Shown: positions 1-64,000 of the stretch, piece after piece
Layout of the letters: every line of letters starts with the position of its first letter
Position numbering within the stretch: position 1 is the first letter of the stretch
DNA from: Anaerolineales bacterium
Lineage (GTDB): Bacteria; Chloroflexota; Anaerolineae; Aggregatilineales; UBA2796
Length of the DNA: 64,000 nt
Assembly: GCA_015075625.1 (NCBI GenBank)
Contig: JABTTZ010000003.1
Coordinates: 124,001 to 188,000, forward strand
Reading direction: 5' to 3'
Program-made: the position numbers and the translations under genes
Notes under the pieces: generated by a model
Databases searched by the model: none
What the model was told of the DNA's origin: nothing
The model's input: the letters and a program-made list of their open reading frames with translations, nothing else

Positions 1-1
1 C

Positions 2-562
2 TCCATTCAGGGGCATTACCTCGATAACATGCTTTCTGGCACAACGCCTCTTGGACAGCCAAGCCTGATGGATAGCTCTATCCTGAGCGGTGTCCTGATC
101 CTCGCTATGATGTTCACGGCGGCGCTGATCGCCCCCTTCACCGCCGTCGCCTTTGACGCCGCGCTAGGGACGCTGATCGGGACGTTTACACGGGGACGCA
201 TCGGCGGCTTGTTGGGGCAATTGTTCCTCATGCTGCTACGGGTTGCCATTGTCGCTTGGGCGCTGTGGGTGGGGGCGGCGGCACTCTCGCTCTCGCCCTT
301 TCCCGAACTGCTCGCCTCGTTAAACCCTAGCGGGGGGGCATCCTCGCTGATGGGTGTCTTGGGGGCATTTTTCGGGATTGCCGAAGGCGATTTAGGCTTG
401 ACGGCGCTCCACTTGCCCCATGTCCAGCGGATGTGGGCGGATTATGATAACGGGGTCTTTATCGGGGTTGCCTTCTTGGGCTATGTCTTGCTTCAAGCGC
501 TGCTGGCAAACCTGATCATGGCGTGGGCAGGGCGGCGGGCAATCCGCGCTGAGAAGGGGTAG
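2..562 (+). CDS. Integral membrane protein, 5' end outside the window
   Basis: The reading frame is open to the left edge (no stop before base 2), so the gene probably begins outside the window; ATG codons at 29 and 68 are alternative starts. At least three hydrophobic segments are visible: one right after the ATG at 68, one in the middle, and one near the C-terminus before a basic RRAIRAEKG tail. The glycine- and alanine-rich helices and the basic tail suggest a multi-pass inner-membrane protein. The coiled-coil glycosyltransferase follows after 17 nt, so they are probably co-transcribed. I do not recognise the family. Confidence 0.6.
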   Translation, partial: SIQGHYLDNMLSGTTPLGQPSLMDSSILSGVLILAMMFTAALIAPFTAVAFDAALGTLIGTFTRGRIGGLLGQLFLMLLRVAIVAWALWVGAAALSLSPFPELLASLNPSGGASSLMGVLGAFFGIAEGDLGLTALHLPHVQRMWADYDNGVFIGVAFLGYVLLQALLANLIMAWAGRRAIRAEKG

Positions 563-579
563 GGTAGGATACAGTCACC

Positions 580-3500
580 ATGTCGCAAGAGATCATCGCC
601 GCCCTTGAAGAGCGTGTTCACGAACTGGAAAAAGCCCTTTTCCTCAGCCAAGAGGAAATCGCCCATCTCACGGAAAATGCCCTCTCCCGCGAGGATCACA
701 TCCGCCGTCGGGAAACCTCTATCCTTGCGCTGTATACCGAGATAGAGGCACTCAGCGAGGCACACGCCGCTGAACGGGATGCCCTCCAAGCGCGACTGGA
801 GATGCTTCGTCTAACGTTGGAACAGAAAGACCTCGCCCTGAGCGAGGGGGCGTTCTACGCTGAATCCCTTGAGGCAGCGCGGTTGGAAAAAGAAGATGAG
901 ATGGAAGCACTCCGCCGTCAGCTTGCCGGCGTGACGAAGGTGGCGGCAAAACGCCACGCGCCGCCCGTCCTTCTTCCCCCTAACCGCAACCCAACGCACG
1001 ACGGCTCAATTCCCGCTGAGGCAACGCTTGTTTGCACTGTTGCCGCCAAAAATTACCTTGCCGCTGTGCGCGTCTTTATGGCGTCTCTCCAAGCCTATAA
1101 CCCCGCTGTTGTGCCGATTTTGCTTTTGGTCGATGAACCAGACGGGGCGTTTGACCCTGCCGTCGAGCCGTATCATATCCTTCAGGCAAAGGACATTGGC
1201 ATTCCCAATTGGGATCACTTCACATTCAAATACGATGTGCTGGAACTCAGCACAGCGGTGAAGCCCTACCTGATGGAATACCTCTTTGATACCTACGATG
1301 CGGCGAACGTGATCTACTTCGATCCCGATATTCAGGTGTTCGGCAGTTTGGATCGGCTGCGGCGCGTGTTGGAAAGTTACATGTGTGTCCTGACGCCGCA
1401 CATCACCGCCCCACTAACCGATGATCGCCACCCGAATGAACTGACGTTCCTTAGGGTGGGGACGTACAACCTCGGTTTTTGCGCCCTCAGCAAGCGCGGC
1501 GCGTGGCGCGATCTTCTCCGCTGGTGGCAAGAGCGACTCTACACGCAATGCACCCGCGAGGTAGACAAGGGGTTGTTTACCGACCAACACTGGATGGATT
1601 TTGCCCCCTCGCTGTTCCCCGGCGTCTATGTCCTGCGCGATGTCGGGTACAACGTCGCCTATTGGAACATTGCCACCCGTCCTCTCCAATGGGGAACAGC
1701 AGGCTACCTTGTCGGGGAATACCCTCTGATCTTCATGCACTTCAGCGGCTTTGAGCCGGATGAACCGGATTCGCTTTCCAAACATCAGGATCGCTTTCGC
1801 CTTTCCGAGCTTGCCCCGCCCTACCAAGAGTGTTTTTGGGAGTATGTAGCTCATCTGACGGCGCACGATTACTACACCACGCGCACCTATTCGTATGGCT
1901 TCGAGCGCTTCCCCGATGGAGTGCCCATCCCCGCGCAGCTTCGGGCGTGCCTGCGCACGACAGACCCTTACGGGCGGCGGTGGCAGAACCCCTATGACCT
2001 AACGGGGCGACGGACGTTTCGGGAATGGGCGACCCATCCCACACAGGGTTTTCGGTTCGTCTCGCCCCTCATGCTGCGCCTGTATGAGGAGCGCGTTGAC
2101 CTTCAGCGGGCGTTTCCTGCCATTCCCGGCAGCGATGAGGAGGCATACGCCCGCTGGTGGGTGAACGAATCGGAGACGATCTCGCTCTTTCACCCCGTCT
2201 ACAAGCGCCCTATCCTAGAGGCGCTGGCGATGTTCGCCCACTATACCCCCTCGGCGGACTTCATCGCCGCAACGCCCATCAGGTCCTTCCGCCAACGCCT
2301 TACCGATGCGGCAGCCTACTACCGTCGCTATCCGGTGGAGGTCAGACCGTACATCGACACGCGAAATTCCATGCCAAGCGCCTACAGCGGTCCGCGTGGG
2401 GGGGTCTATGGGACGGTCAGCCGCGCCTTGCGCCGCTTGGGTCTCATCCGTCTTGCGCGGCGCGTGATCGGGCTGCGGCTGATCCTCACCACGCGCTATT
2501 TCTTTGCCGAACGGGTCATTGATGTCCCCCACAAACCGGTGTTGTCCTCGCCGCGCCCGCCCGCACCCCCCCCACCGCCCGCAGTAGAAACGCCGCGCAA
2601 GGTGAAGAACCTCGGCATGGGGGTGAATATCGTCGGCTATGCGTACTCTGAAACGGGCGTGGGACAGCAAGCGCGAAACATGATCCGCGCCTTCGCCCAT
2701 GAAAGCTATCCCCTCTCCGTTGAGGTCATTGATGATCCCGACTCAGACCGCGCCCGCAAACAAGACCGCATGGCAGCGACCTTCCCACAGGGCATGGCGC
2801 ACGGCATATCGGTCTTTCACGCCAATGCCGATATGACCTATGCTGTGCGCAACATCCTTCCGACGGCAACCTACGAGGGACGTTACAACATTGGCTATTG
2901 GTCGTGGGAGCTAAGTACCTTCCCCACCCATTGGGATGAGGCATTCGCTATCTATGATGAAATATGGACGCCGAGCAGCTTCATCCAGAGCGCCGTCGCC
3001 GCCCGCAGCCCGCTGCCTATCTTTCGCACGCCGCCCTCGATTGAACCCGCCGTCCCACAGGGAATCACGCGGGATCATTTGCGGTTGCCGGAAGGGGCGT
3101 TTATCGTCCTCTTTATCTTTGATGCCTTCAGCATCTTCGAGCGAAAGAACCCTCTCGCCCTCGTGGATGCCTTTGAATCTGCCTTCACTGCCGACGAGCG
3201 CCGTTCCGATGTGCGCCTCGTGATCAAGGCGAACAATCTGCACACCATCCCTGAACAGCGGGCAGCCCTGAAAGCGCGGTTGAAGGATGTCAACGGGATT
3301 CTGTTGGAGGGCTACCTAAGCCGTGAGGAAACAAACGCTCTACTCAAAAGCTGCAACGTCTATGCCTCGCTCCATCGCAGCGAAGGCTATGGGCTAACCT
3401 GCGCCGAGGCAATGTATTGGGGGCGCCCCGTTGTGGCAACGGGCTATTCCGGCAACCTTGATTTTATGACGCCGGGCAACAGCCACCTTGTCCCCTATCG

Positions 3501-3735
3501 TCTTGTGCCGCTGGAGCGGGATTACCCGCCCTACGATGCGGGCGGTGTTTGGGCAGAGCCAGATAGTGCCGCCGCCGGACGTCTGCTGCGCGATGTGTTC
3601 TGCCACCCAGAGGATGCCGAACTGCGCGGCGCACAAGCCGCCGCTGACATACGGGCATGGAACAGCCCTGCCACTGTTGGCAAACTTATGGTGGAGCGCT
3701 TGCAGTTGATTCGGAGGCGGTTTGCCACAGAATGA
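580..3735 (+). CDS. Coiled-coil / dual glycosyltransferase fusion protein
   Basis: This 1051-residue protein has three parts. Residues 1-115 are charged and heptad-like, a likely coiled coil. Residues about 148-600 resemble a GT-A fold transferase, with a metal-binding DPD in VIYFDPDIQVFG. Residues about 690-1051 are a GT4-type GT-B transferase, starting at NIVGYAYSETGVGQQ and ending with the EGYGLTCAEAMYWGRPVVAT sugar-nucleotide signature. Such multi-domain transferases usually build surface polysaccharide or glycosylate proteins; the substrate cannot be read from sequence. It starts with ATG 17 nt after the upstream membrane protein. A basic stretch joins the two catalytic regions (about 610-690), followed by a proline-rich linker. 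Confidence 0.85.
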   Translation: MSQEIIAALEERVHELEKALFLSQEEIAHLTENALSREDHIRRRETSILALYTEIEALSEAHAAERDALQARLEMLRLTLEQKDLALSEGAFYAESLEAARLEKEDEMEALRRQLAGVTKVAAKRHAPPVLLPPNRNPTHDGSIPAEATLVCTVAAKNYLAAVRVFMASLQAYNPAVVPILLLVDEPDGAFDPAVEPYHILQAKDIGIPNWDHFTFKYDVLELSTAVKPYLMEYLFDTYDAANVIYFDPDIQVFGSLDRLRRVLESYMCVLTPHITAPLTDDRHPNELTFLRVGTYNLGFCALSKRGAWRDLLRWWQERLYTQCTREVDKGLFTDQHWMDFAPSLFPGVYVLRDVGYNVAYWNIATRPLQWGTAGYLVGEYPLIFMHFSGFEPDEPDSLSKHQDRFRLSELAPPYQECFWEYVAHLTAHDYYTTRTYSYGFERFPDGVPIPAQLRACLRTTDPYGRRWQNPYDLTGRRTFREWATHPTQGFRFVSPLMLRLYEERVDLQRAFPAIPGSDEEAYARWWVNESETISLFHPVYKRPILEALAMFAHYTPSADFIAATPIRSFRQRLTDAAAYYRRYPVEVRPYIDTRNSMPSAYSGPRGGVYGTVSRALRRLGLIRLARRVIGLRLILTTRYFFAERVIDVPHKPVLSSPRPPAPPPPPAVETPRKVKNLGMGVNIVGYAYSETGVGQQARNMIRAFAHESYPLSVEVIDDPDSDRARKQDRMAATFPQGMAHGISVFHANADMTYAVRNILPTATYEGRYNIGYWSWELSTFPTHWDEAFAIYDEIWTPSSFIQSAVAARSPLPIFRTPPSIEPAVPQGITRDHLRLPEGAFIVLFIFDAFSIFERKNPLALVDAFESAFTADERRSDVRLVIKANNLHTIPEQRAALKARLKDVNGILLEGYLSREETNALLKSCNVYASLHRSEGYGLTCAEAMYWGRPVVATGYSGNLDFMTPGNSHLVPYRLVPLERDYPPYDAGGVWAEPDSAAAGRLLRDVFCHPEDAELRGAQAAADIRAWNSPATVGKLMVERLQLIRRRFATE

Positions 3736-3848
3736 TCCTTCCTCTCCTGAGGGGGCAGGGGGTGAGGATATCTCCCCTGTGTTCAGCCTCGCGCGAACAT
3801 GCGGGGCGGGGGACACTGCATGATCTCGAATGGTGAACCAAGCACGGC

Positions 3849-5837
3849 TCAGGGCTGCTCAAACCGAACAGTCAGGCTTTGCCCAATAACCGCCCCGCTC
3901 CCATCAACGACATTCTCACTGTAAAACGCCCGTCCATCGGGGGTATCGTCAAAGGTATATAACCCCAACTGCACCCCCTGAATCTCCCCGACGCGACTGG
4001 TATCGGCAAGGCAATACGTGCGAGTGAACAAATCGCCCACGCGCCAGTAGCGCCCGTTCCAAAATGTTCCATCCGCCTGCCCAATGCGCTCACCGGCGGC
4101 GTTCACAAAATGGACGGCAGCATTGAAAAAATCGGACTTGACGCTTGTTTTGGGCGAGGGCAGCACCCACAACGTCTCCAAACAGCCCTGTGCCGCTGCC
4201 CACTGTGTCCCTAAGAGGCGCACGCCGTTGGCAAAGCCTGGGAGCGTCGGGATCATCGTGTAGGGGCTGGTGTCAAGGCTGCCGCTGCGTTCTTCTAGGC
4301 GGAAACATGCTTCTGGTTCTCCGTTATCCAAACGACGGCGAGCAGGGAAAACCTCACCTATCCCGGCGCATCCATCGCGCAGCAAAAGCGCCCCTCCCGG
4401 CGGATAAGCATCCATGCCCTTATCAAGGAAACGCCGTTCGGGGAGATCATACAAGAGGACATTCCAAACGCTTGCTTGCTCATTGTAGCCCACGAACTGC
4501 CCATCCAACGCCGCCAAAACCTGTGTCGGGTTGTTTGCGTAAATTGCCTCCCGAACGGGCATGTAATAACCGAGGGGAATCCCAAACGCGCCCGTTGTGG
4601 CGTAGGTATTCAGGAAATTCAAGAGGGCGATCACATACCACAGGCTAAGCGTGACGACGACTGCCGCCGTCGCGCCGAACACACCCCACCCAATAAGGCG
4701 GGATCGGGCGGGAAACCGCTGAAGTATATCCCGCACCGCGCTCCCTAAAAGAATGTACGCCGCTGGAAACATCGGAATCAAATAGTGGGCATACATGGGT
4801 GTCCATGTAGGGGTGAACGCCAGCGGCGGAACAACCACCCACAACAGAAGCACTCGGTCTATCGTAGCATGGGCATCCCGCCGCCGGAGACTCCGTGCCG
4901 CAGCCCACAGCGCCGCGCCAACCACTGCCGTCGAGAGGGCATGAAAGATCGGGTAGGCGGGGGGGACTGTTTTCAGAAATTCGCCGTACATTTCTGCACC
5001 GGCAAAGGCGTGAATTTCTGCCCCGCCAATGGTCAGCCAAGCCTCTTGCCAAGCCTGAGCGCTCAGCGTCAGCGGGCGGCGCTCCCCTCGTGGGGCAAGG
5101 ATGCGCCCTACCGTCTCTGGGTTGAGAAGGGATGCCCGCACTGCACCCACTGCATAGGGAAGCACCGCCAACCCCGCGAGGACGATGCTCAGCCAAAACG
5201 CCCGCGAAAGCCGCTTACGCCCTGCCCACACCATATAGAGCGTGGCAGGGATCAGGACGAACGCGGCGTAATGGATTTGTCCGGTAACTGCCAAGAGGGG
5301 TAGGTGAACCCACTGCGCCCATTTCTTCCCCTCAATAAAGCCCAAGACTCCCGTGAAGATCACCCCCACAACAAATGGCGGGAGCATCTCTTGCGCCCAG
5401 ATCTTGCGCGAAAACATGACCGACCAGGGGGCGGCGGCAAAGATCACGCCGGCAAAGATTGCCGCCGTGACGCCGTAATAGCGGCGGGCAAAAAGGTAGG
5501 TAAAGGCGACAGCAATCACGTTCAGCAGCCCGATGTACTGCGTCGCCACGCGGGGATCGCTGCTCAGCAGGTAGGGCAGCGCCAAAATGTAGACATTCAC
5601 GGGGGCGTTGCGCACGCCAACTGAGGAATCGATTCCCAAGAGGGGAAAATCCCGTCCGCGTGCCATGTCCAGCGCCATAAGGGAGAGATTCGCCTCGTCT
5701 TGTTTAAATTCGACCGCGCCCGGCATTCCCATGCGCAGTGCGGCAGCAAGGAGGATGATCCCAATGAAGGCGAGCCACTCAAGGCGCGTTGGGCGGGTGG
5801 TGTAGGGGGTGATTGGGTTTGTCGTTGTGTTAGTCAT
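3849..5837 (-). CDS. GT-C family (GT39/ArnT-like) membrane glycosyltransferase
   Basis: This 662-residue multi-pass membrane protein has about ten hydrophobic segments in its first 430 residues, then a soluble C-terminal domain. The first extracytoplasmic loop holds KQDEANLSLMALDMARG, the acidic DE-type motif typical of polyprenyl-phosphate-sugar-dependent GT-C enzymes. It probably transfers a sugar from a lipid-linked donor outside the membrane. The ATG overlaps the end of the methyltransferase gene by 8 nt, so the two should be translationally coupled despite unrelated functions. The acceptor is unknown. Confidence 0.8.
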   Translation of the reverse strand: MTNTTTNPITPYTTRPTRLEWLAFIGIILLAAALRMGMPGAVEFKQDEANLSLMALDMARGRDFPLLGIDSSVGVRNAPVNVYILALPYLLSSDPRVATQYIGLLNVIAVAFTYLFARRYYGVTAAIFAGVIFAAAPWSVMFSRKIWAQEMLPPFVVGVIFTGVLGFIEGKKWAQWVHLPLLAVTGQIHYAAFVLIPATLYMVWAGRKRLSRAFWLSIVLAGLAVLPYAVGAVRASLLNPETVGRILAPRGERRPLTLSAQAWQEAWLTIGGAEIHAFAGAEMYGEFLKTVPPAYPIFHALSTAVVGAALWAAARSLRRRDAHATIDRVLLLWVVVPPLAFTPTWTPMYAHYLIPMFPAAYILLGSAVRDILQRFPARSRLIGWGVFGATAAVVVTLSLWYVIALLNFLNTYATTGAFGIPLGYYMPVREAIYANNPTQVLAALDGQFVGYNEQASVWNVLLYDLPERRFLDKGMDAYPPGGALLLRDGCAGIGEVFPARRRLDNGEPEACFRLEERSGSLDTSPYTMIPTLPGFANGVRLLGTQWAAAQGCLETLWVLPSPKTSVKSDFFNAAVHFVNAAGERIGQADGTFWNGRYWRVGDLFTRTYCLADTSRVGEIQGVQLGLYTFDDTPDGRAFYSENVVDGSGAVIGQSLTVRFEQP

Positions 5838-6936
5838 TGTCTACAGCGGGCAATCCCTCAAAGGCTTGGCGGACAGTCTTAAATGGTGGGCGTCCAAACA
5901 GGTCTCCTGATCGGCTGTGGGTTGGTTCGGGCAAACTCGCCTGTACATCTAGCCCTTTTTTTGTGCCAAAAAAGATCAAGCGGTGACGCTTTTGAGCATT
6001 CCCATAATAAGCAGAATTCAAGACGCGGTGATCGACGTCGTAACCTAGTTGATCCATCCTATGAAGGATGGTTTCAAGCAGTTTTCCTTTGGCAATTGCC
6101 TTCAGGTTGGAGACATTTTCCATTAGGAAAAGTGGGGGCGAAATATCCTCCACAAAGCGAAGAAATTCAAAAATGAGTTCACCGCGTGGATCATATGTTC
6201 CTTGTTGTTTTCCCGCTTGGCTAAACGCCTGACAAGGCGGTCCGCCATAGATCAACGAAATCGCAGAGCGATCAACCCCACAAGCCTCTAAAATGGTGCG
6301 GGGAGAGAGCCTTTCAATGGCTTCTTGAAAGACGCGCATGGTGTCGCCAAAGTACCCACGCAAGGTAGCACAGCGATCTTTTTCATGTTCCACACAAGCC
6401 ACGGTTTGCCACCGTTCACTTCCCGCGCCACGCACCTGATGGGCGGCAACGTCCAACCCCCCTGCCCCACTAAACAGGCTGAGGGCAGAAAAGACGGCTT
6501 GTTTCGGTACTAGGTTACTAGCCACCCTCAAGAGGGCATCGAACAAGGCTCGTCCTAACTCAATTGGAACGGCATCCCCTACTTGCTGCTGAACACTAGT
6601 CACTGTTCCTTTGAACTCAAGATCATCAGGAAAACCCTGCAAGCGTGCCGCTTCGCGGGGGGTGATGAACCGATCTTCAAAAGGATGGACAAATTTGTTG
6701 TAGATATACCCCGTTACTGTCAATGAGGGTTGATCAGGATCAAGACGGATCATCCGCAAATTGGGACCGCCTTGCCGTGTCGGATCATCGTTCACATAAA
6801 ACCGAAAACTGTCATGCCACAGCGCCTCAGGCAAATCCTGCATTTTTTGCCCAATCTTCAAGGCTTGGATACGACTGAGAACGGTTACCCCCGCTTTACG
6901 CGCTTGGTGGTTTGTGATTGTTTTTGGTTTATCCAT
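5830..6936 (-). CDS. DNA (cytosine-5-)-methyltransferase, circularly permuted
   Basis: This 368-residue C5-cytosine methyltransferase has an unusual motif order. Residues 1-60 resemble the part that normally follows the target-recognition domain (ITNHQARK, IQALKIGQKMQDLPEALW). Motif IX is at 89-104 (RFITPREAARLQGFPD) and motif X at 117-124 (QQVGDAVP). Only then come motif I at 152-161 (LSLFSGAGGL), motif IV at 231-240 with catalytic Cys235 (GGPPCQAFSQ), ENV at 273-275 and motif VIII QKRHRL. The protein ends at TVRQAFEGLPAVDND, where a canonical enzyme would enter its recognition region. All key residues are present, so it is probably active. No restriction endonuclease gene lies beside it. 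M.BssHII is a known example with motifs IX-X first. Confidence 0.93.
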   Translation of the reverse strand: MDKPKTITNHQARKAGVTVLSRIQALKIGQKMQDLPEALWHDSFRFYVNDDPTRQGGPNLRMIRLDPDQPSLTVTGYIYNKFVHPFEDRFITPREAARLQGFPDDLEFKGTVTSVQQQVGDAVPIELGRALFDALLRVASNLVPKQAVFSALSLFSGAGGLDVAAHQVRGAGSERWQTVACVEHEKDRCATLRGYFGDTMRVFQEAIERLSPRTILEACGVDRSAISLIYGGPPCQAFSQAGKQQGTYDPRGELIFEFLRFVEDISPPLFLMENVSNLKAIAKGKLLETILHRMDQLGYDVDHRVLNSAYYGNAQKRHRLIFFGTKKGLDVQASLPEPTHSRSGDLFGRPPFKTVRQAFEGLPAVDND

Positions 6937-7068
6937 AGCCCCTACTCAAAACGTAAATAAATCATTGATCCAGAGATCATGAGAGATTATTTCAGTTAGG
7001 GTGACAATACCATCAAAGAGATTATAGAACCCTTTCGTAGGGGCTTCATTCTCTGGAGGAAAGTATAA

Positions 7069-7490
7069 TGACCCCCGAAAACGAGACCACAAGCTAAGGT
7101 GGAAAAAGTATAATCAGATTAGCTTGTGGAGGACAGGAAATAAGTGGAAAACGCAGACAACATAGCGACGAGTTCAAATTCAAAGTAGCCCTGGAAGCGA
7201 GCAAAGGGCATAAGACCGTCAACGAACTTGCCAGTGAGTACAAACTGCATCCGACTCAGATCAGCAGTTGGAAGAAACTGCTGCTAGAGGAAGGAGCAGG
7301 GGTGTTCAGCCGCAATACAAGTTCCAGGCAGCAGGAGCAGTCCGTGCGTGAGGCGGAACTTTATGAACAGATTGGGCGGCTCAAGATGGAACTGGAGTGG
7401 CTGAAAAAAAGCTGCCCAGTTCAGTTGAGAGGAGGCGTATACTGTATCGTACGCGCCGCCCCTAACGCATGGGCGATCTACTGATCCGGT
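7069..7490 (+). mobile_element. IS3-family insertion sequence remnant (left end)
   Basis: The left end probably starts at the TG at 7069 (TGACCCCCGAAAACGAGACC), matching the TG-initiated ends of IS3 elements. An 11-bp stem, CCACAAGCTAA (about 7087) with TTAGCTTGTGG (about 7119), lies ahead of the OrfA frame. OrfA is followed by a slippery A7 run (7404-7410), as expected for programmed -1 frameshifting into OrfB. OrfB and the right inverted repeat are missing, so the copy is dead. The right limit is approximate. Confidence 0.75.
7140..7484 (+). pseudogene. IS3-family transposase OrfA, truncated remnant
   Basis: The frame reads SGKRRQHSDEFKFKVALEAS, then KTVNELASEYKLHPTQISSWKK, a helix-turn-helix typical of IS3 OrfA. 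It ends with a leucine-zipper-like EAELYEQIGRLKMELEWLKKS. The codon where ATG is expected, after GGAGG (7127-7131), is ATA at 7140, so the start codon looks mutated; the first in-frame ATG is at 7302. After the KKS box at the A7 run, the frame continues into unrelated sequence. OrfB is absent. Confidence 0.75.
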
Positions 7491-7501
7491 CTAGCCATGC
7501 C

Positions 7502-8485
7502 TCACAGCCACCCCTTCTTCCGAAAGAAGTAGACCAATCCCAGGGCAATAGCAACCATCAGCCCTAAGGCGAAGGGATAGCCATTTCCCCAACGAAGTTC
7601 GGGCATGATATCGAAGTTCATCCCGTACACCCCCGCCACAAGCGTCACCGACATGAGGATGATTGAGCTTGCCGTCAGCACGCGCATCGTCTGATTCATC
7701 CGGTTGGAGGCAATCGAAAGGTAGGAATCCAACGCGCTGCTTAGCAGGTCGCGGTAGGTATCGATGCTGTCAATCACCCGGACAATGTGATCGTAGACGT
7801 CTTGAAAATAGACAATGGCTTCCAACTCAATGATCGGCTTTTCCCGCCGCAAGAGGACGTTCACCACATCACGGGCGGGGGCAACCACCCGCCGCATGGC
7901 AAGCAAATCTTTTTTCAGCGAGAATAGTTCGGGAAGTGCCTTCTCATCAAAGCTCTCGAAGATGCGCCCTTCAATGCCCTCCACCACTTCAGCAAGTTGG
8001 TCGATCACCGGAAAATAGTTATCGACAATGGCATCCATCAAGGCATAAATCACCCCGCCAATGTGATGCCCTACCACCTGATGGTTGTTTTGCCAGCGCT
8101 GCACGGTCTGCTCAACTTCGGGAATCTGCCCCTTGTGGACGGTGACGAGGTAATTTTTTCCGACAAACATCGCCACTTGACGGACGCCGATCATCTTATC
8201 TTTCGGGTCGTGTGCCGCCGCCGGGCGGTAACGCACCGCATAAAAGACGATGAAATAGTAACCCTCATAGCTATCGATCTTCGGCTTTTGGGGGTGAATG
8301 GCGTCTTCGAGGGCGAGAGGATGAAAGTTGAATACCTCCCGCAGGCGTTTCAAATCCTCGTTGTCGGCGTGTTCAATGTCGTACCAAACAAGGTTGCCCG
8401 GCTCAGCAATGACCTCTGCAAGATGATTCGGGTCGGTAATTGGGCGGGCTTCCCCCGCTGCGGTGGTCAGGATGATGTGGTGCAT
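7502..8485 (-). CDS. corA: CorA-family magnesium/cobalt transporter
   Basis: CorA forms homopentameric inner-membrane channels for Mg2+ (also Co2+ or Ni2+). The N-terminal two thirds are a soluble alpha/beta and long-helix domain. The C-terminus has two transmembrane segments with the signature YGMNF between them and a short basic tail, FRKKGWL. ATG at 8485 is preferred over the upstream TTG at 8509, because GGGGAGGGG lies about 14 nt before it, inside the extended frame. This gives about 327 residues, normal for the family. It stands alone, between the IS remnant and the TIGR01906-type gene. Confidence 0.93.
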
Positions 8486-8571
8486 ACGGTAGCGGTATCC
8501 CCTCCCCAACGTAGGGCTATGGCAGAATCATTCTAACATTCTTTGGCGCGGGATTTCTAGGGGGTCTGCTT

Positions 8572-9273
8572 TTAAACCCCGTCGTGGTCACTAGAGGTCT
8601 TTCCCACTCGCCGCCCCCACCACACCGCCCCACCGATGAGCGCCCCCGCGCCTATCGCGACGATCAGCCCTAAGCTGAGCGCCGCGTTTTGCCAAAAGGG
8701 AATCGGAAACAGGCGAATCAACCCATCCGAATAGCGAAACTGCCACGTTCCCGGCGCAAAAAAGAGATCGTGAAACCTATTGAAAAACTGATTCCAATCG
8801 ATCAAGATATAAACGATCAGGGCGGCGAGGAGGATGAGTGCCAGCCCCCCCCCGCCGACCATCCCCCGCCGCAGCATTTGCCGTTTTGCCGCGCCGCCCA
8901 GCGGGAGGAGAAAAAATATCAGCACGCCCACCATGAACACCCCCAACCCCACCTGAAATGCTGTGTTCATAACGACCTTCACATCAACCATATGCCCTAG
9001 TTCACGTTCGTTGAAAAGGATCTGTCCATCAGCGCTGCTCAGGCGGCGCAGGACATCAACATCCTCCCCTGAAAGAAGGTAGTCAACGGCATTCACCGCA
9101 AACTGACGGCGTTCCTCGGTGGTGAACCCATACGGATCGGGGGCGATGTTCGGGAAGGCATAGACAAGCCGCGTGTAGGCAGGCGTCACGAGGAGGCGAA
9201 TCCCGCCCAAAACAAGAAAGAGCGGGATGGTCAGGGTGAAAAATGCGGTGAGACTATGCTTTAGCCGGGTCAT
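8572..9273 (-). CDS. TIGR01906/DUF1461-type integral membrane protein
   Basis: The open frame extends upstream to 9621, but that part is Pro/Arg-rich shadow of the next gene. The real start is ATG at 9273 (MTRLKHSLTAFF), giving 233 residues. There is a hydrophobic N-terminal segment, an extracytoplasmic region with DPYGFTTEERRQFAVNAVDYLLSG and FNERELGHMVDVK, then three further membrane segments. This layout fits the TIGR01906 (DUF1461) family, whose function is unknown. It starts 20 nt after the stop of the upstream propeller gene and is likely co-transcribed with it. Confidence 0.8.
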   Translation of the reverse strand: MTRLKHSLTAFFTLTIPLFLVLGGIRLLVTPAYTRLVYAFPNIAPDPYGFTTEERRQFAVNAVDYLLSGEDVDVLRRLSSADGQILFNERELGHMVDVKVVMNTAFQVGLGVFMVGVLIFFLLPLGGAAKRQMLRRGMVGGGGLALILLAALIVYILIDWNQFFNRFHDLFFAPGTWQFRYSDGLIRLFPIPFWQNAALSLGLIVAIGAGALIGGAVWWGRRVGKTSSDHDGV

Positions 9274-9292
9274 TGCAGGCGGGTTGTGTCCC

Positions 9293-11593
9293 TTAGGGTG
9301 TGCGCGAACGCGGCGTGTTTGTCGGCGGGGCAGAGCCAAAGGGCGAGGTGGGGGGTGGGGTTGCCGTTGCCCCCGGTGTTTGGAAGGGTGTCCAGGTTGG
9401 CGGTGGGCTGGCGGTGGCGGAAGGCGTGCGGGTGAGGTTCGTCCCTCCGCCCAACGATGCCCCTCCCGTCGGCGTTGGGGCGGGTGCAGAGCCATTCCCT
9501 CCCCACACAATCCCACTCGTCTCGGCAACCATCTGCCCCTCGCCAACAACGCCCCGCAGCAGCGGCAGCCACCACACTTGTGTGGCGGGCGCTTGGCGCA
9601 GCAGTTCCGTCGCCGCAACATTGTTCAGGAAGGCATCAATCAACGGCGCGGCGCTTTCCGTCAGGGTGAACAAAATGCCCGTCCCGTCAGGACTCGGTGC
9701 GATCCGCCCGATTCCGTAGCCGCGTCCGGCATAGAGTTCTTTTGCCGCGCTTTTGACCAAATCAAGCTGAAAGAGTTGGACATCGTACAGTCCCACGCGG
9801 AAATCCCACGTCCCGAAATATGCCATCCCTCGTGCCTGTTCTGTCGGCTCGTTGGCAGGGAGTTCTTCGCGCAGCGTTGACCACGCTACATAGACATAGG
9901 CGGGGTTTGTATCCCACGCCAGTGCTGTGATCGTTTTTCCCTCTGGGACATTCAGCAGGGTTTTCACCGTTTTATCGGCAACCGTGATTGCCACCAGCGC
10001 CGGCGCGGGCGAATTCACAGCGCCAAGGAGCGTCTCCCCGTTTGGGGAGAGCGCCGGAAGGTAAACAAGTTCCGCGATCTGTTCGGGAACGCCGCCCGCT
10101 GCCGGAAGGCTCATGACGCCCCGCCCGCAATTCCCAGAGATGTAGATATAGCCCGTCTTTGCCCATGCCAAGAGTGGGCGTGCTGCGCCGGTGATCGGGT
10201 AGCCCGCCTCCGCCGCCATAAGCCGCGCCGCCGGATCGGGCGAGGGCGCAGAGCAGCTCGTTTTCACCGCCCCCGCGCTGCCGATTTCGCGCACTGTCCC
10301 TGTCTCGATATTGAGCGCCCGAATCGTCCAGCTTGAGGCTTGCAGAATATTCCCGACAACAAAGGCGATCTCCCGCCCATCGGGACTCCATGCGGGTGGG
10401 TAACCGTACCCCACACTGGTGACGAGTTCCCCTGCGACGACCCGCGCCGCCCCAAAGGTGGGCGAAGCAAGGATTAGTGTGCGGGCGTTAGGGTCAATAT
10501 AGGCAAGTGCGTCCCCACGCGGGGAGACGGTCACCTCGCGGTAAGGGTTTGCCGTCGTCGCCCCGCCGCTGATCGGCTTGCCCGGAAGGTCAACCAGCGT
10601 CCCCACATAGACATTCCCCCCGAAGATGTGCGCAAGAAGGGCAAGCGGGGAGGTAGCCGGGGGCAGGCGCGGCGCATCGATCACCCCCGCCGCTACCGTC
10701 GTCGGACCGAAGCGGTTCAGCATCTCGGCAAAGGCGTTCGTCCAAAGGGGGTAATCCGTCTGCGGGGCAAACTGAATCACGCGGTAGGCGTTCCCATAGG
10801 CGACGAACATCGTCACCCGAAACTGGCGAATCGTCCCATCGGCACAAGGGGCAATGTAGAAGGCGCTCAAGCCGCTGCGCCGGACGGGGGTGCGTCCGGC
10901 GGTGAATTCCGCCCGCGTCACGGCGGGGGTGTAGTCATCCAGCAGCGTGCTTGGGGTGTTTTCTCCGGCTGCACCCAGAAAGGCGGCGAACATCCCCGCC
11001 CCAGCACAAACGGGCGTTGGCGATGCCCCAAAATACACCTCACCGCCGCCGCGATCCGTCACCCGCCACTCGTTTGGGTAGGCAATGGTGTACTGTGTCG
11101 CCCGAAAGAGCGCTAGAGGGATCATCGTGGGGGTGGGCGGAAGGGTAGGCGTGAAGGTATCTTCTATCGTCGGCGAGGTGGGAAAGGTCGCCGTGATCAC
11201 GATCTCGCCGCTTAGCGTTGGGGTGGCGGTTGCGCCCGCCGAAATCGCTGCACAAATGACGATCCGATCCCCGCTGCGGCTGGTGCGCATGTCATAGGTG
11301 ATCGCCGCGATGGTCAGTTTGACCTTCCAACCGGGGACAATCACTTGGGCATAGTTCTCCCCAGCAAGTGGGCAGCCTAAAGAGGTATCGCTGAAGTCCG
11401 CCGCCTCATAGGTGTAGGAATCAATGGTCGTGACGGGGATTCCCAACTGACTGCTCAGGTATTGAATGAGCTTGATCAGAAGCTCTTGGGAAGGAGCGTC
11501 TTGGGCAGCGGCGCGGCTGAAGGCGGCAAAGGTGATCAGGCAGGTGGCGGCAAGGATCACCACTCGCCGTACAAGGTGTTGACTGTGGCTCAT
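9293..11593 (-). CDS. Secreted PD40/TolB-like beta-propeller protein
   Basis: From ATG 11593 (MSHSQHLVRRVVILAATC) the protein starts with a signal peptide ending near AAAQ. A short domain with two cysteines (LGCPLAG, VICAA) follows, then a Thr/Pro-rich spacer. The rest contains propeller-like repeats with WSPDGREIAFV, SPNGETL and SPDGTGILFTL, which are PD40/TolB-type blades. The C-terminal tail is rich in Pro, Thr and Gly and probably disordered. Export and protein or ligand binding are likely; the partner is unknown. ATG 11614 is an alternative start. It lies between the esterase and TIGR01906 genes on the same strand. Confidence 0.75.
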   Translation of the reverse strand: MSHSQHLVRRVVILAATCLITFAAFSRAAAQDAPSQELLIKLIQYLSSQLGIPVTTIDSYTYEAADFSDTSLGCPLAGENYAQVIVPGWKVKLTIAAITYDMRTSRSGDRIVICAAISAGATATPTLSGEIVITATFPTSPTIEDTFTPTLPPTPTMIPLALFRATQYTIAYPNEWRVTDRGGGEVYFGASPTPVCAGAGMFAAFLGAAGENTPSTLLDDYTPAVTRAEFTAGRTPVRRSGLSAFYIAPCADGTIRQFRVTMFVAYGNAYRVIQFAPQTDYPLWTNAFAEMLNRFGPTTVAAGVIDAPRLPPATSPLALLAHIFGGNVYVGTLVDLPGKPISGGATTANPYREVTVSPRGDALAYIDPNARTLILASPTFGAARVVAGELVTSVGYGYPPAWSPDGREIAFVVGNILQASSWTIRALNIETGTVREIGSAGAVKTSCSAPSPDPAARLMAAEAGYPITGAARPLLAWAKTGYIYISGNCGRGVMSLPAAGGVPEQIAELVYLPALSPNGETLLGAVNSPAPALVAITVADKTVKTLLNVPEGKTITALAWDTNPAYVYVAWSTLREELPANEPTEQARGMAYFGTWDFRVGLYDVQLFQLDLVKSAAKELYAGRGYGIGRIAPSPDGTGILFTLTESAAPLIDAFLNNVAATELLRQAPATQVWWLPLLRGVVGEGQMVAETSGIVWGGNGSAPAPTPTGGASLGGGTNLTRTPSATASPPPTWTPFQTPGATATPPPTSPFGSAPPTNTPRSRTP

Positions 11594-11621
11594 GTCTTTA
11601 GTTCGCAATCTCATCAGCGCT

Positions 11622-12365
11622 CTAATCATGACCACCAATGTAGGCGGCGATCATCTGCTGCCAATAGGGCCAATCATGCGCCCACCCATCCCATTCGCGC
11701 AGGGCGTTGCCAATTCCCTTGTTCCAGAGCGTTCCCGACATTTCACGGGCGCTGTGAATCAGGCGATCTTCTTTGCCGCCCGCCATGATGATGTCAATCC
11801 GCCGCATGTGTTCTAGACGGTCATGGTTGTGTTCGTTGGGGATGAACTGGATCGGATTGTTGAAATAGACATTATCATCGGAGTAGCCGCCCGTGAAACG
11901 GCGAATGTCATAGACGCCGCTCAGGGCGACGATGCGCCCCGTTTGTTCGGGGTACTTCAAGCCAAAGGTCATGGCGTGGTAGGCGCCAAAGCTCGCCCCG
12001 GTGTAGATCATGAAGGGGTTGCTGTTCTTTTGGCGGGTCAGCGGCAGCACCTCGTTGTGGATATACCAGAAATACTGTGTGTGGCGGTAGGCACGTCCGC
12101 TTGGGTGCGCCCACCGTGCGTACCAACTCTCGCTGTCGATGCTGTCGATGCAGTAAAGTTGGAGGAATCCGTTTTCGATCTGGTGGCTGAGCGTGCCGAT
12201 CATCCCCCGATCTTCCCACTCGAAAAATTTCCCCATCGAAGAGGGAAACACAAGGACACGCGCCCCGGCATGACCAAACACAAGCATTTCCATATCCCGA
12301 TTCAGGGACGGGCTGTACCAGCGATGATATTCACGATTCATGGCAAAAATACCCACTCTATCCAT
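11622..12365 (-). CDS. Esterase family protein (alpha/beta hydrolase)
   Basis: This 247-residue alpha/beta hydrolase resembles the PF00756 putative esterases. It has the nucleophile elbow GASFGA and a C-terminal WAHDWPYW with the likely catalytic His. It lacks a signal peptide. ATG 12341 (MNREYHRWYSP) is a reasonable alternative start, since conserved similarity appears to begin there. The substrate is unknown. It follows the luciferase-domain protein by 14 nt and precedes the propeller gene, so the three may form an operon. Confidence 0.8.
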   Translation of the reverse strand: MDRVGIFAMNREYHRWYSPSLNRDMEMLVFGHAGARVLVFPSSMGKFFEWEDRGMIGTLSHQIENGFLQLYCIDSIDSESWYARWAHPSGRAYRHTQYFWYIHNEVLPLTRQKNSNPFMIYTGASFGAYHAMTFGLKYPEQTGRIVALSGVYDIRRFTGGYSDDNVYFNNPIQFIPNEHNHDRLEHMRRIDIIMAGGKEDRLIHSAREMSGTLWNKGIGNALREWDGWAHDWPYWQQMIAAYIGGHD

Positions 12366-12379
12366 TGTGAGAGGCGGCG

Positions 12380-12817
12380 TTAATCCGCGTCGGTAGTGGA
12401 GTCCATTTTATCTTGTGCGATCAAGGGGCGCATTGAATCGGAGAGATTCAGGTGGGCAAGCATCGTTTTTACGTCGGCGTGAATCACCCGATCCCGCTTG
12501 ATTCGTTTCTGAACATAAGCAAGCTGAAACAGCCACAAAGCCCGTTCACTGTCCCCCTCCTCCCGAATATAAAAGCTGATCCAGCCCGTTTTGGGCAGAA
12601 GATGGTGTGCCTCGGCACGCCCTTCGGCAAGCAGCGCCTCACGGATGGCACGGCTGAACAGGATGTCCACCATCCCATTGCGGTGAAAATGCCCAAGTTC
12701 AACCGCCCCCAAACGGAATTCCGTCCCCCCGAAGCGGTGGGGGGCTGCGCTGACACCTTCCCACCCGCCAACGGTTTCGCGGATCGTCGTTAGGGCGCTT
12801 ATCAGATCGTTTGGCAT
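12380..12817 (-). CDS. Luciferase-domain (DUF5519-like) protein
   Basis: A 145-residue soluble protein. Its sequence (WEGVSAAPHRFGGTEFRLGAVELGHFHRNGMVDI, given here in parts: GGTEFRLG, ELGHFHRNG, HHLLPKTGWISFYI) resembles the PF17648 'luciferase' domain. That domain is widespread in bacteria and its role is unclear. ATG 12817 has a good AAGGGGA ribosome site 8 nt upstream and is chosen over the TTG at 12850. It is transcribed away from the HU gene, with a 65-bp divergent promoter region between them. Confidence 0.7.
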   Translation of the reverse strand: MPNDLISALTTIRETVGGWEGVSAAPHRFGGTEFRLGAVELGHFHRNGMVDILFSRAIREALLAEGRAEAHHLLPKTGWISFYIREEGDSERALWLFQLAYVQKRIKRDRVIHADVKTMLAHLNLSDSMRPLIAQDKMDSTTDAD

Positions 12818-12882
12818 GGAAAATCCCCTTGTATCATGTATAATCCCCAACGCACACAGCTAATGATTGAGGAGTTTTTTGA

Positions 12883-13179
12883 ATGTCGAAGACGATTACC
12901 AAAACCGATCTCATCGCTCAGGTGGCAAAAGACGCGGACGTGACTAAAGACGCTGCTGCCACCATCGTCAACGCTATCCTTGAGAGTATTGTGGATGCGC
13001 TGAAAAAAGGCGAAAAAGTGACGTTGACCGGCTTCGGGACGTTTGAAGTGCGTAACACCGCTGCCCGCACTGGGACCAACCCGCGCACAAAAGAAAAAAT
13101 TCAAATCCCTGCTGGTAAGCGCGTCAGCTTTGGCGTTGGAACCACCCTTCGTGAGGCGGTGAGCGGCAAAGGCAAGTAG
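12883..13179 (+). CDS. hup: HU-family histone-like DNA-binding protein
   Basis: A 98-residue nucleoid protein that bends DNA as a dimer. It shows the family pattern: MSKTITKTDLIAQVA at the N-terminus, GEKVTLTGFGTFEVR, then the DNA-wrapping arm with ARTGTNPRTKEKIQIPAGK. The ribosome site TGAGGAG sits about 10 nt before the ATG. A TATAAT at 12839-12844 is a likely -10 box in the divergent region; I see no good -35. A perfect hairpin follows the gene at 13221-13249. Confidence 0.97.
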   Translation: MSKTITKTDLIAQVAKDADVTKDAAATIVNAILESIVDALKKGEKVTLTGFGTFEVRNTAARTGTNPRTKEKIQIPAGKRVSFGVGTTLREAVSGKGK

Positions 13180-13220
13180 TCCTACCTCAGTTTTCAGTGT
13201 TGCACCGTCCCCGACGGTAG

Positions 13221-13249
13221 TGAACGGCGGCTGCCACAGCCGCCGTTCA
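13221..13249. terminator. 13-bp perfect hairpin after HU gene
   Basis: TGAACGGCGGCTG and CAGCCGCCGTTCA form a 13-bp stem with a CCA loop. No T-run follows on either strand, so it is not a classical intrinsic terminator. It sits between two co-directional genes (HU and the peptidase) and could stabilise the HU mRNA 3' end. Confidence 0.55.
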
Positions 13250-13316
13250 TGATCGTGGCTGAAATCGTACATTCTCTAAAACCTACAACCGCTATCTTTT
13301 ATGAAAGAACACACCA

Positions 13317-14174
13317 ATGCCCATTAGTTTAATTGTTCACGGCGGAGCGGGGATGCACGCCGATGCCGATTTTGCCGCCGTTCAAGAGACCTGTTTACAA
13401 GCGGTCAGCGCCGGGCGGAGTCTGCTGCTTGCCGGAAAAAGCGCCCTCGATGCCGTCGAAGCTGCCGTGCGCGTCCTTGAAGATGCGCCTGTCTTCAATG
13501 CGGGCTATGGCGCGGTCTTGAATGCCGAGGGTGTTGCTGAGATGGACGCGCTGGTGATGGAAGGGGCGAAACACCGTGTTGGGGCGCTAGGGGCAGTGCG
13601 GCGTATCAAAAACCCCGTCTCGGCGGCACGCTTGGTCATGGAACGCTCGCCCCATCATCTCTTGGTCGGTGAAGGTGCAGAGCAGTTTGCCGCCGCGCAG
13701 GGGGTGACTCTTGTCCAGCCAGAGTCGATGATCGCCCCCAACCGCCTGAATGACCCCTTCAACGAGGGCGGTGATACCGTTGGGGCGGTGGCGCTGGACG
13801 CTGAGGGACATATTGCTGTCGCTGTCAGCACGGGGGGGATTCGGGGAAAACTCCCCGGACGGGTGGGCGATTCGCCGCTGCCCGGCGCCGGCGCGTGGGC
13901 GGATGATCCGCTTGGTGGGGCATGTTCCACTGGGTGGGGCGAGACGATCATCCGTTCCCTTTTGAGCGTGCGTGCGGTAGACCTTTTAGCAACACACCCT
14001 ACGGCTCAAAGCGCTGCTGATGCGGTCATGCCCATCTTCGCCCGTTATGATGGCGATGGGGGTTTGATTATGGTTGATAAAGCGGGCGGGGTGGGCTTTG
14101 CCCATAACACACCGCTGATGCCTGTTGCTTGGTTTGAAGGGGAGATGCTCCACGTCGTTATGCGCCGATCCTAA
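13317..14174 (+). CDS. Isoaspartyl peptidase / type III L-asparaginase
   Basis: An Ntn-hydrolase of peptidase family T2 that self-cleaves to expose a catalytic Thr. It removes isoaspartyl residues or hydrolyses asparagine. Motifs are N-terminal IVHGGAG, VFNAGYGAVLN and the cleavage site GGDTVGAVALD, whose Thr is the nucleophile. VSTGG, GRVGDSPLPGAG and DGDGGLIMVD follow. At 285 residues it is slightly short but complete. The MFS gene follows 30 nt later, so the two may be co-transcribed and used for peptide salvage. Confidence 0.92.
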   Translation: MPISLIVHGGAGMHADADFAAVQETCLQAVSAGRSLLLAGKSALDAVEAAVRVLEDAPVFNAGYGAVLNAEGVAEMDALVMEGAKHRVGALGAVRRIKNPVSAARLVMERSPHHLLVGEGAEQFAAAQGVTLVQPESMIAPNRLNDPFNEGGDTVGAVALDAEGHIAVAVSTGGIRGKLPGRVGDSPLPGAGAWADDPLGGACSTGWGETIIRSLLSVRAVDLLATHPTAQSAADAVMPIFARYDGDGGLIMVDKAGGVGFAHNTPLMPVAWFEGEMLHVVMRRS

Positions 14175-14204
14175 CGCACCAGTTCAGCAGGTGATGCAGC
14201 CTTC

Positions 14205-15485
14205 ATGTCACAGATCACGCAGTCCATCACAAAGTTTATCGCCCGCCCCTCGGAAATTCCTTCGGATGTTGAACTCCACAACCGCCGCTTGCTTTATATC
14301 GAAATTCTCTTCGCTGGCGTCTTAGGCGGCGTTATTACCTTTAATGCCACCTTCGCCGTTCGCTTGGGGGCAACCAAAGAACACATTGCCCTGCTCAACA
14401 GCATCCCGGCGTTGGTGGCAGCACTGTTCAGCATCCCTACGGCGTTGTTCGTCCAGCGGCGGGTGAACCGCGAGCGGTGGATTTTCCGCAGTTTGTTTGC
14501 CTTGCGTCTGGGCTATGGCTTGTTGGCAGCCGTCCCCCTTCTGTTTGGGGCAACGCAAACGGCGGCGGTTGCTGTCGTGATCTGGATCATTCTGCTGAAC
14601 ATCCCGACGATCTTCTTTCAAAATGGCTTTCAGGCGCTCCTAGCAGAGCTTGTCCCCTCCGAGCGGCGGGCGATGGTCTTTTCCATGCGCACGGCTATCT
14701 GGTCAGCCGTCGTCGTCGTCACTTCCATCCTTGCTGGGCAGTGGCTGGATTGGATCGCCTTTCCGCTCAATTTTATGATTCTCTACGGCTTCGGCTTTCT
14801 TGTGGCGATGGGCAGCAATTGGCTCGTTGGCAACCTGATCATCCCCCCTCGCAAAACGACAATGATCGCCCTCTCCAAAAAAGGGCAGTCCGCCCCCGCC
14901 GCGCTCCCCACTGAACGCGCCCGCCTGACGACGCCCGTTGCTCGTTTGCTCTTTAATACCGGCATTTACCAATCCGGGTTGTGGCTTTCCAATGGCTTGT
15001 TCGCTGTCTTTTATATCGAAATCCTCCATGCCTCCAATGGCTGGATCGGCTTGAATCTGGCGGTGGGAAGTTTTGGCGTCGTGCTTGGGAATTTTCTATG
15101 GGCGCGTCTGCTGCGGCGGCGCTCTATGACGTGGGGATTAAAACGGGCGATTCTATTCACGTGGTTTTTCCCTATAGGTGTGGCAGTTTTTCCCTACTTC
15201 GATACCATTTTGATTCTGAATTTGCTGGTGAACTTGGGTCATCCGGGTGTCGAACTCTGCACGATTAGCCTGATGATGAAAGTAGGCAGCGACGAAACGC
15301 GCACCGTCTACATGAGTTGGTACAACACGGTGATCCAGATCAGCGCCTTTGTTGCTCCCCTTGTGGGGGTGTGGATCGCCCAACGCTATGGGATTCAGGT
15401 GGCATTTTTGATTGCCTCTCTGCTGCGCATCATCGGGGCGACACTTTTTTATGTTCGTCCAGTGGTCGAATCCAGCGGGGGATAG
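14205..15485 (+). CDS. Major facilitator superfamily transporter
   Basis: A 426-residue protein with about 12 hydrophobic segments in two halves, and a cytoplasmic linker near residue 220 (KKGQSAPAALPTER). The loop between TM2 and TM3 carries FVQRRVNRERW, the basic MFS loop. No substrate can be assigned. It begins 30 nt after the isoaspartyl peptidase, in the same direction, and could export or import a related small molecule. A repeat-rich gap of about 430 bp follows. Confidence 0.85.
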   Translation: MSQITQSITKFIARPSEIPSDVELHNRRLLYIEILFAGVLGGVITFNATFAVRLGATKEHIALLNSIPALVAALFSIPTALFVQRRVNRERWIFRSLFALRLGYGLLAAVPLLFGATQTAAVAVVIWIILLNIPTIFFQNGFQALLAELVPSERRAMVFSMRTAIWSAVVVVTSILAGQWLDWIAFPLNFMILYGFGFLVAMGSNWLVGNLIIPPRKTTMIALSKKGQSAPAALPTERARLTTPVARLLFNTGIYQSGLWLSNGLFAVFYIEILHASNGWIGLNLAVGSFGVVLGNFLWARLLRRRSMTWGLKRAILFTWFFPIGVAVFPYFDTILILNLLVNLGHPGVELCTISLMMKVGSDETRTVYMSWYNTVIQISAFVAPLVGVWIAQRYGIQVAFLIASLLRIIGATLFYVRPVVESSGG

Positions 15486-15831
15486 ATATAGATTTTGTTG
15501 ACGGTTTTGGGTCAGAACCCCTATCCCTCCCGGTTATTGCGTAGCAGTCGCCTTTCCCCGCACGCATAGAAAGGGGGAGAGATTCCCTCTCGCTGTTAGG
15601 GGGTGGGGGCAAGCCCCGAAGGGGTGGTTACTCCTAGCCCGCTGCTTTAGCGGCGGGCGCTCACGCACGGCGATGGGCGCCATGCGTTGCGCCCCTACAG
15701 GAATGACATGCCAACAGAACTTAGACACCTCGGTGCTTTGGCGTCTCTCTTAGGCTGACATAGTTACCGGACATGCCTGATAGTGAGCGGGGCTTTAAAA
15801 AACCACTGGGGCATGTCCGCAAACCTCCAAA
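15486..15831. other. Repeat-rich intergenic region
   Basis: No credible gene is present. The region holds a copy of repeat A (15611-15660), a TGGGCGCC/GCGCCCCTA hairpin-like stretch near 15675-15700, a fragment matching the right end of the MITE-like element (15754-15775), and a GGACATGCC / GGCATGTCC inverted repeat (15769-15777 and about 15810-15818). Confidence 0.6.
15611..15660 (+). repeat. Dispersed repeat A, copy 1
   Basis: AAGCCCCGAAGGGGTGG followed by a short spacer and AGCCCGCTGCTTTAGCGG. It contains two short palindromes, CCCCGAAGGGG and a CCCGCTGC/GCGGCGGG type. The same layout recurs four more times in this window. Confidence 0.75.
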
Positions 15832-15860
15832 TTGCGCCTACCCTCATTACCCCTTATAAT
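15832..15860 (+). promoter_or_regulatory. Sigma-70-type promoter of the kinase operon
   Basis: -35 TTGCGC at 15832-15837 and -10 TATAAT at 15855-15860, with a 17-nt spacer. Transcription would begin near 15867, about 50 nt before the ATG at 15916. This argues against starts upstream of 15867. Confidence 0.65.
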
Positions 15861-15915
15861 GGTCACATCATCACTCTCCCGTCAACATCAGCAATTATTC
15901 TCAGGGGTGGGCGCG

Positions 15916-17835
15916 ATGGTTGAAACTCAAAAGTTCGCGGGCGATAACAAGCGCCCACAAGGGACAGACGGCGCTCTGCAAGTGGGCGCTGTTCTCAATA
16001 ACCGCTACAAAATCACCGGCGTCCTCGGCGTCGGCGGGATGGGGTCGGTCTACCTCGCCCGCGATATGAATTTCCCAACGGTGACGCGCAACGTCGCCGT
16101 GAAGGAAATGCTCAACCTTGCCACCGACCCCCAACTACGGGAAGTCACCGTGCGCAACTTCGAGCGCGAGGCGAATATCCTTGCTGATTTGAACCATCCA
16201 GCAATTCCTAAGATTTACGACTACTTCTCTAGCCGAGATCGCGCTTACCTGGTGATGGAATACATCAACGGGAAAGACCTCGAAGCGATTGTGAACAGCG
16301 TTCAAGACTTCCTGCCCTATCCGATGGTCAAGAAGTGGACTCTGGAACTCTGCGACGTGCTGAGCTACCTCCACACTCGCGGCGAACCGATCATCTTCCG
16401 CGATATGAAGCCCTCCAACGTCATGATCGACGCCTACGGGCTTGTCCGCCTGATTGACTTCGGCATCGCTAAAGCCTTCCAGAGCGACCAGAAAAAAGGG
16501 ACACAGATCGGCACGGAGGGCTACTCCCCCCCCGAACAATACAAAGGCGAGGCAACCCCCGCTGGCGATATTTATGCGCTAGGGGCGACGATCCATCACA
16601 TCCTCACCCGCCGCGATCCACGCCTTGAGCCGCCCTTCAGCTTTATGGAGCGGATGGTGCGTGACATCAACCCCAACGTCCCAGAGGGGTTCGCTAAAAT
16701 CATCACGCAGGCACTTGCCTATAACCCCTTAGAGCGGTTCACCAACGCCACTGAGATGAAGGCTGCCATTGAGGAACTGGACAAAATCAGCGCCCCTTCC
16801 GTCCAAACCGGGGCGCGAACCCAGTTCATCAGCGGGACGACAACCTTTGATAACGAAGTGAGCAAGGGCGGCGTCCAAGCCGTCTGGAAATTCCGCGTTG
16901 AAGATGAACTGCGTTCCTCCCCTGTTCATTACAAAGGGATGCTCTACGTCACCGCCTATGACAACAACCTCTATGCCCTGAACGCCGCTGATGGGGCATT
17001 CAAGTGGAAATTCCCCACCGAAAACGGCATTTCAACGACGCCCGGCATTGCCCCCGACGAAAATTTGATCATTTTTGGCTCGGAAGATGGTAACCTCTAC
17101 GCTGTTGACCTGCGCACAGGGAAAGTTCAATGGACACACCGCACCGATGGTCCGATTCGCGGTTCGGTGGCAATCGAACATGGGCATATCTTCTTTGGCA
17201 GCGACGATGCCAAACTCTATGCCATTCGCCTCATGAACGGGCGCTTGGCATGGAAGTATGAAGGCGCTGGCGCCATCCGCAGCCGCCCCGCCGTCACTGA
17301 TGATCGGATTGTCTTTGGCATTGAAAGTGGCGAAGTGATCGGGCTTGATCTCTCTGGGGCGCTGAAGTGGAAGTTTAAAGCGAAACGGGCAGTCACTGCC
17401 TCCCCGCTCATCCACGACCAAATTGCCTATGTGGGGTCGATGGACGCCCATATCTATGCGATTGACGTGCAAACAGGGTGGGGTATCTGGCGCGTCCGCA
17501 CCCAAAATGCTGTCCTGTCCACCCCTGCCATCAACGGGCGGGCGCTCTATGTCGGCTCGGCAGATGGGTATATGTATGCTCTTGATGTGGCGGCAAATGG
17601 GCGTGAGTTATGGAAATACAAGACGGATGGGCAAGTCATTGGCTCACCCGTCGTTGCTGATAACCAAATCTACTTTGGTGGCATTGATACCTATATCTAC
17701 AGCCTTGAACCGAAAAAGGGCAATCTCCGTTGGAAATACCAGACAAACGGTGCGATCACCGCATCGCCCTGCATTGTTGGGAACATGCTCTACATCGGCT
17801 CAACTGATAAACATGTGTACGCTTTAAACGTCTAA
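15916..17835 (+). CDS. Ser/Thr protein kinase with C-terminal PQQ-like beta-propeller
   Basis: A 639-residue kinase and sensor-like fusion. Residues about 30-290 are the kinase domain: glycine loop LGVGGMGSVY, VAVKEML lysine, catalytic loop FRDMKPSN (Phe replaces the usual His of HRD), DFG in LIDFGIAK, and SPPEQY. From about residue 325 come at least seven PQQ/PQQ-like blades (repeating LYALNAADGAFKWKF-type units), a predicted propeller that may bind ligand or protein. No transmembrane segment separates them, so it is probably cytosolic. ATG 15916 is chosen because the promoter lies at 15832-15860 and AGGGGTG precedes it. It heads the PP2C, J/VWA and FHA operon. Confidence 0.92.
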   Translation: MVETQKFAGDNKRPQGTDGALQVGAVLNNRYKITGVLGVGGMGSVYLARDMNFPTVTRNVAVKEMLNLATDPQLREVTVRNFEREANILADLNHPAIPKIYDYFSSRDRAYLVMEYINGKDLEAIVNSVQDFLPYPMVKKWTLELCDVLSYLHTRGEPIIFRDMKPSNVMIDAYGLVRLIDFGIAKAFQSDQKKGTQIGTEGYSPPEQYKGEATPAGDIYALGATIHHILTRRDPRLEPPFSFMERMVRDINPNVPEGFAKIITQALAYNPLERFTNATEMKAAIEELDKISAPSVQTGARTQFISGTTTFDNEVSKGGVQAVWKFRVEDELRSSPVHYKGMLYVTAYDNNLYALNAADGAFKWKFPTENGISTTPGIAPDENLIIFGSEDGNLYAVDLRTGKVQWTHRTDGPIRGSVAIEHGHIFFGSDDAKLYAIRLMNGRLAWKYEGAGAIRSRPAVTDDRIVFGIESGEVIGLDLSGALKWKFKAKRAVTASPLIHDQIAYVGSMDAHIYAIDVQTGWGIWRVRTQNAVLSTPAINGRALYVGSADGYMYALDVAANGRELWKYKTDGQVIGSPVVADNQIYFGGIDTYIYSLEPKKGNLRWKYQTNGAITASPCIVGNMLYIGSTDKHVYALNV

Positions 17836-17849
17836 ATTCGGGGGAATTC

Positions 17850-19037
17850 ATGAGCCTTTTCCGCCGCCTTTTTGGTCCGCGGGACACCACCGACGACACC
17901 AAGCAGCTTCGCAAGCCAAAGACTGGGACGCTTTCCCCTGTTGTTGAGCCAAGTGGCGCCGTTGTCATCACCCCACCCGGTATGACTGTAGATACGTCTC
18001 GCCCAGAGCCCGTCGTTGCCTCGCCGGACGCCAAAACACCGATTGTGGGGACGCCCCTCACCGCAGCCAGTGCCGAGTCGCCCTTGGTTATCCCTATCAC
18101 CCCCGCAGGGGCGGCGGCAATCGCCACCCCCCCGGACGGAACACCAGCAAAGCCAAGCGGCGGGGCAACCGCCGAACTTGCTGATATTTCCCATATCACT
18201 ACCGAAGTTCCCCTCATCATTGGGGCAACGCGCAAACTGGAAGATGTGGTCACACCAGCGACGCCCAACCGCCACCTCATCTATGGGATGAGTACCGATG
18301 TGGGCGTCGTCCGCACGAATAACCAAGATTCCCTCTACACGATGTTCAGCACCCATATGACAACCAGCCACGCGCCGGATTTTGGGTTGTTTGTCGTTGC
18401 CGATGGGATGGGTGGGCATTTGGATGGCGAACGCGCTTCCGCCATTGCCACCCAAGTGATTGCCCAATCGATCCTGAATGAGTTTTATCTCAAGCTCATC
18501 GCCAGCAAAAATGAAGATGATCGCCCGATGATTGCCGATGTTCTGACGAATGCCGTCCTGAAGGCGAATGATGCAGTGGCAGACCAAATCCCCGATGGCG
18601 GGACGACGGTCACTGCCGTTGCCGTCCTCGGCGAATGGGCATATGTGGCGCACGTTGGCGACAGCCGTGCCTATCTGCTTACGCGGGAGGGGGCGGATCA
18701 AATCACGCGGGATCACTCCCTCGTCCAGCGCCTTATCGAGCTTGATCAACTGACCCCTGAAGATGCTCAGTTCCACCCACAGCGAAATGTTTTGTATCGG
18801 GCGTTGGGGCAGGGCGAGCAGTTGGATATTGATACTGCCACCCGCCGCCTTCCCCCCGGCTCACGTCTGCTGTTGTGCAGCGACGGCTTGTGGGGGCAAG
18901 TCCCAGAAGATGTCTTGCTCAGCTTGGTAAAAGCCTCTCCCACGCCGCAAGAGGCGTGTGATAAACTGGTCGCAGTTGCGAACGAGCGCGGTGGAAACGA
19001 TAATGTTACCGTAATCCTTGTGCAAATTCCCGGCTAG
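17850..19037 (+). CDS. PP2C-family Ser/Thr protein phosphatase
   Basis: A 395-residue protein. The first 140 residues are Pro/Ala/Thr-rich and probably disordered. The rest is a PPM/PP2C phosphatase with metal-binding motifs RTNNQDS, VVADGMGGHLDGERAS, HVGDSRAYLL, LLLCSDGLWGQV and GGNDNVTVIL. It should reverse phosphorylation by the kinase encoded 14 nt upstream. A GGGGGAATTC ribosome site precedes the ATG. Catalytic Asp residues are all present, so it should be active. Confidence 0.95.
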   Translation: MSLFRRLFGPRDTTDDTKQLRKPKTGTLSPVVEPSGAVVITPPGMTVDTSRPEPVVASPDAKTPIVGTPLTAASAESPLVIPITPAGAAAIATPPDGTPAKPSGGATAELADISHITTEVPLIIGATRKLEDVVTPATPNRHLIYGMSTDVGVVRTNNQDSLYTMFSTHMTTSHAPDFGLFVVADGMGGHLDGERASAIATQVIAQSILNEFYLKLIASKNEDDRPMIADVLTNAVLKANDAVADQIPDGGTTVTAVAVLGEWAYVAHVGDSRAYLLTREGADQITRDHSLVQRLIELDQLTPEDAQFHPQRNVLYRALGQGEQLDIDTATRRLPPGSRLLLCSDGLWGQVPEDVLLSLVKASPTPQEACDKLVAVANERGGNDNVTVILVQIPG

Positions 19038-19058
19038 CCAGAAAAGCGTGAGCGAGCG

Positions 19059-20540
19059 ATGAGCGCATACGACCTTTATACCGTGTTAGGCGTCAACCCG
19101 AACGCGCTAGATGATGATATTCGGCGCGTCTTTCGGCACGCCAGTTTGCGCCTTCATCCTGATGTCAATAAAAACCCAGGGGCGTTAAACCAATTCAAAG
19201 ACATTTCGGCTGCCTATCAGGTTCTCACCGACCCCGCACAGCGCCGCCAATACGATCAGAAGTTGACGGAAAGCACCCCCCCCCGCCAATATTTCGCCTT
19301 GCGCGTCACCCCCAGCAAGCGCACGCTCTTGGCAATGAACGAGCCGCAAGTTCTTTATCTGCTGATCGAACTCGTTCCAGACCGCACCATTGAGCGCACG
19401 AAACTGGCGACGCCCACTAATGTTGCCCTTGTTATTGATCGCAGTACCTCCATGAATGGCGTCCGCTTAGAGCGCACAAAGTACGCCGCCCACCAGATCA
19501 TCGATCAACTCAGCGACACCGATGTTGTCTCCGTCGTCGCCTTCAGTGATCGCGCCGAAACGCTCGTCAAAGCTGCCCCCCTTGTCGAGAAAAACGCCGC
19601 CAAAGTCCAGGTGACAACGATGTCTGCCAGCGGCGGCACGGAGATTTTTCAGGGGCTTTCAGCCGGCTACGAGGAAATCAAGCGCTATTTGGGGCGCAAT
19701 TTTGCCAACCATATCATTCTGATCACCGATGGGCGCACCTTTGGCGATGAACCCCAATGCCTAGAGCTTGCCGAACAAGCCCGCAAAGATGGTATTGGGA
19801 TTAGCGCGATGGGCTTTGGCGAGGAATGGAACGATGTCTTTCTGGACCAGTTGGCAAGCGCAACGGGCGGCACCTCGGAGTACATCAAATCGCCTAGCTC
19901 TGTCGTCAAGTTTCTCAACGAGCGCATCCGCTCCTTGGGCGGTTCCTTTGCCGAACGGGTGACGCTCTCCCTTGCCCCCGACCCCGATATGAAGATCGAA
20001 TCGGCGTTCCGCCTTGTCCCCAACCCCCAACCAATGAGTGTGGAGAGCGATCCACTTCATTTGGGGCAGATGCAGCCGAAGGCAAACCTCAGTGTCTTGG
20101 TGCAATTGCAAATGCCCCCCTTGAAACATGCCGGCTTTCGCAGCCTGTTACGGATTCAAGCCAGCGGCGATATTCTGTGGGATCAGCGGGCGCTCCATCA
20201 GGTGGTTGCCGATACCTCCATTGAGATCCGCGAGGATGCCGAACCAGAAGAACCACCAGTGACCATCATTGACGCACTGGGCAAGCTGACTCTCTATAAA
20301 ATGCAGCAGAGGGCTGCCGAAGCGCTTGCCAAAGGCGATGTGAAAGAAGCCACCCGAAAGCTCGAAAATCTGGCGACGCGCCTTTTGGAGGCGGGTCAAC
20401 AAGACCTTGCCAACGCCGCAATGAGCGAGGCACGCCGCGTCAGTCAGACGAATGCCCTTTCAGAAGAAGGACAAAAGCGCCTGAAATATGGCACCCGAAC
20501 GCTCCTTCAGTCTGGGGCGAATGGAAAGGATTCGTTCTGA
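19059..20540 (+). CDS. J-domain / von Willebrand factor A domain protein
   Basis: Residues 1-70 form a DnaJ-like J domain with the HPD tripeptide (RLHPDVNKN) and LTDPAQRRQYDQ. Residues about 110-290 form a VWA domain with the MIDAS motif DRSTS. The C-terminal 200 residues include a beta-rich part and an alpha-helical region with KLENLATRLLEAGQQDLANAA. The J domain predicts contact with a DnaK-type chaperone, and the VWA domain metal-dependent protein binding. It lies between the phosphatase (21 nt) and the FHA gene (1-nt overlap), so translation is probably coupled. Confidence 0.9.
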   Translation: MSAYDLYTVLGVNPNALDDDIRRVFRHASLRLHPDVNKNPGALNQFKDISAAYQVLTDPAQRRQYDQKLTESTPPRQYFALRVTPSKRTLLAMNEPQVLYLLIELVPDRTIERTKLATPTNVALVIDRSTSMNGVRLERTKYAAHQIIDQLSDTDVVSVVAFSDRAETLVKAAPLVEKNAAKVQVTTMSASGGTEIFQGLSAGYEEIKRYLGRNFANHIILITDGRTFGDEPQCLELAEQARKDGIGISAMGFGEEWNDVFLDQLASATGGTSEYIKSPSSVVKFLNERIRSLGGSFAERVTLSLAPDPDMKIESAFRLVPNPQPMSVESDPLHLGQMQPKANLSVLVQLQMPPLKHAGFRSLLRIQASGDILWDQRALHQVVADTSIEIREDAEPEEPPVTIIDALGKLTLYKMQQRAAEALAKGDVKEATRKLENLATRLLEAGQQDLANAAMSEARRVSQTNALSEEGQKRLKYGTRTLLQSGANGKDSF

Positions 20541-21070
20541 TGAGGACCTGTCCGTATTGCGCCAGCAATAACCGCGAGGGCATCTTTTTCTGCGAAGAGT
20601 GTGGGCAAGTTCTCTTTGGCGAGAACGCCGTCACCAAAACCCACCAACTCCCGGGCGGCGGACGCACCACAAGTTTTCCCGAAGGCAGCAAAAACAATTG
20701 GGGAACAGCACGCTTCACCCGTGAGGCGGCGATCATGCTCCATATCAAGGACAACCCCACCCCCATCCAGATTAACCCAGAGAGCGAGACAACCATCGGG
20801 CGCAGCGACGTCGGCAGCCCCACCCGTCCAACGGTGGATATGACCCCTTACGGCGCTTACGAAAATGGCGTCTCCCGCCTTCATGCCGTCATCCGGCGCG
20901 GCGAGGATACGCTTACCCTTGTCGATTTGGGCAGTGTCAACGGCACGCACCTAAACGGGCAGCGCCTGAATCCCAACCAGCCCCGCGTCCTGCGCGATGG
21001 CGATGAGATTCGCTTTGGCAAGCTGACCTGTCATATCTTTTTCAAGATGGTTGAACCACACACGCCCTAA
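20540..21070 (+). CDS. Zinc-ribbon / FHA domain protein
   Basis: A 176-residue adaptor. The N-terminus has two CxxC pairs (CPYC and CEEC), a zinc ribbon. Residues about 70-170 are a forkhead-associated domain with TTIGRSD, VSRLHAVI, LVDLGSVNGTHLNG and LRDGDEIRFG; the Arg, Ser, His and Asn of the phosphothreonine pocket are visible. It probably binds a phosphorylated partner of the operon's kinase. The ATG overlaps the stop of the J/VWA gene (TGATG). Confidence 0.93.
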   Translation: MRTCPYCASNNREGIFFCEECGQVLFGENAVTKTHQLPGGGRTTSFPEGSKNNWGTARFTREAAIMLHIKDNPTPIQINPESETTIGRSDVGSPTRPTVDMTPYGAYENGVSRLHAVIRRGEDTLTLVDLGSVNGTHLNGQRLNPNQPRVLRDGDEIRFGKLTCHIFFKMVEPHTP

Positions 21071-21122
21071 ATCACCGTACAATCAGCCCTGAGTAAACAG
21101 ATAAAAAGGATACTTCACCATC

Positions 21123-21365
21123 ATGGCGATTTTGCTCTATGTTCACTTGGAAAAAACTGAACCATTTCTTTTGGAGGTAGAGGAACTTCCCAACGTCACC
21201 GATACCCTGCTCATCGGCAAGCACCCGCGCCGCTTGGACAACAAATCGGTGTCTTATATGCGTGACGATGTGAATCTCGTGATCCTCCCCTTCTCGCAGA
21301 TCAGCTTTCTAGAAGTGCTGCCGACGGGTCAGGAAGAAGATATTTTCAAGCCCTTCCGCGAATAA
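21123..21365 (+). CDS. Small conserved protein of the kinase operon, unknown function
   Basis: 80 residues, acidic, without membrane segments or cysteines. The sequence alternates beta-like hydrophobic stretches (AILLYVHLEK, PFLLEVEELP, DVNLVILPFSQISFLEV), so a small beta-rich fold is likely. AAAAGGAT precedes the ATG by about 8 nt. It lies 52 nt after the FHA gene and 21 nt before the response regulator, in the same direction. I do not recognise the family. Confidence 0.6.
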   Translation: MAILLYVHLEKTEPFLLEVEELPNVTDTLLIGKHPRRLDNKSVSYMRDDVNLVILPFSQISFLEVLPTGQEEDIFKPFRE

Positions 21366-21386
21366 GATTGACAAAGGCACAGGTCT

Positions 21387-22124
21387 ATGTCTAGCAGCAA
21401 ACGCGCCCCCAACCGCGAGAAACAACGTATCCTCGTCGTGGATGACGAACCACGCATGATCACCTTCATTCGGATGAACCTTGAATTGGAAGGTTTTCAG
21501 GTTGTTGAGGCGCATGACGGCATGGCTGCACTCGACGCCCTCCGTACCCAACTACCCGATCTCGCCCTGCTGGATGTTATGATGCCCCGCTTGGATGGCT
21601 TTGAGGTCTTGCGTATGATGCGCGAGTTCTCCACCGTCCCCGTGATTATGCTGACGGCAAAGGGCGAGGAAGATGATCGCGTTCGGGGCTTGGAACTAGG
21701 GGCGGATGATTACATTACCAAGCCCTTCAGCCCCCGTGAGTTGGTCAGCCGCGTCCGTGCCGTCTTGCGCCGCATTGAATCGGCGGGGACAGCGCCGGAA
21801 AACGCTGTCCTCAAAATTGATGACCGCCTCAGCGTCGATTGGAATAGGCGCGAAGTTGTCGTCGCCGGAAAACATATCAAACTGCGCCCGACAGAATACC
21901 GCTTGCTCTACCATCTGATCGAAAATGCCGGCTGGACAGTGACCCATGAGCAGCTTTTGGCAAAGGTGTGGGGCTATGAATACCGCGACGAAACCCACTA
22001 CGTCCGCCTTTATGTGAATTACCTGCGCGAGAAGATTGAGGAAGACGCGGCGAATCCAAAATATATCCAAACGGAACGCGGCGTCGGCTATCGCTTTGTC
22101 GATTTCAAGCACGAAATGGCATAG
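21387..22124 (+). CDS. OmpR/PhoB-type response regulator
   Basis: A 245-residue DNA-binding response regulator. The receiver has ILVVDDEP, phospho-acceptor Asp in [13 protein letters not shown], the Thr of MLTAKG and the Lys of YITKPFSP. The C-terminal winged helix has [41 protein letters not shown] and the ERGVGYRF hairpin. No histidine kinase lies beside it, so it is an orphan. It may be co-transcribed with the Ser/Thr kinase operon, leaving open regulation by Ser/Thr phosphorylation. Confidence 0.95.
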
Positions 22125-22203
22125 TCCATAAACGGGCATAGGGCGCAGCGCGACAAAGCGCCCTTGACCCCTAAACCGTTTGCCAGTATACTTTCATCAC
22201 CTT

Positions 22204-22282
22204 GCCGGAGTGGCGGAATGGCAGACGCAAACGACTCAAACTCGTTCGGGAAACCGTGTGGGTTCGACTCCCACCTCCGGCA
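22204..22282 (+). tRNA. tRNA-Leu(CAA)
   Basis: Acceptor stem GCCGGAG/CTCCGGC, D-arm, anticodon stem AACGA/TCGTT with loop CTCAAAC (anticodon CAA), a class II variable arm CGGGAAACCG, and T-stem GTGGG/CCCAC with loop TTCGACT. Discriminator A at 22282. CCA is not encoded. An intrinsic terminator follows. Confidence 0.95.
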
Positions 22283-22292
22283 CAACCTAAAA

Positions 22293-22326
22293 CACCCCCT
22301 GACCACCGCAGGGGGTGCTTTATTTT
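22293..22326 (+). terminator. Intrinsic terminator after tRNA-Leu
   Basis: CACCCCCTG (22293-22301) pairs with CAGGGGGTG (22309-22317) around a 7-nt loop. It is followed by the T-rich tail CTTTATTTT. Confidence 0.85.
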
Positions 22327-22401
22327 CCCCCTTAGCCAAGCGAGGGGCAGGGCATGTGCGGGCGACCTGCGGGGTTGTCCCCTCGTGCCGCATCTTGTTT
22401 T

Positions 22402-22452
22402 TCCAAGCCCCGTAGGGGTGGTCATGCTTAGCCCGCTGCTAAAGCAGCGGGC
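22402..22452 (+). repeat. Dispersed repeat A, copy 2
   Basis: CAAGCCCCGTAGGGGTGG, spacer, then AGCCCGCTGCTAAAGCAGCGGGC. The palindromic core here is a perfect CCCGCTGCT/AGCAGCGGG. It ends 26 nt before the DUF3291 gene. Confidence 0.75.
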
Positions 22453-22477
22453 ACCCACACAACATGAGGATCATTGT

Positions 22478-22933
22478 ATGTCCATCTACCACCTTGCCCA
22501 ATTGAATATTGCCACCCTCCGCGTCCCGACCACCGATCCGATGATCGCTGACTTCATGACGCTCCTCGATCATGTTAATGCGCTGGCAGAACAAACCCCG
22601 GGCTTTGTTTGGCGGTTCAAGACCGAAGGCGGCAGCGCTGTGGATGCGCAGTTTTTTGAAAACCCGCTGGTGATTATCAATTTCTCCGTGTGGGAGACGA
22701 TTGACGCCCTCTTTGCCTTCACCTACAACAACCCTGACCATCTGGGGGTTTTCCGCCGCCGCTTGGAGTGGTTCGAGAAACACGAGGCGCCGAGCCTCGT
22801 CATGTGGTGGATTCCCGCCGGCACAACCCCGACGGTAGAAGAAGGCAAAAAACGCCTCGCCCTTCTGCGCGAAAAGGGGACAACTGCCGACGCCTTCACC
22901 TTCAAACAGCGTTTCCCGCCGCCCGCACCGTAG
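22478..22933 (+). CDS. DUF3291-type protein
   Basis: The true start is ATG 22478 with GAGGA 9 nt upstream; the longer frame runs back into the tRNA. The 151-residue protein fits the DUF3291 pattern: YHLAQLNIATLR at the start, AEQTPGFVWRFKTEGG, FENPLVIINFSVWETIDAL, and a conserved VMWWIPAGTTPTVEEGKKRL. Members resemble small antibiotic-biosynthesis-monooxygenase-like barrels; no reaction is established. It stands alone between two copies of repeat A. Confidence 0.85.
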   Translation: MSIYHLAQLNIATLRVPTTDPMIADFMTLLDHVNALAEQTPGFVWRFKTEGGSAVDAQFFENPLVIINFSVWETIDALFAFTYNNPDHLGVFRRRLEWFEKHEAPSLVMWWIPAGTTPTVEEGKKRLALLREKGTTADAFTFKQRFPPPAP

Positions 22934-22959
22934 GGGTGCGTGGTATGCGCCCGTGTTGT

Positions 22960-23009
22960 CCCCGCCGCTAAAGCAGCGGGCTGAAAGTAGCCACCCCTTC
23001 GGGGCTTGG
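22960..23009 (-). repeat. Dispersed repeat A, copy 3 (inverted)
   Basis: CCCGCCGCTAAAGCAGCGGG, spacer, then CCACCCCTTCGGGGCTTGG: the reverse complement of copies 1 and 2. With copy 2 it brackets the DUF3291 gene in opposite orientation. Confidence 0.75.
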
Positions 23010-23117
23010 AAAGCAAAAAATAGCATCCCCTACCCCCTGTAGAGATGCATGGGATGCGCCCGCTGCCCACTCGTGCTAAAGTAGCGGATTGCGATCAGGC
23101 GATCAGGGAAAATGCCC

Positions 23118-24056
<939 letters not shown>

Positions 24057-27000
24057 TCGCGCTGAATGTTCCCATAAAGCGGGACGCGCTCGAAAAAGGC
24101 ATTCTGTGAATCAAGATCGCCCACCCCCGCCGCGTAACCGGAAAGGCGTTCATAGGCACGCTTGAGCAGCGCATCGACGCGAGAATCACCCACCGCCCGC
24201 CCCACCCGATAACACGTTAGACAGAGACGAAGAACATCATCCCCGCTGAGATCATCGCGGGCGTTCATCACCCCAATGAGCGGATCGAGTAAAGTAAAAG
24301 CGGCTTCCGCGTCTCCGCGCCGCATGGCTATCTCTGCCAAACCTCCCCGCGCCTCCCCCTCTTGAAGTGTCTGATCCGTGCCAGTGGTGATCTCCCCACT
24401 CAGGCGCAGCCCCTCCTGAAAGGCGGCTTCGGCAGCGGACAGGTCGCCACACTCAAGGCGCAGAAAGCCGATGCGCACCACGCTCAAGAGCATCAAGTGC
24501 AAGCTCATCCGTGTTTTTGCTAACGAGAACGCTTCTTCGGCATAGGGGAGGGCGCTTTCCGCTTGCCCTCGCAGCATAAGCAGTCCGGCGTAGGTGACCA
24601 ACAGAAATACCTGAAGTTGCATCCCGCCCGATGCCCTTGCCAGCATCAACCCTCGTTCAAAATAGGGCTGCCCTTTTTCCAGATCACCTAACAGGCGGTA
24701 AATATCCAAAAGAGTCAGGCAGGACGCCCCCTCCCCAAAACGATCCCCAATCGAACTGTTCGCCGCATTCGCCTCGCGATAGCGTTCCTCCGCCAAGCGC
24801 AGATCGCCGCGCATCATTGCCGCCCCACCCATGACCATCAAAATCCAGCCTTCGCCCCATCGATCTCCGGCATAGCGGGAAAGGCGGAGCGCCTCGCGTG
24901 CCTTCTGTGCCGCCTCCACCACGTTTCCAATGCTGAAATCAACCTGAGCGCCGAGTGCCATTGCCCATGCCTCGGCAACCAAATCGCCGCCTTCTTTTGC
25001 CATCCTCAAGGCGGTTTGAAGATACCCCTGCGCCTCGCTGAAGCGCCCTATATCGTGCAGCGTATAACCATACGCCCGCATCCCGTTGTATTCCAGTGTC
25101 CGGTTGCCAATCTGCCGTGCCAGGGTGATCATCTCTTGGAGAGATTCAAGGGATTTTTGATACTGCCCCCCGCGCCGCAAGATGCGCCCCTCGTGGTAGC
25201 GCCCCTGCGCGACCAAATCGGGTATATTGCCCCCGCTCCCCAACTGAAACACCTGATTCGCGTGGTGCAGCGAGAGGGCGAAGTTGCCGATCATCTCATA
25301 ATAGTTTGCCCACCCCACATGCATGCTGGCATCGTGGCGGGCATCCCCGATGATCTCTGCAAGGGTCGTCATCATTTCTAAATCGTTGCGCTGGGCGTCC
25401 AATTCGCCAATGCGTCCTAAGACACCCTCCCGCTGGCTAAGAATCTCAAACCGTTCGGCGTGATCGTCTGGGGGGGTTAGCGCCAATGCACGATTCAACA
25501 GGCGGATTGCTTCAGCATTCGTATAGCGTTCCGCCGCCTGCACGCCAGCGCGTTTGGCATAGTAGCGCTCTTTTTCATCGTTGCCCGCCGCCGCATAGTG
25601 ATGGTAGAGAGCGGCGTAGTGCGGGGCAAGATCATCGCTATAGGCATCTTCAATGCCCATCGCCAAGTGCTCGTGAAGTCCCGCCTTTTCACCCTCCTCA
25701 AGGGCGGCAAGGACGCCTTCTCGCAGTTTGTCATGGCTGAACCGCCAGCGTTCTTCCTGAATTTCGAGGACGGCAGCCTCGGCACATTGCCCCAACCACC
25801 CCTCTGGCGCGGTCAAGCCCAACGCCCCCAACAGGCGCAAATCGATGAAGCGTCCCGCCAGCGCCGCCAAGACAAGGAATGGATAGGCATCGGCGGGGAC
25901 ACGCCCCAAGCGCCGCCGCACAACCGCTTGCAGCCGATCTGTGGTGATCCCCATCCGTAGCGTGACCTGCCCAATCCGATCCAACTGTCCGGCATCTTCG
26001 GCAAGGGCGCGAATGATCTCCACAAGGAAGAACACGTTCCCTTCCGTCTCACGGATGATGTAATCCAAAACGGGCGGTTGAATCCCCGCCCGCCCAATGA
26101 TCGATTCTGTCAGGGCGCTGATTGTCGTCTCATCCAAACGGGGCAGGATCAGCTGTTCCATGCCGGGGAAGGCGGCGGGGAGGCGTCCTTCTTCATCGGT
26201 GCGATAGGTGGCAAGGATCACCATCCGCCGCAGGGGGGTTGTCTCCACCAGCCAGCGCAACAGATCAAGGCTGTTGGCATCCGCCCACTGAATATCATCA
26301 AGGGTGATCAATACAGGCGTCGTCTGTTTTGCCAACAGCGCAGCAAGAGTGTTGTAAAGACGTGCGCGTCCCTGAACAGCGGGCAGGTCTGGGATCACTG
26401 CTGGCGTAACGTCTGTCAGGCGCAGCACATCGGGGGCAACCTCACTGAGGACAGCAACTTCAACGGGCGTCAGCGGCGCGTTCAGCACCAAACGCCGCAC
26501 GACCTCTCGCCAGAGTTGGAAGGGGGCATTTTGCTGGTCTGCCACCTCCCCTGCTGCTACAAGGATGCCTTTCACCAGCGCCCGAATACGAATTTCCCCC
26601 ACAAGGCGGGATTTTCCCACCCCGCTTTCCCCGCCGATGAGCCACGCGCTGCCATCGCCGCTTTCAATGGCGTGCAGGGCGCTGCTCAGCGTGGCAAGTT
26701 GTGCCGCCCGCCCAACGAACCGCGCCGCTTGGAGAAAACTTTCGCGGGTTGCCCCTGTTTCCAGCGGCACCAAGCCTGCGGTGGCGGCGCTTAAGCGTTG
26801 GAGCGTGTCAAGCGCACCTGCCGGACGCTCCAACGGATTCTTTGCCATCAACATGGCGATCACCCCGCGCACAGCATCGGGGGCATCCACCTCAGCCATA
26901 TTCGGCGTCCCAGTCAAAATCGCATCAATCAAGCCTGAGGCGGTGTCCATCTGAAAGGGATGCTTCCCGCTCAGCAGTTCATAGGCAATGACGCCCACTG

Positions 27001-27607
27001 CGTACAAATCGGCGGCGATGGTGGACATTTTTCCTCTGAGGACTTCCGGGGCAATGTAGGCAAGTGTCCCCGCCGCCCCCGGTGTGATCCCTTCAAGGAG
27101 GGACGCCAAGCCAAAATCAACAACCTTAACGCTCCCCTCCGCGATCAAGACATTCTGTGGTTTTAAGTCGCGGTGCAAAATGCCGTGACGGTGCAGATAG
27201 GCAAGTGCCTGCAATATCTGGGCAATCAGGGTCAGCTTTTCGGCAAGGGGGCGGTTCGCCCCGTAATCGGTGATCGTTTGCGGGCTGTCGATCACCGTCA
27301 TCGTGTAATAGGGCGATCCTTCGGCGTCAAAGCCAAAATCCAACACACTGATGATGTGCGGGTGGCGCAAGCGGGCAAGCGTCTGAAACTCATGGACGAG
27401 CGTCACACGCATCGAGGTTGGAGTGTCATCTTCAGCAACGGCTTGGCTGTGCAGCCGTTTCAAGGCAACTGCTGTCCCGTTCAGTCGATCATAGGCACGA
27501 AAGACAATACCCATTCCCCCCGCCCCAAGGCGGTCTTCGATCAGGTAGCGGCGAGGTAGTTGTATGGAAGTCGTTGTCAGCGTCACAGCGGGATTCCTAA
27601 AGAAACA

Positions 27608-29203
27608 CTACCACGAAATTTGATTCGCTGGATCGTCGCGCCCTTGCATCGCCCGCCGAATCTGCCCTTCTTTTTGGAGCGACCCATCATAGACAATCCG
27701 ATCACTTTTCAACGTCCAACCGCTCATGACAAAAGGCGGTGCGGCAACCCCAGGCAGGCAGGCAAAACAATCCGCGACGATCCATTCCCCATTATAGCGG
27801 CGAGAGACGTGCGCATGTGTGGCGATGGAGTTCAAGAAAAACCCCTCGCACGAGGGATGCCCGATGCGCTCTCCAACTTGGACGATCTTCCCCGCCGGAA
27901 CGCGCTCGAAGGCGGCAACATGAAGGTAAACCAGCGTCCAGCCCGTGCGCTCGTCGCCGTCCATGTCCAGATCAATGATGACGACCCCATCATCACTGCG
28001 GACGACGACGCCCGCTGCCATTGCCGTTGTCCAATTGGGCGAAACGTAGCAGTAGCCCTGGGTGAAAATCACCTCATCAGGCGGCGCGGGCGGGGCAAAA
28101 TCTGCCGCGCTCCAACCCGTCGCCCGTGCATCCCATCCCCCATGCGGACCAGAGGTCAGAAACCACGTCTCTCCGGGTGGAAAGGGGAAAAGGAAATCAG
28201 GCTGGCGCAACTCTGGGGGAACAAGTGGCTCAATGGCAAGGGCGAAGGGGTCGCCAAACATACTCAGATAGGTGGTGAAGAATCCCGCCGTGCTGACATC
28301 CCTCAGCCACCCCGCCCGATCCCGCGCTGTCCGCGCAAGGAAATACTGTACGCCGACCGTCCCCCCGTTTAAATCGGGGGCGAACGCCAAACGTCCCTTA
28401 TCGGGCAGTTCAAGGGCGCGAAAGCCCCGTGTCCGCCACCCATAATAGCCCTCGTTCAGTTGGTTCACCGCCCACGCTACCTGATTAAACAATCCGGCAA
28501 GGCGTTCGTCTTTATGCCCCATCGGGTAGGTGAAGGCATCCCCACGCGGGATGGGGTTCGTCAGCCACCCGCCGCGATATTCCAAAAGTGCCAGAAGCAA
28601 GCGCGGGTTCACGCTGGCAGCGCGGGCATGAAAAGCGATGATCTCCGCCCCGCTCAGGTAGCGCCCACTGACCTCCTCCGAATAGACGCGGATGAAGCCC
28701 GGTTGGTATTTCACGTAGGCAGCCACATCAAAACCCCGTGCCGCTGGTGAATTCACTAATTCGCTGTCGGGGATCAGTTTCATATTCGGCGTCATCTGCG
28801 CCGGAGTTGCCGGTAGGTAAAGCCGCTGCCCGATGATCAGGGGCGTTGTCTCGGTCAGTCCGGCGTTCAGGGCAAGCAGTTCGGGGAGGTCGATTCCATA
28901 CAGGAACGCCAGTCCAGAGAGCGTATCCCCCGCCTGAATGGTGTATTCGATCACGGCGCGGGTGGGCTGGACGGTGGGATTCGGCGTTGGCTGGATGGGG
29001 ATCGCGGTGGGTTGGTTGGGAGTGGGCGTGGGGCGGAAGGGATTCGGCAGTCCCCCATCCAGTGTGGGGATGGGCGTCAAGGCGGGGGTCGCCGTGACAT
29101 AAACAACCTCTGGTTGGGTGATTGCACACGCCATGATCGTTGCCATCAGCGGGGCAAAGCCAACCACGATGAGGACGCCAACGCGAAACGGACGCACCCT
29201 CAT
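27608..29203 (-). CDS. LysM and M23-peptidase-like lipoprotein
   Basis: A 531-residue exported protein. The signal peptide ends in a lipobox TIMAC, with Cys26 as lipidation site. A Pro/Thr-rich linker follows, then one LysM domain at about 90-135 (YTIQAGDTLSGLAFLYGID), which should bind peptidoglycan. The C-terminal part resembles M23 metallopeptidases (VVVRSDDGVVIIDLDMDG, LVYLHVAAF, ATHAHVSRRYNG). The usual first HxxxD zinc motif is not obvious, so catalysis is uncertain. ATGA overlap with the upstream esterase indicates coupling. Confidence 0.85.
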   Translation of the reverse strand: MRVRPFRVGVLIVVGFAPLMATIMACAITQPEVVYVTATPALTPIPTLDGGLPNPFRPTPTPNQPTAIPIQPTPNPTVQPTRAVIEYTIQAGDTLSGLAFLYGIDLPELLALNAGLTETTPLIIGQRLYLPATPAQMTPNMKLIPDSELVNSPAARGFDVAAYVKYQPGFIRVYSEEVSGRYLSGAEIIAFHARAASVNPRLLLALLEYRGGWLTNPIPRGDAFTYPMGHKDERLAGLFNQVAWAVNQLNEGYYGWRTRGFRALELPDKGRLAFAPDLNGGTVGVQYFLARTARDRAGWLRDVSTAGFFTTYLSMFGDPFALAIEPLVPPELRQPDFLFPFPPGETWFLTSGPHGGWDARATGWSAADFAPPAPPDEVIFTQGYCYVSPNWTTAMAAGVVVRSDDGVVIIDLDMDGDERTGWTLVYLHVAAFERVPAGKIVQVGERIGHPSCEGFFLNSIATHAHVSRRYNGEWIVADCFACLPGVAAPPFVMSGWTLKSDRIVYDGSLQKEGQIRRAMQGRDDPANQISW

Positions 29204-30210
29204 GACTCCAACAGCGCCCGCACAAGGATAGGCAGCGAGACATCGTAGCGGTACTGCGTGTGGCGGTGTCCCGCCGGATAGCTCTCGTATATATGCCGGA
29301 TGCCAAGCCGATCCAGCGTGCGGTGGAACAGCCGCGCCCCAACTTGCAAGTTGTATTCGTCATAGGCGCCGCAATCAATGACAAGCGCCCTCAGTTCGCG
29401 GAGACTCTCGGCGTGGGTGGGCGTTACCACCATCCGCAGCGGGTCATAGGGCAAGCAGCGCTCCCAAACGTCCTCGCGCAGCGCCCCTAGATCGTCTATG
29501 GGGAGGTCAAAGCCGAAGGGCGCAGCGGGATTCTGGGCAAGGACGCTCAACGCGGCAATGGGTGCGGCAAGGTCAAAAAACGCCTGCTGTTTCGGAGTGA
29601 GCGCCCGTGCCTCGTTTAAGAAGCCTTCCAACCCGTTGAATCCCGCCAGCAGACGATCCATTTTTGCGAATTCGGGCAGCAGCGAGAACTCAAAATAGAG
29701 ATCGGCGCTGTGTGCCGCCACCGCTTGGAAAAGCCCCCGCCGCCGCATGGCAAAGACCAGCGCCGCATAGCCGCCGCTGCTGCGCCCCATCACGGCACGG
29801 CGATCCGGTAGAAGGGGGTAGCGCCCCTCCACAAAGGGGAGGATTTCCTCCAAAAGGTATGTCTCGTAATTGCCAAGAAGGGGCGAATTCAGGTGCAGCG
29901 ATCCGCCGAGCGCCGTCCATGTGTCGGGCAGCACCATGACGAAGGGTGGACATGCCCCGCTCAGGATCAGCCGATCCGCTTGCTGATCGACTCCCTCGCC
30001 CCACCCTCGCCAATTCAGAAGGCTTTGCGCCGTGTTCCCGTGACTGGGGAGCATCAGGACAAGGGGATAGCGCTGTGCGGGATCGTAGGCGGGCGGCAGG
30101 TAAACGAACAATTCGCGTTCGTGCGGGTCGCCCATGCGATTCCCTTTTAGGGCGCTGCTGCTGATCCAGTGACGCTCTACGCGCCCGCGTGTAGGGGGTG
30201 AGGTGATCAT
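29200..30210 (-). CDS. PF00756-type esterase
   Basis: A 336-residue alpha/beta hydrolase with VYLPPAYDPAQRYPLVLMLPSHG, nucleophile elbow GRSSGG, and AGHRHTQYRY with the likely catalytic His. It has no signal peptide. ATG 30210 is chosen over TTG 30219. A TATAAT-like -10 box ends only about 9 nt upstream, so the message may be leaderless. It overlaps the lipoprotein gene by 4 nt (ATGA). Confidence 0.87.
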   Translation of the reverse strand: MITSPPTRGRVERHWISSSALKGNRMGDPHERELFVYLPPAYDPAQRYPLVLMLPSHGNTAQSLLNWRGWGEGVDQQADRLILSGACPPFVMVLPDTWTALGGSLHLNSPLLGNYETYLLEEILPFVEGRYPLLPDRRAVMGRSSGGYAALVFAMRRRGLFQAVAAHSADLYFEFSLLPEFAKMDRLLAGFNGLEGFLNEARALTPKQQAFFDLAAPIAALSVLAQNPAAPFGFDLPIDDLGALREDVWERCLPYDPLRMVVTPTHAESLRELRALVIDCGAYDEYNLQVGARLFHRTLDRLGIRHIYESYPAGHRHTQYRYDVSLPILVRALLES

Positions 30211-30218
30211 GATGGGCA

Positions 30219-30247
30219 ATTATAGCCCAAGTTCGACGCGGCTTGAA
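30219..30247 (-). promoter_or_regulatory. Promoter of the esterase/lipoprotein pair, possibly leaderless
   Basis: On the minus strand, -10 TATAAT (30224-30219) with -35 TTCAAG (30247-30242) and a 17-nt spacer. The predicted start falls within a few bases of ATG 30210, leaving no room for a ribosome site. Confidence 0.5.
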
Positions 30248-30342
30248 GGCAAAGGAATGCGCGGCAAGTGGAAGGGGAAAGACGGGTTTGATCCCTCCTC
30301 AGCCCCTTGTGCAAGAGGGAGCTAGGGGGTGAGGACGCATTG

Positions 30343-30386
30343 CCAAGCCCCGAAGGGGTGGCTGCTTTCAGCCCGCCGCTTTAAAG
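30343..30386 (+). repeat. Dispersed repeat A, copy 4, interrupted by MITE copy 1
   Basis: CCAAGCCCCGAAGGGGTGG, spacer, AGCCCGCCGCTTTA. The right arm of the palindrome is displaced because the MITE-like element starts here. Confidence 0.65.
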
Positions 30387-30754
30387 GCTTGTCCGGGAAG
30401 GAAAAGAAGGTATCACCCATGTACAATCCAAGACAACACCTAAAAGATTGACCAATGGCTATAGATACCTTCTTCACCGAATTATAGGGGTAGGATTTAC
30501 GCAATTGAACCTCTTTACTGCATATTCATGGAAAGGGGACGTTTGAGGGGGAAACCCCCTCAAAACCTCTTTTCCCCTTTCTCCCACTGGGAAAAGCGGG
30601 TACACGCCGAAGGCGGGTCGCCGGGGGATGAGGGCAAGTGCGTAACGCCTAAGGTGATGTCCGTGAACGCTTTGCAGCGCATCGATCCGTTTCAAGCCGT
30701 TGGACGACCACCGCTCCTGCCACTTTACTGACCTAGTTACCGGACAAGACCTTT
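30383..30754 (+). repeat. MITE-like element, copy 1 (about 372 bp)
   Basis: The terminal inverted repeats are AAAGGCTTGTCCGGGAA on the left and, as reverse complement of the right end, AAAGGTCTTGTCCGGTAA. About 90% of the sequence recurs inverted at 32796-33167. Inside are a TACCTTCTTCACCGAATTATA tract (about 30465-30486) and a CTCCCACTGGGAAAAGCGGG hairpin. TTTA flanks both sides and may be a target duplication. No transposase is encoded. Confidence 0.75.
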
Positions 30755-30805
30755 AGCTTTGGGACAAGTGGTTGGATCACCGACGTGAGAAGGCGGAGAT
30801 TGTCC

Positions 30806-32011
30806 CTACTTCAAGATCAGCCCCGTTGCAATGAGCGCTTGTGCTTGAATTAACATGAGTGGGTGGTGACGGAACACCGCTATCAGGACTTGCCCCAGAC
30901 TCATCTGCTCTAGGGGAAGTATCGAAACCGTCCGCACAAGGGCGCTCAGTTTATCGTCTTCCATCCGGCAAATCATCTTACGCAGTTGATAGAGCGCGGT
31001 GTGTTGGACGTGAAAGCGTTCGTGCCAAAGGTGTTCATACTCGCGTAATGCCACCACCGACACATCGCCTTCGTGAATCGCCTTCACTGCAACCTGAGCC
31101 GCCATCTCCGCCCCAATCATCCCTAGATTGATCCCCCCTGCCGTCAGCGGATCGGCTTGATGGGCAGCATCGCCCACCGCCATGACGCCATCAGCCACCA
31201 TTCGTTTCAACGCGCCGGTTGTGGGAATCCCACCCGCCACCGTCCCTAGAATATTCGCTTTGGGAAAGTGCTTTGCCACAAAACGATCCAGATAGCCCTG
31301 CGCCGTTACCCCATCGGCAACATCTGCCCCAATGACAATGCCCACATTGGCGGCATCGTCCCCTTTGGGAAAGACCCATAAATAGCCGCTTGGCGCTTGG
31401 GCATGCCCCAAATGGTATTCGCAGAGGGTGGGTGTGATGCGCCCCCCAAGACCAACAAGAAGGTACTGAAAACCGACATAGAAATCGGACATCGGCGGGA
31501 CAGTCTTTAGCCCCGCCCACCGTGCCACCTGCGATTCTGTGCCATCAGCGGCGATGACAATCTGAGCAGAAACGTTGTAGGTCTTTCCCATACTCCGCAG
31601 ACGAACGCCCACCGTTCGCCCGCTGTCATCCGTCAGCAGCCCTTCGGCTTGCGTTCGTGTGCGTACCTGCGCCCCTGCCCGTGCGGCAAGGTTTGCCAAG
31701 TCCCAATCAAAAACTTTGCGGTCCACAATCAGGGTGGGTTCGGTGGGGGGCAAAATAACGAAATCGCCCTCTGGGTTGTAAACAGCATAGGAGTCAATAC
31801 GGGCGTTGACCCATTTATCGTTTATATCAATGTAAGGGCGAGTAATCTCCGCTCCAATCGCCTCGGCACAGCGCACCGGAACGCCAATCTCTTGCCGTTT
31901 TTCAATCAGAAGAACGCGCAAGCCTGCTTCGGCGCTGCGCCGTGCTGCCACTGAACCCGCCGGGCCCGCGCCAACCACCACCACATCGTAAGCATCTTTT
32001 AACTCAGGCAT
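30806..32011 (-). CDS. Geranylgeranyl-reductase-family FAD oxidoreductase
   Basis: A 401-residue flavoprotein. The N-terminus has the Rossmann motif VVGAGPAGSVAARRSAEAG, then LLIEKRQEIGVPVRCAEA, typical of the TIGR02032 geranylgeranyl reductase family. Later come VIAADGTESQVARWAG and GDAAHQADPLTAGGIN. Relatives reduce isoprenoid double bonds in lipids, quinones or chlorophyll side chains; FixC-like enzymes are a second possibility. It overlaps the ferredoxin gene upstream by 8 nt, so the ferredoxin is a likely electron donor. The C-terminus is hydrophobic and may touch the membrane. Confidence 0.88.
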   Translation of the reverse strand: MPELKDAYDVVVVGAGPAGSVAARRSAEAGLRVLLIEKRQEIGVPVRCAEAIGAEITRPYIDINDKWVNARIDSYAVYNPEGDFVILPPTEPTLIVDRKVFDWDLANLAARAGAQVRTRTQAEGLLTDDSGRTVGVRLRSMGKTYNVSAQIVIAADGTESQVARWAGLKTVPPMSDFYVGFQYLLVGLGGRITPTLCEYHLGHAQAPSGYLWVFPKGDDAANVGIVIGADVADGVTAQGYLDRFVAKHFPKANILGTVAGGIPTTGALKRMVADGVMAVGDAAHQADPLTAGGINLGMIGAEMAAQVAVKAIHEGDVSVVALREYEHLWHERFHVQHTALYQLRKMICRMEDDKLSALVRTVSILPLEQMSLGQVLIAVFRHHPLMLIQAQALIATGLILK

Positions 32012-32267
32012 GGGGCGACTCTCCCGGATCGTCGCCGTTCACCGTAGCGGCGGGGACTTTATGAAGGGCATGAACAGGGCACATGGCAATGCACCGCTCA
32101 CAGCGCGTACAGGTCTCGTGATCGATGCTTAAATGGGCATTCTCTAAAAATATAGAATCGGGCGGGCAAACTGCAACGCACGCGCTACAGTAGTAACACA
32201 AATTGCGATCCACGCCGACGATGAAGGTGTGTTGATGGGGGTGGGGAGGGCGATTGCGCTTGAACAT
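32004..32267 (-). CDS. 2[4Fe-4S] ferredoxin
   Basis: The real start is ATG 32267, giving 87 residues. Two full cluster motifs are visible: C24-C27-C30-C34 (CYYCSACVAVC) and C53-C56-C59-C63 (CTRCERCIAMC), each followed by P. This is a bacterial-type 8Fe ferredoxin. Its 3' end overlaps the start of the flavoprotein by 8 nt, which suggests a dedicated two-component reductase, comparable to the FixX-FixC arrangement. Confidence 0.93.
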   Translation of the reverse strand: MFKRNRPPHPHQHTFIVGVDRNLCYYCSACVAVCPPDSIFLENAHLSIDHETCTRCERCIAMCPVHALHKVPAATVNGDDPGESPHA

Positions 32268-32380
32268 AATCGTTCCATCCTCAAGGTACTGTAAACCACT
32301 ATCACTATACCATGATCTATTCTCAAAATGACTACGATGTACCCTTGTAAATACCTCTCCCAATGATCCCGTTCCTCTGT

Positions 32381-32386
32381 TACAAT
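32381..32386 (+). promoter_or_regulatory. -10 box of rnpB
   Basis: TACAAT, preceded by TGT. Its distance to 32393 fits the predicted 5' end of the RNase P RNA, 7 nt downstream. I see no convincing -35 hexamer. Confidence 0.5.
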
Positions 32387-32392
32387 GGGATG

Positions 32393-32755
32393 GCTCAAGC
32401 TCACCTCGGTGATCGCGCCCCGTTTCGGCGGGGTGAGGAAAGTCCGCTCTCCATAGAGCGCGGTGCTGGCGAATCGCCAGGCGGGGTAACCCGACGGCAA
32501 AGTGCCACAGAGAAGTGCAGTGCTGTCGCAAGGCAGCGAGGGTGAAACGGTGGTGTAAGAGACCACCAGCGCCGCCAGCAATGGCGACGGCTAGGCAAAC
32601 CCCACCGGGAGCAAGGTCAAGCAGAAGTGAGGGGCGGCTCGTCCCGTTATCAACTTCGGGTAGACTGCTAGAGGCGTCCGGGTAACCGGCGTCCCAGAGA
32701 GATGATCACCACCCTGCAAAGGGGACAGAAAGCGGCTTATCGGTGGGCTTGGGCA
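32393..32755 (+). ncRNA. rnpB: RNase P RNA (bacterial type A-like)
   Basis: The ends pair as helix P1: GCTCAAGCTCACC at 32393-32405 with GGTGGGCTTGGGC at 32742-32754. The conserved GAGGAAAGTCCGCTCTCC lies near the 5' end, and AGAGAGATGATCACC with GACAGAA and GGCTTAT near the 3' end, as in bacterial RNase P RNAs. The length, about 363 nt, is normal. It lies between the ferredoxin and the second MITE copy. An AATTTT tract follows P1. Confidence 0.95.
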
Positions 32756-32795
32756 ATTTTCACCTAGGGGCTTCTGCATAGCGTTCCCGCCGCCA

Positions 32796-33167
32796 AAAGG
32801 CTTGTTCGGGAACTAAGTCAATAAAGTGGCATGAGCGGTGGTGCGTCCAACGGCTTGAAACGGATCGATGCGCTGCAAAGCGTTCAGGGACATCACCTTA
32901 GGCGTTACGCACTTGTCCTCATCCCCCGGCGACCCGCCTTCGGCGTGTACCCGCTTCTCCCACTGGGAGAAGCGGGAAAAGAGGGTTTGAGGGGGCTTCT
33001 CCCTCAATCCACCCCTTTTGATGAATACGCAGTAAAGAGGTTCAATTGCGTAAATCCTATCCCTATAATTCGGTGAAGAAGGTATCCATAACCATTGGTC
33101 GATCCGTTTAGTGTTGTCTTGGATTGTACATGGGCGATACCTTCTTTTCCTTCCGAAACAAGCCTTT
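32796..33167 (-). repeat. MITE-like element, copy 2 (inverted)
   Basis: Nearly the same 372 bp as copy 1, on the opposite strand. Its ends are AAAGGCTTGTTCGGGAAC and, at the other side, AACAAGCCTTTT. The internal hairpin is perfect here (CCCGCTTCTCCCA / TGGGAGAAGCGGG, about 32950-32976). It is flanked by CCCGCCGC on the left and GCGGCGGG on the right, as if it had landed in the middle of a palindrome. Confidence 0.75.
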
Positions 33168-33190
33168 TCGCGGCGGGTGTAACCGGCGAC

Positions 33191-33211
33191 TAGGGGGCGT
33201 CCCTACGGAGG
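33191..33211 (-). repeat. Dispersed repeat B, copy 4 (partial, inverted)
   Basis: TAGGGGGCGTCCCTACGGAG is the reverse complement of the GTAGGGACGCCCCC arm of the repeat B copies at 38116, 40110 and 44233. Confidence 0.5.
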
Positions 33212-33233
33212 GAGGGCGTCTTTCCCGCTTTCC

Positions 33234-35357
33234 TCAAATATTTTTCGCGCAGTTCAAGAGTTCCTGCGCCGATTGGGTGAAGGGCAGCAAACGTGGCATA
33301 GAACCTTTCACCAGTCTCAGCTTCCCACGCATAATCAGCGCGAGCGGGGCGGCTTTCCCCTTCAAAACATCGCTCCACGTGGCAAAATCCCCTTCAATGA
33401 CAAAGGCAGCTTCGCCCTTTGCTTCGGCGGGCGTCAGCGCACGAGCGGCACGACACTCCCCTTTATGGAGGTCGAGGATGACCGCCACCGCTTCGGGGTA
33501 GTCTTCTTCCGGCGTGGCGTGCAAGACGAATGCTAACGACCCCGCCTCCCATCGGGTCGATGCCCGCCGGTAGGACTCGCTGGCATTGATCGCCTTCATG
33601 TAACCCTTTGCCCACCCATCGGTGAAGAGACGCGGTTTCTCCGCTTTTTCCTCTTGGGCAAGGGTGGGAGTCTCCTGATCGAAGGCGTCCCCCGATGCGG
33701 ATTCCGATGCCTCCGTTTCCTCGGATCGCTCAGTGGTGGGCTGCCCATTCTGCCCATTTGCATAGCCCTCGCTCAGCGCCGCTGATCCGTCCGCAATCTC
33801 TACAGTGGTGACAGACTCGCGAGTTTCGATGCGCTCTGGGTCGCTGGTAGCTGATGAGGCGCTTGCTTTTGCCGGAACACTTTCCGGTTTCTCGATCTTT
33901 TCCGTTTTTTCCGTTCGGGTGCGGCTCAGGACGATAGGCTCCATCTCAGGGACGCCCGCCGCTGCCCTTAGCGTCTTGTACGTTTCGTAGACGAGATTCC
34001 GCAGGTCGTTCACCTCTGGAACAATCGCCATATCGGCAACAAGGGTCATGGCGATGCGCTGGTTATAGCTGGCAATCACTGTCGCCAAGCCCATTGAGGG
34101 GTTCAGCGGGAAGAATCCAAAGGTATTCAGCAGGCGGTGACCCAACAGATACATGGGGATTTGCGGACCCGCTACGTTTGTACACCACATATGGGCAGCA
34201 AGGCTAAAGACAACAGGCGCTGCCTTCCAGATCAGTGGTTGCAGCCACGATGCGGCAAGCGAGGGCATCGTCAACACCATGTCGAGCGTTGTCGAAAGGG
34301 ATGAATCCTTCATGACAGTAGTGTATTCCGAAACAAGGCGCAGCCGTTCCAACGGGTCGCTCAGATTGAAGGGAATATCCACTGGCAGCACGGCAATGCG
34401 GTTGCCGTATTCTTCCTTTTCCGCCTCAGAGCGCATACTGACTGGCACGAGGACGCGCAGCGAGTCCTGCCCGCCGCTGCCCCCTCGCTGGCGGACGTAT
34501 GCCTCCACCGCGCCGGAGAGAATCGTCAGCATGACATCGTTCACGGAGACTTTTCGCGCCGATTTAATCGCTTTCACTTCCGCCAACGAAAAATCTGCCC
34601 AAGCAATCGTCTGCCGTCCGCTGTTCGTCCCATTAATCGGGAGCGGGCGCAGCAGTTGCATGTTATCGCTGGCAACATTTGCCATGCCAGTGAACATCTT
34701 GCGACGGTTGTTTTTATCGCTGATTGTTGAGCCGATGGTTGAAACGTCCTCAGCAATTTTGCGGACGATTCGCCAGCGGTTGGGCAGCGATTGCAAGATA
34801 GCATCAACCACCAACTGCGGCTGGCTCGGCATGGGCGGCGGGTCGTAGACGGGCTTTCGCGGGATGGGCGAGGGATTGGGGGTCAGATCAAACAGCAGCG
34901 TAAAGAGATCAATTGCGGCCAAGCCATCAACCATGCAGTGATGAATCTTGAACAGAATCGCCGTTCGATCTCCCTGCAACCCCTCGATCAGGTGAATCTC
35001 CCACAGCGGCTTGGAGCGATCCAACATCCCCGAAACAAGCCGCCCCGCCATATCTTGAAGCTGATGCTCATCCCCCGGCGCGGGGAGTTCATGCCAATAG
35101 ACATGTTTAGCGATGTTGAAATCGGGATCGTAGACCCATGTGGGCTGCCCCAAATTGAGCGGCGCTTGAACCAGTTTTTGTTGGTAGATCGGGATTTGAT
35201 GAATACGGGCGTCCAACATGCGGCGGAGGGGATCGAAGGGGATTTTTCCCTCAAAGAAGGTCAACGCGCCGATGTTCATTGGCGTTTGCGGGCTATCTAC
35301 GTAATAAAACGCCGAATCCACCGGTCCCAAAACCTGACCGTGTTTGCTGCGTGGCAC
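33234..35357 (-). CDS. WS/DGAT acyltransferase fused to an SCP2-like sterol-carrier domain
   Basis: A 707-residue fusion. Residues 1-480 are a wax ester synthase/diacylglycerol O-acyltransferase, with catalytic HHxxxDG at 139-145 (HHCMVDG), an N-terminal PMNIGALTFFEG and C-terminal GPQIPMYLLG. It would make wax esters or triacylglycerol from acyl-CoA. Residues about 480-575 form a Glu/Ser-rich linker. Residues about 590-707 look like an SCP2 lipid-binding domain (DGWAKGYMKAINASESYR, FVIEGDFATWSDVLKGK). The usual WS/DGAT length is about 460 residues. AGAGGTAAG precedes the ATG. The patatin gene lies upstream on the same strand. Confidence 0.88.
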   Translation of the reverse strand: MPRSKHGQVLGPVDSAFYYVDSPQTPMNIGALTFFEGKIPFDPLRRMLDARIHQIPIYQQKLVQAPLNLGQPTWVYDPDFNIAKHVYWHELPAPGDEHQLQDMAGRLVSGMLDRSKPLWEIHLIEGLQGDRTAILFKIHHCMVDGLAAIDLFTLLFDLTPNPSPIPRKPVYDPPPMPSQPQLVVDAILQSLPNRWRIVRKIAEDVSTIGSTISDKNNRRKMFTGMANVASDNMQLLRPLPINGTNSGRQTIAWADFSLAEVKAIKSARKVSVNDVMLTILSGAVEAYVRQRGGSGGQDSLRVLVPVSMRSEAEKEEYGNRIAVLPVDIPFNLSDPLERLRLVSEYTTVMKDSSLSTTLDMVLTMPSLAASWLQPLIWKAAPVVFSLAAHMWCTNVAGPQIPMYLLGHRLLNTFGFFPLNPSMGLATVIASYNQRIAMTLVADMAIVPEVNDLRNLVYETYKTLRAAAGVPEMEPIVLSRTRTEKTEKIEKPESVPAKASASSATSDPERIETRESVTTVEIADGSAALSEGYANGQNGQPTTERSEETEASESASGDAFDQETPTLAQEEKAEKPRLFTDGWAKGYMKAINASESYRRASTRWEAGSLAFVLHATPEEDYPEAVAVILDLHKGECRAARALTPAEAKGEAAFVIEGDFATWSDVLKGKAAPLALIMRGKLRLVKGSMPRLLPFTQSAQELLNCAKNI

Positions 35358-35391
35358 GGCTACTTACCTCTCGTAAAAAATAAGGAAGGGC

Positions 35392-35427
35392 GATCACGTC
35401 TGACGATCCGCTGTGATCGTCAGATGT
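35392..35427 (-). promoter_or_regulatory. Alternative hairpins in the WS/DGAT leader
   Basis: A 12-bp stem pairs 35396-35407 with 35416-35427 (core TCTGACGAT/ATCGTCAGA). A second, exclusive stem pairs GATCAC (35392-35397) with GTGATC (35413-35418). They lie 35-70 nt before the ATG. Either an operator or an RNA switch is possible; no ligand is suggested. Confidence 0.35.
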
Positions 35428-35487
35428 ATCTATTGTACCTCATTCAAGCGAACACTTCGCACGCCCTTCAGCCGATCAATGGGCGTT

Positions 35488-36630
35488 CTAATTCCTTCGC
35501 GCTTTGGCATCGGGAAGTGGTAATGATCCCTTGCCGTTGCCGTTTGTCCCATTCCGTCCATGTTCGCGGTAGCTTGTTTCGCCCGTCACCTGCCCAAGCG
35601 CTTTCAGGGCGGCAATCTCTCCGGCATCAATCAATTTCCGTTGAATATCCGGGCTGAAGGCGAAATCTGGCGCTTTGAAAATAGCGATATCATCGGGGTC
35701 GGGGTGTATCCAGATCAGTTGTTTATGGGGGTTTTGCTGCTCATAGAGGGTGCGCCAAATGCTGATTCGTTCGTGGAAGGCAATGTTCGTCGCCTGCCGT
35801 ACTACGTTCAGCCAGCCCATGTCGCGGATGGAAGTCTCGCCCTCAAGGTGCAGCGGCTGATAGGTATAGCTGATGATCACGCGATCTGCCAGCCGGACAC
35901 CAATATCGGCGGAGAGCGTTTGCTTGATCTCGCCATCGATGTAATTGCGCCCCTTGATCTTCATCGGCTCGAACAAGCCCGGGATTGCCGTAGACGCCCG
36001 CACCGCCTTGTGAATAGGGACATCGGTCATGAAATCGTTCTGGTCGTCGGTGAAGTTGTAAATGCCGTTAAAGACCGCACGCCGTCCATCATCCAGACCC
36101 GTCCCCGTGACGTACAGATCGATCTCGGTATCGGCAAAATCGGTGGAGCGCAGCGCATCGCGGATCAGTGTTTCCAGCGCGGCATTATCGAAAAACCCGT
36201 CAAGGTGTTCTTGGCTGTTGATCACGGTGTCCATGAATTCCGCCACAATGTCTTTTCCAATCAGGCGTGGCAGCCCAAGCAGAAAGCGCAGTCCGGCAAG
36301 GTAGGTTGTCAGCCCCTGACGGGCAATTTCAGGCAGTTTTGCCCGAAACAACATGTTCGAGGTCAGCGTATGCACCCATGTATCGAACTTGGCAAAATAG
36401 ACATCCTTCTGATACAAGGTGGCGATCATCGCGTCTACGGGAGCGCCCGTTGCAAGGAATGCGCCGATCACTGCCCCCGCACTGCTGCCTACAATGGAGG
36501 TTACTGGTTCATTGCGAAGCGCTTTCAAAACGCCGAGGTGGAAATAGAAGGCTTTGTTTGCGCCGCCGCTGAGGACGAGTGCCGTCCCCGTCTTGGGGCG
36601 AAGTTGAGGAATATCACGCATGGCGGGCAA
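35488..36630 (-). CDS. Patatin-like phospholipase
   Basis: A 380-residue lipid acyl hydrolase. The nucleophile elbow is GSSAG with Ser50, and the dyad Asp is in NYIDGEIKQT. The oxyanion region reads SGGANKAF rather than the usual GGGxRG-like form. It has no signal peptide and probably acts in the cytosol or at the inner leaflet. It precedes the WS/DGAT fusion on the same strand by 130 nt, suggesting linked lipid turnover and storage. It is divergent from the acyl-CoA dehydrogenase gene. Confidence 0.92.
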   Translation of the reverse strand: MPAMRDIPQLRPKTGTALVLSGGANKAFYFHLGVLKALRNEPVTSIVGSSAGAVIGAFLATGAPVDAMIATLYQKDVYFAKFDTWVHTLTSNMLFRAKLPEIARQGLTTYLAGLRFLLGLPRLIGKDIVAEFMDTVINSQEHLDGFFDNAALETLIRDALRSTDFADTEIDLYVTGTGLDDGRRAVFNGIYNFTDDQNDFMTDVPIHKAVRASTAIPGLFEPMKIKGRNYIDGEIKQTLSADIGVRLADRVIISYTYQPLHLEGETSIRDMGWLNVVRQATNIAFHERISIWRTLYEQQNPHKQLIWIHPDPDDIAIFKAPDFAFSPDIQRKLIDAGEIAALKALGQVTGETSYREHGRNGTNGNGKGSLPLPDAKARRN

Positions 36631-36848
36631 AAAATCTCCAAAAAAACAACACGGTCTAAAGGTTTATACGCGGAAAGGTGGGACGAGTCGCACCAAAACC
36701 GCGCAACTCTGATTTGATTGTAGCATTCTATCCCGTTTCAAGAGAAATGGGCGTCACATAGTTCAATCGATTTGAGGTTTTTCCCCGCATCCCCTCCCCA
36801 TAGGAATACACTGCAGCGCGTCTGCTCACCCCCTTGCCTCGGAAGGGC

Positions 36849-36854
36849 TATAAT
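36849..36854 (+). promoter_or_regulatory. -10 box upstream of the acyl-CoA dehydrogenase
   Basis: TATAAT lies 49 nt before the ATG, preceded by GGGC. A -35 element at proper spacing is not evident. Confidence 0.4.
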
Positions 36855-36902
36855 GGACGGGCAACGTCCTGAAAAGAATCATCAAGAGGTTTTAACGCTG
36901 CT

Positions 36903-38093
36903 ATGGATGCACACGCCGCCCCCCTTTCGTTGAACTTACAACTTACCGAGGAACACGAGGTATTGCGCCGCACCGTGCGCGATTTCGCCAAGAAGAAAAT
37001 TCTCCCCGTCGCCGCCCATTTTGACGAAACGGGCGATTTCCCTCTCGCCATCATTCGGGAAATGGGCGCGATGGGTTTGATGGGCATTGAAATCCCCGAA
37101 GAATACGGCGGTGCGGGGATGGATACCATTGCCTACGTCTTGGCGATGGAAGAAATTGCCAAAGCCGACGCCGCCACCAGCACGATCATGAGCGTCAACA
37201 ACAGTTTGTTTTGCTATGCCCTTTACAAGTTTGGCTCAGAGCAGCAAAAAACATCGTACCTGCGGGCCGTTGCCAGCGGCGAAAAGATCGGTGCATACAG
37301 CCTGACCGAGCCGATGAGCGGCAGCGATGCTGGTTCGATGAAAAGCCGTGCTGTCCTTAACGAGGCGAAAACCCATTACGTCATCAACGGGCGTAAAAGT
37401 TGGGTTACCTCCGGTCCCGTTGCCGATTATGTCCTACTTTTCACCATGACCGAGCCAGACAAAGGGCATAACGGGATCACCGCCTTTTTGGTTGAAACGA
37501 CGCAGCCCGGCTTTGCGCCCGGCAAAAAAGAGCCAAAACTTGGCATTCGCGCCAGCGCTACCAGCGAACTCATCTTTGAGGATCACTTTGTCCCAGTAGA
37601 GAATGTCGTTGGTGAGGTGGGCAAGGGATTCCGCATTGCTATGACCGTCCTAGACGCTGGACGGATCGGCATTGCCTCCCAAGCGTTGGGCATTGCCGAA
37701 GCTGCCTACGAAGCCTCTATCGAGTACTGCCGCACCCGCGAGGCGTTTGGTGCGCCCATCGGCACATTCCAAATGATCCAAGCGAAAATTGCCGATATGA
37801 AAACGCGCATTGAGGCATCCCGCCTGCTGATCTACAACGCGGCACTGGCGAAAGAGCGTGGCAAAACAACGGGCGAACGCTTCACTACCGAGGCAAGCAT
37901 GGCGAAACTCTTTGCCAGCGAAACGGCGATGTTCTGCGCTCATGCCGCTGTCCAGATTCATGGTGGGATGGGCTACAGCAAAGAAATGCCCGTCGAGCGC
38001 TACTTCCGCGATGCGAAGATCACCGAAATTTACGAGGGGACAAGCGAAATCCAGCGCCTCGTCATTGCCCGCAGCGAGCTAGGGCTGCGCTAG
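36903..38093 (+). CDS. Acyl-CoA dehydrogenase (short/medium-chain type)
   Basis: A 396-residue FAD enzyme that oxidises acyl-CoA to enoyl-CoA in beta-oxidation. Motifs: IPEEYGGAGMD, AYSLTEPMSGSDAGSM (FAD and substrate contact), GRKSWVTSGPVADY, YCRTREAFGAPIGTFQMIQ, IHGGMGYSKEMPVERYFRDAKITEIYEGTSEIQR (given in parts: HGGMGYSKEMPVERYFRDAK and YEGTSEIQR, with the catalytic Glu). Full length. It stands next to, and divergent from, the patatin and WS/DGAT genes, consistent with a fatty-acid turnover cluster. Confidence 0.95.
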   Translation: MDAHAAPLSLNLQLTEEHEVLRRTVRDFAKKKILPVAAHFDETGDFPLAIIREMGAMGLMGIEIPEEYGGAGMDTIAYVLAMEEIAKADAATSTIMSVNNSLFCYALYKFGSEQQKTSYLRAVASGEKIGAYSLTEPMSGSDAGSMKSRAVLNEAKTHYVINGRKSWVTSGPVADYVLLFTMTEPDKGHNGITAFLVETTQPGFAPGKKEPKLGIRASATSELIFEDHFVPVENVVGEVGKGFRIAMTVLDAGRIGIASQALGIAEAAYEASIEYCRTREAFGAPIGTFQMIQAKIADMKTRIEASRLLIYNAALAKERGKTTGERFTTEASMAKLFASETAMFCAHAAVQIHGGMGYSKEMPVERYFRDAKITEIYEGTSEIQRLVIARSELGLR

Positions 38094-38115
38094 GGGGCTG
38101 TCGCCCGGCCCCCGC

Positions 38116-38154
38116 CCCCTGTAGGGACGCCCCCAGGGGCGTCCGCCCGTCCCC
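38116..38154 (+). repeat. Dispersed repeat B, copy 1
   Basis: CCCTGTAGGGACGCCCCCAG followed by GGGCGTCCGCCCGTCCCC. A palindromic GGGACGCCCC/GGGGCGTCC core lies after the acyl-CoA dehydrogenase and may stall transcription. Confidence 0.6.
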
Positions 38155-38309
38155 TTGTAGGGGGGTTGCGCCCCGATGCCACCCATCACCATGAATTCTT
38201 AGACCCCTTGTGGCAAGAAATCGACAGGGATTGACATTGATATATCTCTCGCCTAGAATCCAATTGTTCAGTTGCCCCCGTAGCTCAGAGGATAGAGCGA
38301 CGGTCTTCT

Positions 38310-39005
38310 CTTATGGGGCTTGATGCGAGAAATCTCATCAATGTAAGTAGTCAAATTCGGTGAAGGCTAAAGGGACAAAAGATGGTTGTCGAGTTCCCAA
38401 TGATGATTGGGACATAAAGCCATCAAGTTATCAATGGCATTGATCTCTGAGAGCAAGGAATCAGGAAAAAACTCGATATAGATCGTATATGACAAACTTC
38501 GTAATGCCTGTCGTATCCACATATGGCACAACATTGCGGTTTGCTAGAGCGACGATAGAGTTGTCTCGCCCATGATCTGATTTGAGAATTAACCTGATAC
38601 CTTCTTTTGCCTTGAATACTTGATAGCGTTATCGTTTCTAGTCGCCTCAGAAACTCATTTCCATGTCGTTTTGCCAGCAAGGTTTGTAGTATGTTCTACC
38701 TCTAAAGTAAGGATTGCCACAACAACCACAAGCCGCACTTTGGCTTCTTTTAGGGAAAAGACTGTTGTTGTGAGTGCTGCACATGACCTTGAGCAAAATT
38801 TCGGATTTAGTGTTTCTGTACCACAGACAAGACAATGCATACTGTCTCCATGTTAATACCGAGCCAAGTAATCGGAACAAAGGACTCATGATAGTCCTGT
38901 TTCGTTTAAAGGTGTAGAGACTAGACGGCTACCACCTAAAAAACCTTTTACGAGGGTGCATGGTGAAGGTATAGTCCACAGAGTGTGGAAACACACACAA
39001 ATGTG
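38310..39005 (+). other. Group I intron in the tRNA-Arg anticodon loop (after U36)
   Basis: About 696 nt, between U36 and A37 of the tRNA, with U before the 5' site and a terminal G (39005). Core pairings I could find: P2 near TGATGCGAG/CTCATCA (38320-38340); P3 GTAGTC (38347-38352) with GGCTAC (38927-38932); P7 GACTA (38919-38923) with TAGTC (38972-38976); P8 CACC (38933-38936) with GGTG (38962-38965); P9 CCACA/TGTGG. The strings GTAGAGACTAGACGG and AAGGTATAGTCCA match the R and S elements. P1 pairing is weak by eye. Confidence 0.88.
38367..38840 (-). pseudogene. HNH homing endonuclease, frameshifted, antisense within the intron
   Basis: Read on the minus strand from ATG 38840 (GGAG 5 nt before it). 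Frame 1 gives MHCLVCGTETLNPKFCSRSC; a shift then gives HNNSLFPKRSQSAACGCCG; a second shift gives YRRSSKPQCCAICGYDRHYE and VCHIRSISSF; a third, at a T6 run, gives EINAIDNLMALCPNHHWELD with stop at 38367. CAICG, CHI and NHHWELD are the conserved HNH elements and zinc cysteines. About 155 codons in all, with at least three frame breaks, so it is inactive unless the breaks are sequencing errors. It uses the strand opposite to the tRNA and intron. Confidence 0.85.
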
Positions 39006-39079
39006 AAACCGCAGGTCACAGGTTCGAATCCTGTCGGGGGCATATCCTCAACCCACCGCCAAAGGAGTCCTCACATCGC

Positions 39080-40117
39080 ATGACCATCCGAACCATCGCG
39101 TGGCACGCTGGGCGCGTCCAGATGATTGACCAACGCCTTTTGCCCTGGACGTTCACTGTTAACGAATACAGCGATTACCGCGAGGTGATCACCGCGATCA
39201 AAGAGATGGTCATACGAGGGGCGCCCGCCATTGGCGCAGCGGGGGCGTTTGCCCTTGCCCTTGCCGCCCAAAGCAGCCCCGCCGCCGATCTGCCCACTCT
39301 TCGCGCCGATCTGGAAGTCCCCGCTATCGAGATCAGCGCCGCCCGCCCTACGGCGATCAATCTGAGGTGGGCAGTAGATGCCATGATGCGCCACGTCCGC
39401 ACAGGCGATCACCCCACCGCCGATGCCCTCCGCACCGCCCTAGTTGCCGAAGCATGCCGCATTGCCGATGACGATGTGGCGATCAACCGCCAGATGGGGG
39501 CGCACGGCGCAGCGCTCGTTCAGCGCGGCTGGACGGTGTTGCATCACTGCAACACAGGATCGTTGGCGACGGTGGATTACGGCACGGCATTGGGTGTCAT
39601 TCGCACCGCCCACGAGGACGGCAAAGAGATTCGCGCTGTGCTAACGGAAACCCGCCCTCGGATGCAAGGGGCGCGGCTCAGCGCGTGGGAACTCAACGAA
39701 TATGGCGTCCCTTTCGTGATCATCCCTGATTCAGCGGCGGCGTCTACCATGGGGCGGGGGGAGATCAACGCTGTGTTCGTCGGGGCAGATCGTGTGGCGC
39801 TGAACGGTGATACGGCGAACAAAATCGGGACATATATGCTGGCGATCTTGGCGAAGGAACACGGTATCCCCTTCTATGTTGTCGCTCCAACCAGTACCAT
39901 TGACCTCGCCACACCGGATGGGGACGCCATTCCGATTGAAGAACGGGGCGGCGATGAAGTCCGTCAGCCCTATGGCAATCCCCTAATCCCCGATCATTTT
40001 CCCGTCCGTAACCCCGCCTTTGATGTCACCCCTGCCCGTTACATTACCGGAATCGTCACCGAATATGGTGTCGCCCGCCCGCCGTATAACTTAGCTGCCC
40101 TCCCTCGCACCCCGTAG
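39080..40117 (+). CDS. mtnA: S-methyl-5-thioribose-1-phosphate isomerase
   Basis: A 345-residue enzyme of the methionine salvage pathway that converts 5-methylthioribose-1-phosphate to the ribulose form. Motifs: VIRGAPAIGAAGAFALAL, HCNTGSLATVDYGTALG (with the catalytic Cys region), ETRPRMQGARLSAWEL and the conserved GADRVALNGDTANKIGTY containing the catalytic Asp. Full length. It starts 38 nt after the tRNA-Arg gene. AGGAG precedes the ATG by about 12 nt. No other salvage gene is adjacent. Confidence 0.97.
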   Translation: MTIRTIAWHAGRVQMIDQRLLPWTFTVNEYSDYREVITAIKEMVIRGAPAIGAAGAFALALAAQSSPAADLPTLRADLEVPAIEISAARPTAINLRWAVDAMMRHVRTGDHPTADALRTALVAEACRIADDDVAINRQMGAHGAALVQRGWTVLHHCNTGSLATVDYGTALGVIRTAHEDGKEIRAVLTETRPRMQGARLSAWELNEYGVPFVIIPDSAAASTMGRGEINAVFVGADRVALNGDTANKIGTYMLAILAKEHGIPFYVVAPTSTIDLATPDGDAIPIEERGGDEVRQPYGNPLIPDHFPVRNPAFDVTPARYITGIVTEYGVARPPYNLAALPRTP

Positions 40118-40149
40118 GGACGCCGATTGGGGCGTCCGTCCTCCCCGCC
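40110..40149 (+). repeat. Dispersed repeat B, copy 2
   Basis: ACCCCGTAGGGACGCCGATT followed by GGGGCGTCCGTCC. GGACGCC and GGGCGTCC can pair around a short loop at the end of mtnA. Confidence 0.6.
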
Positions 40150-40175
40150 CATTCGCGCTCCCCTCCCATTCACCC

Positions 40176-40181
40176 TATAAT
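40176..40181 (+). promoter_or_regulatory. -10 box upstream of the GH13 gene
   Basis: TATAAT, 33 nt before the ATG. A weak TTCGCG lies 18 nt upstream. The ribosome site AAGGGGGAC follows. Confidence 0.4.
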
Positions 40182-40213
40182 GCGCCCATATCGACAGCGA
40201 AGGGGGACTCTTT

Positions 40214-42085
40214 ATGGCAGCGGTCAATCCACAGGCATCCACCAATGGGATGGATGCTGTATTCGTCAGCATGAGCGATTTTATTTTTGGGACGTTAGCA
40301 ACCGACGACCTCCGACTTGCCAGCCTCCGGCAAGCCGCCGCTGGATTGCTCCATGATCAGACCATCCTCCCCCGCGACCCGAAACCGCAGCAGCCGCTCA
40401 CCATCCATGCCAGCGCCGGACCAGATGCGGCGGTGAACGATGTGTTCATCCATTACACAACCGATGGCAGCCTCCCGGAGATCGGTGGGGGGACAACGCG
40501 CACTGTTGCCGCCATGCGGGCGGGGACAACATGGGACACCTTCTTATGGGGCTATGTCCGCCATTACAGCGGTGAGATTCCCGGACAGCCAGAGGGGACG
40601 ATCCTTCGCTATCGGCTCAGCGGGGTCACTGCCGATGGGCAGCGCCTATGGGCCCAAGACAGCATGAAACGCGGCGTCTTTTCGGTGGCGGTGGATCGCT
40701 ACCGCGTCCCTGCGTGGGTGCAAGATGCCGTGATCTATCATATCTTTGTGGATCGCTTCGCCCCATCCTATGGGCGCGAGTTCGCCTCCCCCCAAAAACT
40801 TGATGGCTTCTTTGGCGGCACCCTGCGCGGCATTACCGAACACCTCGATTACCTTGCCGATCTCGGTGTGAACACCCTCTGGCTCTCACCGCTCATGCCT
40901 AGCCCCTCCCATCACGGCTATGATTCCACCAACTTTCGCGGCATCGAGCCGCGCTATGGGACAAAATCAGATTTGAAGGCGCTGATCAGCGAGATTCACC
41001 GCCGAGGGATGCGCATTCTTCTCGACTTTGTGCCGAACCATACCTCGAACACCCATCCCTTTTTTGAATCTGCCCTCGCCAACCCCGAATCGCCCTACGC
41101 CTCGTATTACACCTTTACCAACCACCCCGACGAATACGACACTTTTTTTGGGGTGAAAACCCTCCCCAAGCTCAACAATGATTCCCCTGCCGCCCGCCGC
41201 TATGTCATTGAGAGCGCCGTCTATTGGTTGGAGGAATTCGGCATTGATGGCTTCCGGTTAGATCACGCCCAAGGACCCAGCCACGATTTTTGGACGGATT
41301 ACTACACGGCGGTGAAGAAAGCGAACCCCGACAGCCTCCATTTCGGCGAGATTGTCGAACCGCCCACCACGCTGCTCAGTTACGAGGGCGTCCTCGATGG
41401 GGTCTTGGATTTCAACGCCTTGCAAATGATCCGCCGCTTGTTCGCCTATGGGTCGCTGGATGCTGCTGGCTTTGAGCAGTTTCAGGCGGCACATGAAAAT
41501 TTCTTCACAGGCAAAAACTTTTCGCGCTTTAGTTTCCTTGATAACCACGACATGAATCGCTTCCTGTGGGCGGCGCAAGGGGATACCCGCCGTTTGAAAC
41601 AGGCGGCAGTCTGCCAATTCACCCTCGGCGCGACGCCCATCGTCTATTACGGAACAGAGGTTGGGCTGAGCCAGCAGCGCGATATTCGGCAAGGCGACTT
41701 TGGTATCTTGGAGGAGTCTCGCCTGCCGATGATTTGGGACGCCACCAAGCGCGATAACGACCTTCTCGCCTTCTACAAAATGCTGATCGGGCTGCGCAAA
41801 AAATCCACCGCCTTGCGGATGGGGACGCGCTCCGCCTTTTGTGTAGACCCGGCGACGGGGCGCTATGGATTCCTCAGGCGTGGCGGCTCCGAGACAATCT
41901 TGGTTGCCTTCAACGTCTCCGATGAGCCGCAGGTGATCGATCTGCCTAGCGTGACGTGGGTCGATGCCTTCAGCGAAGCGCAGGTCTCGCGGCGGGCAAC
42001 CATCGAACCACGCGGCTTTTTGCTGGCAAAACAGGCAGAAAATCAGGGCAAAAAGACCGATTCGCAGACGACGAAGCAGGTTTGA
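40214..42085 (+). CDS. GH13 alpha-amylase-family glycosidase
   Basis: A 623-residue enzyme. Residues about 60-150 form a beta-rich N-terminal module. The (beta/alpha)8 barrel begins at about VIYHIFVDRFAPSYG. Conserved regions: DFVPNHT, GFRLDHA (nucleophile Asp), FGEIVE (acid/base Glu) and FLDNHDMNRF (third acidic residue). A small C-terminal domain follows. It probably hydrolyses or transfers alpha-glucans, as neopullulanase or cyclomaltodextrinase-like enzymes do. There is no signal peptide, so cytosolic. Good ribosome site AAGGGGGAC. Confidence 0.93.
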   Translation: MAAVNPQASTNGMDAVFVSMSDFIFGTLATDDLRLASLRQAAAGLLHDQTILPRDPKPQQPLTIHASAGPDAAVNDVFIHYTTDGSLPEIGGGTTRTVAAMRAGTTWDTFLWGYVRHYSGEIPGQPEGTILRYRLSGVTADGQRLWAQDSMKRGVFSVAVDRYRVPAWVQDAVIYHIFVDRFAPSYGREFASPQKLDGFFGGTLRGITEHLDYLADLGVNTLWLSPLMPSPSHHGYDSTNFRGIEPRYGTKSDLKALISEIHRRGMRILLDFVPNHTSNTHPFFESALANPESPYASYYTFTNHPDEYDTFFGVKTLPKLNNDSPAARRYVIESAVYWLEEFGIDGFRLDHAQGPSHDFWTDYYTAVKKANPDSLHFGEIVEPPTTLLSYEGVLDGVLDFNALQMIRRLFAYGSLDAAGFEQFQAAHENFFTGKNFSRFSFLDNHDMNRFLWAAQGDTRRLKQAAVCQFTLGATPIVYYGTEVGLSQQRDIRQGDFGILEESRLPMIWDATKRDNDLLAFYKMLIGLRKKSTALRMGTRSAFCVDPATGRYGFLRRGGSETILVAFNVSDEPQVIDLPSVTWVDAFSEAQVSRRATIEPRGFLLAKQAENQGKKTDSQTTKQV

Positions 42086-42164
42086 GCGGGCGGTTCGCTA
42101 AGGGGTGAGGGTGAGGTAACATCTACTCTCTGTGCGGTAATCGAGCCAACCTAACTGAGGACCC

Positions 42165-42926
42165 ATGTTCACGAATACACTGAAGGCAAAACTAAACGCG
42201 GGCGAGACGGTCTACGGACTATTTTCGCGCTACACCGATGCCGAACTGATCGAAGTGATCGGTTATGCAGCGTGGGATTTTATCGTCTTTGATGGCGAAC
42301 ACAGCGTCATGGAAGCCCGCGATGTGCTGGCGATGACCCGCGCCGCCGAACTGCGCGGCGTGACGCCCATCGCTCGCGTTCCTACGAACCAACCGGCAAC
42401 GATCCTCCGCTTTTTGGATACGGGTGTTCACGGGATTCATGTCCCCTGGGTGAACACCGCCGCCGAAGCGGAAGCGGTGATGCGGGCGGTGAAGTACCAC
42501 CCACGCGGCAGCCGAGGCTTGGCGGGCGTCCGCGCCAACGACTATGGGTTTGGTGATCCCTTTGGGGTGGCGATCCAAAAAGCGAACACCGAAACGCTCG
42601 CCATCATCCACATTGAGACGATTCAGGCGGTGGATGCCCTCCCCGACATCCTCGCCATTCCCGATCTCGATGTGATCTTCATCGGACCCAACGATCTCGC
42701 CCACTCAATGGGCTTGGCGGGGCAGTTGGCGCACGCGGAGGTGGTCGCCGTGATGCGCCGCATTGCCGACGCCGTGACGAAAACAGAGAAGAAATTGGGG
42801 ATCATGGTACGCGATGGGGCAGGGGCGCGGCAATGGCGCGATTGGGGCGCACGGTACATCACCGTCAGCGTCGAATCGCTGATCATGCCCGCCTTTCGCG
42901 GCTACCTGAACGATGTGCGGGGCTAG
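42165..42926 (+). CDS. HpcH/HpaI family aldolase
   Basis: A 253-residue class II (metal-dependent) aldolase that cleaves 2-keto-3-deoxy acids to pyruvate or a related keto acid plus an aldehyde. Motifs: FIVFDGEHSVMEARD (active-site His), RVPTNQPATILRFLDTGVHGIHVPWV, HPRGSRGLAG and IHIETIQAVDALPDILAIPDLDVIFIGPNDLAHSMG (in parts: IETIQAV with the metal-binding Glu, FIGPNDLAHSMG). Full length. TGAGGACCC precedes the ATG. It is convergent with the PHP gene, 7 nt apart. Confidence 0.93.
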   Translation: MFTNTLKAKLNAGETVYGLFSRYTDAELIEVIGYAAWDFIVFDGEHSVMEARDVLAMTRAAELRGVTPIARVPTNQPATILRFLDTGVHGIHVPWVNTAAEAEAVMRAVKYHPRGSRGLAGVRANDYGFGDPFGVAIQKANTETLAIIHIETIQAVDALPDILAIPDLDVIFIGPNDLAHSMGLAGQLAHAEVVAVMRRIADAVTKTEKKLGIMVRDGAGARQWRDWGARYITVSVESLIMPAFRGYLNDVRG

Positions 42927-42933
42927 ACTCTGG

Positions 42934-43785
42934 TTAAGGGATCACGCCGCGCTGCCGTAGGAGCGTGATCACGTTCAAATCGTTTGGAAACGCCACCGAG
43001 CCGATCCGCGCTTTGCCATCCCCTTCACGGCGGTGGAAATCGCTTCCGACGGTCATCCATAGGTTGTGTTCGGCTGCTTTTGCCCGCAGTTCGTTAATCA
43101 GCGAGGCGGGGTGTTCGGGGTAATAGACTTCCACCCCGTCCAGCCCCTCACTGATCATTTCCGCTAGGTAGGGGCGATAATCGCTGTACCGTCCGGGATG
43201 CGCCATGACCGCCACCCCGCCCGCTTCGTGAATGGCACGGATTGCCTCGGCAGAAGGCAGCGGGTGATGGGCTTCATAGGCGGGCTTACTATCGCCAATG
43301 TAGCGATCAAACGCCTCTTGGATTGATCCCACATGTCCCAAACTGAGCATCGCCCGTGCAATGTGGGGTCTGCCCAAGACAGATCGCCCGCCACCTTTTT
43401 CGGCAATGCTTAGGACATTCTCAATGGGGACGGAAATCCCCATCCGTTCAAGGTTGTTCAGAATCCGCACGACGCGGCTGACACGAGCATCGCGCAATTC
43501 GTTCAAAAGGCGACTCAACGCTGTATCGCGCAAATCGACAAAATAGCCCAAGATATGCCGATCTGCCCGTGTATCCTCGGCGCTCAATTCGACGCCGGCA
43601 ATGACCCGCAGAGGCGTTCCCTCAGCGGCGGCTTGCGCCCGTGCCACACCATCCGTTGTGTCGTGGTCGGTGAGGGCAATCACATCGAGTGCATTGGTCA
43701 GGGCGATCTCAACCACCTCTTCGGGGGTATAAACCCCGTCTGAGGCGGTGCTGTGCATATGAAGATCGATCCGTAGAGAGGGCAT
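42934..43785 (-). CDS. PHP-domain phosphoesterase (TrpH/RNase AM-like)
   Basis: A 283-residue PHP-domain protein with metal-binding motifs DLHMHSTASDG, ALTDHDTTDG, VELSAE, GRPHIA, VAVMAHPGR and VGSDFHR. Length and motif order match the TrpH group, now known to include 3',5'-nucleoside bisphosphatases and 5'-3' exonucleases that trim RNA. All metal ligands are present. It may be followed on the mRNA by nothing, since it converges with the aldolase. The SpoVS gene lies 12 nt upstream on the same strand. Confidence 0.9.
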   Translation of the reverse strand: MPSLRIDLHMHSTASDGVYTPEEVVEIALTNALDVIALTDHDTTDGVARAQAAAEGTPLRVIAGVELSAEDTRADRHILGYFVDLRDTALSRLLNELRDARVSRVVRILNNLERMGISVPIENVLSIAEKGGGRSVLGRPHIARAMLSLGHVGSIQEAFDRYIGDSKPAYEAHHPLPSAEAIRAIHEAGGVAVMAHPGRYSDYRPYLAEMISEGLDGVEVYYPEHPASLINELRAKAAEHNLWMTVGSDFHRREGDGKARIGSVAFPNDLNVITLLRQRGVIP

Positions 43786-43797
43786 AAGATGCGGGAA

Positions 43798-44073
43798 CTA
43801 CTCCGTGACAATGCGTGGTTCAATGATCAATCGCAGCGCGGTGCGCTCTTGTTCCTCAATGATCACTTCTGTAAAGTAAGGGATGCAAATGACATCAATC
43901 CCGTCATCAGCAAGATAGCCCCGTGCAATGGCAGCCGCCTTGATCGCCTGATTGACCGCCCCAGCGCCAATTGCTTGTATTTCCGCCCGTTTATGTTCAC
44001 GTACTACCCCTGCAATTGCCCCGGCAACTGCCGTTGAGCGAGACCGCGCAGAGACTTTAATAATATCTACCAT
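43798..44073 (-). CDS. spoVS: Stage V sporulation protein S-like (SpoVS)
   Basis: The real start is ATG 44073, with AAGGA 8 nt upstream, giving 91 residues. The sequence MVDIIKVSARSRSTAVAGAI, GAGAVNQAIKAAAIARGYL and IPYFTEVIIEEQERTALRL is a clear SpoVS match, a small nucleic-acid-binding-like (ALBA-type) fold. SpoVS-like proteins are common in Chloroflexota, whether or not they sporulate, so a general regulatory role is more likely. It has its own promoter at 44110-44138. Confidence 0.95.
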   Translation of the reverse strand: MVDIIKVSARSRSTAVAGAIAGVVREHKRAEIQAIGAGAVNQAIKAAAIARGYLADDGIDVICIPYFTEVIIEEQERTALRLIIEPRIVTE

Positions 44074-44109
44074 GAAATGTCCTTCCCTCCGCACCAAGTC
44101 CACCCAACT

Positions 44110-44138
44110 AATGTAGTGTACCTTGAACTTTATCACAA
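44110..44138 (-). promoter_or_regulatory. Promoter of spoVS
   Basis: On the minus strand, -35 TTGTGA (44138-44133) and -10 TACATT (44115-44110) with a 17-nt spacer. Transcription would start about 30 nt before the ATG. Confidence 0.55.
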
Positions 44139-44232
44139 GGGCGAATTTCAAGGGAGGGCAACTTATCCTGTTAGGGATTAACATCTAACCATAACTAGGG
44201 TGGTTGACATTCTAACCCGCCATCCCGCCCGC

Positions 44233-44270
44233 CCCCCCGTAGAGACGCCCCCTGGGGCGTTCGCGCCCCA
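44233..44270 (+). repeat. Dispersed repeat B, copy 3
   Basis: CCCCCGTAGAGACGCCCCCT followed by GGGGCGTTCGCGCCCC. It lies in a 350-bp gap between spoVS and the TPR gene that otherwise shows only a lone TTGACA at 44208. Confidence 0.6.
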
Positions 44271-44422
44271 CCCCCCTCAGCCCTGTTCTACAGGGGAAGG
44301 GGACAGAGAGGTCGCTCCTGTTCCCCCTTGCCCATCCCTTTCATGTTTCTTTCTAGGGCAAGCGGCGGTACACTTTGACGATCCGTTAATTCTTAACGTG
44401 CCACATGCCGAGGTCACCGCCC

Positions 44423-45745
44423 ATGACGAACGGAACATCCGAACCCGACCCTCTAAGTGAGGTAAAGACATGCCTCAGCCAAGCACTCCAAAGCTATCGC
44501 AAAGTCAATCTTGATGATGGGATCGCCCTTTGCCGCCGCGCCATTGAGCTTGCCGTAGCAAGCGCTGATCCAACCCGCGATGCGCTCATCGATATCGCCC
44601 GCCGCCGGATCGTTGAATGTTTGGATCGCGCCAACCGCTTTGCCGAGGCAATTCAAGAAATTGAGGTGTGGACTGCCGCTACCCCCCGCACCGAGGGACG
44701 CGCCGAAGCGCTGGCGCTTCGGGCACGGCTCACCTACCGTCAGGGCGATCCTGTTGGGGCGCTGCGCTATATAGAAGAAGGGATTCGCCTTGCTGAGGCA
44801 GTCTCCTACCAACCAGGGATGGGGATGCTGCTCCGTATTCGCGCCGACCTTCTCTGGATGCAAGGGAACATCGAGACGGCGTTGGGGGTGGCGCAACAGG
44901 CGCTTGCCATTTATGAAGGGCTGGATGATCTTGACGGGCGAGCGCGAACGCTCAACAGCGTCTCGGCTGTCTATCACATGATGGGCAACCACCACCGCTC
45001 AATCAAATATGCCCTCCGTGCGGTCTCCATCCTTGAGGCAATCCAAGATGTCACCGGACTGCGCGTTGTCTACAGCAACCTCGGGGAATCGTACCAGCGC
45101 TTGTATGCGATGGAAAAAGCGTTGTATTACCACGAAAAGGCGATGGCGCTAAGCGGTTCTGCCGTCCATGCTGACCTGATCCGCAATTTGGGTGTTGATC
45201 TCGTCGCCGTTGGGCGTGTGGAGGAAGGTCTGGGACGCCTCCGCGAGGCGCTCGCCATTTCGCGCAATATCAAAGAAAACGACATGATCATGCAGTCCCT
45301 TCACAGCCTATCTGAGGCACTGCTTGGCACAGGGGCGGTGACAGAGGCGCACAGCTTGGCACAAGAAGCGCTCGATATGGCAACGCCCATCAATGCCCCC
45401 CGCCATATCATCCGGGCGCGGCTGAACTTGGGACGGGCGGCACACACGGCGGGCGAGAAAGAGAAGGCACAAGACCACCTTCATGAAGGGTTTATCGTCG
45501 CCCAAAATGCCAATGACAAAACGATGATCTGGCAGGCGCACGCCGCCCTTGCCGAGGTGTTGAGCGCTGATCAGCCAGAGATTGCCCGCGTTCATGCTGG
45601 CATTGCCGCCGATATGATCAACATCATGCTCAATTCAATTGAGGACGACGCCCTTCAACAGACCTTTCGCACCGCGCCGCCCATCGCCAAAGTCTTAGGG
45701 ATGATCGCCCCGCCGCGACGCACACGCCCGTTGACGACGTACTAG
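44423..45745 (+). CDS. Tetratricopeptide repeat protein
   Basis: A 440-residue soluble helical protein made of TPR pairs; examples are GDPVGALRYIEEGIRLAEAV, GNIETALGVAQQALAIYEGL and AMEKALYYHEKAMALSG. It should act as a scaffold for protein contacts. ATG 44423 is preferred over 44405, because GAGG is placed about 10 nt before it. No enzymatic domain or membrane segment is seen. rsmG follows after about 96 nt in the same direction. Confidence 0.85.
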   Translation: MTNGTSEPDPLSEVKTCLSQALQSYRKVNLDDGIALCRRAIELAVASADPTRDALIDIARRRIVECLDRANRFAEAIQEIEVWTAATPRTEGRAEALALRARLTYRQGDPVGALRYIEEGIRLAEAVSYQPGMGMLLRIRADLLWMQGNIETALGVAQQALAIYEGLDDLDGRARTLNSVSAVYHMMGNHHRSIKYALRAVSILEAIQDVTGLRVVYSNLGESYQRLYAMEKALYYHEKAMALSGSAVHADLIRNLGVDLVAVGRVEEGLGRLREALAISRNIKENDMIMQSLHSLSEALLGTGAVTEAHSLAQEALDMATPINAPRHIIRARLNLGRAAHTAGEKEKAQDHLHEGFIVAQNANDKTMIWQAHAALAEVLSADQPEIARVHAGIAADMINIMLNSIEDDALQQTFRTAPPIAKVLGMIAPPRRTRPLTTY

Positions 45746-45841
45746 GGCGGGGTTATGCAGGCGCATACCATGCGCCTCTACACGGGGGGGTTTGAAAACG
45801 ATAGTAGCAGCCACGCGCAAACAGTGATAACGTTTCAACCT

Positions 45842-46561
45842 ATGCAACTTGAAAAACTGACAGCGGCTGCCCGCGATATGTTTGGGGTTGACCTCTCGGC
45901 GGAACAGCGGACGGCATTCGCCCTTTATGCCGAGGAATTGATCGCGTGGAACAAGGCGCGGGCAAACCTCACAGCGATCACCGATCCAGAAGGCATCGAA
46001 ATCCGCCACTTCCTTGACTCGCTGTCCATCCTTCGCGCCGTGAACGTCCCTCCCAACGCCCGCGTGATCGATGTCGGGACGGGAGCGGGCTTTCCGGGTC
46101 TGCCGCTGAAGATTATCCAGCCAAGCCTTCAGCTTGCCCTCTTGGAGGCAACGGGGAAAAAGATCGCCTTTCTGGAACATCTTGTGGGGGCGCTGAAGAT
46201 CAGCGGTGTCTCGTTCGTTAACCTGCGGGCGGAGGAAGCCGGACAAGCAGCGGCGCACCGCGAAAGTTACGATCTTGTCTTGGCGCGGGCAGTGGCGCAT
46301 ATGCCAATCTTGGTCGAATATCTGCTGCCGCTGTGCAAACTAGGCGGCAAGTGCATCGCCATGAAGGGTGAGAGCGCCATTGCCGAGGCGCACCATGCCG
46401 AAAACGCCCTCCGTGTTTTGGGAGGAAAATTGCTGAACGTTCATCCGGTGGAACTCCCAGGCGTTGCCGAGACTCATTACCTTGTCGTTTTTGGCAAGGT
46501 GGCGGCAACCCCGCCGGGCTTTCCCCGCAAGCCGGGGATACCAAGCAAAAAACCACTGTAG
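45842..46561 (+). CDS. rsmG: 16S rRNA (guanine-527-N7)-methyltransferase
   Basis: The real start is ATG 45842 (MQLEKLTAAARDMFG), giving 239 residues. SAM-binding motif VIDVGTGAGFPGLPLKI, LLEATGKKIAFLEHL, LARAVAHM and a C-terminal LVVFGKV fit RsmG (GidB). It methylates G527 in the 530 loop of 16S rRNA. Loss in other bacteria gives low-level streptomycin resistance. The gene stands apart from gidA/mnmG, unlike in many genomes. Good family length. Confidence 0.95.
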   Translation: MQLEKLTAAARDMFGVDLSAEQRTAFALYAEELIAWNKARANLTAITDPEGIEIRHFLDSLSILRAVNVPPNARVIDVGTGAGFPGLPLKIIQPSLQLALLEATGKKIAFLEHLVGALKISGVSFVNLRAEEAGQAAAHRESYDLVLARAVAHMPILVEYLLPLCKLGGKCIAMKGESAIAEAHHAENALRVLGGKLLNVHPVELPGVAETHYLVVFGKVAATPPGFPRKPGIPSKKPL

Positions 46562-46647
46562 GAAACCACTGTAAACTATCATCAATGCGACTTCTTGCAA
46601 GGTGGGGATTCCCCCCCAACAACAGCCAACAAAGGTACGGAGGGTTC

Positions 46648-48921
46648 ATGGTTAGGCTCATTAGGCGTGTGTTTTTGGCGTGGTTGGTGATTGTCAACCT
46701 CATCATACCCCTTCCTACCCAACACACCCACGCCCAGAGCGCCTTTGACCCCGAAAACACCCGCCGTGCCACTGTCCAGATTTTACAGGTGTTCACCAAC
46801 CCTGTCGGGGCAACGGTCATCACCTGTGTGGGGTCGGGGACACTCGTCAGCACTGACGGGTTGATCCTGACAAACGCCCATGTGGTGCTGCCCATTGGCG
46901 GCTGCCGCTCAGAACGGCTGATTATCGCCCTCACCATTCGCTTGGACGAAGCGCCCGTACCCACCTATTATGCAGAGGTGGTCAATTACAACATTGGGTG
47001 GGATTTAGCCGTCTTGCGCATCACCGATACGATTGATGATCTCCCTGTGAATCGGGCGGCGCTAGCACTCCCCTTTGTAGAATTGGGCGATTCTGAGGCG
47101 GTGCGCTTGGACAGCACCCTTGAATTCGTTGGCTATGCGGCGCCCGAACGAGAGGCAACGGCGGAGGCGGTGAGCAGCATTGTGCGCGGTACAGTGAGCG
47201 GCTTCACCGCCGAGGCACGGGTGGGAAATCGGGCATGGATCAAAACCCGTGCTGCCATTCCGGGCGGCATGACGGGGGGCGGCGCTTATGACATTACGAC
47301 GGGGCACTTGATCGGTATTCCCACCGTTGAACCGGTCAGCAGCGGCGGCGCTGAGGGGGAACAGCCCACTTGCCGACGTATTCAGGATTCTAACGGCGAT
47401 GGGCGTGTCGATACAAACGATGTATGTATTCCGGTCAGCGGCTTTATCAATGCGATGCGTCCTGCACGTCTGGCACGCGGACTGATCCTCGCCGCCCGCT
47501 TGGGTATCACCCCCGACTTTCAGCAGCCGCTGACCCTCGGCGGGCAGCGGGAGGGCGATCCGACCTTTGCCCGCCTGTTTTTTGCCTCTGGCGTTGATCT
47601 GGGCGGGATGCCAACGACAATTGTTCAAGCCGTCCCAACGGGAATCAGCAGCCTTTACCTCTTTTTTGATTACGCCAACATGACCGATGGGATGATCTAC
47701 GAGATGCGCGTCCTGCGCGATGGGCTTGCCGACCCCACCTTCAGTCTTGCGCCAGCAACATGGAGCGGCGGCGGAACGGGCTTGTGGTACATCGGCAGTA
47801 CGGCGCAGGTCTATCCCAACGGGGAGTATGAGTTTTTGTTGTTTATCGAAGGGGTGCGCGTTGCCTCGGCTGCTATCAGCGTGGGCGGTGTGGCAGAGGC
47901 ACGCCCAGAGTTTTCCAACATTGTCTTTGGTGTGCTGAGTCTGGAAAATCAATTGGTTAGCGCAGGAAACGTCCTCCCCGTCAGCCCGACAATTAACGCC
48001 GAATTTGCCTACAACAACCTCCGTGATGGGCTGACATGGCGGCAGGTGTGGTATTTCGACGGCTTAGAGATTGCCAATGGGGTTGGCACATGGACGGGCG
48101 GAGCCAATGGGAAACTTGCCGTGAACGCCAGTGGAACACCCGAAATACCTCTTCAGGCGGGGCGCTACCGTCTTGAACTCTCTATTGAAGAACGTCTAGC
48201 GGCGACGGCGGATTTTATCATGGCGGGGGCGCAGATTGCCTATAACACAGAAATTTTCACGAACCTGACCTTTGCCACAGAATTGAATGGACGTGGTGAG
48301 CCAAGTGGCGTGGTCGGAACAACGCTCCCCGACACCGTTCAACAGATGTACGCTCTCTTTGATTGGCGTGATGTTGCCGTTGGAACGCCCTTCACATGGC
48401 GCTGGACAGTGGATAACAATCCCCTCTTTGAAGTTACTCAGCCATGGCAAGAATCCTTGATCGGATCGCAGGGGTGGGTGCGCCTGACTGCGCCGGCCCG
48501 CTTGCCAAGTGGCTCATACAAGCTGGAACTGTTGCTTGCCGGCGAAGTGAAGGGCGCGGTGACGGCACGGGTGGGTTTGGGACAGCTTCCGGTAGAGATT
48601 TTCCGTGTGGCAGAAGGGGCAACCCTGCGCGGGACAATCCTTGATGCGGAGACGAAAGCGGGAATTTTCGGGGCGACAATCATTATCCTTAAGGTGGAGG
48701 TCGATGTCCGCGACTTCACATGGCAAATGTCCGAGGTGTATGGGATCGCTTTCACCGATTCGGAGGGAAATTTCGCCATGACCACTCCGCTTGTCCGCGA
48801 GGAAATCTATAGCATCATTGTCACAGCGGGGGGATACCTCCCGATGGCGTCGGATGGTTTAGCTGTTCCCCAAGACCCAAACACACCCTTTGAACTGCGA
48901 TTGGAGATGAATCGCGATTGA
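46648..48921 (+). CDS. Exported trypsin-like (DegP/trypsin_2-type) protein with atypical Thr at the Ser site
   Basis: ATG 46648 with CGGAGGG ahead gives 757 residues with a signal peptide ending near THAQS. Residues about 30-270 are trypsin-like: ILTNAHVV (His), WDLAVLRI (Asp), but the Ser site reads PGGMTGGGAYD, with Thr in place of Ser. An insert with DSNGDGRVDTNDVC resembles an EF-hand/dockerin loop. The remainder is beta-rich repeats. The last ~100 residues look like a carboxypeptidase-regulatory domain (TLRGTILDAETKAGIFGATI). It may be a binding protein rather than a protease. Confidence 0.82.
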   Translation: MVRLIRRVFLAWLVIVNLIIPLPTQHTHAQSAFDPENTRRATVQILQVFTNPVGATVITCVGSGTLVSTDGLILTNAHVVLPIGGCRSERLIIALTIRLDEAPVPTYYAEVVNYNIGWDLAVLRITDTIDDLPVNRAALALPFVELGDSEAVRLDSTLEFVGYAAPEREATAEAVSSIVRGTVSGFTAEARVGNRAWIKTRAAIPGGMTGGGAYDITTGHLIGIPTVEPVSSGGAEGEQPTCRRIQDSNGDGRVDTNDVCIPVSGFINAMRPARLARGLILAARLGITPDFQQPLTLGGQREGDPTFARLFFASGVDLGGMPTTIVQAVPTGISSLYLFFDYANMTDGMIYEMRVLRDGLADPTFSLAPATWSGGGTGLWYIGSTAQVYPNGEYEFLLFIEGVRVASAAISVGGVAEARPEFSNIVFGVLSLENQLVSAGNVLPVSPTINAEFAYNNLRDGLTWRQVWYFDGLEIANGVGTWTGGANGKLAVNASGTPEIPLQAGRYRLELSIEERLAATADFIMAGAQIAYNTEIFTNLTFATELNGRGEPSGVVGTTLPDTVQQMYALFDWRDVAVGTPFTWRWTVDNNPLFEVTQPWQESLIGSQGWVRLTAPARLPSGSYKLELLLAGEVKGAVTARVGLGQLPVEIFRVAEGATLRGTILDAETKAGIFGATIIILKVEVDVRDFTWQMSEVYGIAFTDSEGNFAMTTPLVREEIYSIIVTAGGYLPMASDGLAVPQDPNTPFELRLEMNRD

Positions 48922-49116
48922 CGCGAACCGCTTGCGGGGGATGGCGGACAGGGTGGGGCATATGATGCACCCCTATGCATCCCTATCTAGAAAGAGTCAT
49001 CGCACAGTCCGATCTTGATCGTTAACATAGGATGATCTAGAGTTGGATGCGCTGGCTTTGAACAGCCCATAGGTAACTCTATTTCGACACATTCAGAGGT
49101 AGCCAAGACCCCATTC

Positions 49117-49797
49117 GTGAACATTCTAATCCTCGGTGATGATGTAAAATCGGTCAACATCCTAACCTTCATCCTCCGCCAAGAGGGTTATGATGTTTCC
49201 AGCATTGTTGATCCGGCACAGATTGAACGGGTGTGGACGGATCAACTAACCGACTTATTGATCCTTGATGAGGCAGAGATCGACGGGAATTTGATCCGGC
49301 AAATTGAGATGATTCGGGGGGGATCGTCAGTGGCGATGATGCTGCTCTCGCCGCCTGTTGATGAATATGACCTAATTAGTGCTTACGAAGCGGGGATTGA
49401 TGATTTCCTCGTTAAGCCTTACAGTTACCAACTCTTTCTTGCCCATGTCAACGCTCAACTGCGGCGGGCGCGTACTGTCCCTAGCTCGCTTGTTCCCAAT
49501 CTGACAGCGGCGAATGTCAGCCTTGATCCCGAACGACATACCGTCACGCTGCCCAACGGGAATTCAAAACAGTTGACAAACCTTGAATTTCGCCTAATGT
49601 ACAGCTTGGTCGTCAACCGAGGGCATGTCCTCAGCACAGAAACCCTCATAGAGAAGGTGTGGGGGTATACGGGCGAGGGAGACAAAAACCTGCTCAAGAG
49701 TTTGATTAGTCGTCTGCGCAGCAAAGTGGAAACCACCCGCGACCCAAAACTGATCACCACCGTCCCCGGTGTTGGTTATATGTTCAGCCCCGATTAA
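49117..49797 (+). CDS. OmpR-family response regulator
   Basis: A 226-residue regulator starting with GTG (49117), with GAGGT about 17 nt upstream. The receiver has an acidic pocket (GDD), a probable phospho-acceptor in LLILDEAEIDG and VKPYSY. The wing-helix domain has LTNLEFRLMYSLVVNRG, VWGYTGEGDKNLLKSLISRLRSK and VPGVGYMF. The receiver is more divergent than that of the other two regulators in this window. No histidine kinase is adjacent, so it is an orphan. Confidence 0.9.
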   Translation: MNILILGDDVKSVNILTFILRQEGYDVSSIVDPAQIERVWTDQLTDLLILDEAEIDGNLIRQIEMIRGGSSVAMMLLSPPVDEYDLISAYEAGIDDFLVKPYSYQLFLAHVNAQLRRARTVPSSLVPNLTAANVSLDPERHTVTLPNGNSKQLTNLEFRLMYSLVVNRGHVLSTETLIEKVWGYTGEGDKNLLKSLISRLRSKVETTRDPKLITTVPGVGYMFSPD

Positions 49798-50021
49798 TCT
49801 GGAGAGCGAGTAGCCCAATGGAGCATCCCTACATGGTGCGGGGTATTAGGTTCTGTTGAAATAGGAAACCCAGTGATTCTACCGCTAAAAAGCACTGGGT
49901 TGAGATCAATCATTCCTTAGGAGCTTGAACACTATAAATGACAGAGCAGAATGCCCCTTTCCCCCATCAGGCTTGAGGGGGAAAGGGTGCTAGTTCACCG
50001 CGCATTCTGGTAGGCTTCTCG
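49798..50021. other. Intergenic region with two hairpins
   Basis: AACCCAGTG (49867-49875) pairs with CACTGGGTT (49893-49901). CCCTTTCCCCC (49955-49965) pairs with GGGGGAAAGGG (49977-49987). Neither has a T-run at the expected place. They lie between two convergent genes and may end transcription from both sides. Confidence 0.5.
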
Positions 50022-50531
50022 TTACTGCACTTCTGTGGGCGCAGAGACCTCCACCATGCCTTTCAAAATGCGTTCCAGCGCCACCGTATGGCTGCTCCAG
50101 CCGTGAGTCTGGAAAAATTTTGAGGTGCAGTGCCACCGTCCGTTTTCATAGGTGACGGTGTGGGTGTTGTTATCCCCTTCAAAATTTGCTGTAAACCGTG
50201 TAAAAGTGACCCGCTCTGGCTGTTGGGTATATTTCTTTGCCTTTTCCACTTGGCTGATGCTGGCAGACCCTGCCGCGCTTGGCTTGCTCCCGTCGTGGCT
50301 GACGGGCGTGATCATGTCTTTCAGAATACCTTCTAAGGCAACGGTGTGGCTGCTCCAGCCGTGCTGTTGAAAGAAGCTCGATGTACAGCCCCACAACCCT
50401 CCATCATAGGTGATCGTATGGGTGTTGTTATCGCCCACCATGCGTACTTCAAAGGCACTAAATTTGATCCGGTGGCGCTCCTCAGCGTAAAATTTCGCTT
50501 TGGCGATCTGCCCGATCATCCCGTAGTCCAT
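50022..50531 (-). CDS. Tandem SWIM-like zinc-finger domain protein
   Basis: The true start is ATG 50531 with AAAGGAG 8 nt upstream, giving 169 residues. It consists of two ~62-residue repeats, about 55% identical. Each ends in W(G/H)CTS-FF-GWSSHTVALE-IL. This resembles a SWIM zinc finger (CxC...CxH), but the second and third Cys are Ser, leaving one Cys and one His per repeat. Zinc binding is therefore doubtful. Relatives with full ligands exist in Chloroflexota from general knowledge. Function is unknown. Confidence 0.7.
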   Translation of the reverse strand: MDYGMIGQIAKAKFYAEERHRIKFSAFEVRMVGDNNTHTITYDGGLWGCTSSFFQQHGWSSHTVALEGILKDMITPVSHDGSKPSAAGSASISQVEKAKKYTQQPERVTFTRFTANFEGDNNTHTVTYENGRWHCTSKFFQTHGWSSHTVALERILKGMVEVSAPTEVQ

Positions 50532-50614
50532 GATTACCGACTCCTTTTCTAATGGTCTATGCCAAACGCAATGCCGTTCTACGAACACATTCAACCCACA
50601 CCAAGCCAACTCAA

Positions 50615-50650
50615 CAAAAAAGGCACGGGGCGTGTTGCCTCCGTGCCTTT
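50615..50650 (-). terminator. Intrinsic terminator in the leader of the SWIM-like gene
   Basis: On the minus strand AAAGGCACGG, a 12-nt loop, CCGTGCC, then six T (50621-50616). It lies between a strong promoter and the ATG at 50531, so it either ends a small RNA or attenuates the gene. Confidence 0.8.
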
Positions 50651-50730
50651 CAAGCGTTCACCGTTACAATCAGTGATGATTTATCGGGAATCCTCATAAA
50701 AAACCTGCATAAATTACTTTTTACACCATT
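50616..50730 (-). ncRNA. Candidate leader RNA / small RNA
   Basis: About 115 nt from the predicted start of the 50737-50765 promoter to the U6 tract of the terminator. Inside is a short frame ATG-CAG-GTT-TTT-TAT (ends after nine codons), and a TCAC/GGTGA hairpin before the terminator. Nothing identifies its family. Confidence 0.5.
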
Positions 50731-50736
50731 AAGAGG

Positions 50737-50765
50737 AGTATAAGGCAACTTTAAGGGCGAGTCAA
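50737..50765 (-). promoter_or_regulatory. Strong sigma-70-type promoter
   Basis: On the minus strand -35 TTGACT (50765-50760), 17-nt spacer, -10 TATACT (50742-50737). This is the closest match to consensus in the window. Confidence 0.8.
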
Positions 50766-50783
50766 GCAAAGGGGCTGGCAAGG

Positions 50784-51968
50784 ATGACAAACGACACACC
50801 GATCAATGACATCACCGGATATGAGCCACGCCTTTCCGAGGCACACAGCCAAGAGGGAGCGCGGCGGCTCTCCCTGCGGGCAATAGCGACCATGCTCAAC
50901 ACGCTCCCCCCAGAGTCGATTGCGCTGGATGTGGCAGAGGCGGCGCTGCGCAGCCCATCCTTTTTCGTCCGTTATGGGGCAGCATCGTTGTTGGAAAAAC
51001 GAGGGGATCGGGATGCACGGTTGGTCTTTGAGCGCGTCCTTTCCAATGGTGAAACGCCGGCACGGGCATCGGTGGCGCGGCACTTGGGAGGCTTCAGCTA
51101 CAGCAGCATCCAGCCCCTCATAGAGCGAGCGCTAGGCGACCCTGAAGAGGCTGTGCGCGAAGGCGTGATCTATTCCCTGTGCGAGATAGGCGAGCCGCAC
51201 GCCTATGAACGTCTGGCGGCGGCACTTGAAAAGGAGACCGATAACGTCCGTTTTGCGGCGGCGTGGGGGCTGCGCGAAAATGGCGACCCGCTGGCAGTTC
51301 CGGCGCTGGCAGCGGCATTGAAGGCAAGCGACCCTGATATTCGGGTTATGGTCTTGGAGGCATTGGGCGTCAACGGCAGCCCGCAAGCCATATCGGTAAC
51401 GCGAGCGGCGCTCCTTGATCCCGATCCTGATGTGCAGTATGCGGCAGCGCTCACGCTGCTTGAACTAAGCGGCGAGTATGCCCTTCCCGAACTGATCGCT
51501 ATGATCGCGGAGTGGCGGGGAGGCGCACGAGAGGCAATTTTACGCGGCTTGTTCCATGCGACGAATTATTTAGGGATTGACCTCACCAACAACGACCAAA
51601 CCCCAGAGTTAATCAACGTTCTGCGCACAGTCTTGGACGATCCCGATCCCACCCCACGCAAGGCGGCGGTTTGGCTGCTCTCGTGGATTCGTGTGGCGGA
51701 GACAACCATCATGATTGATGATCTCTATGAACGGGAGGACGATCCGGCGGTGCGGGCGCATATCGTCCGCGTCGCCGTTAGTCTGATGACCCCGCGTGCC
51801 GAGGCAATTTTAGAGGCGGCGCTAAACGCTCCACAGGAAATCGTCCGCGATACGGCGCTTCAGATTATGGCGGCACGGCGGACGGGAAACGTCTCCACCT
51901 TTGACGAGACGGATACAAAGCGGCACGGCTTGCTCACCCCGCGTTTGGGCGATGAGGAGATCGGCTGA
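50784..51968 (+). CDS. HEAT-repeat protein
   Basis: A 394-residue helical repeat protein. Repeats such as DPEEAVREGVIYSLCEIGEP, TDNVRFAAAWGLRENGDPLA, DPDIRVMVLEALGVNGSPQA and DPDVQYAAALTLLELSG follow the PBS-lyase/HEAT pattern. It has no membrane segment, and its role is probably as a scaffold. CAAGG lies close before the ATG. It is divergent from the SWIM-like gene, sharing a 250-bp region with the strong promoter of that gene; the promoter's -35 element is only 20 nt from this ATG. Confidence 0.88.
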   Translation: MTNDTPINDITGYEPRLSEAHSQEGARRLSLRAIATMLNTLPPESIALDVAEAALRSPSFFVRYGAASLLEKRGDRDARLVFERVLSNGETPARASVARHLGGFSYSSIQPLIERALGDPEEAVREGVIYSLCEIGEPHAYERLAAALEKETDNVRFAAAWGLRENGDPLAVPALAAALKASDPDIRVMVLEALGVNGSPQAISVTRAALLDPDPDVQYAAALTLLELSGEYALPELIAMIAEWRGGAREAILRGLFHATNYLGIDLTNNDQTPELINVLRTVLDDPDPTPRKAAVWLLSWIRVAETTIMIDDLYEREDDPAVRAHIVRVAVSLMTPRAEAILEAALNAPQEIVRDTALQIMAARRTGNVSTFDETDTKRHGLLTPRLGDEEIG

Positions 51969-52090
51969 CGGTGTAACGCCACATATTTCACCCATTTTTG
52001 GGGTATTCATTTCTCGTCTTAGCGGGATTCAGGTATCCTTAAGGGATTATCTTCTTGATATACCCTAGTACAAGCAGGCTATTCACAGTT

Positions 52091-54865
52091 ATGACTCACC
52101 AACCATCCACCCCCCTTCCAGCCACGATGGATAGTTCAATCGCAGCACAGCCCATCTTGCCATGGTGGGCTTTTTCCGAGGAGGAGGTGATTGCCCAGCA
52201 CGCCACTGATCCGATAAACGGCTTGACCGATGCCGAAGCCTCGACACGCCTTGCCAAATATGGCGAGAACGCCCTCCCCGAAGAAGAAAAGGAATCCTTC
52301 CTTGCCAGCCTGATTGACGCCCTGACCGATCCATTGGCAATCGTCCTGACTGTCGCCGCCATTTTGAGCGCGGGGATTGGCATTGCCCAAGGAGAACCGG
52401 ATAAGCTCCAGCAGGCGGGCTGGATCATGGGTATTGTTGTCTTTATGACAATCATCGGTTATGTGGTGGATCGTTCCGCCGACAACGCCCTTGCCAAACT
52501 TAAGGAAATGCAGCAAATCCCGGCGCACATTGTCCGCAATGGGAAGCGCATTGAGATCAACGCGGAAAAGGTTGTCCCGGGTGATGTGCTGACCCTGAAA
52601 CAAGGGGATCGCGTTCCGGCGGATGCCCGCATTATTCAGGCAACCGATGCCACAGCGGGGGAAGCCGTCTTAACGGGCGAACCGGAAACGGAAAAGCATA
52701 CGGGCGTCCTTGAAGAAGAAGCGCTGATCAAAGATCGGAGCAACATGCTCCATATGGGGACGTTCATCGAAGGCGGTGATGTGCGGGCGGTAGTCACCAA
52801 CACGGGCATGGCAACCGAATTTGGCAAGATTTACAAAGAACTTCAAGAGGCGGAAAAGACGGATACGCCCCTTCAGCGGCAGTTAGAAAAACTAGGCAAT
52901 TTCATCCTCGTGGGGACGCTCGTCATCTGCGTCCTTGTTGTCCTGATCTATGTCGTTGTCCAGAAATATGCTATTTTGGATGCGCTGATTGTTGCCGTTG
53001 CCCTCGCCATTGCCTTCATCCCCGAAGCGCTCGGCGCGATCATCACCATTGCTCTTGCCCTCGGTGTGCGCGAGATGGTCGGCAAGAAGGCGATCATCCG
53101 CAAGCTGTACGCGGCAGAGGGGCTTGGCTCGGTGAGCATCGTCTGTACAGATAAGACGGGGACGATCACCTTCAACAAAATGACGGCGACGCACGTCTGG
53201 ACGCCCGATACCGGAGAAGTGCGTCTTGAGGCGGCGGAGATCAAGAACCGCTCGAAGGAATTCAGGCGGCTGCTGGATGTTGCCCGTCTGTGCAACAACC
53301 TGAAAGATGGCACAGAGCGGGCGCTAGGGAAGCTGGCGGAGATGGCGGGCTTTGTGATGAACGAAGAACGCTTGCTCAGCCGCGTTGGACTCGTCCCCTT
53401 CAACAGCGCCCGTAAGATGATGAGTACGCTTGACCACGACGGCGACGGGACGCACACCCTCCATGCGAAGGGGGCGCCGGAAGTCCTCTTGTATCGCTGT
53501 GCAACGGTCATTGAGGGTGGCAAGGCAATCCCGCTGACGGACGACAAACGCAAACGCATTCAGGTTCAGGTGCTGCGCTTTGAGCGCGAAGGCTACCGTG
53601 TTTTGGCATTTGCCGAACGGGAATTTGACGTGCTGCCCCCGGAAGTAAACGACAGCGTGGAGGAAAATCTGGTCTTTGTGGGGCTAATCGCCATCTCCGA
53701 CCCGCCGCGTAGTGAGGTGAAACAAACCGTCCAACATCTGCGCGAGGCGCACATTACGGCGAAGATGATCACTGGTGACAGCGCTAATACGGCGCTTTCC
53801 ATCGCCCGTGAGGTGGGGATTGTCTCTGCCGAGGCAACCTCGCACGATGTCATTGACGGGGTAGAAATGCGCCGCTATACGGAAAAGGGCGCCGACAACC
53901 TGACCCCAGAGGAACTTGCCCGCCTTGTCAAGACGAATGTCTATGCGCGTGTCTCCCCCTCGGACAAAGTGACCATTGTGCGCGGCTTGCAGCGGGCAGG
54001 GCACCTGACGGCAATGACGGGTGACGGTGTGAACGACGCCGCAAGCCTGAAACAGGCGGATGTGGGCATCGCTATGGCGGATGGGACAGAGCTTGCCAAA
54101 GAAGTGAGCGATGTGATCCTGACCGGCACATACAGCGCAATTGGGGCTGCCGTCCAAGTGGGGCGGACAATTCTCTACCGCGCACGGCTGTACATTCACG
54201 CCCTACTCAGCACGAACGGGTCGGAGGTTGGGGCGTTCATTGTGGCGGCATTGGCGGGTTTCCCCGTCCCGCTGACGGCGATTCAACTGTTGGTGATCAA
54301 CCTGCTTGGCGATTCGTGGCTGAGCATTGCCCTTGCTGCCGAGAAAGAAGAACCGGATGTCATGCAGCAGCCGCCGCGCCCCTCGACAGAGCCAGTGATC
54401 ACGCGCTACATGTGGTTCAGCATCGGCTTGCAGAGCATCGTGGTGACGATTTTGCTGACAATCACCTTCCTGATTGCCCGCAACTACACGCGCTCGATTG
54501 GGCTGGCGGATACCGATGGGGTGGCGCTGGCAATGCAGCAAACAGCAACCTTCACCATGTTCATGATCCAGAAAATTCTACGGAGCGCCTTCACCGCCCG
54601 CAGCTTGCGCTTTAACCTGTGGGAAATTGGCGTGTTTAGCAATCGCTGGAGTTTGATTGCAGCAGTGATCACGATAGGGATTGCCTTCGCCGCGATTTAC
54701 ATCCTCCCTGTTGGGATGAACACGGCGGCGATGGTCTTGTTCCCGACGTTGTTCCTCTTGGGGTTGATCCCGCCCATTGTGGAGGAAGCGGTCAAATTTG
54801 GGCGGAAGTTCTTTGTGAAGCCGTTGGTGGTGACGGTAGTTCCCGCCCCCGCACAGAAGGCGTAG
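52091..54865 (+). CDS. P-type cation-transporting ATPase (P2-type)
   Basis: ATG 52091 gives 924 residues. An N-terminal cation ATPase domain (ATDPINGLTDAEASTRLAKYG) precedes TGE actuator motif (AVLTGEPETEKH), the phosphorylation site CTDKTGTIT, the KGAPE nucleotide site, and MTGDGVNDAASLKQADVGIAM. Transmembrane helix M4 has IPEALGAIITIALALG, close to the PEGL motif of calcium pumps. It probably moves Ca2+, Mn2+ or another divalent cation out of the cytosol. Ten membrane helices are expected. No regulator is adjacent. Confidence 0.95.
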   Translation: MTHQPSTPLPATMDSSIAAQPILPWWAFSEEEVIAQHATDPINGLTDAEASTRLAKYGENALPEEEKESFLASLIDALTDPLAIVLTVAAILSAGIGIAQGEPDKLQQAGWIMGIVVFMTIIGYVVDRSADNALAKLKEMQQIPAHIVRNGKRIEINAEKVVPGDVLTLKQGDRVPADARIIQATDATAGEAVLTGEPETEKHTGVLEEEALIKDRSNMLHMGTFIEGGDVRAVVTNTGMATEFGKIYKELQEAEKTDTPLQRQLEKLGNFILVGTLVICVLVVLIYVVVQKYAILDALIVAVALAIAFIPEALGAIITIALALGVREMVGKKAIIRKLYAAEGLGSVSIVCTDKTGTITFNKMTATHVWTPDTGEVRLEAAEIKNRSKEFRRLLDVARLCNNLKDGTERALGKLAEMAGFVMNEERLLSRVGLVPFNSARKMMSTLDHDGDGTHTLHAKGAPEVLLYRCATVIEGGKAIPLTDDKRKRIQVQVLRFEREGYRVLAFAEREFDVLPPEVNDSVEENLVFVGLIAISDPPRSEVKQTVQHLREAHITAKMITGDSANTALSIAREVGIVSAEATSHDVIDGVEMRRYTEKGADNLTPEELARLVKTNVYARVSPSDKVTIVRGLQRAGHLTAMTGDGVNDAASLKQADVGIAMADGTELAKEVSDVILTGTYSAIGAAVQVGRTILYRARLYIHALLSTNGSEVGAFIVAALAGFPVPLTAIQLLVINLLGDSWLSIALAAEKEEPDVMQQPPRPSTEPVITRYMWFSIGLQSIVVTILLTITFLIARNYTRSIGLADTDGVALAMQQTATFTMFMIQKILRSAFTARSLRFNLWEIGVFSNRWSLIAAVITIGIAFAAIYILPVGMNTAAMVLFPTLFLLGLIPPIVEEAVKFGRKFFVKPLVVTVVPAPAQKA

Positions 54866-54910
54866 GGCGAGGTAGGGTGGAAAGGGCGACCTCGTGTGGT
54901 CGCTCATTCC

Positions 54911-54961
54911 ACCCGCCGCTACCTAAAGGGAGGGCTGAAATCAGCCACCTCTTCGGGGCTT
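54911..54961 (-). repeat. Dispersed repeat A, copy 5 (inverted, diverged)
   Basis: ACCCGCCGCTACCTAAAGGG, then CCACCTCTTCGGGGCTT. Orientation is that of copy 3; the palindrome is partly degraded. Confidence 0.5.
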
Positions 54962-55056
54962 AAAACCCCATTCACCGCACCCGTCTTACCCCCTTCGCCT
55001 ATGTACAGATTGAGGAGGTTCTGTCTTTATGCCCCAGAGGATCGCCTCGACAAAGC

Positions 55057-56991
55057 TCACTCCCCCACTTGCACCGTGAAGGATGCCTCTACTCCCGCCG
55101 CTGCGCCGTAGACCGCCACTGTATAGCGCCTACCTGCTTTCAGCGGCACACCGAGCAGTTCAGGATCACGCCCCGCCCCGCCATCACGATCCATGCAAAA
55201 GACCTGATCGTAGACATGGCAGCCGTTCACATAACTTCGGTAGAGGTTTGTCCCCTCGTTTAGCTCGATGAAAAGAAGCTGTAGATCAGCATTCCCTTCG
55301 GCGCTTACAGTGACTCCATACTCTCCATCGCGTTCGGGGGTGAAGGTGTAGAGCGCCACCGGGCGGTCTGTCGTCAGGTTGCCCTTGACGGGCGTTTCAG
55401 CGCGAAGGGTAGGAATGTTGGTGAACTGATACAAACTCAGAGTGAACTGCCCTTCTGTCGAAGGATCGTTCGTCGTGACCTGAAGAACCACCTCATCACC
55501 CGCTTTTGCGTGGAGGAACACACCATATTCATCGACAGGCATGGCGTCACCGGCAGAGCCGCCCCCCCCACCACCGCCGCCACTGCCACCTTGTCCGGGA
55601 GCGTTGACCGAATAGCCAAGATCAATGAGGAGCGGGTGATTGGTCGTCTGGAGCAGGGCAAAGACAAGCCCTTCTGCCTCTGCCCGTGTGGTGAAGGTGA
55701 TCTGGGTTGAACCGGGGGCAAACTGCGCTTGGTATGTGCTGTTCATTCCCATTGAGATGACCTGAGGAGGGGCGATGGGGGCGGTGGCGCTGATGATGCA
55801 GTTCGGAATGATCACCTGCTGTCCAACCTGAAGTGGGCTCGGATACATTCCCTGAAGAAAATCGATCGTCACGCCGAATTGGGCGGCAATAGAAATCAGG
55901 GTGTCGCCCGCCTGAACGGTGTAGACACAGTTCATTCCTGTTGCGGGGTTGCCGCTGATGGGCGTCGCGGTGGGGAGAGCGGTTGCCATCGGGAGCAGCG
56001 CCGCCCCGCCAAGCGTTGTCAGGGTAAAGGTTTCGGCATTGTAGATGAAGGTGACGCCTGTTGGGGCGCTGGCATAGCTACCATCAGGATTCAAGGCAAT
56101 CGCGGTGACCCCGTACTGTCCTGAGGTGGGCAGTATCGAAACATGAAAGGACGGCGAGGTGGGGTAAACCCCCGAAAGGATCGTCGTTTGGGATGCGGCA
56201 TCGGTCAGCCACAAGTAGACTGTTGCGGGGAGCGGCTGCGGAACAACCCGTCCAATGCCTTCTATCCTCATAGGAATGGTGAAGGTGTTCTCTGCCGGAT
56301 TTGTCTGTAGGATAGGACCAAGCGTGATCCGTGCTGTACCCGCTTCAAGGATGGGCGCGGGGAGCGTCCCGCCGCTGATGATCACCGTCCCGCCGGGGAC
56401 AACCGTAGGCGGTAAGAGGGTAGCAAAGGGTGTTGAGGTGGGCAGAGGGGTGGGCGTTGGTGTGGTTGCCTGCCCCGCCGCGCCGGGGAGGGTCTGCCCC
56501 CGCCCGTCTTTCGGGCGAGGTATGCCGGAGAGTGCCGCCGCGCCGAACAAGATAAGAGTCAGGGCTGCCACAAGGGAAAGGGTGAACGCGCTCCCTGGGA
56601 TGTGCGCACGACGCGCATGTGGTGCGCTTGGTGATGGGTAGGCTAAAACGGTCATGGGATTATCCTTAGCTAAGCCCGCTCGTGAGTCGTCCATGTAAAG
56701 GGAGGGGTGACCAACGTGGTTTGTTGTGTTCCTCTCCCCTGACGAAGGCGGAATCAGGGCGGGGGAAGGTTGATGTTGTGCTGCCTTATGAAGGGCGTGC
56801 AGCCAAAGCGCCGTCTGCTTGCTTGGCGTCAGGGCTGCCGCACCCGCCTCGGTAAGCGCCCGCGCCATCGCCGCCACCGCCGGATCAAGTTCTGACGGGG
56901 GAGCGGTGTTTAGGTCGTGGCGCAAACGGTCTAGGTAAGCGTCCAAAGCGATCTCTGCGATCTCTTGGGCGCGAGTGTATTTCTCAGTCAT
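55057..56991 (-). CDS. Membrane-anchored LysM protein paired with ECF sigma factor
   Basis: A 644-residue protein. Residues 1-110 are cytosolic and helical (AEIALDAYLDRLRHDLNTAP), with an anti-sigma-like position in the operon. One membrane helix follows at about 135-155 (FTLSLVAALTLILFGAAAL). Outside are a Thr/Pro linker, a beta-domain, a LysM domain (VYTVQAGDTLISIAAQFGV) and a glycine-rich stretch before a C-terminal beta-domain. It overlaps the ECF sigma gene by ATGA. A role as anti-sigma factor sensing the cell wall is plausible but not shown. Confidence 0.8.
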   Translation of the reverse strand: MTEKYTRAQEIAEIALDAYLDRLRHDLNTAPPSELDPAVAAMARALTEAGAAALTPSKQTALWLHALHKAAQHQPSPALIPPSSGERNTTNHVGHPSLYMDDSRAGLAKDNPMTVLAYPSPSAPHARRAHIPGSAFTLSLVAALTLILFGAAALSGIPRPKDGRGQTLPGAAGQATTPTPTPLPTSTPFATLLPPTVVPGGTVIISGGTLPAPILEAGTARITLGPILQTNPAENTFTIPMRIEGIGRVVPQPLPATVYLWLTDAASQTTILSGVYPTSPSFHVSILPTSGQYGVTAIALNPDGSYASAPTGVTFIYNAETFTLTTLGGAALLPMATALPTATPISGNPATGMNCVYTVQAGDTLISIAAQFGVTIDFLQGMYPSPLQVGQQVIIPNCIISATAPIAPPQVISMGMNSTYQAQFAPGSTQITFTTRAEAEGLVFALLQTTNHPLLIDLGYSVNAPGQGGSGGGGGGGGSAGDAMPVDEYGVFLHAKAGDEVVLQVTTNDPSTEGQFTLSLYQFTNIPTLRAETPVKGNLTTDRPVALYTFTPERDGEYGVTVSAEGNADLQLLFIELNEGTNLYRSYVNGCHVYDQVFCMDRDGGAGRDPELLGVPLKAGRRYTVAVYGAAAGVEASFTVQVGE

Positions 56992-57668
56992 TCATTCCTC
57001 TCCTCCACGCCAAGAGTGTCTCGATAGCGATCCCGTAAGGTGCTGATGATCCGGCTGAGCGCGGTACGCACCGTGCCGGGACGTTTGCCGATCACCGTCC
57101 CGATTTCCTCGGCTGTCAGCCCCCCTGATACCTTCAACCAGATGAGTTCTTGCTGCTCATCGGGAAGTTGTGCAACCAACGCCCGTATTGCGGCGCTCTC
57201 CAGTGTTTCGATCACCACCTGATCGGGGGGCGGTGCCGGGTCGGGGAGCACCTCTGCCGCGCTGAGATCGGCAGCGGGGTGACGCCCACACTGTTTGTGA
57301 TGGTTGATCACGGTGTGGCGGGCGATGGTGAACAGCCACGCCGCCACCCCACCCCCACGATAGCTGACCAGCCCGGTGAGGGCGCGGGTGAAGATGGTGC
57401 TGGTCAGATCATCCGCTTCGTGAGGGTCGCCCACCCGCCGCAGGCAGTAGGCATAAACGCGCTTGGCGTAGCGCTCGTAGATCGGCGCAAAATGACGCAG
57501 ATCGGTGCGAGCGGCATGGAGGATTGCCACCTCGTCAAGGGGTGGGGGGGCGGGGGATTCCTCCATCCGTTCCGCCTCCGCGTCCCTCAGGTAAAAGCGC
57601 TTCAGTGGAAAGCGTGCTGCCGTGCTGATAGGTCGTCTCCCTTCGGCGTGCCGTCGGTTTTTGAACAC
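56988..57668 (-). CDS. ECF RNA polymerase sigma factor
   Basis: A 226-residue sigma-70 family ECF protein. Region 2 has YAKRVYAYCLRRVGDPHEADDLTSTIFTRAL (seen as RVYAYCLRRVGD and ADDLTSTIF), and region 4 has LPDEQQELIWLKVSGGLTAEEIG and GKRPGTVRTALSRIISTLRD. The start is GTG 57668, with AAAGGG 9 nt upstream; ATG 57566 is an alternative. The gene is translationally coupled to the LysM membrane protein, a likely regulator. An ECF-like promoter precedes it, suggesting autoregulation. Confidence 0.93.
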   Translation of the reverse strand: MFKNRRHAEGRRPISTAARFPLKRFYLRDAEAERMEESPAPPPLDEVAILHAARTDLRHFAPIYERYAKRVYAYCLRRVGDPHEADDLTSTIFTRALTGLVSYRGGGVAAWLFTIARHTVINHHKQCGRHPAADLSAAEVLPDPAPPPDQVVIETLESAAIRALVAQLPDEQQELIWLKVSGGLTAEEIGTVIGKRPGTVRTALSRIISTLRDRYRDTLGVEERNE

Positions 57669-57682
57669 GTGTCTACCCTTTA

Positions 57683-57709
57683 AGACAACCTTTCCGCAAA
57701 AATGTTACA
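57683..57709 (-). promoter_or_regulatory. Candidate ECF-type autoregulatory promoter
   Basis: On the minus strand TGTAACA (57709-57703), a 16-17-nt spacer, then GTCT (57686-57683). It fits the AAC...GTCT pattern of ECF promoters and lies 15 nt before GTG 57668. Confidence 0.5.
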
Positions 57710-57750
57710 AAGATGAGAGGGGATTGGAAGATAATTTTTCGATCTAGCAA

Positions 57751-57787
57751 AAGTGCCAAATGAATCGTGTAAGGCACTTGCTATACT
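57751..57787 (+). promoter_or_regulatory. Operator-like palindrome and -10 box upstream of azoR
   Basis: AAGTGCC (57751-57757) and GGCACTT (57773-57779) are inverted around 15 nt. The -10 TATACT follows at 57782-57787. A repressor bound here would cover the -35 region. Confidence 0.5.
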
Positions 57788-57899
57788 CATCTGCGGTCAT
57801 GAAGGGATTGAGATTCGGCACGATAGACGCATCACCACGATTCATCGCTCCCCCCCCGCAGACAAAACTCTCGATCCCCATTTTCGTAGGGGGATAGTC

Positions 57900-58523
57900 A
57901 TGGAACTCCTTCATCTAGTGGCAACGCCACGCACCGGTCATTCAAACACGCTTCGGATTTCAAACGCTTTTATTGAGGCGTTGATCGGGAAATACCCCGA
58001 TCTAACGATCACGACGATGGATTTATTCCATCACGATGTGCCAGCCATGGCGGGTGATAAGATTGAGGCAAAGTATCTGCTGATGCAAGGCAGCGCGATC
58101 AAACCCTCCATGACGACGACATGGACAGAAATTGAGGGGTACATCGCCGGGTTCATGCGGGCAGATATGTACCTGATCAGCGCCCCAATGTGGAATCTTG
58201 GTATCCCCTTCACCCTCAAATACTACATTGATACGATTGTTCAGCCCGGGTATCTGTTTAAGTACCTTCCAGACGGTACGCCGGTTGGCTTAGCAAAGGG
58301 GAAAATGGTCATTGTCAAGACCTCTGGCGGGGATTATTCCGCCCCGCCGATGAATCAATTTGACTTCCACGAGCCGTATCTGAAAGGAATTTTTGGCTTT
58401 TGTGGGATTCGGGATATTCATGTGATTCGGGCGGGGTTGATGGATGTGAATCCTGATTTGCGGGAAAAGAGCCTCTGCCACGCTATTGAGGAGCAGATTC
58501 CGGCGGTATTAAAGCATCTTTAA
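57900..58523 (+). CDS. azoR: FMN-dependent NADH:quinone reductase / azoreductase
   Basis: The real start is ATG 57900 with TAGGGGGATAG ahead, giving 207 residues. It has a flavodoxin-like fold with HLVATPRTGHSNTLRISNAF, ISAPMWNLGIPFTLKYYIDTIVQPGYLFKY (seen as APMWNLGIP and YIDTIVQPG) and KTSGGDY. This is typical of AzoR. It reduces azo compounds and quinones using FMN and NADH, protecting against electrophiles. An inverted repeat at the promoter suggests a repressor, not encoded nearby. Confidence 0.92.
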   Translation: MELLHLVATPRTGHSNTLRISNAFIEALIGKYPDLTITTMDLFHHDVPAMAGDKIEAKYLLMQGSAIKPSMTTTWTEIEGYIAGFMRADMYLISAPMWNLGIPFTLKYYIDTIVQPGYLFKYLPDGTPVGLAKGKMVIVKTSGGDYSAPPMNQFDFHEPYLKGIFGFCGIRDIHVIRAGLMDVNPDLREKSLCHAIEEQIPAVLKHL

Positions 58524-58746
58524 GGCACTGCTTTCACAGGGGGTGTTGGGGCGATTCCTGTCTGGTCGCCCCGCCGAAGCGAGTTAAGATTACCCCTCTC
58601 ATAGTACGATTTTTAGGTCAACCCCTCACCCCCTAGTCCCCTCAATCCGCCGGGCGGAAGGGGGTGGGGTCATTATGGTTAGGCATCTTCACCCGAATTT
58701 ACGGATAGGCGCTTAGTATTGGCGATCACGCTACTATTCTGCCTCT

Positions 58747-60771
58747 TCACCCCTCTGCCAGCGCCGACCACTCCGCCATTTTTTCGTCCATCACCGCATG
58801 GGCATCGTTGTAGGCGGCGCTCAGCGTTCGCACCTGATCAATGTTCCCCGCTGCGCTAGCTGCTTCCAACTCAGCAGTCAATTGAGCAATCTCTGTCTCC
58901 AGTTGGGTAATCTGCGCCTCTGCCGCTGCAATGCGCTTCTCTCGTTCGCGGGGGGATAGCTCTTTCCCCTTTCCCTGGGTGCCATGATTTCCCTGAGCGC
59001 CGTTCGTCGCGCTGATGCCCTTCCCCATGCGGGCGGCTTTTTCCGCCTCGCGCCGCGCCTCGCGCAGGGCAACGTACTCTTGGTATGTCCCATCAAAGGG
59101 GGTGAACATCCCCGGCTCCACAGCCCAAATTTGCGTGGCGAGGGCGTCAATCAGGTAGCGATCATGGCTGACCAAGAGAATCGTTCCCTCAAAGCGATCC
59201 AACATCGCTTGGAGAACTTCTTGAGCGGGGATGTCCAAGTGGTTCGTCGGCTCGTCTAGGAGCAGCAGGTTTGCCCCTTCAAGGGCAAGTTTCGCCAGCG
59301 CCACCCGCCCGCGCTCACCGCCGCTGAGCGTCTCAATGGGGCGAAACACATCCTCTCCGGTGAACAGGAAATTGGCAAGATAATCCCGTGCCTCGCTGAT
59401 TGGCAGGTTGCGCACCGTCAGCAGTTCGTCCAAGATACTCCGTTTGGGGTTCAGGCGTTCGTGAGCCTGTGCAAAATACCCCATCGTCACCTGTGCGCCG
59501 CGCTTGCTCTCCCCCGCGAGGGGGCGCAGTTCACCGAGGAGTGTCTTGAGGAAGGTCGATTTTCCCACGCCATTCGGTCCGATGATCGCCGCCGTCTCGC
59601 CTCGGTAGAGTGTGAGATCGGGAACGGTGAACAGGGCTTTCTCGGCGCTATAGCCAACCCGCAGTCCTCGTGTCATGAGGACTTTATCCCCACTGCGCAG
59701 GGTCGATTTCATGGTCAGGCGCAAACTGGATGATTGCGGGCGAACGCTTGCCGGCTTGAACGCTTTGATCGCCGTTTCCGCCTCGGCAACGGTGAAGGTG
59801 CGCACCCCACCGATCCCCGTCTGCGACCAACTTTTTGCCGCCTTGTAATCCACAACGCCCATCTGCTGAATGGCGACTAAATCACGGCTCAGACGGCGCA
59901 GGCGCCCATATGCCTGCGCATTGGTCGAGGCGCGGACGATGTTCTTTTTGATGTAATCAAGCTCACCCAGCAGCCGCGCCCGTTCTACCTCAAAGGTTTC
60001 CATCCGCTGCTGCCAGCGTTCTTCCCGTTGGCGAAGGTAGGCGCTGTAGTTCCCCTTGTAAGATTCGACAACGCCCCAATCCAATTCCCAAATCGTTGTC
60101 ACAACGCGATCCATAAAGTACCGGTCATGGCTGACGACAAGGAGCGCACCCTCCCACGAATTCAAAAAGGATTCCAGCCACTCTACTGCGGCAATATCAA
60201 GGTGATTTGTTGGCTCGTCTAAGATCAGCAGAGATGGTTTTTCGAGGAGCAAACGGGCGAGGAGGGCGCGGGTTTGCTGCCCCCCCGAAAGCGTTTGAAG
60301 GGTGCGTTCGTAATGCTCCGCCGTGAAGCCCAACCCTTGCAACACGTGGCGAATGCGCGTTTCATAATCGTAGCCGCCCGCCAGATCAAAGGCGTGTTGC
60401 ACTTCCCCATAGCGGCTGAGTAGGTCAGCATCATCAGGGCGTTCTGCCATCTCATGAGCAAGATCGACAAGCTGCGCCTCTTGCTGGCGTATCTCTACAA
60501 AGGCGGTGAGCATTTCTTCCCAAATGGTGCGGTTGCTGTCGAATTCGGCACGCTGCGGAAGGTAGCCCATGCTCAGCCCTCGCGCCCGTGTCACCGCCCC
60601 GCTCGAAGGGGTATCCAAGCCGATCAAGATGCGGATCAGGGTCGATTTTCCTGCCCCATTCGGACCCACAAGGGCAACCTTTGCCCCATGTGGCAGGTCA
60701 ATATCGAGATCGGTGAAAATGTCGTCGGCGCCAAAGGCTTTGCTCAGATGGGTTGCTTTTAGAATAGACAT
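58747..60771 (-). CDS. ABC-F family ATPase
   Basis: A 674-residue soluble protein with two ABC domains and no membrane segment. Domain 1: GPNGAGKSTLIRIL, LSGGQQTRALLARLLL, LILDEPTNHLD. Domain 2: GPNGVGKSTFLKTLLGE, LSGGERGRVALAKLAL, LLLLDEPTNHLD. An interdomain linker (about 240-330) matches the P-site-tRNA-interacting motif region, and a C-terminal coiled coil (ITQLETEIAQLTAELEAA) follows. ABC-F proteins act on ribosomes, in translation or antibiotic protection. The subtype cannot be set from sequence alone. Confidence 0.95.
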   Translation of the reverse strand: MSILKATHLSKAFGADDIFTDLDIDLPHGAKVALVGPNGAGKSTLIRILIGLDTPSSGAVTRARGLSMGYLPQRAEFDSNRTIWEEMLTAFVEIRQQEAQLVDLAHEMAERPDDADLLSRYGEVQHAFDLAGGYDYETRIRHVLQGLGFTAEHYERTLQTLSGGQQTRALLARLLLEKPSLLILDEPTNHLDIAAVEWLESFLNSWEGALLVVSHDRYFMDRVVTTIWELDWGVVESYKGNYSAYLRQREERWQQRMETFEVERARLLGELDYIKKNIVRASTNAQAYGRLRRLSRDLVAIQQMGVVDYKAAKSWSQTGIGGVRTFTVAEAETAIKAFKPASVRPQSSSLRLTMKSTLRSGDKVLMTRGLRVGYSAEKALFTVPDLTLYRGETAAIIGPNGVGKSTFLKTLLGELRPLAGESKRGAQVTMGYFAQAHERLNPKRSILDELLTVRNLPISEARDYLANFLFTGEDVFRPIETLSGGERGRVALAKLALEGANLLLLDEPTNHLDIPAQEVLQAMLDRFEGTILLVSHDRYLIDALATQIWAVEPGMFTPFDGTYQEYVALREARREAEKAARMGKGISATNGAQGNHGTQGKGKELSPREREKRIAAAEAQITQLETEIAQLTAELEAASAAGNIDQVRTLSAAYNDAHAVMDEKMAEWSALAEG

Positions 60772-60855
60772 AGGGATAGAGACATTAACATCATGCTTAG
60801 AATCACGGGGTTAGGATAGCGTTCTCGTTCTCGTGTCTATTCTACCTCACCCTGT

Positions 60856-62313
60856 CTAGCCGAAGCGCCGCCCATGAATTGCCCGTTCGTCAAGGACTGC
60901 CCCCACATCGTCCGCCGAAGTGAAGGGCAGCATGTCGATCCATACGTTCGGGTAACGGTCTGCGATCTGCGCCCGCAAGAAGGTGGACATCTCCGGCGCG
61001 GTGAGAATCGTCACCCCAACGCTTTTTTCGTGGGGGATGTTCGCTAGGTACTCCACCGAGGGGAGGATCGTCGGCTTGAAGCGTTCCCAATAGGCACGCC
61101 CTCGCTGGAAGAACCACGCCGGGCTGAAGCCGGGAGCGAGGATCAGAAAATGGTAGTTGGGCGACCCGTGAATTGGACCCGGACCACGCTGCACGGCGAG
61201 AGGATCAATCCCGCCGAGGGGATCAAGGGCTGGCACGCTTTTGTAACGGGGGGGCGTCTGCGCCAAGCGGGGGACCGCCGGCAGCACCCCGCCCGGATTG
61301 GCGAAATACTCATCTTCCTTCCACAGAGTAACCCCAAAAAACCATGGGGGAGCGGAATCGACAATCCAATTGAACATAGCAACCGTCGCCTCCCCGTGAC
61401 TGTGCCACGTATAACCCGGGAAGCGCGTATCTAGCCGATGGTGATCGCCCGCCGACATCGGGACGGGCGTCAGCCCGCCTTCCGTCCCCACGACAGGGAT
61501 CGCCCCGCCACCAAACATGGTCAGAAACTTGTACATGAAGGCATGACCCATCCCACACAAGCCGATGGGGTCGCCGTTGGGCTGGTCGGGCGGACCGGAA
61601 TAGGCGGTGAGACCAGGTTTATCCATTTGGGTGATTGGATCATAGGGGTATTCAAAGCGCCAGCCGCCCTCATTGGCATTTTGCGCCCCCGCCGGGCGCG
61701 GATCGAGCGGACCCGCCCCTTCCTGATAAAAGTGGTTGTAAAAGTAGGGGTGTGTCGCCACCCACAGCCCATTATTGGCAATAGCGCGGAAGCGATCAAA
61801 GTGGTTATCGGCAAGGTAGAGCATCATTGCGTTGAGCCAGCCGGGGGCATCGTAATGCCGACCAATCGATTCTGAAAGCGCCGGAAATGCCGGATAGCCC
61901 CCCATGTTGATGATGATCTCGGCAAAGTTCAGCCAGTTCATCATGATCGGGATGATTGTCCCCGCCATGTCGCGGTAATCGGGCAAAAAGCCCTCTTGCC
62001 ATTCGTTATCGAGATTCGGCTCGTTGTAAAACTCGAACCAACGCACACCAATGTTGTAATAGGCACGCCAAATGCCGACCAGATCGTTCGTTGGGGCACC
62101 GGCACCAAAACGCGGACGCCAAACACGCACAATCGGCGTGATGTTTCGGCGCAGCATCTCTTGGACGTTATCAAGGTAGTCGGGACCAATGGTGACCAGT
62201 TTTGCCCACCCCATCCCCGTTTGGCTGAGGGCGTCAATGCTCATTCGCGAGGCGGCGCTGAAGTTATGCATCCCGCGTGGGTTGCGCGACCATTGATATT
62301 CATTCAAAAGCAT
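60856..62313 (-). CDS. GH-A-clan glycoside-hydrolase-like protein with C-terminal partner domain
   Basis: A 485-residue protein. The barrel part has VTIGPDYLDNVQEMLRRNIT, the acid/base motif FYNEPNLDNEW (Glu after Asn, as in GH5-type enzymes) and a likely nucleophile in VVGTEGGLTP. The last ~100 residues (NYHFLILAPGFSPAWFFQRG) repeat a domain found as a separate small protein just upstream. There is no signal peptide. Substrate unknown. The ATG overlaps the stop of that small gene (TAATG). Confidence 0.78.
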   Translation of the reverse strand: MLLNEYQWSRNPRGMHNFSAASRMSIDALSQTGMGWAKLVTIGPDYLDNVQEMLRRNITPIVRVWRPRFGAGAPTNDLVGIWRAYYNIGVRWFEFYNEPNLDNEWQEGFLPDYRDMAGTIIPIMMNWLNFAEIIINMGGYPAFPALSESIGRHYDAPGWLNAMMLYLADNHFDRFRAIANNGLWVATHPYFYNHFYQEGAGPLDPRPAGAQNANEGGWRFEYPYDPITQMDKPGLTAYSGPPDQPNGDPIGLCGMGHAFMYKFLTMFGGGAIPVVGTEGGLTPVPMSAGDHHRLDTRFPGYTWHSHGEATVAMFNWIVDSAPPWFFGVTLWKEDEYFANPGGVLPAVPRLAQTPPRYKSVPALDPLGGIDPLAVQRGPGPIHGSPNYHFLILAPGFSPAWFFQRGRAYWERFKPTILPSVEYLANIPHEKSVGVTILTAPEMSTFLRAQIADRYPNVWIDMLPFTSADDVGAVLDERAIHGRRFG

Positions 62314-62648
62314 TAGGAAGATTCCTCTAAAAGACCAAAACGCTGCCCAAATTCTGCCCGTCCATCGAGCGTCAATTTCAGATCGCGGACGACATCGTAC
62401 ACCAGCGGATCAAGCTCAAGGCGGGGAAAGCGCTTTTTCACCTCCGCCAGCACCGTAGGGGCAAGATCGCGCCGCATAAGAACGGTCAGCACCGTCCGTT
62501 TCCCTCGCGGCAGATGATCGATCAGATCAAGGGCGCTGATGACGATGGGGCGAAACCGTTCCCAATAGTGCTGCGCCGCGTCAAAGAGCCAATCAGCGCT
62601 GAGCGCCGCTGGAAGGTAGAGAAAATGATAATCAGGAGCTTTTGCCAC
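62313..62648 (-). CDS. Small stand-alone copy of the C-terminal domain of the neighbouring glycosidase
   Basis: 111 residues from GTG 62648, with GAGG upstream. It aligns with the end of the downstream gene: DYHFLYLPAALSADWLFDAAQHYWERFRP here against NYHFLILAPGFSPAWFFQRGRAYWERFKP there (spans shortened: YHFL, YWERF, TVLT/TILT, RFGL/RFG). It seems to be an alpha/beta domain, perhaps for binding. The two genes are translationally coupled. Function unknown. Confidence 0.68.
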   Translation of the reverse strand: MAKAPDYHFLYLPAALSADWLFDAAQHYWERFRPIVISALDLIDHLPRGKRTVLTVLMRRDLAPTVLAEVKKRFPRLELDPLVYDVVRDLKLTLDGRAEFGQRFGLLEESS

Positions 62649-63083
62649 GTGCTGAGCCTCATCGTTGCTAGATAGTAACGGTTATAGCGGGTTATCGCTT
62701 CTTTGGCGATTCATCGCTTGGGAACAATTTTTTGATGCGCACGCGCTTAGGGATCGCCTGTTCGATTGCTCGATTGATCGAGAAGGTATGTTTCCAAACT
62801 CCGAAGGGGGGACTGAGAGCAACCGTCCTATTAAACCTAGACGTTACACAGTTGCCTCATCCCCCTCACCGCAGAATTTCTCCCCTTTCCCTGTGTGCGG
62901 GGAAAGGAGACGGGGGATAGGAGTTCTTCTAGAAATTTTCTTGACGAACTACGCACGTTACGTTGCACCATTGGTTTATTAAGGGAGGGATCATCCAAAC
63001 ACGCAGCCTGATTCCCACCTGCCATCGTTCTGCCGCCGTTTTGCCATACAATTGATCTATCCTACGCTTGGAGGATTCGTGAT
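62649..63083. other. Intergenic region with GC-rich repeat
   Basis: No credible gene. A CTCCCCTTTCCC / GGGGAAAGGAG hairpin-like repeat lies at 62880-62910, a common intergenic motif type in this window. The TTGGAGGATTCG ribosome site of the next gene is at its end. Confidence 0.5.
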
Positions 63084-63791
63084 ATGGCACAGCGCATTTT
63101 GGTGGTGGAGGATGAACCGGGAGTTAGCAACCTGCTGGCATACAACCTACGAAAAGCGCACTATGAGGTAGAACTTGCTGTTGATGGACGCCAAGCCCTT
63201 GCGATGGTGCGCAGCGCTATGCCTGATCTGATTGTGCTTGATCTGATGCTGCCGGAGATGGACGGGCTTGAGGTCTGCCGCGAAATCCGCCGGACAAGCC
63301 ACGTCCCGATCATCATCCTGACTGCACAAGGGGAGGAGATTGACCGCGTGGTGGGGCTTGAATTGGGTGCGGATGATTACGTCTGTAAGCCGTTCAGTGT
63401 CCGAGAACTCTTGGCGCGGATAAAAGCCGTTCTGCGCCGCCTTCCTGATCTGCCACAAGCCTCTTCCCAACCACCCGCAGCTGTCTCCGTTCAAGGCACG
63501 TTACGCCTTGATGCCGAGCGGCGTGAGGTCTTTCTAGGGGATACCCTTTTAGACCTCAGCAAATTGGAATTTGATCTGCTCCACTGGCTGCTGATGCATC
63601 CGGGCAGGGTCTTTACCCGTGAGGAACTGTTAGAACAGATATGGGGCTACGCTTACACAGGGGATACCCGCACCGTTGACAGCAGCATCAAACGGCTTCG
63701 GTCCAAACTACGTGCCGCCGATCCCCGTGTGGATTACCTTGTGGCAGTGCGCGGTATTGGCTATAAGTTCAGTCAGGAGGACGGGGCATGA
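63084..63791 (+). CDS. OmpR/PhoP-type response regulator
   Basis: A 235-residue regulator. The receiver has ILVVEDEPG, phospho-acceptor Asp in LIVLDLMLPEMDG, ILTAQG and YVCKPFSV. The winged helix has LSKLEFDLLHWLLMHPG, IWGYAYTGDTRTVDSSIKRLRSKL and VRGIGYKF. GGAGG lies about 9-12 nt before the ATG. The histidine kinase gene overlaps its end by ATGA, forming a two-component pair. Confidence 0.95.
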   Translation: MAQRILVVEDEPGVSNLLAYNLRKAHYEVELAVDGRQALAMVRSAMPDLIVLDLMLPEMDGLEVCREIRRTSHVPIIILTAQGEEIDRVVGLELGADDYVCKPFSVRELLARIKAVLRRLPDLPQASSQPPAAVSVQGTLRLDAERREVFLGDTLLDLSKLEFDLLHWLLMHPGRVFTREELLEQIWGYAYTGDTRTVDSSIKRLRSKLRAADPRVDYLVAVRGIGYKFSQEDGA

Positions 63792-64000
63792 TCTCTTTGG
63801 GGCGTCTGCTAACCCTCAGCTATTTCGTGATTGTCCTGCTCAGCTTTGCGCTGATCGCGCCATTGGCTTGGGTATTGTTGGAACAAACCTATCTGGAGAC
63901 GCAGCAGGCGAACATTTTGGCGCAGGCGCGTCTGGCTGCCCAAGCGGTGCAATCTGCTGCACCGCCCCCCGCCATCCCCTACTCGCAGTCGGCAAACATT
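63788..64000 (+). CDS. Sensor histidine kinase, N-terminal part (truncated by window end)
   Basis: The ATG overlaps the stop of the response regulator (ATGA). The 71 visible residues start with a transmembrane helix (MISLGRLLTLSYFVIVLLSF) and continue into a probable periplasmic sensor region (ETQQANILAQARLAAQAVQ). The kinase core lies outside the window. Position and overlap indicate the cognate kinase. Confidence 0.75.
   Translation, partial: MISLGRLLTLSYFVIVLLSFALIAPLAWVLLEQTYLETQQANILAQARLAAQAVQSAAPPPAIPYSQSANI

Follow-up and report, generated by a model that had tools for sequence, protein, structure and literature searches.

A naturally permuted C5 cytosine methyltransferase beside the 3' scrap of its partner endonuclease gene in a Chloroflexota genome

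The analysed stretch, hereafter the window, comprises 64,000 nucleotides of a Chloroflexota genome (contig JABTTZ010000003.1; G000 in our sample). On its minus strand, positions 6936..5830 form a single open frame of 368 codons that encodes a C5-cytosine DNA methyltransferase, and immediately upstream lie a scrap of an endonuclease gene and a fragment of an insertion sequence (IS). The motif names I, IV, VI, VIII, IX and X are those that we take to apply, and the element presumably belongs to IS3, a name given from the look of its orfA. The features are as follows.

5830..6936, minus strand: circularly permuted C5-cytosine DNA methyltransferase, 368 aa (one open frame, crossed profile order, match to L020, structure model)
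6520..6912, minus strand: its N-terminal part, residues about 9-139, with the recognition segment, motif IX (REAARLQGFPDD) and motif X (QVGDAVP) (L020 239-373; PF00145 256-322)
5848..6495, minus strand: its C-terminal part, residues about 148-363, with motifs I (SLFSGAGGLD), IV (GGPPCQ), VI (MENV) and VIII (QKRHR) (PF00145, L020, structure match)
6937..6945, minus strand: nine-base gap from the endonuclease stop to the methyltransferase ATG (GTAGGGGCT, ribosome-binding-site-like) (sequence)
6946..7060, minus strand, upstream edge approximate: endonuclease remnant, the last about 37 codons plus the stop (6948-6946) (L034 query and profile)
7061..7410, plus strand: truncated IS3-like element with its left end and an orfA (HTH_Tnp_1) that points the opposite way (PF01527, E 2.5e-7)

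Downstream, a mannosyltransferase-like frame (3849-5837) overlaps the 3' end of the methyltransferase gene by eight bases (5830-5837) if its first ATG is used.

The original prediction placed motifs IX and X ahead of motifs I to VIII at 5830-6936 and gave no strand; the coordinates are correct, the gene is on the minus strand, and the motif order is borne out by crossed matches within one frame. The protein scores 200.8 bits against PF00145 (cut-off 22; protein E 5.1e-59), and the better of the two matched stretches lies at residues 150-335 and covers positions 2-172 of the 324-position profile. When the genome is searched with the same profile, the N-terminal part corresponds to positions 256-322 (E 2.7e-12) and the C-terminal part to positions 2-174 (E 1e-44), and both matches fall inside one 371-codon open frame. 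The phmmer comparison with M.HaeIII is crossed likewise, with query residues 151-338 aligned to 3-174 and residues 60-130 aligned to 242-315. This crossed order shows that the two halves of the methyltransferase are rotated, which is visible in the Pfam profile coordinates without any motif labels and lies far beyond chance. Residues about 1-140 comprise the recognition segment and motifs IX and X, and residues about 148-363 comprise motifs I to VIII, with the SAM-binding and catalytic motifs present (SLFSGAGG at 153-160, GGPPCQ at 231-236 and MENV at 272-275).

L020, a canonical Chloroflexota enzyme, carries the same two halves in swapped order. Its residues 239-373 align with methyltransferase residues 9-137 (44%) and its residues 29-227 with residues 149-363 (34%); residues ~9-139 are the counterpart of the C-terminal part of canonical enzymes, and residues ~148-363 that of the N-terminal part. 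The match of the N-terminal half spans the DH...R...GQ.M.DLPE.LWHDS segment through motif X, and L020 holds this counterpart directly after its motif VIII. Since L020 239-373 follows the I-VIII region and aligns with query residues 9-137, the recognition segment sits at the N terminus of the window enzyme and is not missing. The same comparison agrees with two earlier proposals, that the protein ends where a normal enzyme enters its target-recognition domain and that its N-terminal segment resembles the post-recognition part of standard enzymes. Both halves, including the segment between motifs VIII and IX, match canonical C5 methyltransferases whose recognition segment is short, such as L020 (G045, Chloroflexota).

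The AlphaFold2 model (pLDDT 91.8, pTM 0.91) favors the normal closure for which a structure prediction had been proposed. In the model, the I-VIII part superimposes on M.HaeIII (1dct) with Z 22.0 and 1.3 Å over 185 residues, and Foldseek agrees. The window enzyme is like M.HaeIII and M.HhaI (1dct, 2uz4) in this catalytic domain, but these two have the canonical order and a different recognition domain. Because the structure matching is bound to sequence order and covers little of the N-terminal half, normal closure rests on the pTM and pLDDT values together with the L020 sequence match, from which we infer that the two halves would close into one fold like that of a normal C5 methyltransferase.

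The enzyme has the Type H arrangement: its N terminus falls in the variable region that follows motif VIII, and motifs IX and X come ahead of I to VIII. The comparisons of sequence support the assignment of 6936..5830 (-) as a natural circularly permuted C5 methyltransferase of M.BssHII-type topology. According to a 2018 survey (PMC5944983), five natural permuted enzymes are named and 22 further ones are in REBASE (27 sequences), all of them are cut in the variable region, and most are Type H, for example M.BssHII, M.Alw26I, M2.Eco31IC, M.Esp3I and M2.BsaI. Among the papers listed by our literature searches there was no other survey of natural permuted enzymes. In M.BssHII and the other Type H enzymes, as in the window enzyme, the protein starts between motif VIII and the recognition domain, and motifs IX and X precede I to VIII; the window methyltransferase's family likewise partners a Type II restriction endonuclease. 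The likeness is one of topology, and the window locus differs in that its endonuclease gene is a 3' scrap. The permuted arrangement is already known; what is new is its genomic context with this scrap.

Relatives of the window methyltransferase were examined in 44 loci besides the window's own: L005-L007 from 400 genomes of the phylum, 38 loci from genome contigs, and one each from a viral contig, a Vibrio phage and an Acinetobacter plasmid (L005 and L036 appear to be one locus). Among the matches listed for the 400 genomes, only those in G214, G272 and G110 cover both halves of the query in the permuted order. The titles of the relatives' records name Chloroflexota, Cyanobacteriota, Bacillota, Ignavibacteria, Bacteroidales, Thermoguttaceae, Gammaproteobacteria, Armatimonadetes, Omnitrophica, Kiritimatiellae and one archaeon, and single labels may be wrong because many are metagenome bins. 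In 40 of the 44 relatives one uninterrupted frame runs across the X-to-I junction in the query's order; of the remaining four, L037 and L067 stop at a contig end, and L056 and L070 carry a frameshift. Two adjacent canonical genes or an assembly join had been named as what could create the motif order, and nothing was found in favor of either. Neither accounts for the rotation, given the single open frame in the window and the same order in one frame in 40/44 relatives of many phyla, and the probability left to such an origin is negligible. M.BssHII stands as the precedent cited by the original prediction, but the rarity claimed for such permutations is relative, since this family alone accounts for 44 loci and three permuted enzymes belong to another lineage or lineages (below).

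The genes ahead of the methyltransferase cluster with one another across nearly all relative loci. To follow this partner gene, a profile of 413 positions was built from 23 partners with the window sequence excluded, and it finds the gene (product of ~410 aa) directly upstream of and co-directional with the methyltransferase in 39 of 44 relatives. Some of these matches are partial: contig ends cut L047, L052 and L056, the gene is split over two frames in L040, L044, L046 and L056, and the match covers only part of the profile in L058 and L060. The five loci without a profile match are L037 and L062 (with hardly any DNA upstream or none), L070 (a frameshifted methyltransferase with an AMP-binding enzyme upstream), the viral L072 (no partner in the 11-kb locus) and L007. 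In the last, a Chloroflexota locus of G110 (also L108), the methyltransferase is intact and no partner lies within 11 kb. The family to which the window methyltransferase belongs is widespread, and its genes almost always come with one for a restriction endonuclease.

The identification of the partner comes from PADLOC, whose model PDLC03440 (REase_II) matches 5/5 partners tested (E 8.6e-35 to 6e-145). Pfam has no match for the six partners tested, no usable NCBIfam model was found, and no solved relative was found by sequence. In the partner alignment D142, E159 and K161 (L034 numbering; D...ExK) are invariant in 23/23, and these residues fit a PD-(D/E)XK nuclease. The fold matches for a model of the L034 partner (pLDDT 86.3) are weak: Foldseek returns none at E <= 0.001, the best VIA row is Cdn1 (Z 7.5, 6.3 Å rmsd), and restriction enzymes follow with PfoI at Z 5.2, MspJI at 4.4, HindIII at 4.1, and SwaI and HincII at 3.0. 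When used as a query, the L034 partner has exactly one match each in the phage and plasmid collections, and these two records (a Vibrio phage and an Acinetobacter plasmid) are the ones with the best methyltransferase match. The phage record, a 14.4-kb Vinavirales phage of Vibrio (L073, PQ189389.1), carries both the nuclease-like gene and the permuted methyltransferase gene complete at 1370-3555, the two overlapping by 4 bases.

No intact endonuclease gene lies beside the window methyltransferase, and the window holds no complete Type II restriction-modification (R-M) system. The original prediction that no endonuclease is adjacent holds for an intact gene, but it misses the 3' scrap at 6946 to about 7060. 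The partner profile matches 6949-7113 with its positions 381-413 of 413 (E 3.8e-7), the sole significant match among 2171 window pieces. The L034 partner matches the whole window genome at a single place, 6949-7092 (-), with its residues 362-409 of 409 (E 8.4e-4). The remnant frame reads ...NLFDGIVTLTEIISHDLWINDLFT, followed by F and the stop at 6948-6946, and it represents the C-terminal end of the PDLC03440-type partner family. Neither a second copy of the partner gene nor one of the remnant/IS stretch is found elsewhere in the window genome. A methyltransferase that was always solitary, regulatory or phage-borne and protective, with the upstream scrap a chance match, would have parallels in the solitary relatives L007/L108 and the viral L072 (no endonuclease in 11 kb). 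However, the scrap is the only significant match in the window, is the exact C-terminal end of the partner family in frame with its stop, and lies at the place and on the strand where 39 relatives keep the endonuclease gene, which makes such a history very improbable.

The orfA fragment abuts the remnant at about 7060, and nothing like orfB is found between orfA and the CorA gene (7502-8509). Related elements give 12 matches in 7 other Chloroflexota genomes of the 400; all lie within window positions 7060-7429, and five of the 12 end at 7410. Homologues of the two genes on either side occur in related genomes, but these genomes did not show an empty site: in the same-genus G400 the homologues are on different contigs, and none of the four stretches compared (L102-L105) holds both.

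The GC3 of the methyltransferase gene is 0.474, compared with 0.67-0.68 in four neighbours, and no full-length match is found in 40 relatives, including one same-genus and nine same-family genomes; the two observations fit a horizontal arrival. We therefore favor, at a probability of roughly 0.82, a history in which a Type II R-M system arrived by horizontal transfer and was later stripped of its nuclease by an IS-associated deletion, which left a solitary, most likely active and normally folding permuted methyltransferase. An operon with the endonuclease gene first and the methyltransferase gene directly behind would have entered a Chloroflexota genome. The endonuclease gene would then have been destroyed in an event involving the IS3-like element, leaving its last ~37 codons against the truncated orfA; the IS fragment could also postdate the loss. 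The surviving methyltransferase presumably works as one fold, in which the N-terminal part holds the recognition segment and motif X and the C-terminal half binds SAM and carries out catalysis, and it most likely continues to methylate a short target in host DNA. This methylation may be harmless or of secondary use, as protection against the same restriction specificity or as an epigenetic mark. The locus is in the same state as orphan methyltransferases left by endonuclease loss, with the methyltransferase intact and the partner gone, but it keeps a scrap of the partner that documents the loss, and it is a clear fossil of an R-M system turning into a solitary methyltransferase.

The enzyme may simply not yet have decayed, being an unexpressed or inactive leftover of the R-M break that shows no visible lesions so far. 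The destruction of the upstream gene also removed the native operon start, a scan of 5700-7600 by a weak method found no sigma-70-like promoter, and none of the 40 relatives has a conserved copy. On the other side, the frame is fully open, the ribosome-binding-site-like gap is retained, and the model is of high confidence (pLDDT 91.8). Across 31 aligned proteins the window methyltransferase has no substitution of its own at otherwise invariant columns, as compared with nine in the viral L072. We consider decay unlikely on balance, and the conserved residues and the predicted structure suggest that the solitary permuted enzyme is probably active.

In three further C5 methyltransferases, motifs IX and X likewise come ahead of I to VIII: L106 (MT836831.1), L107 (Thermus phage phiLo, MH673673.1) and L229 (G441). 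They are probably one or more separate permuted lineages, two of the three being phage-borne. A quick tree was built with 71 rows, that is, the query and 70 of 78 chosen loci (L023, L026, L033 and L067 were skipped; L024, L070, L079 and L084 gave no hit or motif). The motif order was labelled by regular expression, which left 13 rows unlabelled, including L056 and L058, which are permuted by alignment to the query. The permuted label changes twice over the labelled rows, or four times when the unlabelled rows are counted as a group of their own beside the other two, and a starred branch (97) parts L106, L107 and L229 from the query's side. Being unrooted and long-branched, the tree suggests several origins but does not prove them. 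It is a tentative possibility that selection (epigenetic or anti-restriction) kept the solitary enzyme after the IS-associated nuclease loss, and that C5 permutation arose more than once, in the R-M family and in a phage/cyanobacterial lineage, each time opening the protein at the boundary of motif VIII and the recognition segment, which would mean that the cut point itself is constrained. PMC5944983 describes laboratory permutants that work with ten cut types; against these, the relatives (44 loci, many phyla, 39 with the partner gene) form a set for asking why natural permutations cut at one place.

Palindrome avoidance was computed for six genomes (G214, G272, G439, G440, G110 and G000; 180-464 kb each), and it gave no target for the methyltransferase among them. 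BssHII (G/CGCGC) and AscI are alike in sequence, as stated in PMC4081073. All six genomes have fewer GCGCGC sites than expected, at the extremes 0 against 21 and 28 against 57 (the latter in G439, which has an intact pair), and the rank of GCGCGC by z among 64 is 2 in G214, 1 in G272, 13 in G439, 23 in G440, 2 in G110 and 3 in G000. It does not stand out, because so many palindromes are depleted in all six, and there is no contrast between the holders of an intact pair and the others.

GGCC was rejected as a target: G272, with an intact pair, has 820 of 982 expected sites, and the methyltransferase family is thus not taken to act on GGCC. A literature search that combined GGCC avoidance and restriction with Chloroflexi found no paper. 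In the window genome (464 kb sampled, window included) GGCC is 25-fold depleted, with 127 found against 3106 expected, and no other 4-mer is nearly as scarce; the 64-kb window has eight of these sites. The same-family G401 has 0 of 44 expected in 11 kb, the same-genus G400 has 94 of 131, and G405 has 33 of 70. The GGCC depletion was noted in G000 and in L104.

Follow-up and report, generated by a model that had tools for sequence, protein, structure and literature searches.

A group I intron carrying a putative antisense HNH endonuclease remnant in a bacterial tRNA-Arg(UCU) gene

As far as could be checked, the tRNA-Arg(UCU) gene of this Anaerolineales bacterium is interrupted by a real group I intron, which has a tRNA host new for its kind and holds an unusual antisense endonuclease remnant. 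The stretch of DNA that was analyzed, here called the window, is 64,000 nucleotides long, and its relevant features are shown in Table 1. Judged from the sequence, we consider it very probable that a group I intron, apparently of the IC3 (Azoarcus) type, lies in the sole tRNA-Arg(UCU) gene of the genome, that it would be removed by splicing, that it was once mobile, and that it probably derives from a tRNA-Arg(CCU) intron.

The split tRNA gene and the intron fold

In the unspliced DNA, ARAGORN found no tRNA at this locus; its scan of the whole window gave a tRNA-Leu(CAA) only, and its intron mode called the split wrongly. The exact removal of 696 nt, with a predicted ligated exon junction of GGUCUUCU joined to AAACCGC, yielded a cloverleaf with the anticodon UCU that ARAGORN reported as tRNA-Arg(tct). 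A genome of the same genus (G400) has an uninterrupted tRNA-Arg(UCU) gene that is 95% identical over 73 nt, and its exons abut exactly at the predicted junction. These two results agree with the preliminary description, which had proposed a tRNA-Arg(UCU) host and an insertion between U36 and A37 in a Chloroflexota-like genome; the guess about the genome was also right. The gene is uninterrupted in five other genomes of the family as well, so the intron is optional. Outside the tRNA, no gene order shared with G400 was found. The window also contains a class A RNase P RNA (32396-32755, 244.9 bits).

Searching all 5 contigs of the genome (4.68 Mb) with a tRNA covariance model produced 51 matches, and ARAGORN called 49 of them as intact tRNAs. 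They covered all amino acids, with the Arg anticodons CCU, CCG, ACG, and UCG, and none of these 49 was a second tRNA-Arg(UCU); the genome is 98.5% complete, and parts of it may be missing. The remaining matches are the split gene and a piece that resembles a truncated tRNA-Cys (L049, G000:C2:1164461-1164514). The gene thus appears to be single, a point that the preliminary description had proposed to check.

Table 1. Features of the split tRNA-Arg(UCU) gene and its intron, in window coordinates
Feature	Position	Strand	Details and basis
Near-consensus sigma-70 promoter TTGACA-17-TAGAAT, ahead of the tRNA gene	38231-38259	+	11/12 matches; consensus match only
5' exon, tRNA-Arg(UCU) nt 1-36, ending in anticodon U34 C35 U36	38274-38309	+	GCCCCCGTAGCTCAGAGGATAGAGCGACGGTCTTCT; 97% identity to the uninterrupted G400 gene
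Group I intron, IC3/Azoarcus-like, 696 nt, between U36 and A37, omega G at 39005	38310-39005	+	Rfam, covariance model, pairing
Internal guide sequence GGGG	38315-38318	+	P1 with exon: U36.G, C35-G, U34.G, plus intron C1-G
P2 hairpin UUGAU..GAG/CUC..AUCAA	38320-38341	+	Sequence
P3 5' strand GUAGUC, partner 38924-38925 and 38929-38932	38347-38352	+	100% pairing in the four outer pairs, of which three show compensatory changes
P4 5' strand, partner 38857-38862	38357-38362	+	98.8% paired
Putative HNH homing endonuclease pseudogene in L5, antisense	38367-38840	-	ATG at 38840, stop TAG at 38369-38367; 474 nt
P5 5' strand GGGACA, partner UGUCUC 38843-38848, flanking the L5 insert	38372-38377	+	Sequence
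Shine-Dalgarno-like GGAG within the P5 3' strand, 5 nt ahead of the antisense ATG	38846-38849	-	Sequence; also in L110
P7 5' strand GACUA, partner UAGUC 38972-38976	38919-38923	+	100% paired
P8 5' strand CACC, partner GGUG 38962-38965	38933-38936	+	98.2% paired
P9 hairpin	38983-38996	+	Compensatory changes in 4/5 pairs
3' exon of tRNA-Arg(UCU), first nt A37, no encoded CCA	39006-39042	+	AAACCGCAGGTCACAGGTTCGAATCCTGTCGGGGGCA; 92% identity to the G400 gene

Searched alone, the stretch matched the Rfam model Intron_gpI (RF00028) at 38298-38998 with 44.0 bits (E 8.7e-10), and the endonuclease insert was located between model positions 80 and 81. The covariance search suggested in the preliminary description gave a match that stays below the gathering score of 50, which was also missed in the Rfam scan of the whole window. 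The HEG-free compact relatives described below pass this score with 63.3 and 64.9 bits.

The fold was evaluated in 14 related introns at the U36/A37 site with a P3-P9 structure, including the pseudoknot, whose helices were labeled after the established layout of group I introns. In these introns, 96.2% of the cells of the structure were paired, and the covariation score was 0.404. Shuffling lowered the score to 0.127 (0/500), and sliding to 0.061 or less. The conserved group I core (P3/P7 pseudoknot, P4-P6, P8, and P9) is present, and so are two group I hallmarks: P1 has the pair U36.G at the 5' splice site, and the intron ends in a G (G39005). The Rfam match, the pairing counts, and the covariation bear out the earlier proposal of a group I intron with P3, P7, P8, and P9 pairings. 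The short P1 contains two G.U pairs; P10, with one clear pair, is weak. All CCU and UCU introns have the guide GGG, and most CAU introns have GUG; this variation with the host anticodon is expected of a real P1. In a core tree, the intron groups with the CCU and CAU introns at U36/A37, and its core is probably Azoarcus-like, of the IC3 type.

In the model that we propose, the intron would fold after transcription and its guide GGG would pair with the anticodon UCU, placing the 5' splice site at a G.U pair. Guanosine would attack after U36, the omega G39005 would mark the 3' site, and ligation of the exons would give a tRNA that reads AGA. The conservation of the intron and the single copy of the gene suggest that splicing takes place.

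The antisense HNH frame and alternative readings

The insert also holds a putative HNH homing endonuclease gene, decayed here, which was absent from the preliminary description and occupies about 460 nt (474 nt from ATG to stop), two thirds of the insert. There is no intact HNH reading frame. The conserved path of the antisense frame runs 0, 2, 1, 0: the frame shifts three times, always with the same sign and once within an A6 run, and the net shift is zero; no in-frame stops occur along it. The read-through protein matched HNH_2 with 36 bits (cut-off 21; E 6e-9) and, over its full length, shared 49% identity with the protein of the unbroken antisense frame of the intron in genome G473 (L110). 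Both in the window and in G473, the frame begins at the P5 3' strand, has GGAG in that strand, and ends in a stop that is the complement of the P5 CUA (TAG in the window). The frame being bounded by both P5 strands in the two introns, the gene fills L5 exactly. The intron was probably once mobile through this antisense HNH gene, for which the 3' strand of P5 would have served in ribosome binding and the 5' strand would have supplied the stop codon. With the gene decayed, the intron is probably now immobile, and it may have been kept because its precise loss would be rare.

Three shifts of the same sign, one in an A6 run, mean that some of them could be assembly errors. An HNH gene that is still functional, whose frame changes are all such errors or are recoded, in an intron that is still mobile, would fit the single-base shifts that add up to zero, the conserved path without stops, and the intact frame of G473. 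Nevertheless, the long neighboring genes on the contig are unbroken, and three shifts in 474 nt are far over the background; we regard a functional endonuclease as improbable.

It is very unlikely that the tRNA gene is dead, with a degenerate intron that does not splice and AGA read otherwise. AGA is indeed very rare (in five genes, it accounts for one Arg codon out of 155) and the Rfam score is under the gathering score, but all core helices are intact and covarying, the exons are 97% and 92% identical to the intact gene of the same genus, and the genome has no other UCU gene, while tRNA-Arg(CCU) should read AGG only. Even less credit, hardly any, can be given to a random or mobile insertion with a tRNA-like junction produced by chance and no group I intron. 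ARAGORN left the gene uncalled, as such an insertion would predict; the Rfam match, the covariance relatives, and the core tree all speak against it, and the covariation and the empty site refute it.

Related introns, their hosts, and their endonucleases

BLASTN with the 3' core and exon against 400 genomes of the phylum returned tRNA matches only and no introns. Since it was useless for finding introns, a covariance model was used instead. A scan of the genome collection for the pattern of an intron end plus T arm gave 18 loci, among them an intron of 213 nt that occupies the same position in the tRNA-Arg(UCU) of Chloroflexi bacterium CFX4 (L050), cyanobacterial tRNA-Arg(CCU) introns, and CAU-tRNA introns of Anaerolineales and gammaproteobacteria. 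The model was built from ten sequences (the window and nine loci) and run over the order (154 genomes) and the class (396 genomes); a host was assigned when the acceptor, D, anticodon, and T stems paired after removal of the intron. The distinct introns were 24 in CAU tRNAs (Ile2/Met) and 19 in fMet tRNAs, all at U33/C34; ten in cyanobacterial Arg(CCU), seven in CAU, and four in Arg(UCU) tRNAs at U36/A37; eight in Asn(GUU) at U35/U36; and one in Arg(UCU) at U34/C35.

The four Arg(UCU) introns at U36/A37 are those of the window (696 nt), CFX4 (G409, 213 nt), G489 (210 nt), and G473 (717 nt). They belong to two families of one order; those of 210 and 213 nt are compact, and in the 717-nt intron the same loop holds an antisense HNH that is intact. 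A different group I intron, of 265 nt, is found in another genome of the window's own family, between U34 and C35 of tRNA-Arg(UCU) (L105, G401:C98:8467-8737). The group I-like introns of tRNA-Asn(GUU) at U35/U36 occur at eight loci of the same class and in two viral contigs (L321 and L324).

The UCU introns at position 36 formed a clade in the core tree (UFBoot 93), sister to the cyanobacterial CCU introns (joint 97); elsewhere in the tree, host and site mostly determined how introns clustered. The tree supports the relationship to tRNA-Arg(CCU) introns that had been noticed from the insertion site. At position 34, the guide GGG meets CCU with a C-G pair and UCU with a U.G wobble, so that a move between the two hosts needs no change of guide. 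We infer that the direction was from tRNA-Arg(CCU), and that the intron probably reached the UCU gene at the homologous site.

Endonuclease genes are arranged in several ways in other introns. Six CAU introns at U33/C34 carry an HNH gene antisense in L1, the P1 loop. Sense frames were found in six fMet introns (PD-(D/E)XK type by likeness), three Arg(CCU) introns (a long ORF), and one Asn intron (HNH). At one Chloroflexi locus (L058), a CAU-tRNA intron core follows a sense HNH-like fragment and is apparently rearranged. At locus L230 (G646:C56), a CAU tRNA with a group I intron of 199 nt is followed, after about 60 nt, by a free HNH gene in convergent orientation. Free-standing relatives of the Arg(UCU) HNH adjoin intact tRNA-Arg(CCU) genes in three genomes (G485, G500, and G701), and some of them have an extra N-terminal stretch that resembles a zinc ribbon.

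Viral contigs with an HNH relative had a tRNA at most 60 nt away in 40 of 78 cases, and in 22 of these 40 it was tRNA-Arg(UCU); the counts are not unbiased, as the query is itself a tRNA-Arg HEG. Splits of tRNA-Arg(UCU) at U34/C35 were seen at 15 viral loci, with inserts of 200-727 nt. Several of these inserts have a sense endonuclease-like frame, and the introns of L317 and L323 exceed the Rfam threshold. Two, with intron-like inserts of 726-727 nt (L259/L333 and L309), have an intact antisense HNH. The viral antisense HNHs fall in another clade than those of Chloroflexota (99/92 split), so capture was probably independent in the two groups. At the DNA level, the intron locus of the window showed no resemblance to annotated phages.

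A more general scheme, to which we give an even chance, is that an HNH family adjoining tRNA genes, mostly tRNA-Arg, was repeatedly captured antisense by the L5 of tRNA-Arg(UCU) introns, at least twice (at U36/A37 in Chloroflexota and at U34/C35 in viral contigs), and that a second family sits antisense in the L1 of Chloroflexota CAU introns. The antisense orientation would then be a general solution in bacteria and phages, in which P5 would also provide the ribosome-binding site and the stop codon.

Significance and comparison with known introns

The bacterial tRNA intron hosts named in the open-access papers covered are Leu(UAA), Ile(CAU), Arg(CCU), and fMet, and tRNA-Arg(UCU) now joins them. 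In those papers we found no report of a group I intron in tRNA-Arg(UCU), no precedent for one in tRNA-Asn, and no bacterial group I intron with an endonuclease gene in antisense. Rfam probably flags the CFX4 intron automatically at its 63.3 bits and the search covered open-access papers only, so "unreported" is provisional. The 22-49 nt "group I introns" of cyanobacterial tRNAs (PMC5733544) were rejected as a precedent because they are too short for that class of intron. According to a 2014 review, all phage introns known by then were in protein-coding genes (PMC3984707). Al-Shayeb 2020 and a 2025 Bastillevirinae paper do not mention tRNA introns, one title cited in the latter aside.

The jump between CCU and UCU has a simple sequence reason, one guide serving both anticodons by wobble. 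Because intact, broken, and absent HNH versions occur in one order and free-standing relatives lie beside intact tRNA-Arg genes, it becomes possible to test how an intron gains an endonuclease. Such split tRNA genes also escape tRNA finders; the UCU tRNA went unreported by ARAGORN as run.

Like the Synechocystis-type tRNA-fMet intron (PD-(D/E)XK), the present one combines a bacterial tRNA intron with an endonuclease gene; in the fMet type, however, the site is U33/C34 in the Chloroflexota examples found here, and the gene lies in P1 and in sense. It shares its site and probably a near-identical core with the Azoarcus tRNA-Ile(CAU) intron, which has been crystallised, and with the Anaerolineae CAU introns at U36/A37, but the guide is GUG in those, and the CAU introns at U36/A37 were found without an internal endonuclease gene. 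The closest likeness is with the tRNA-Arg(CCU) introns of Agrobacterium, Bartonella (BbgpI), and cyanobacteria, the nearest clade in the core tree, which have an IC3-like core, the U36/A37 site, and the guide GGG, and which measure about 210-260 nt without an endonuclease gene, as do the compact UCU relatives. The host anticodon differs, being UCU with U34.G in P1, and so does the endonuclease gene: the HNH frame in L5 is antisense, whereas a long ORF in sense (LAGLIDADG type by eye) occurs in three CCU introns of Symploca. Splicing of the Bartonella tRNA-Arg(CCU) intron occurs both in vivo and in vitro (PMC7717549).

Antisense endonuclease genes have been described in nuclear rDNA introns (PMC9548176), and the arrangement now extends to bacteria and viral contigs. 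The introns of Didymium and Diderma (I-DirII and I-DsqI; PMC9548176) have the endonuclease gene antisense to the group I ribozyme, as here, but they are eukaryotic rDNA introns with a His-Cys box enzyme, encoded in P9.2 in I-DsqI, whereas the intron of the window is in a bacterial tRNA and its putative HNH gene is in L5.
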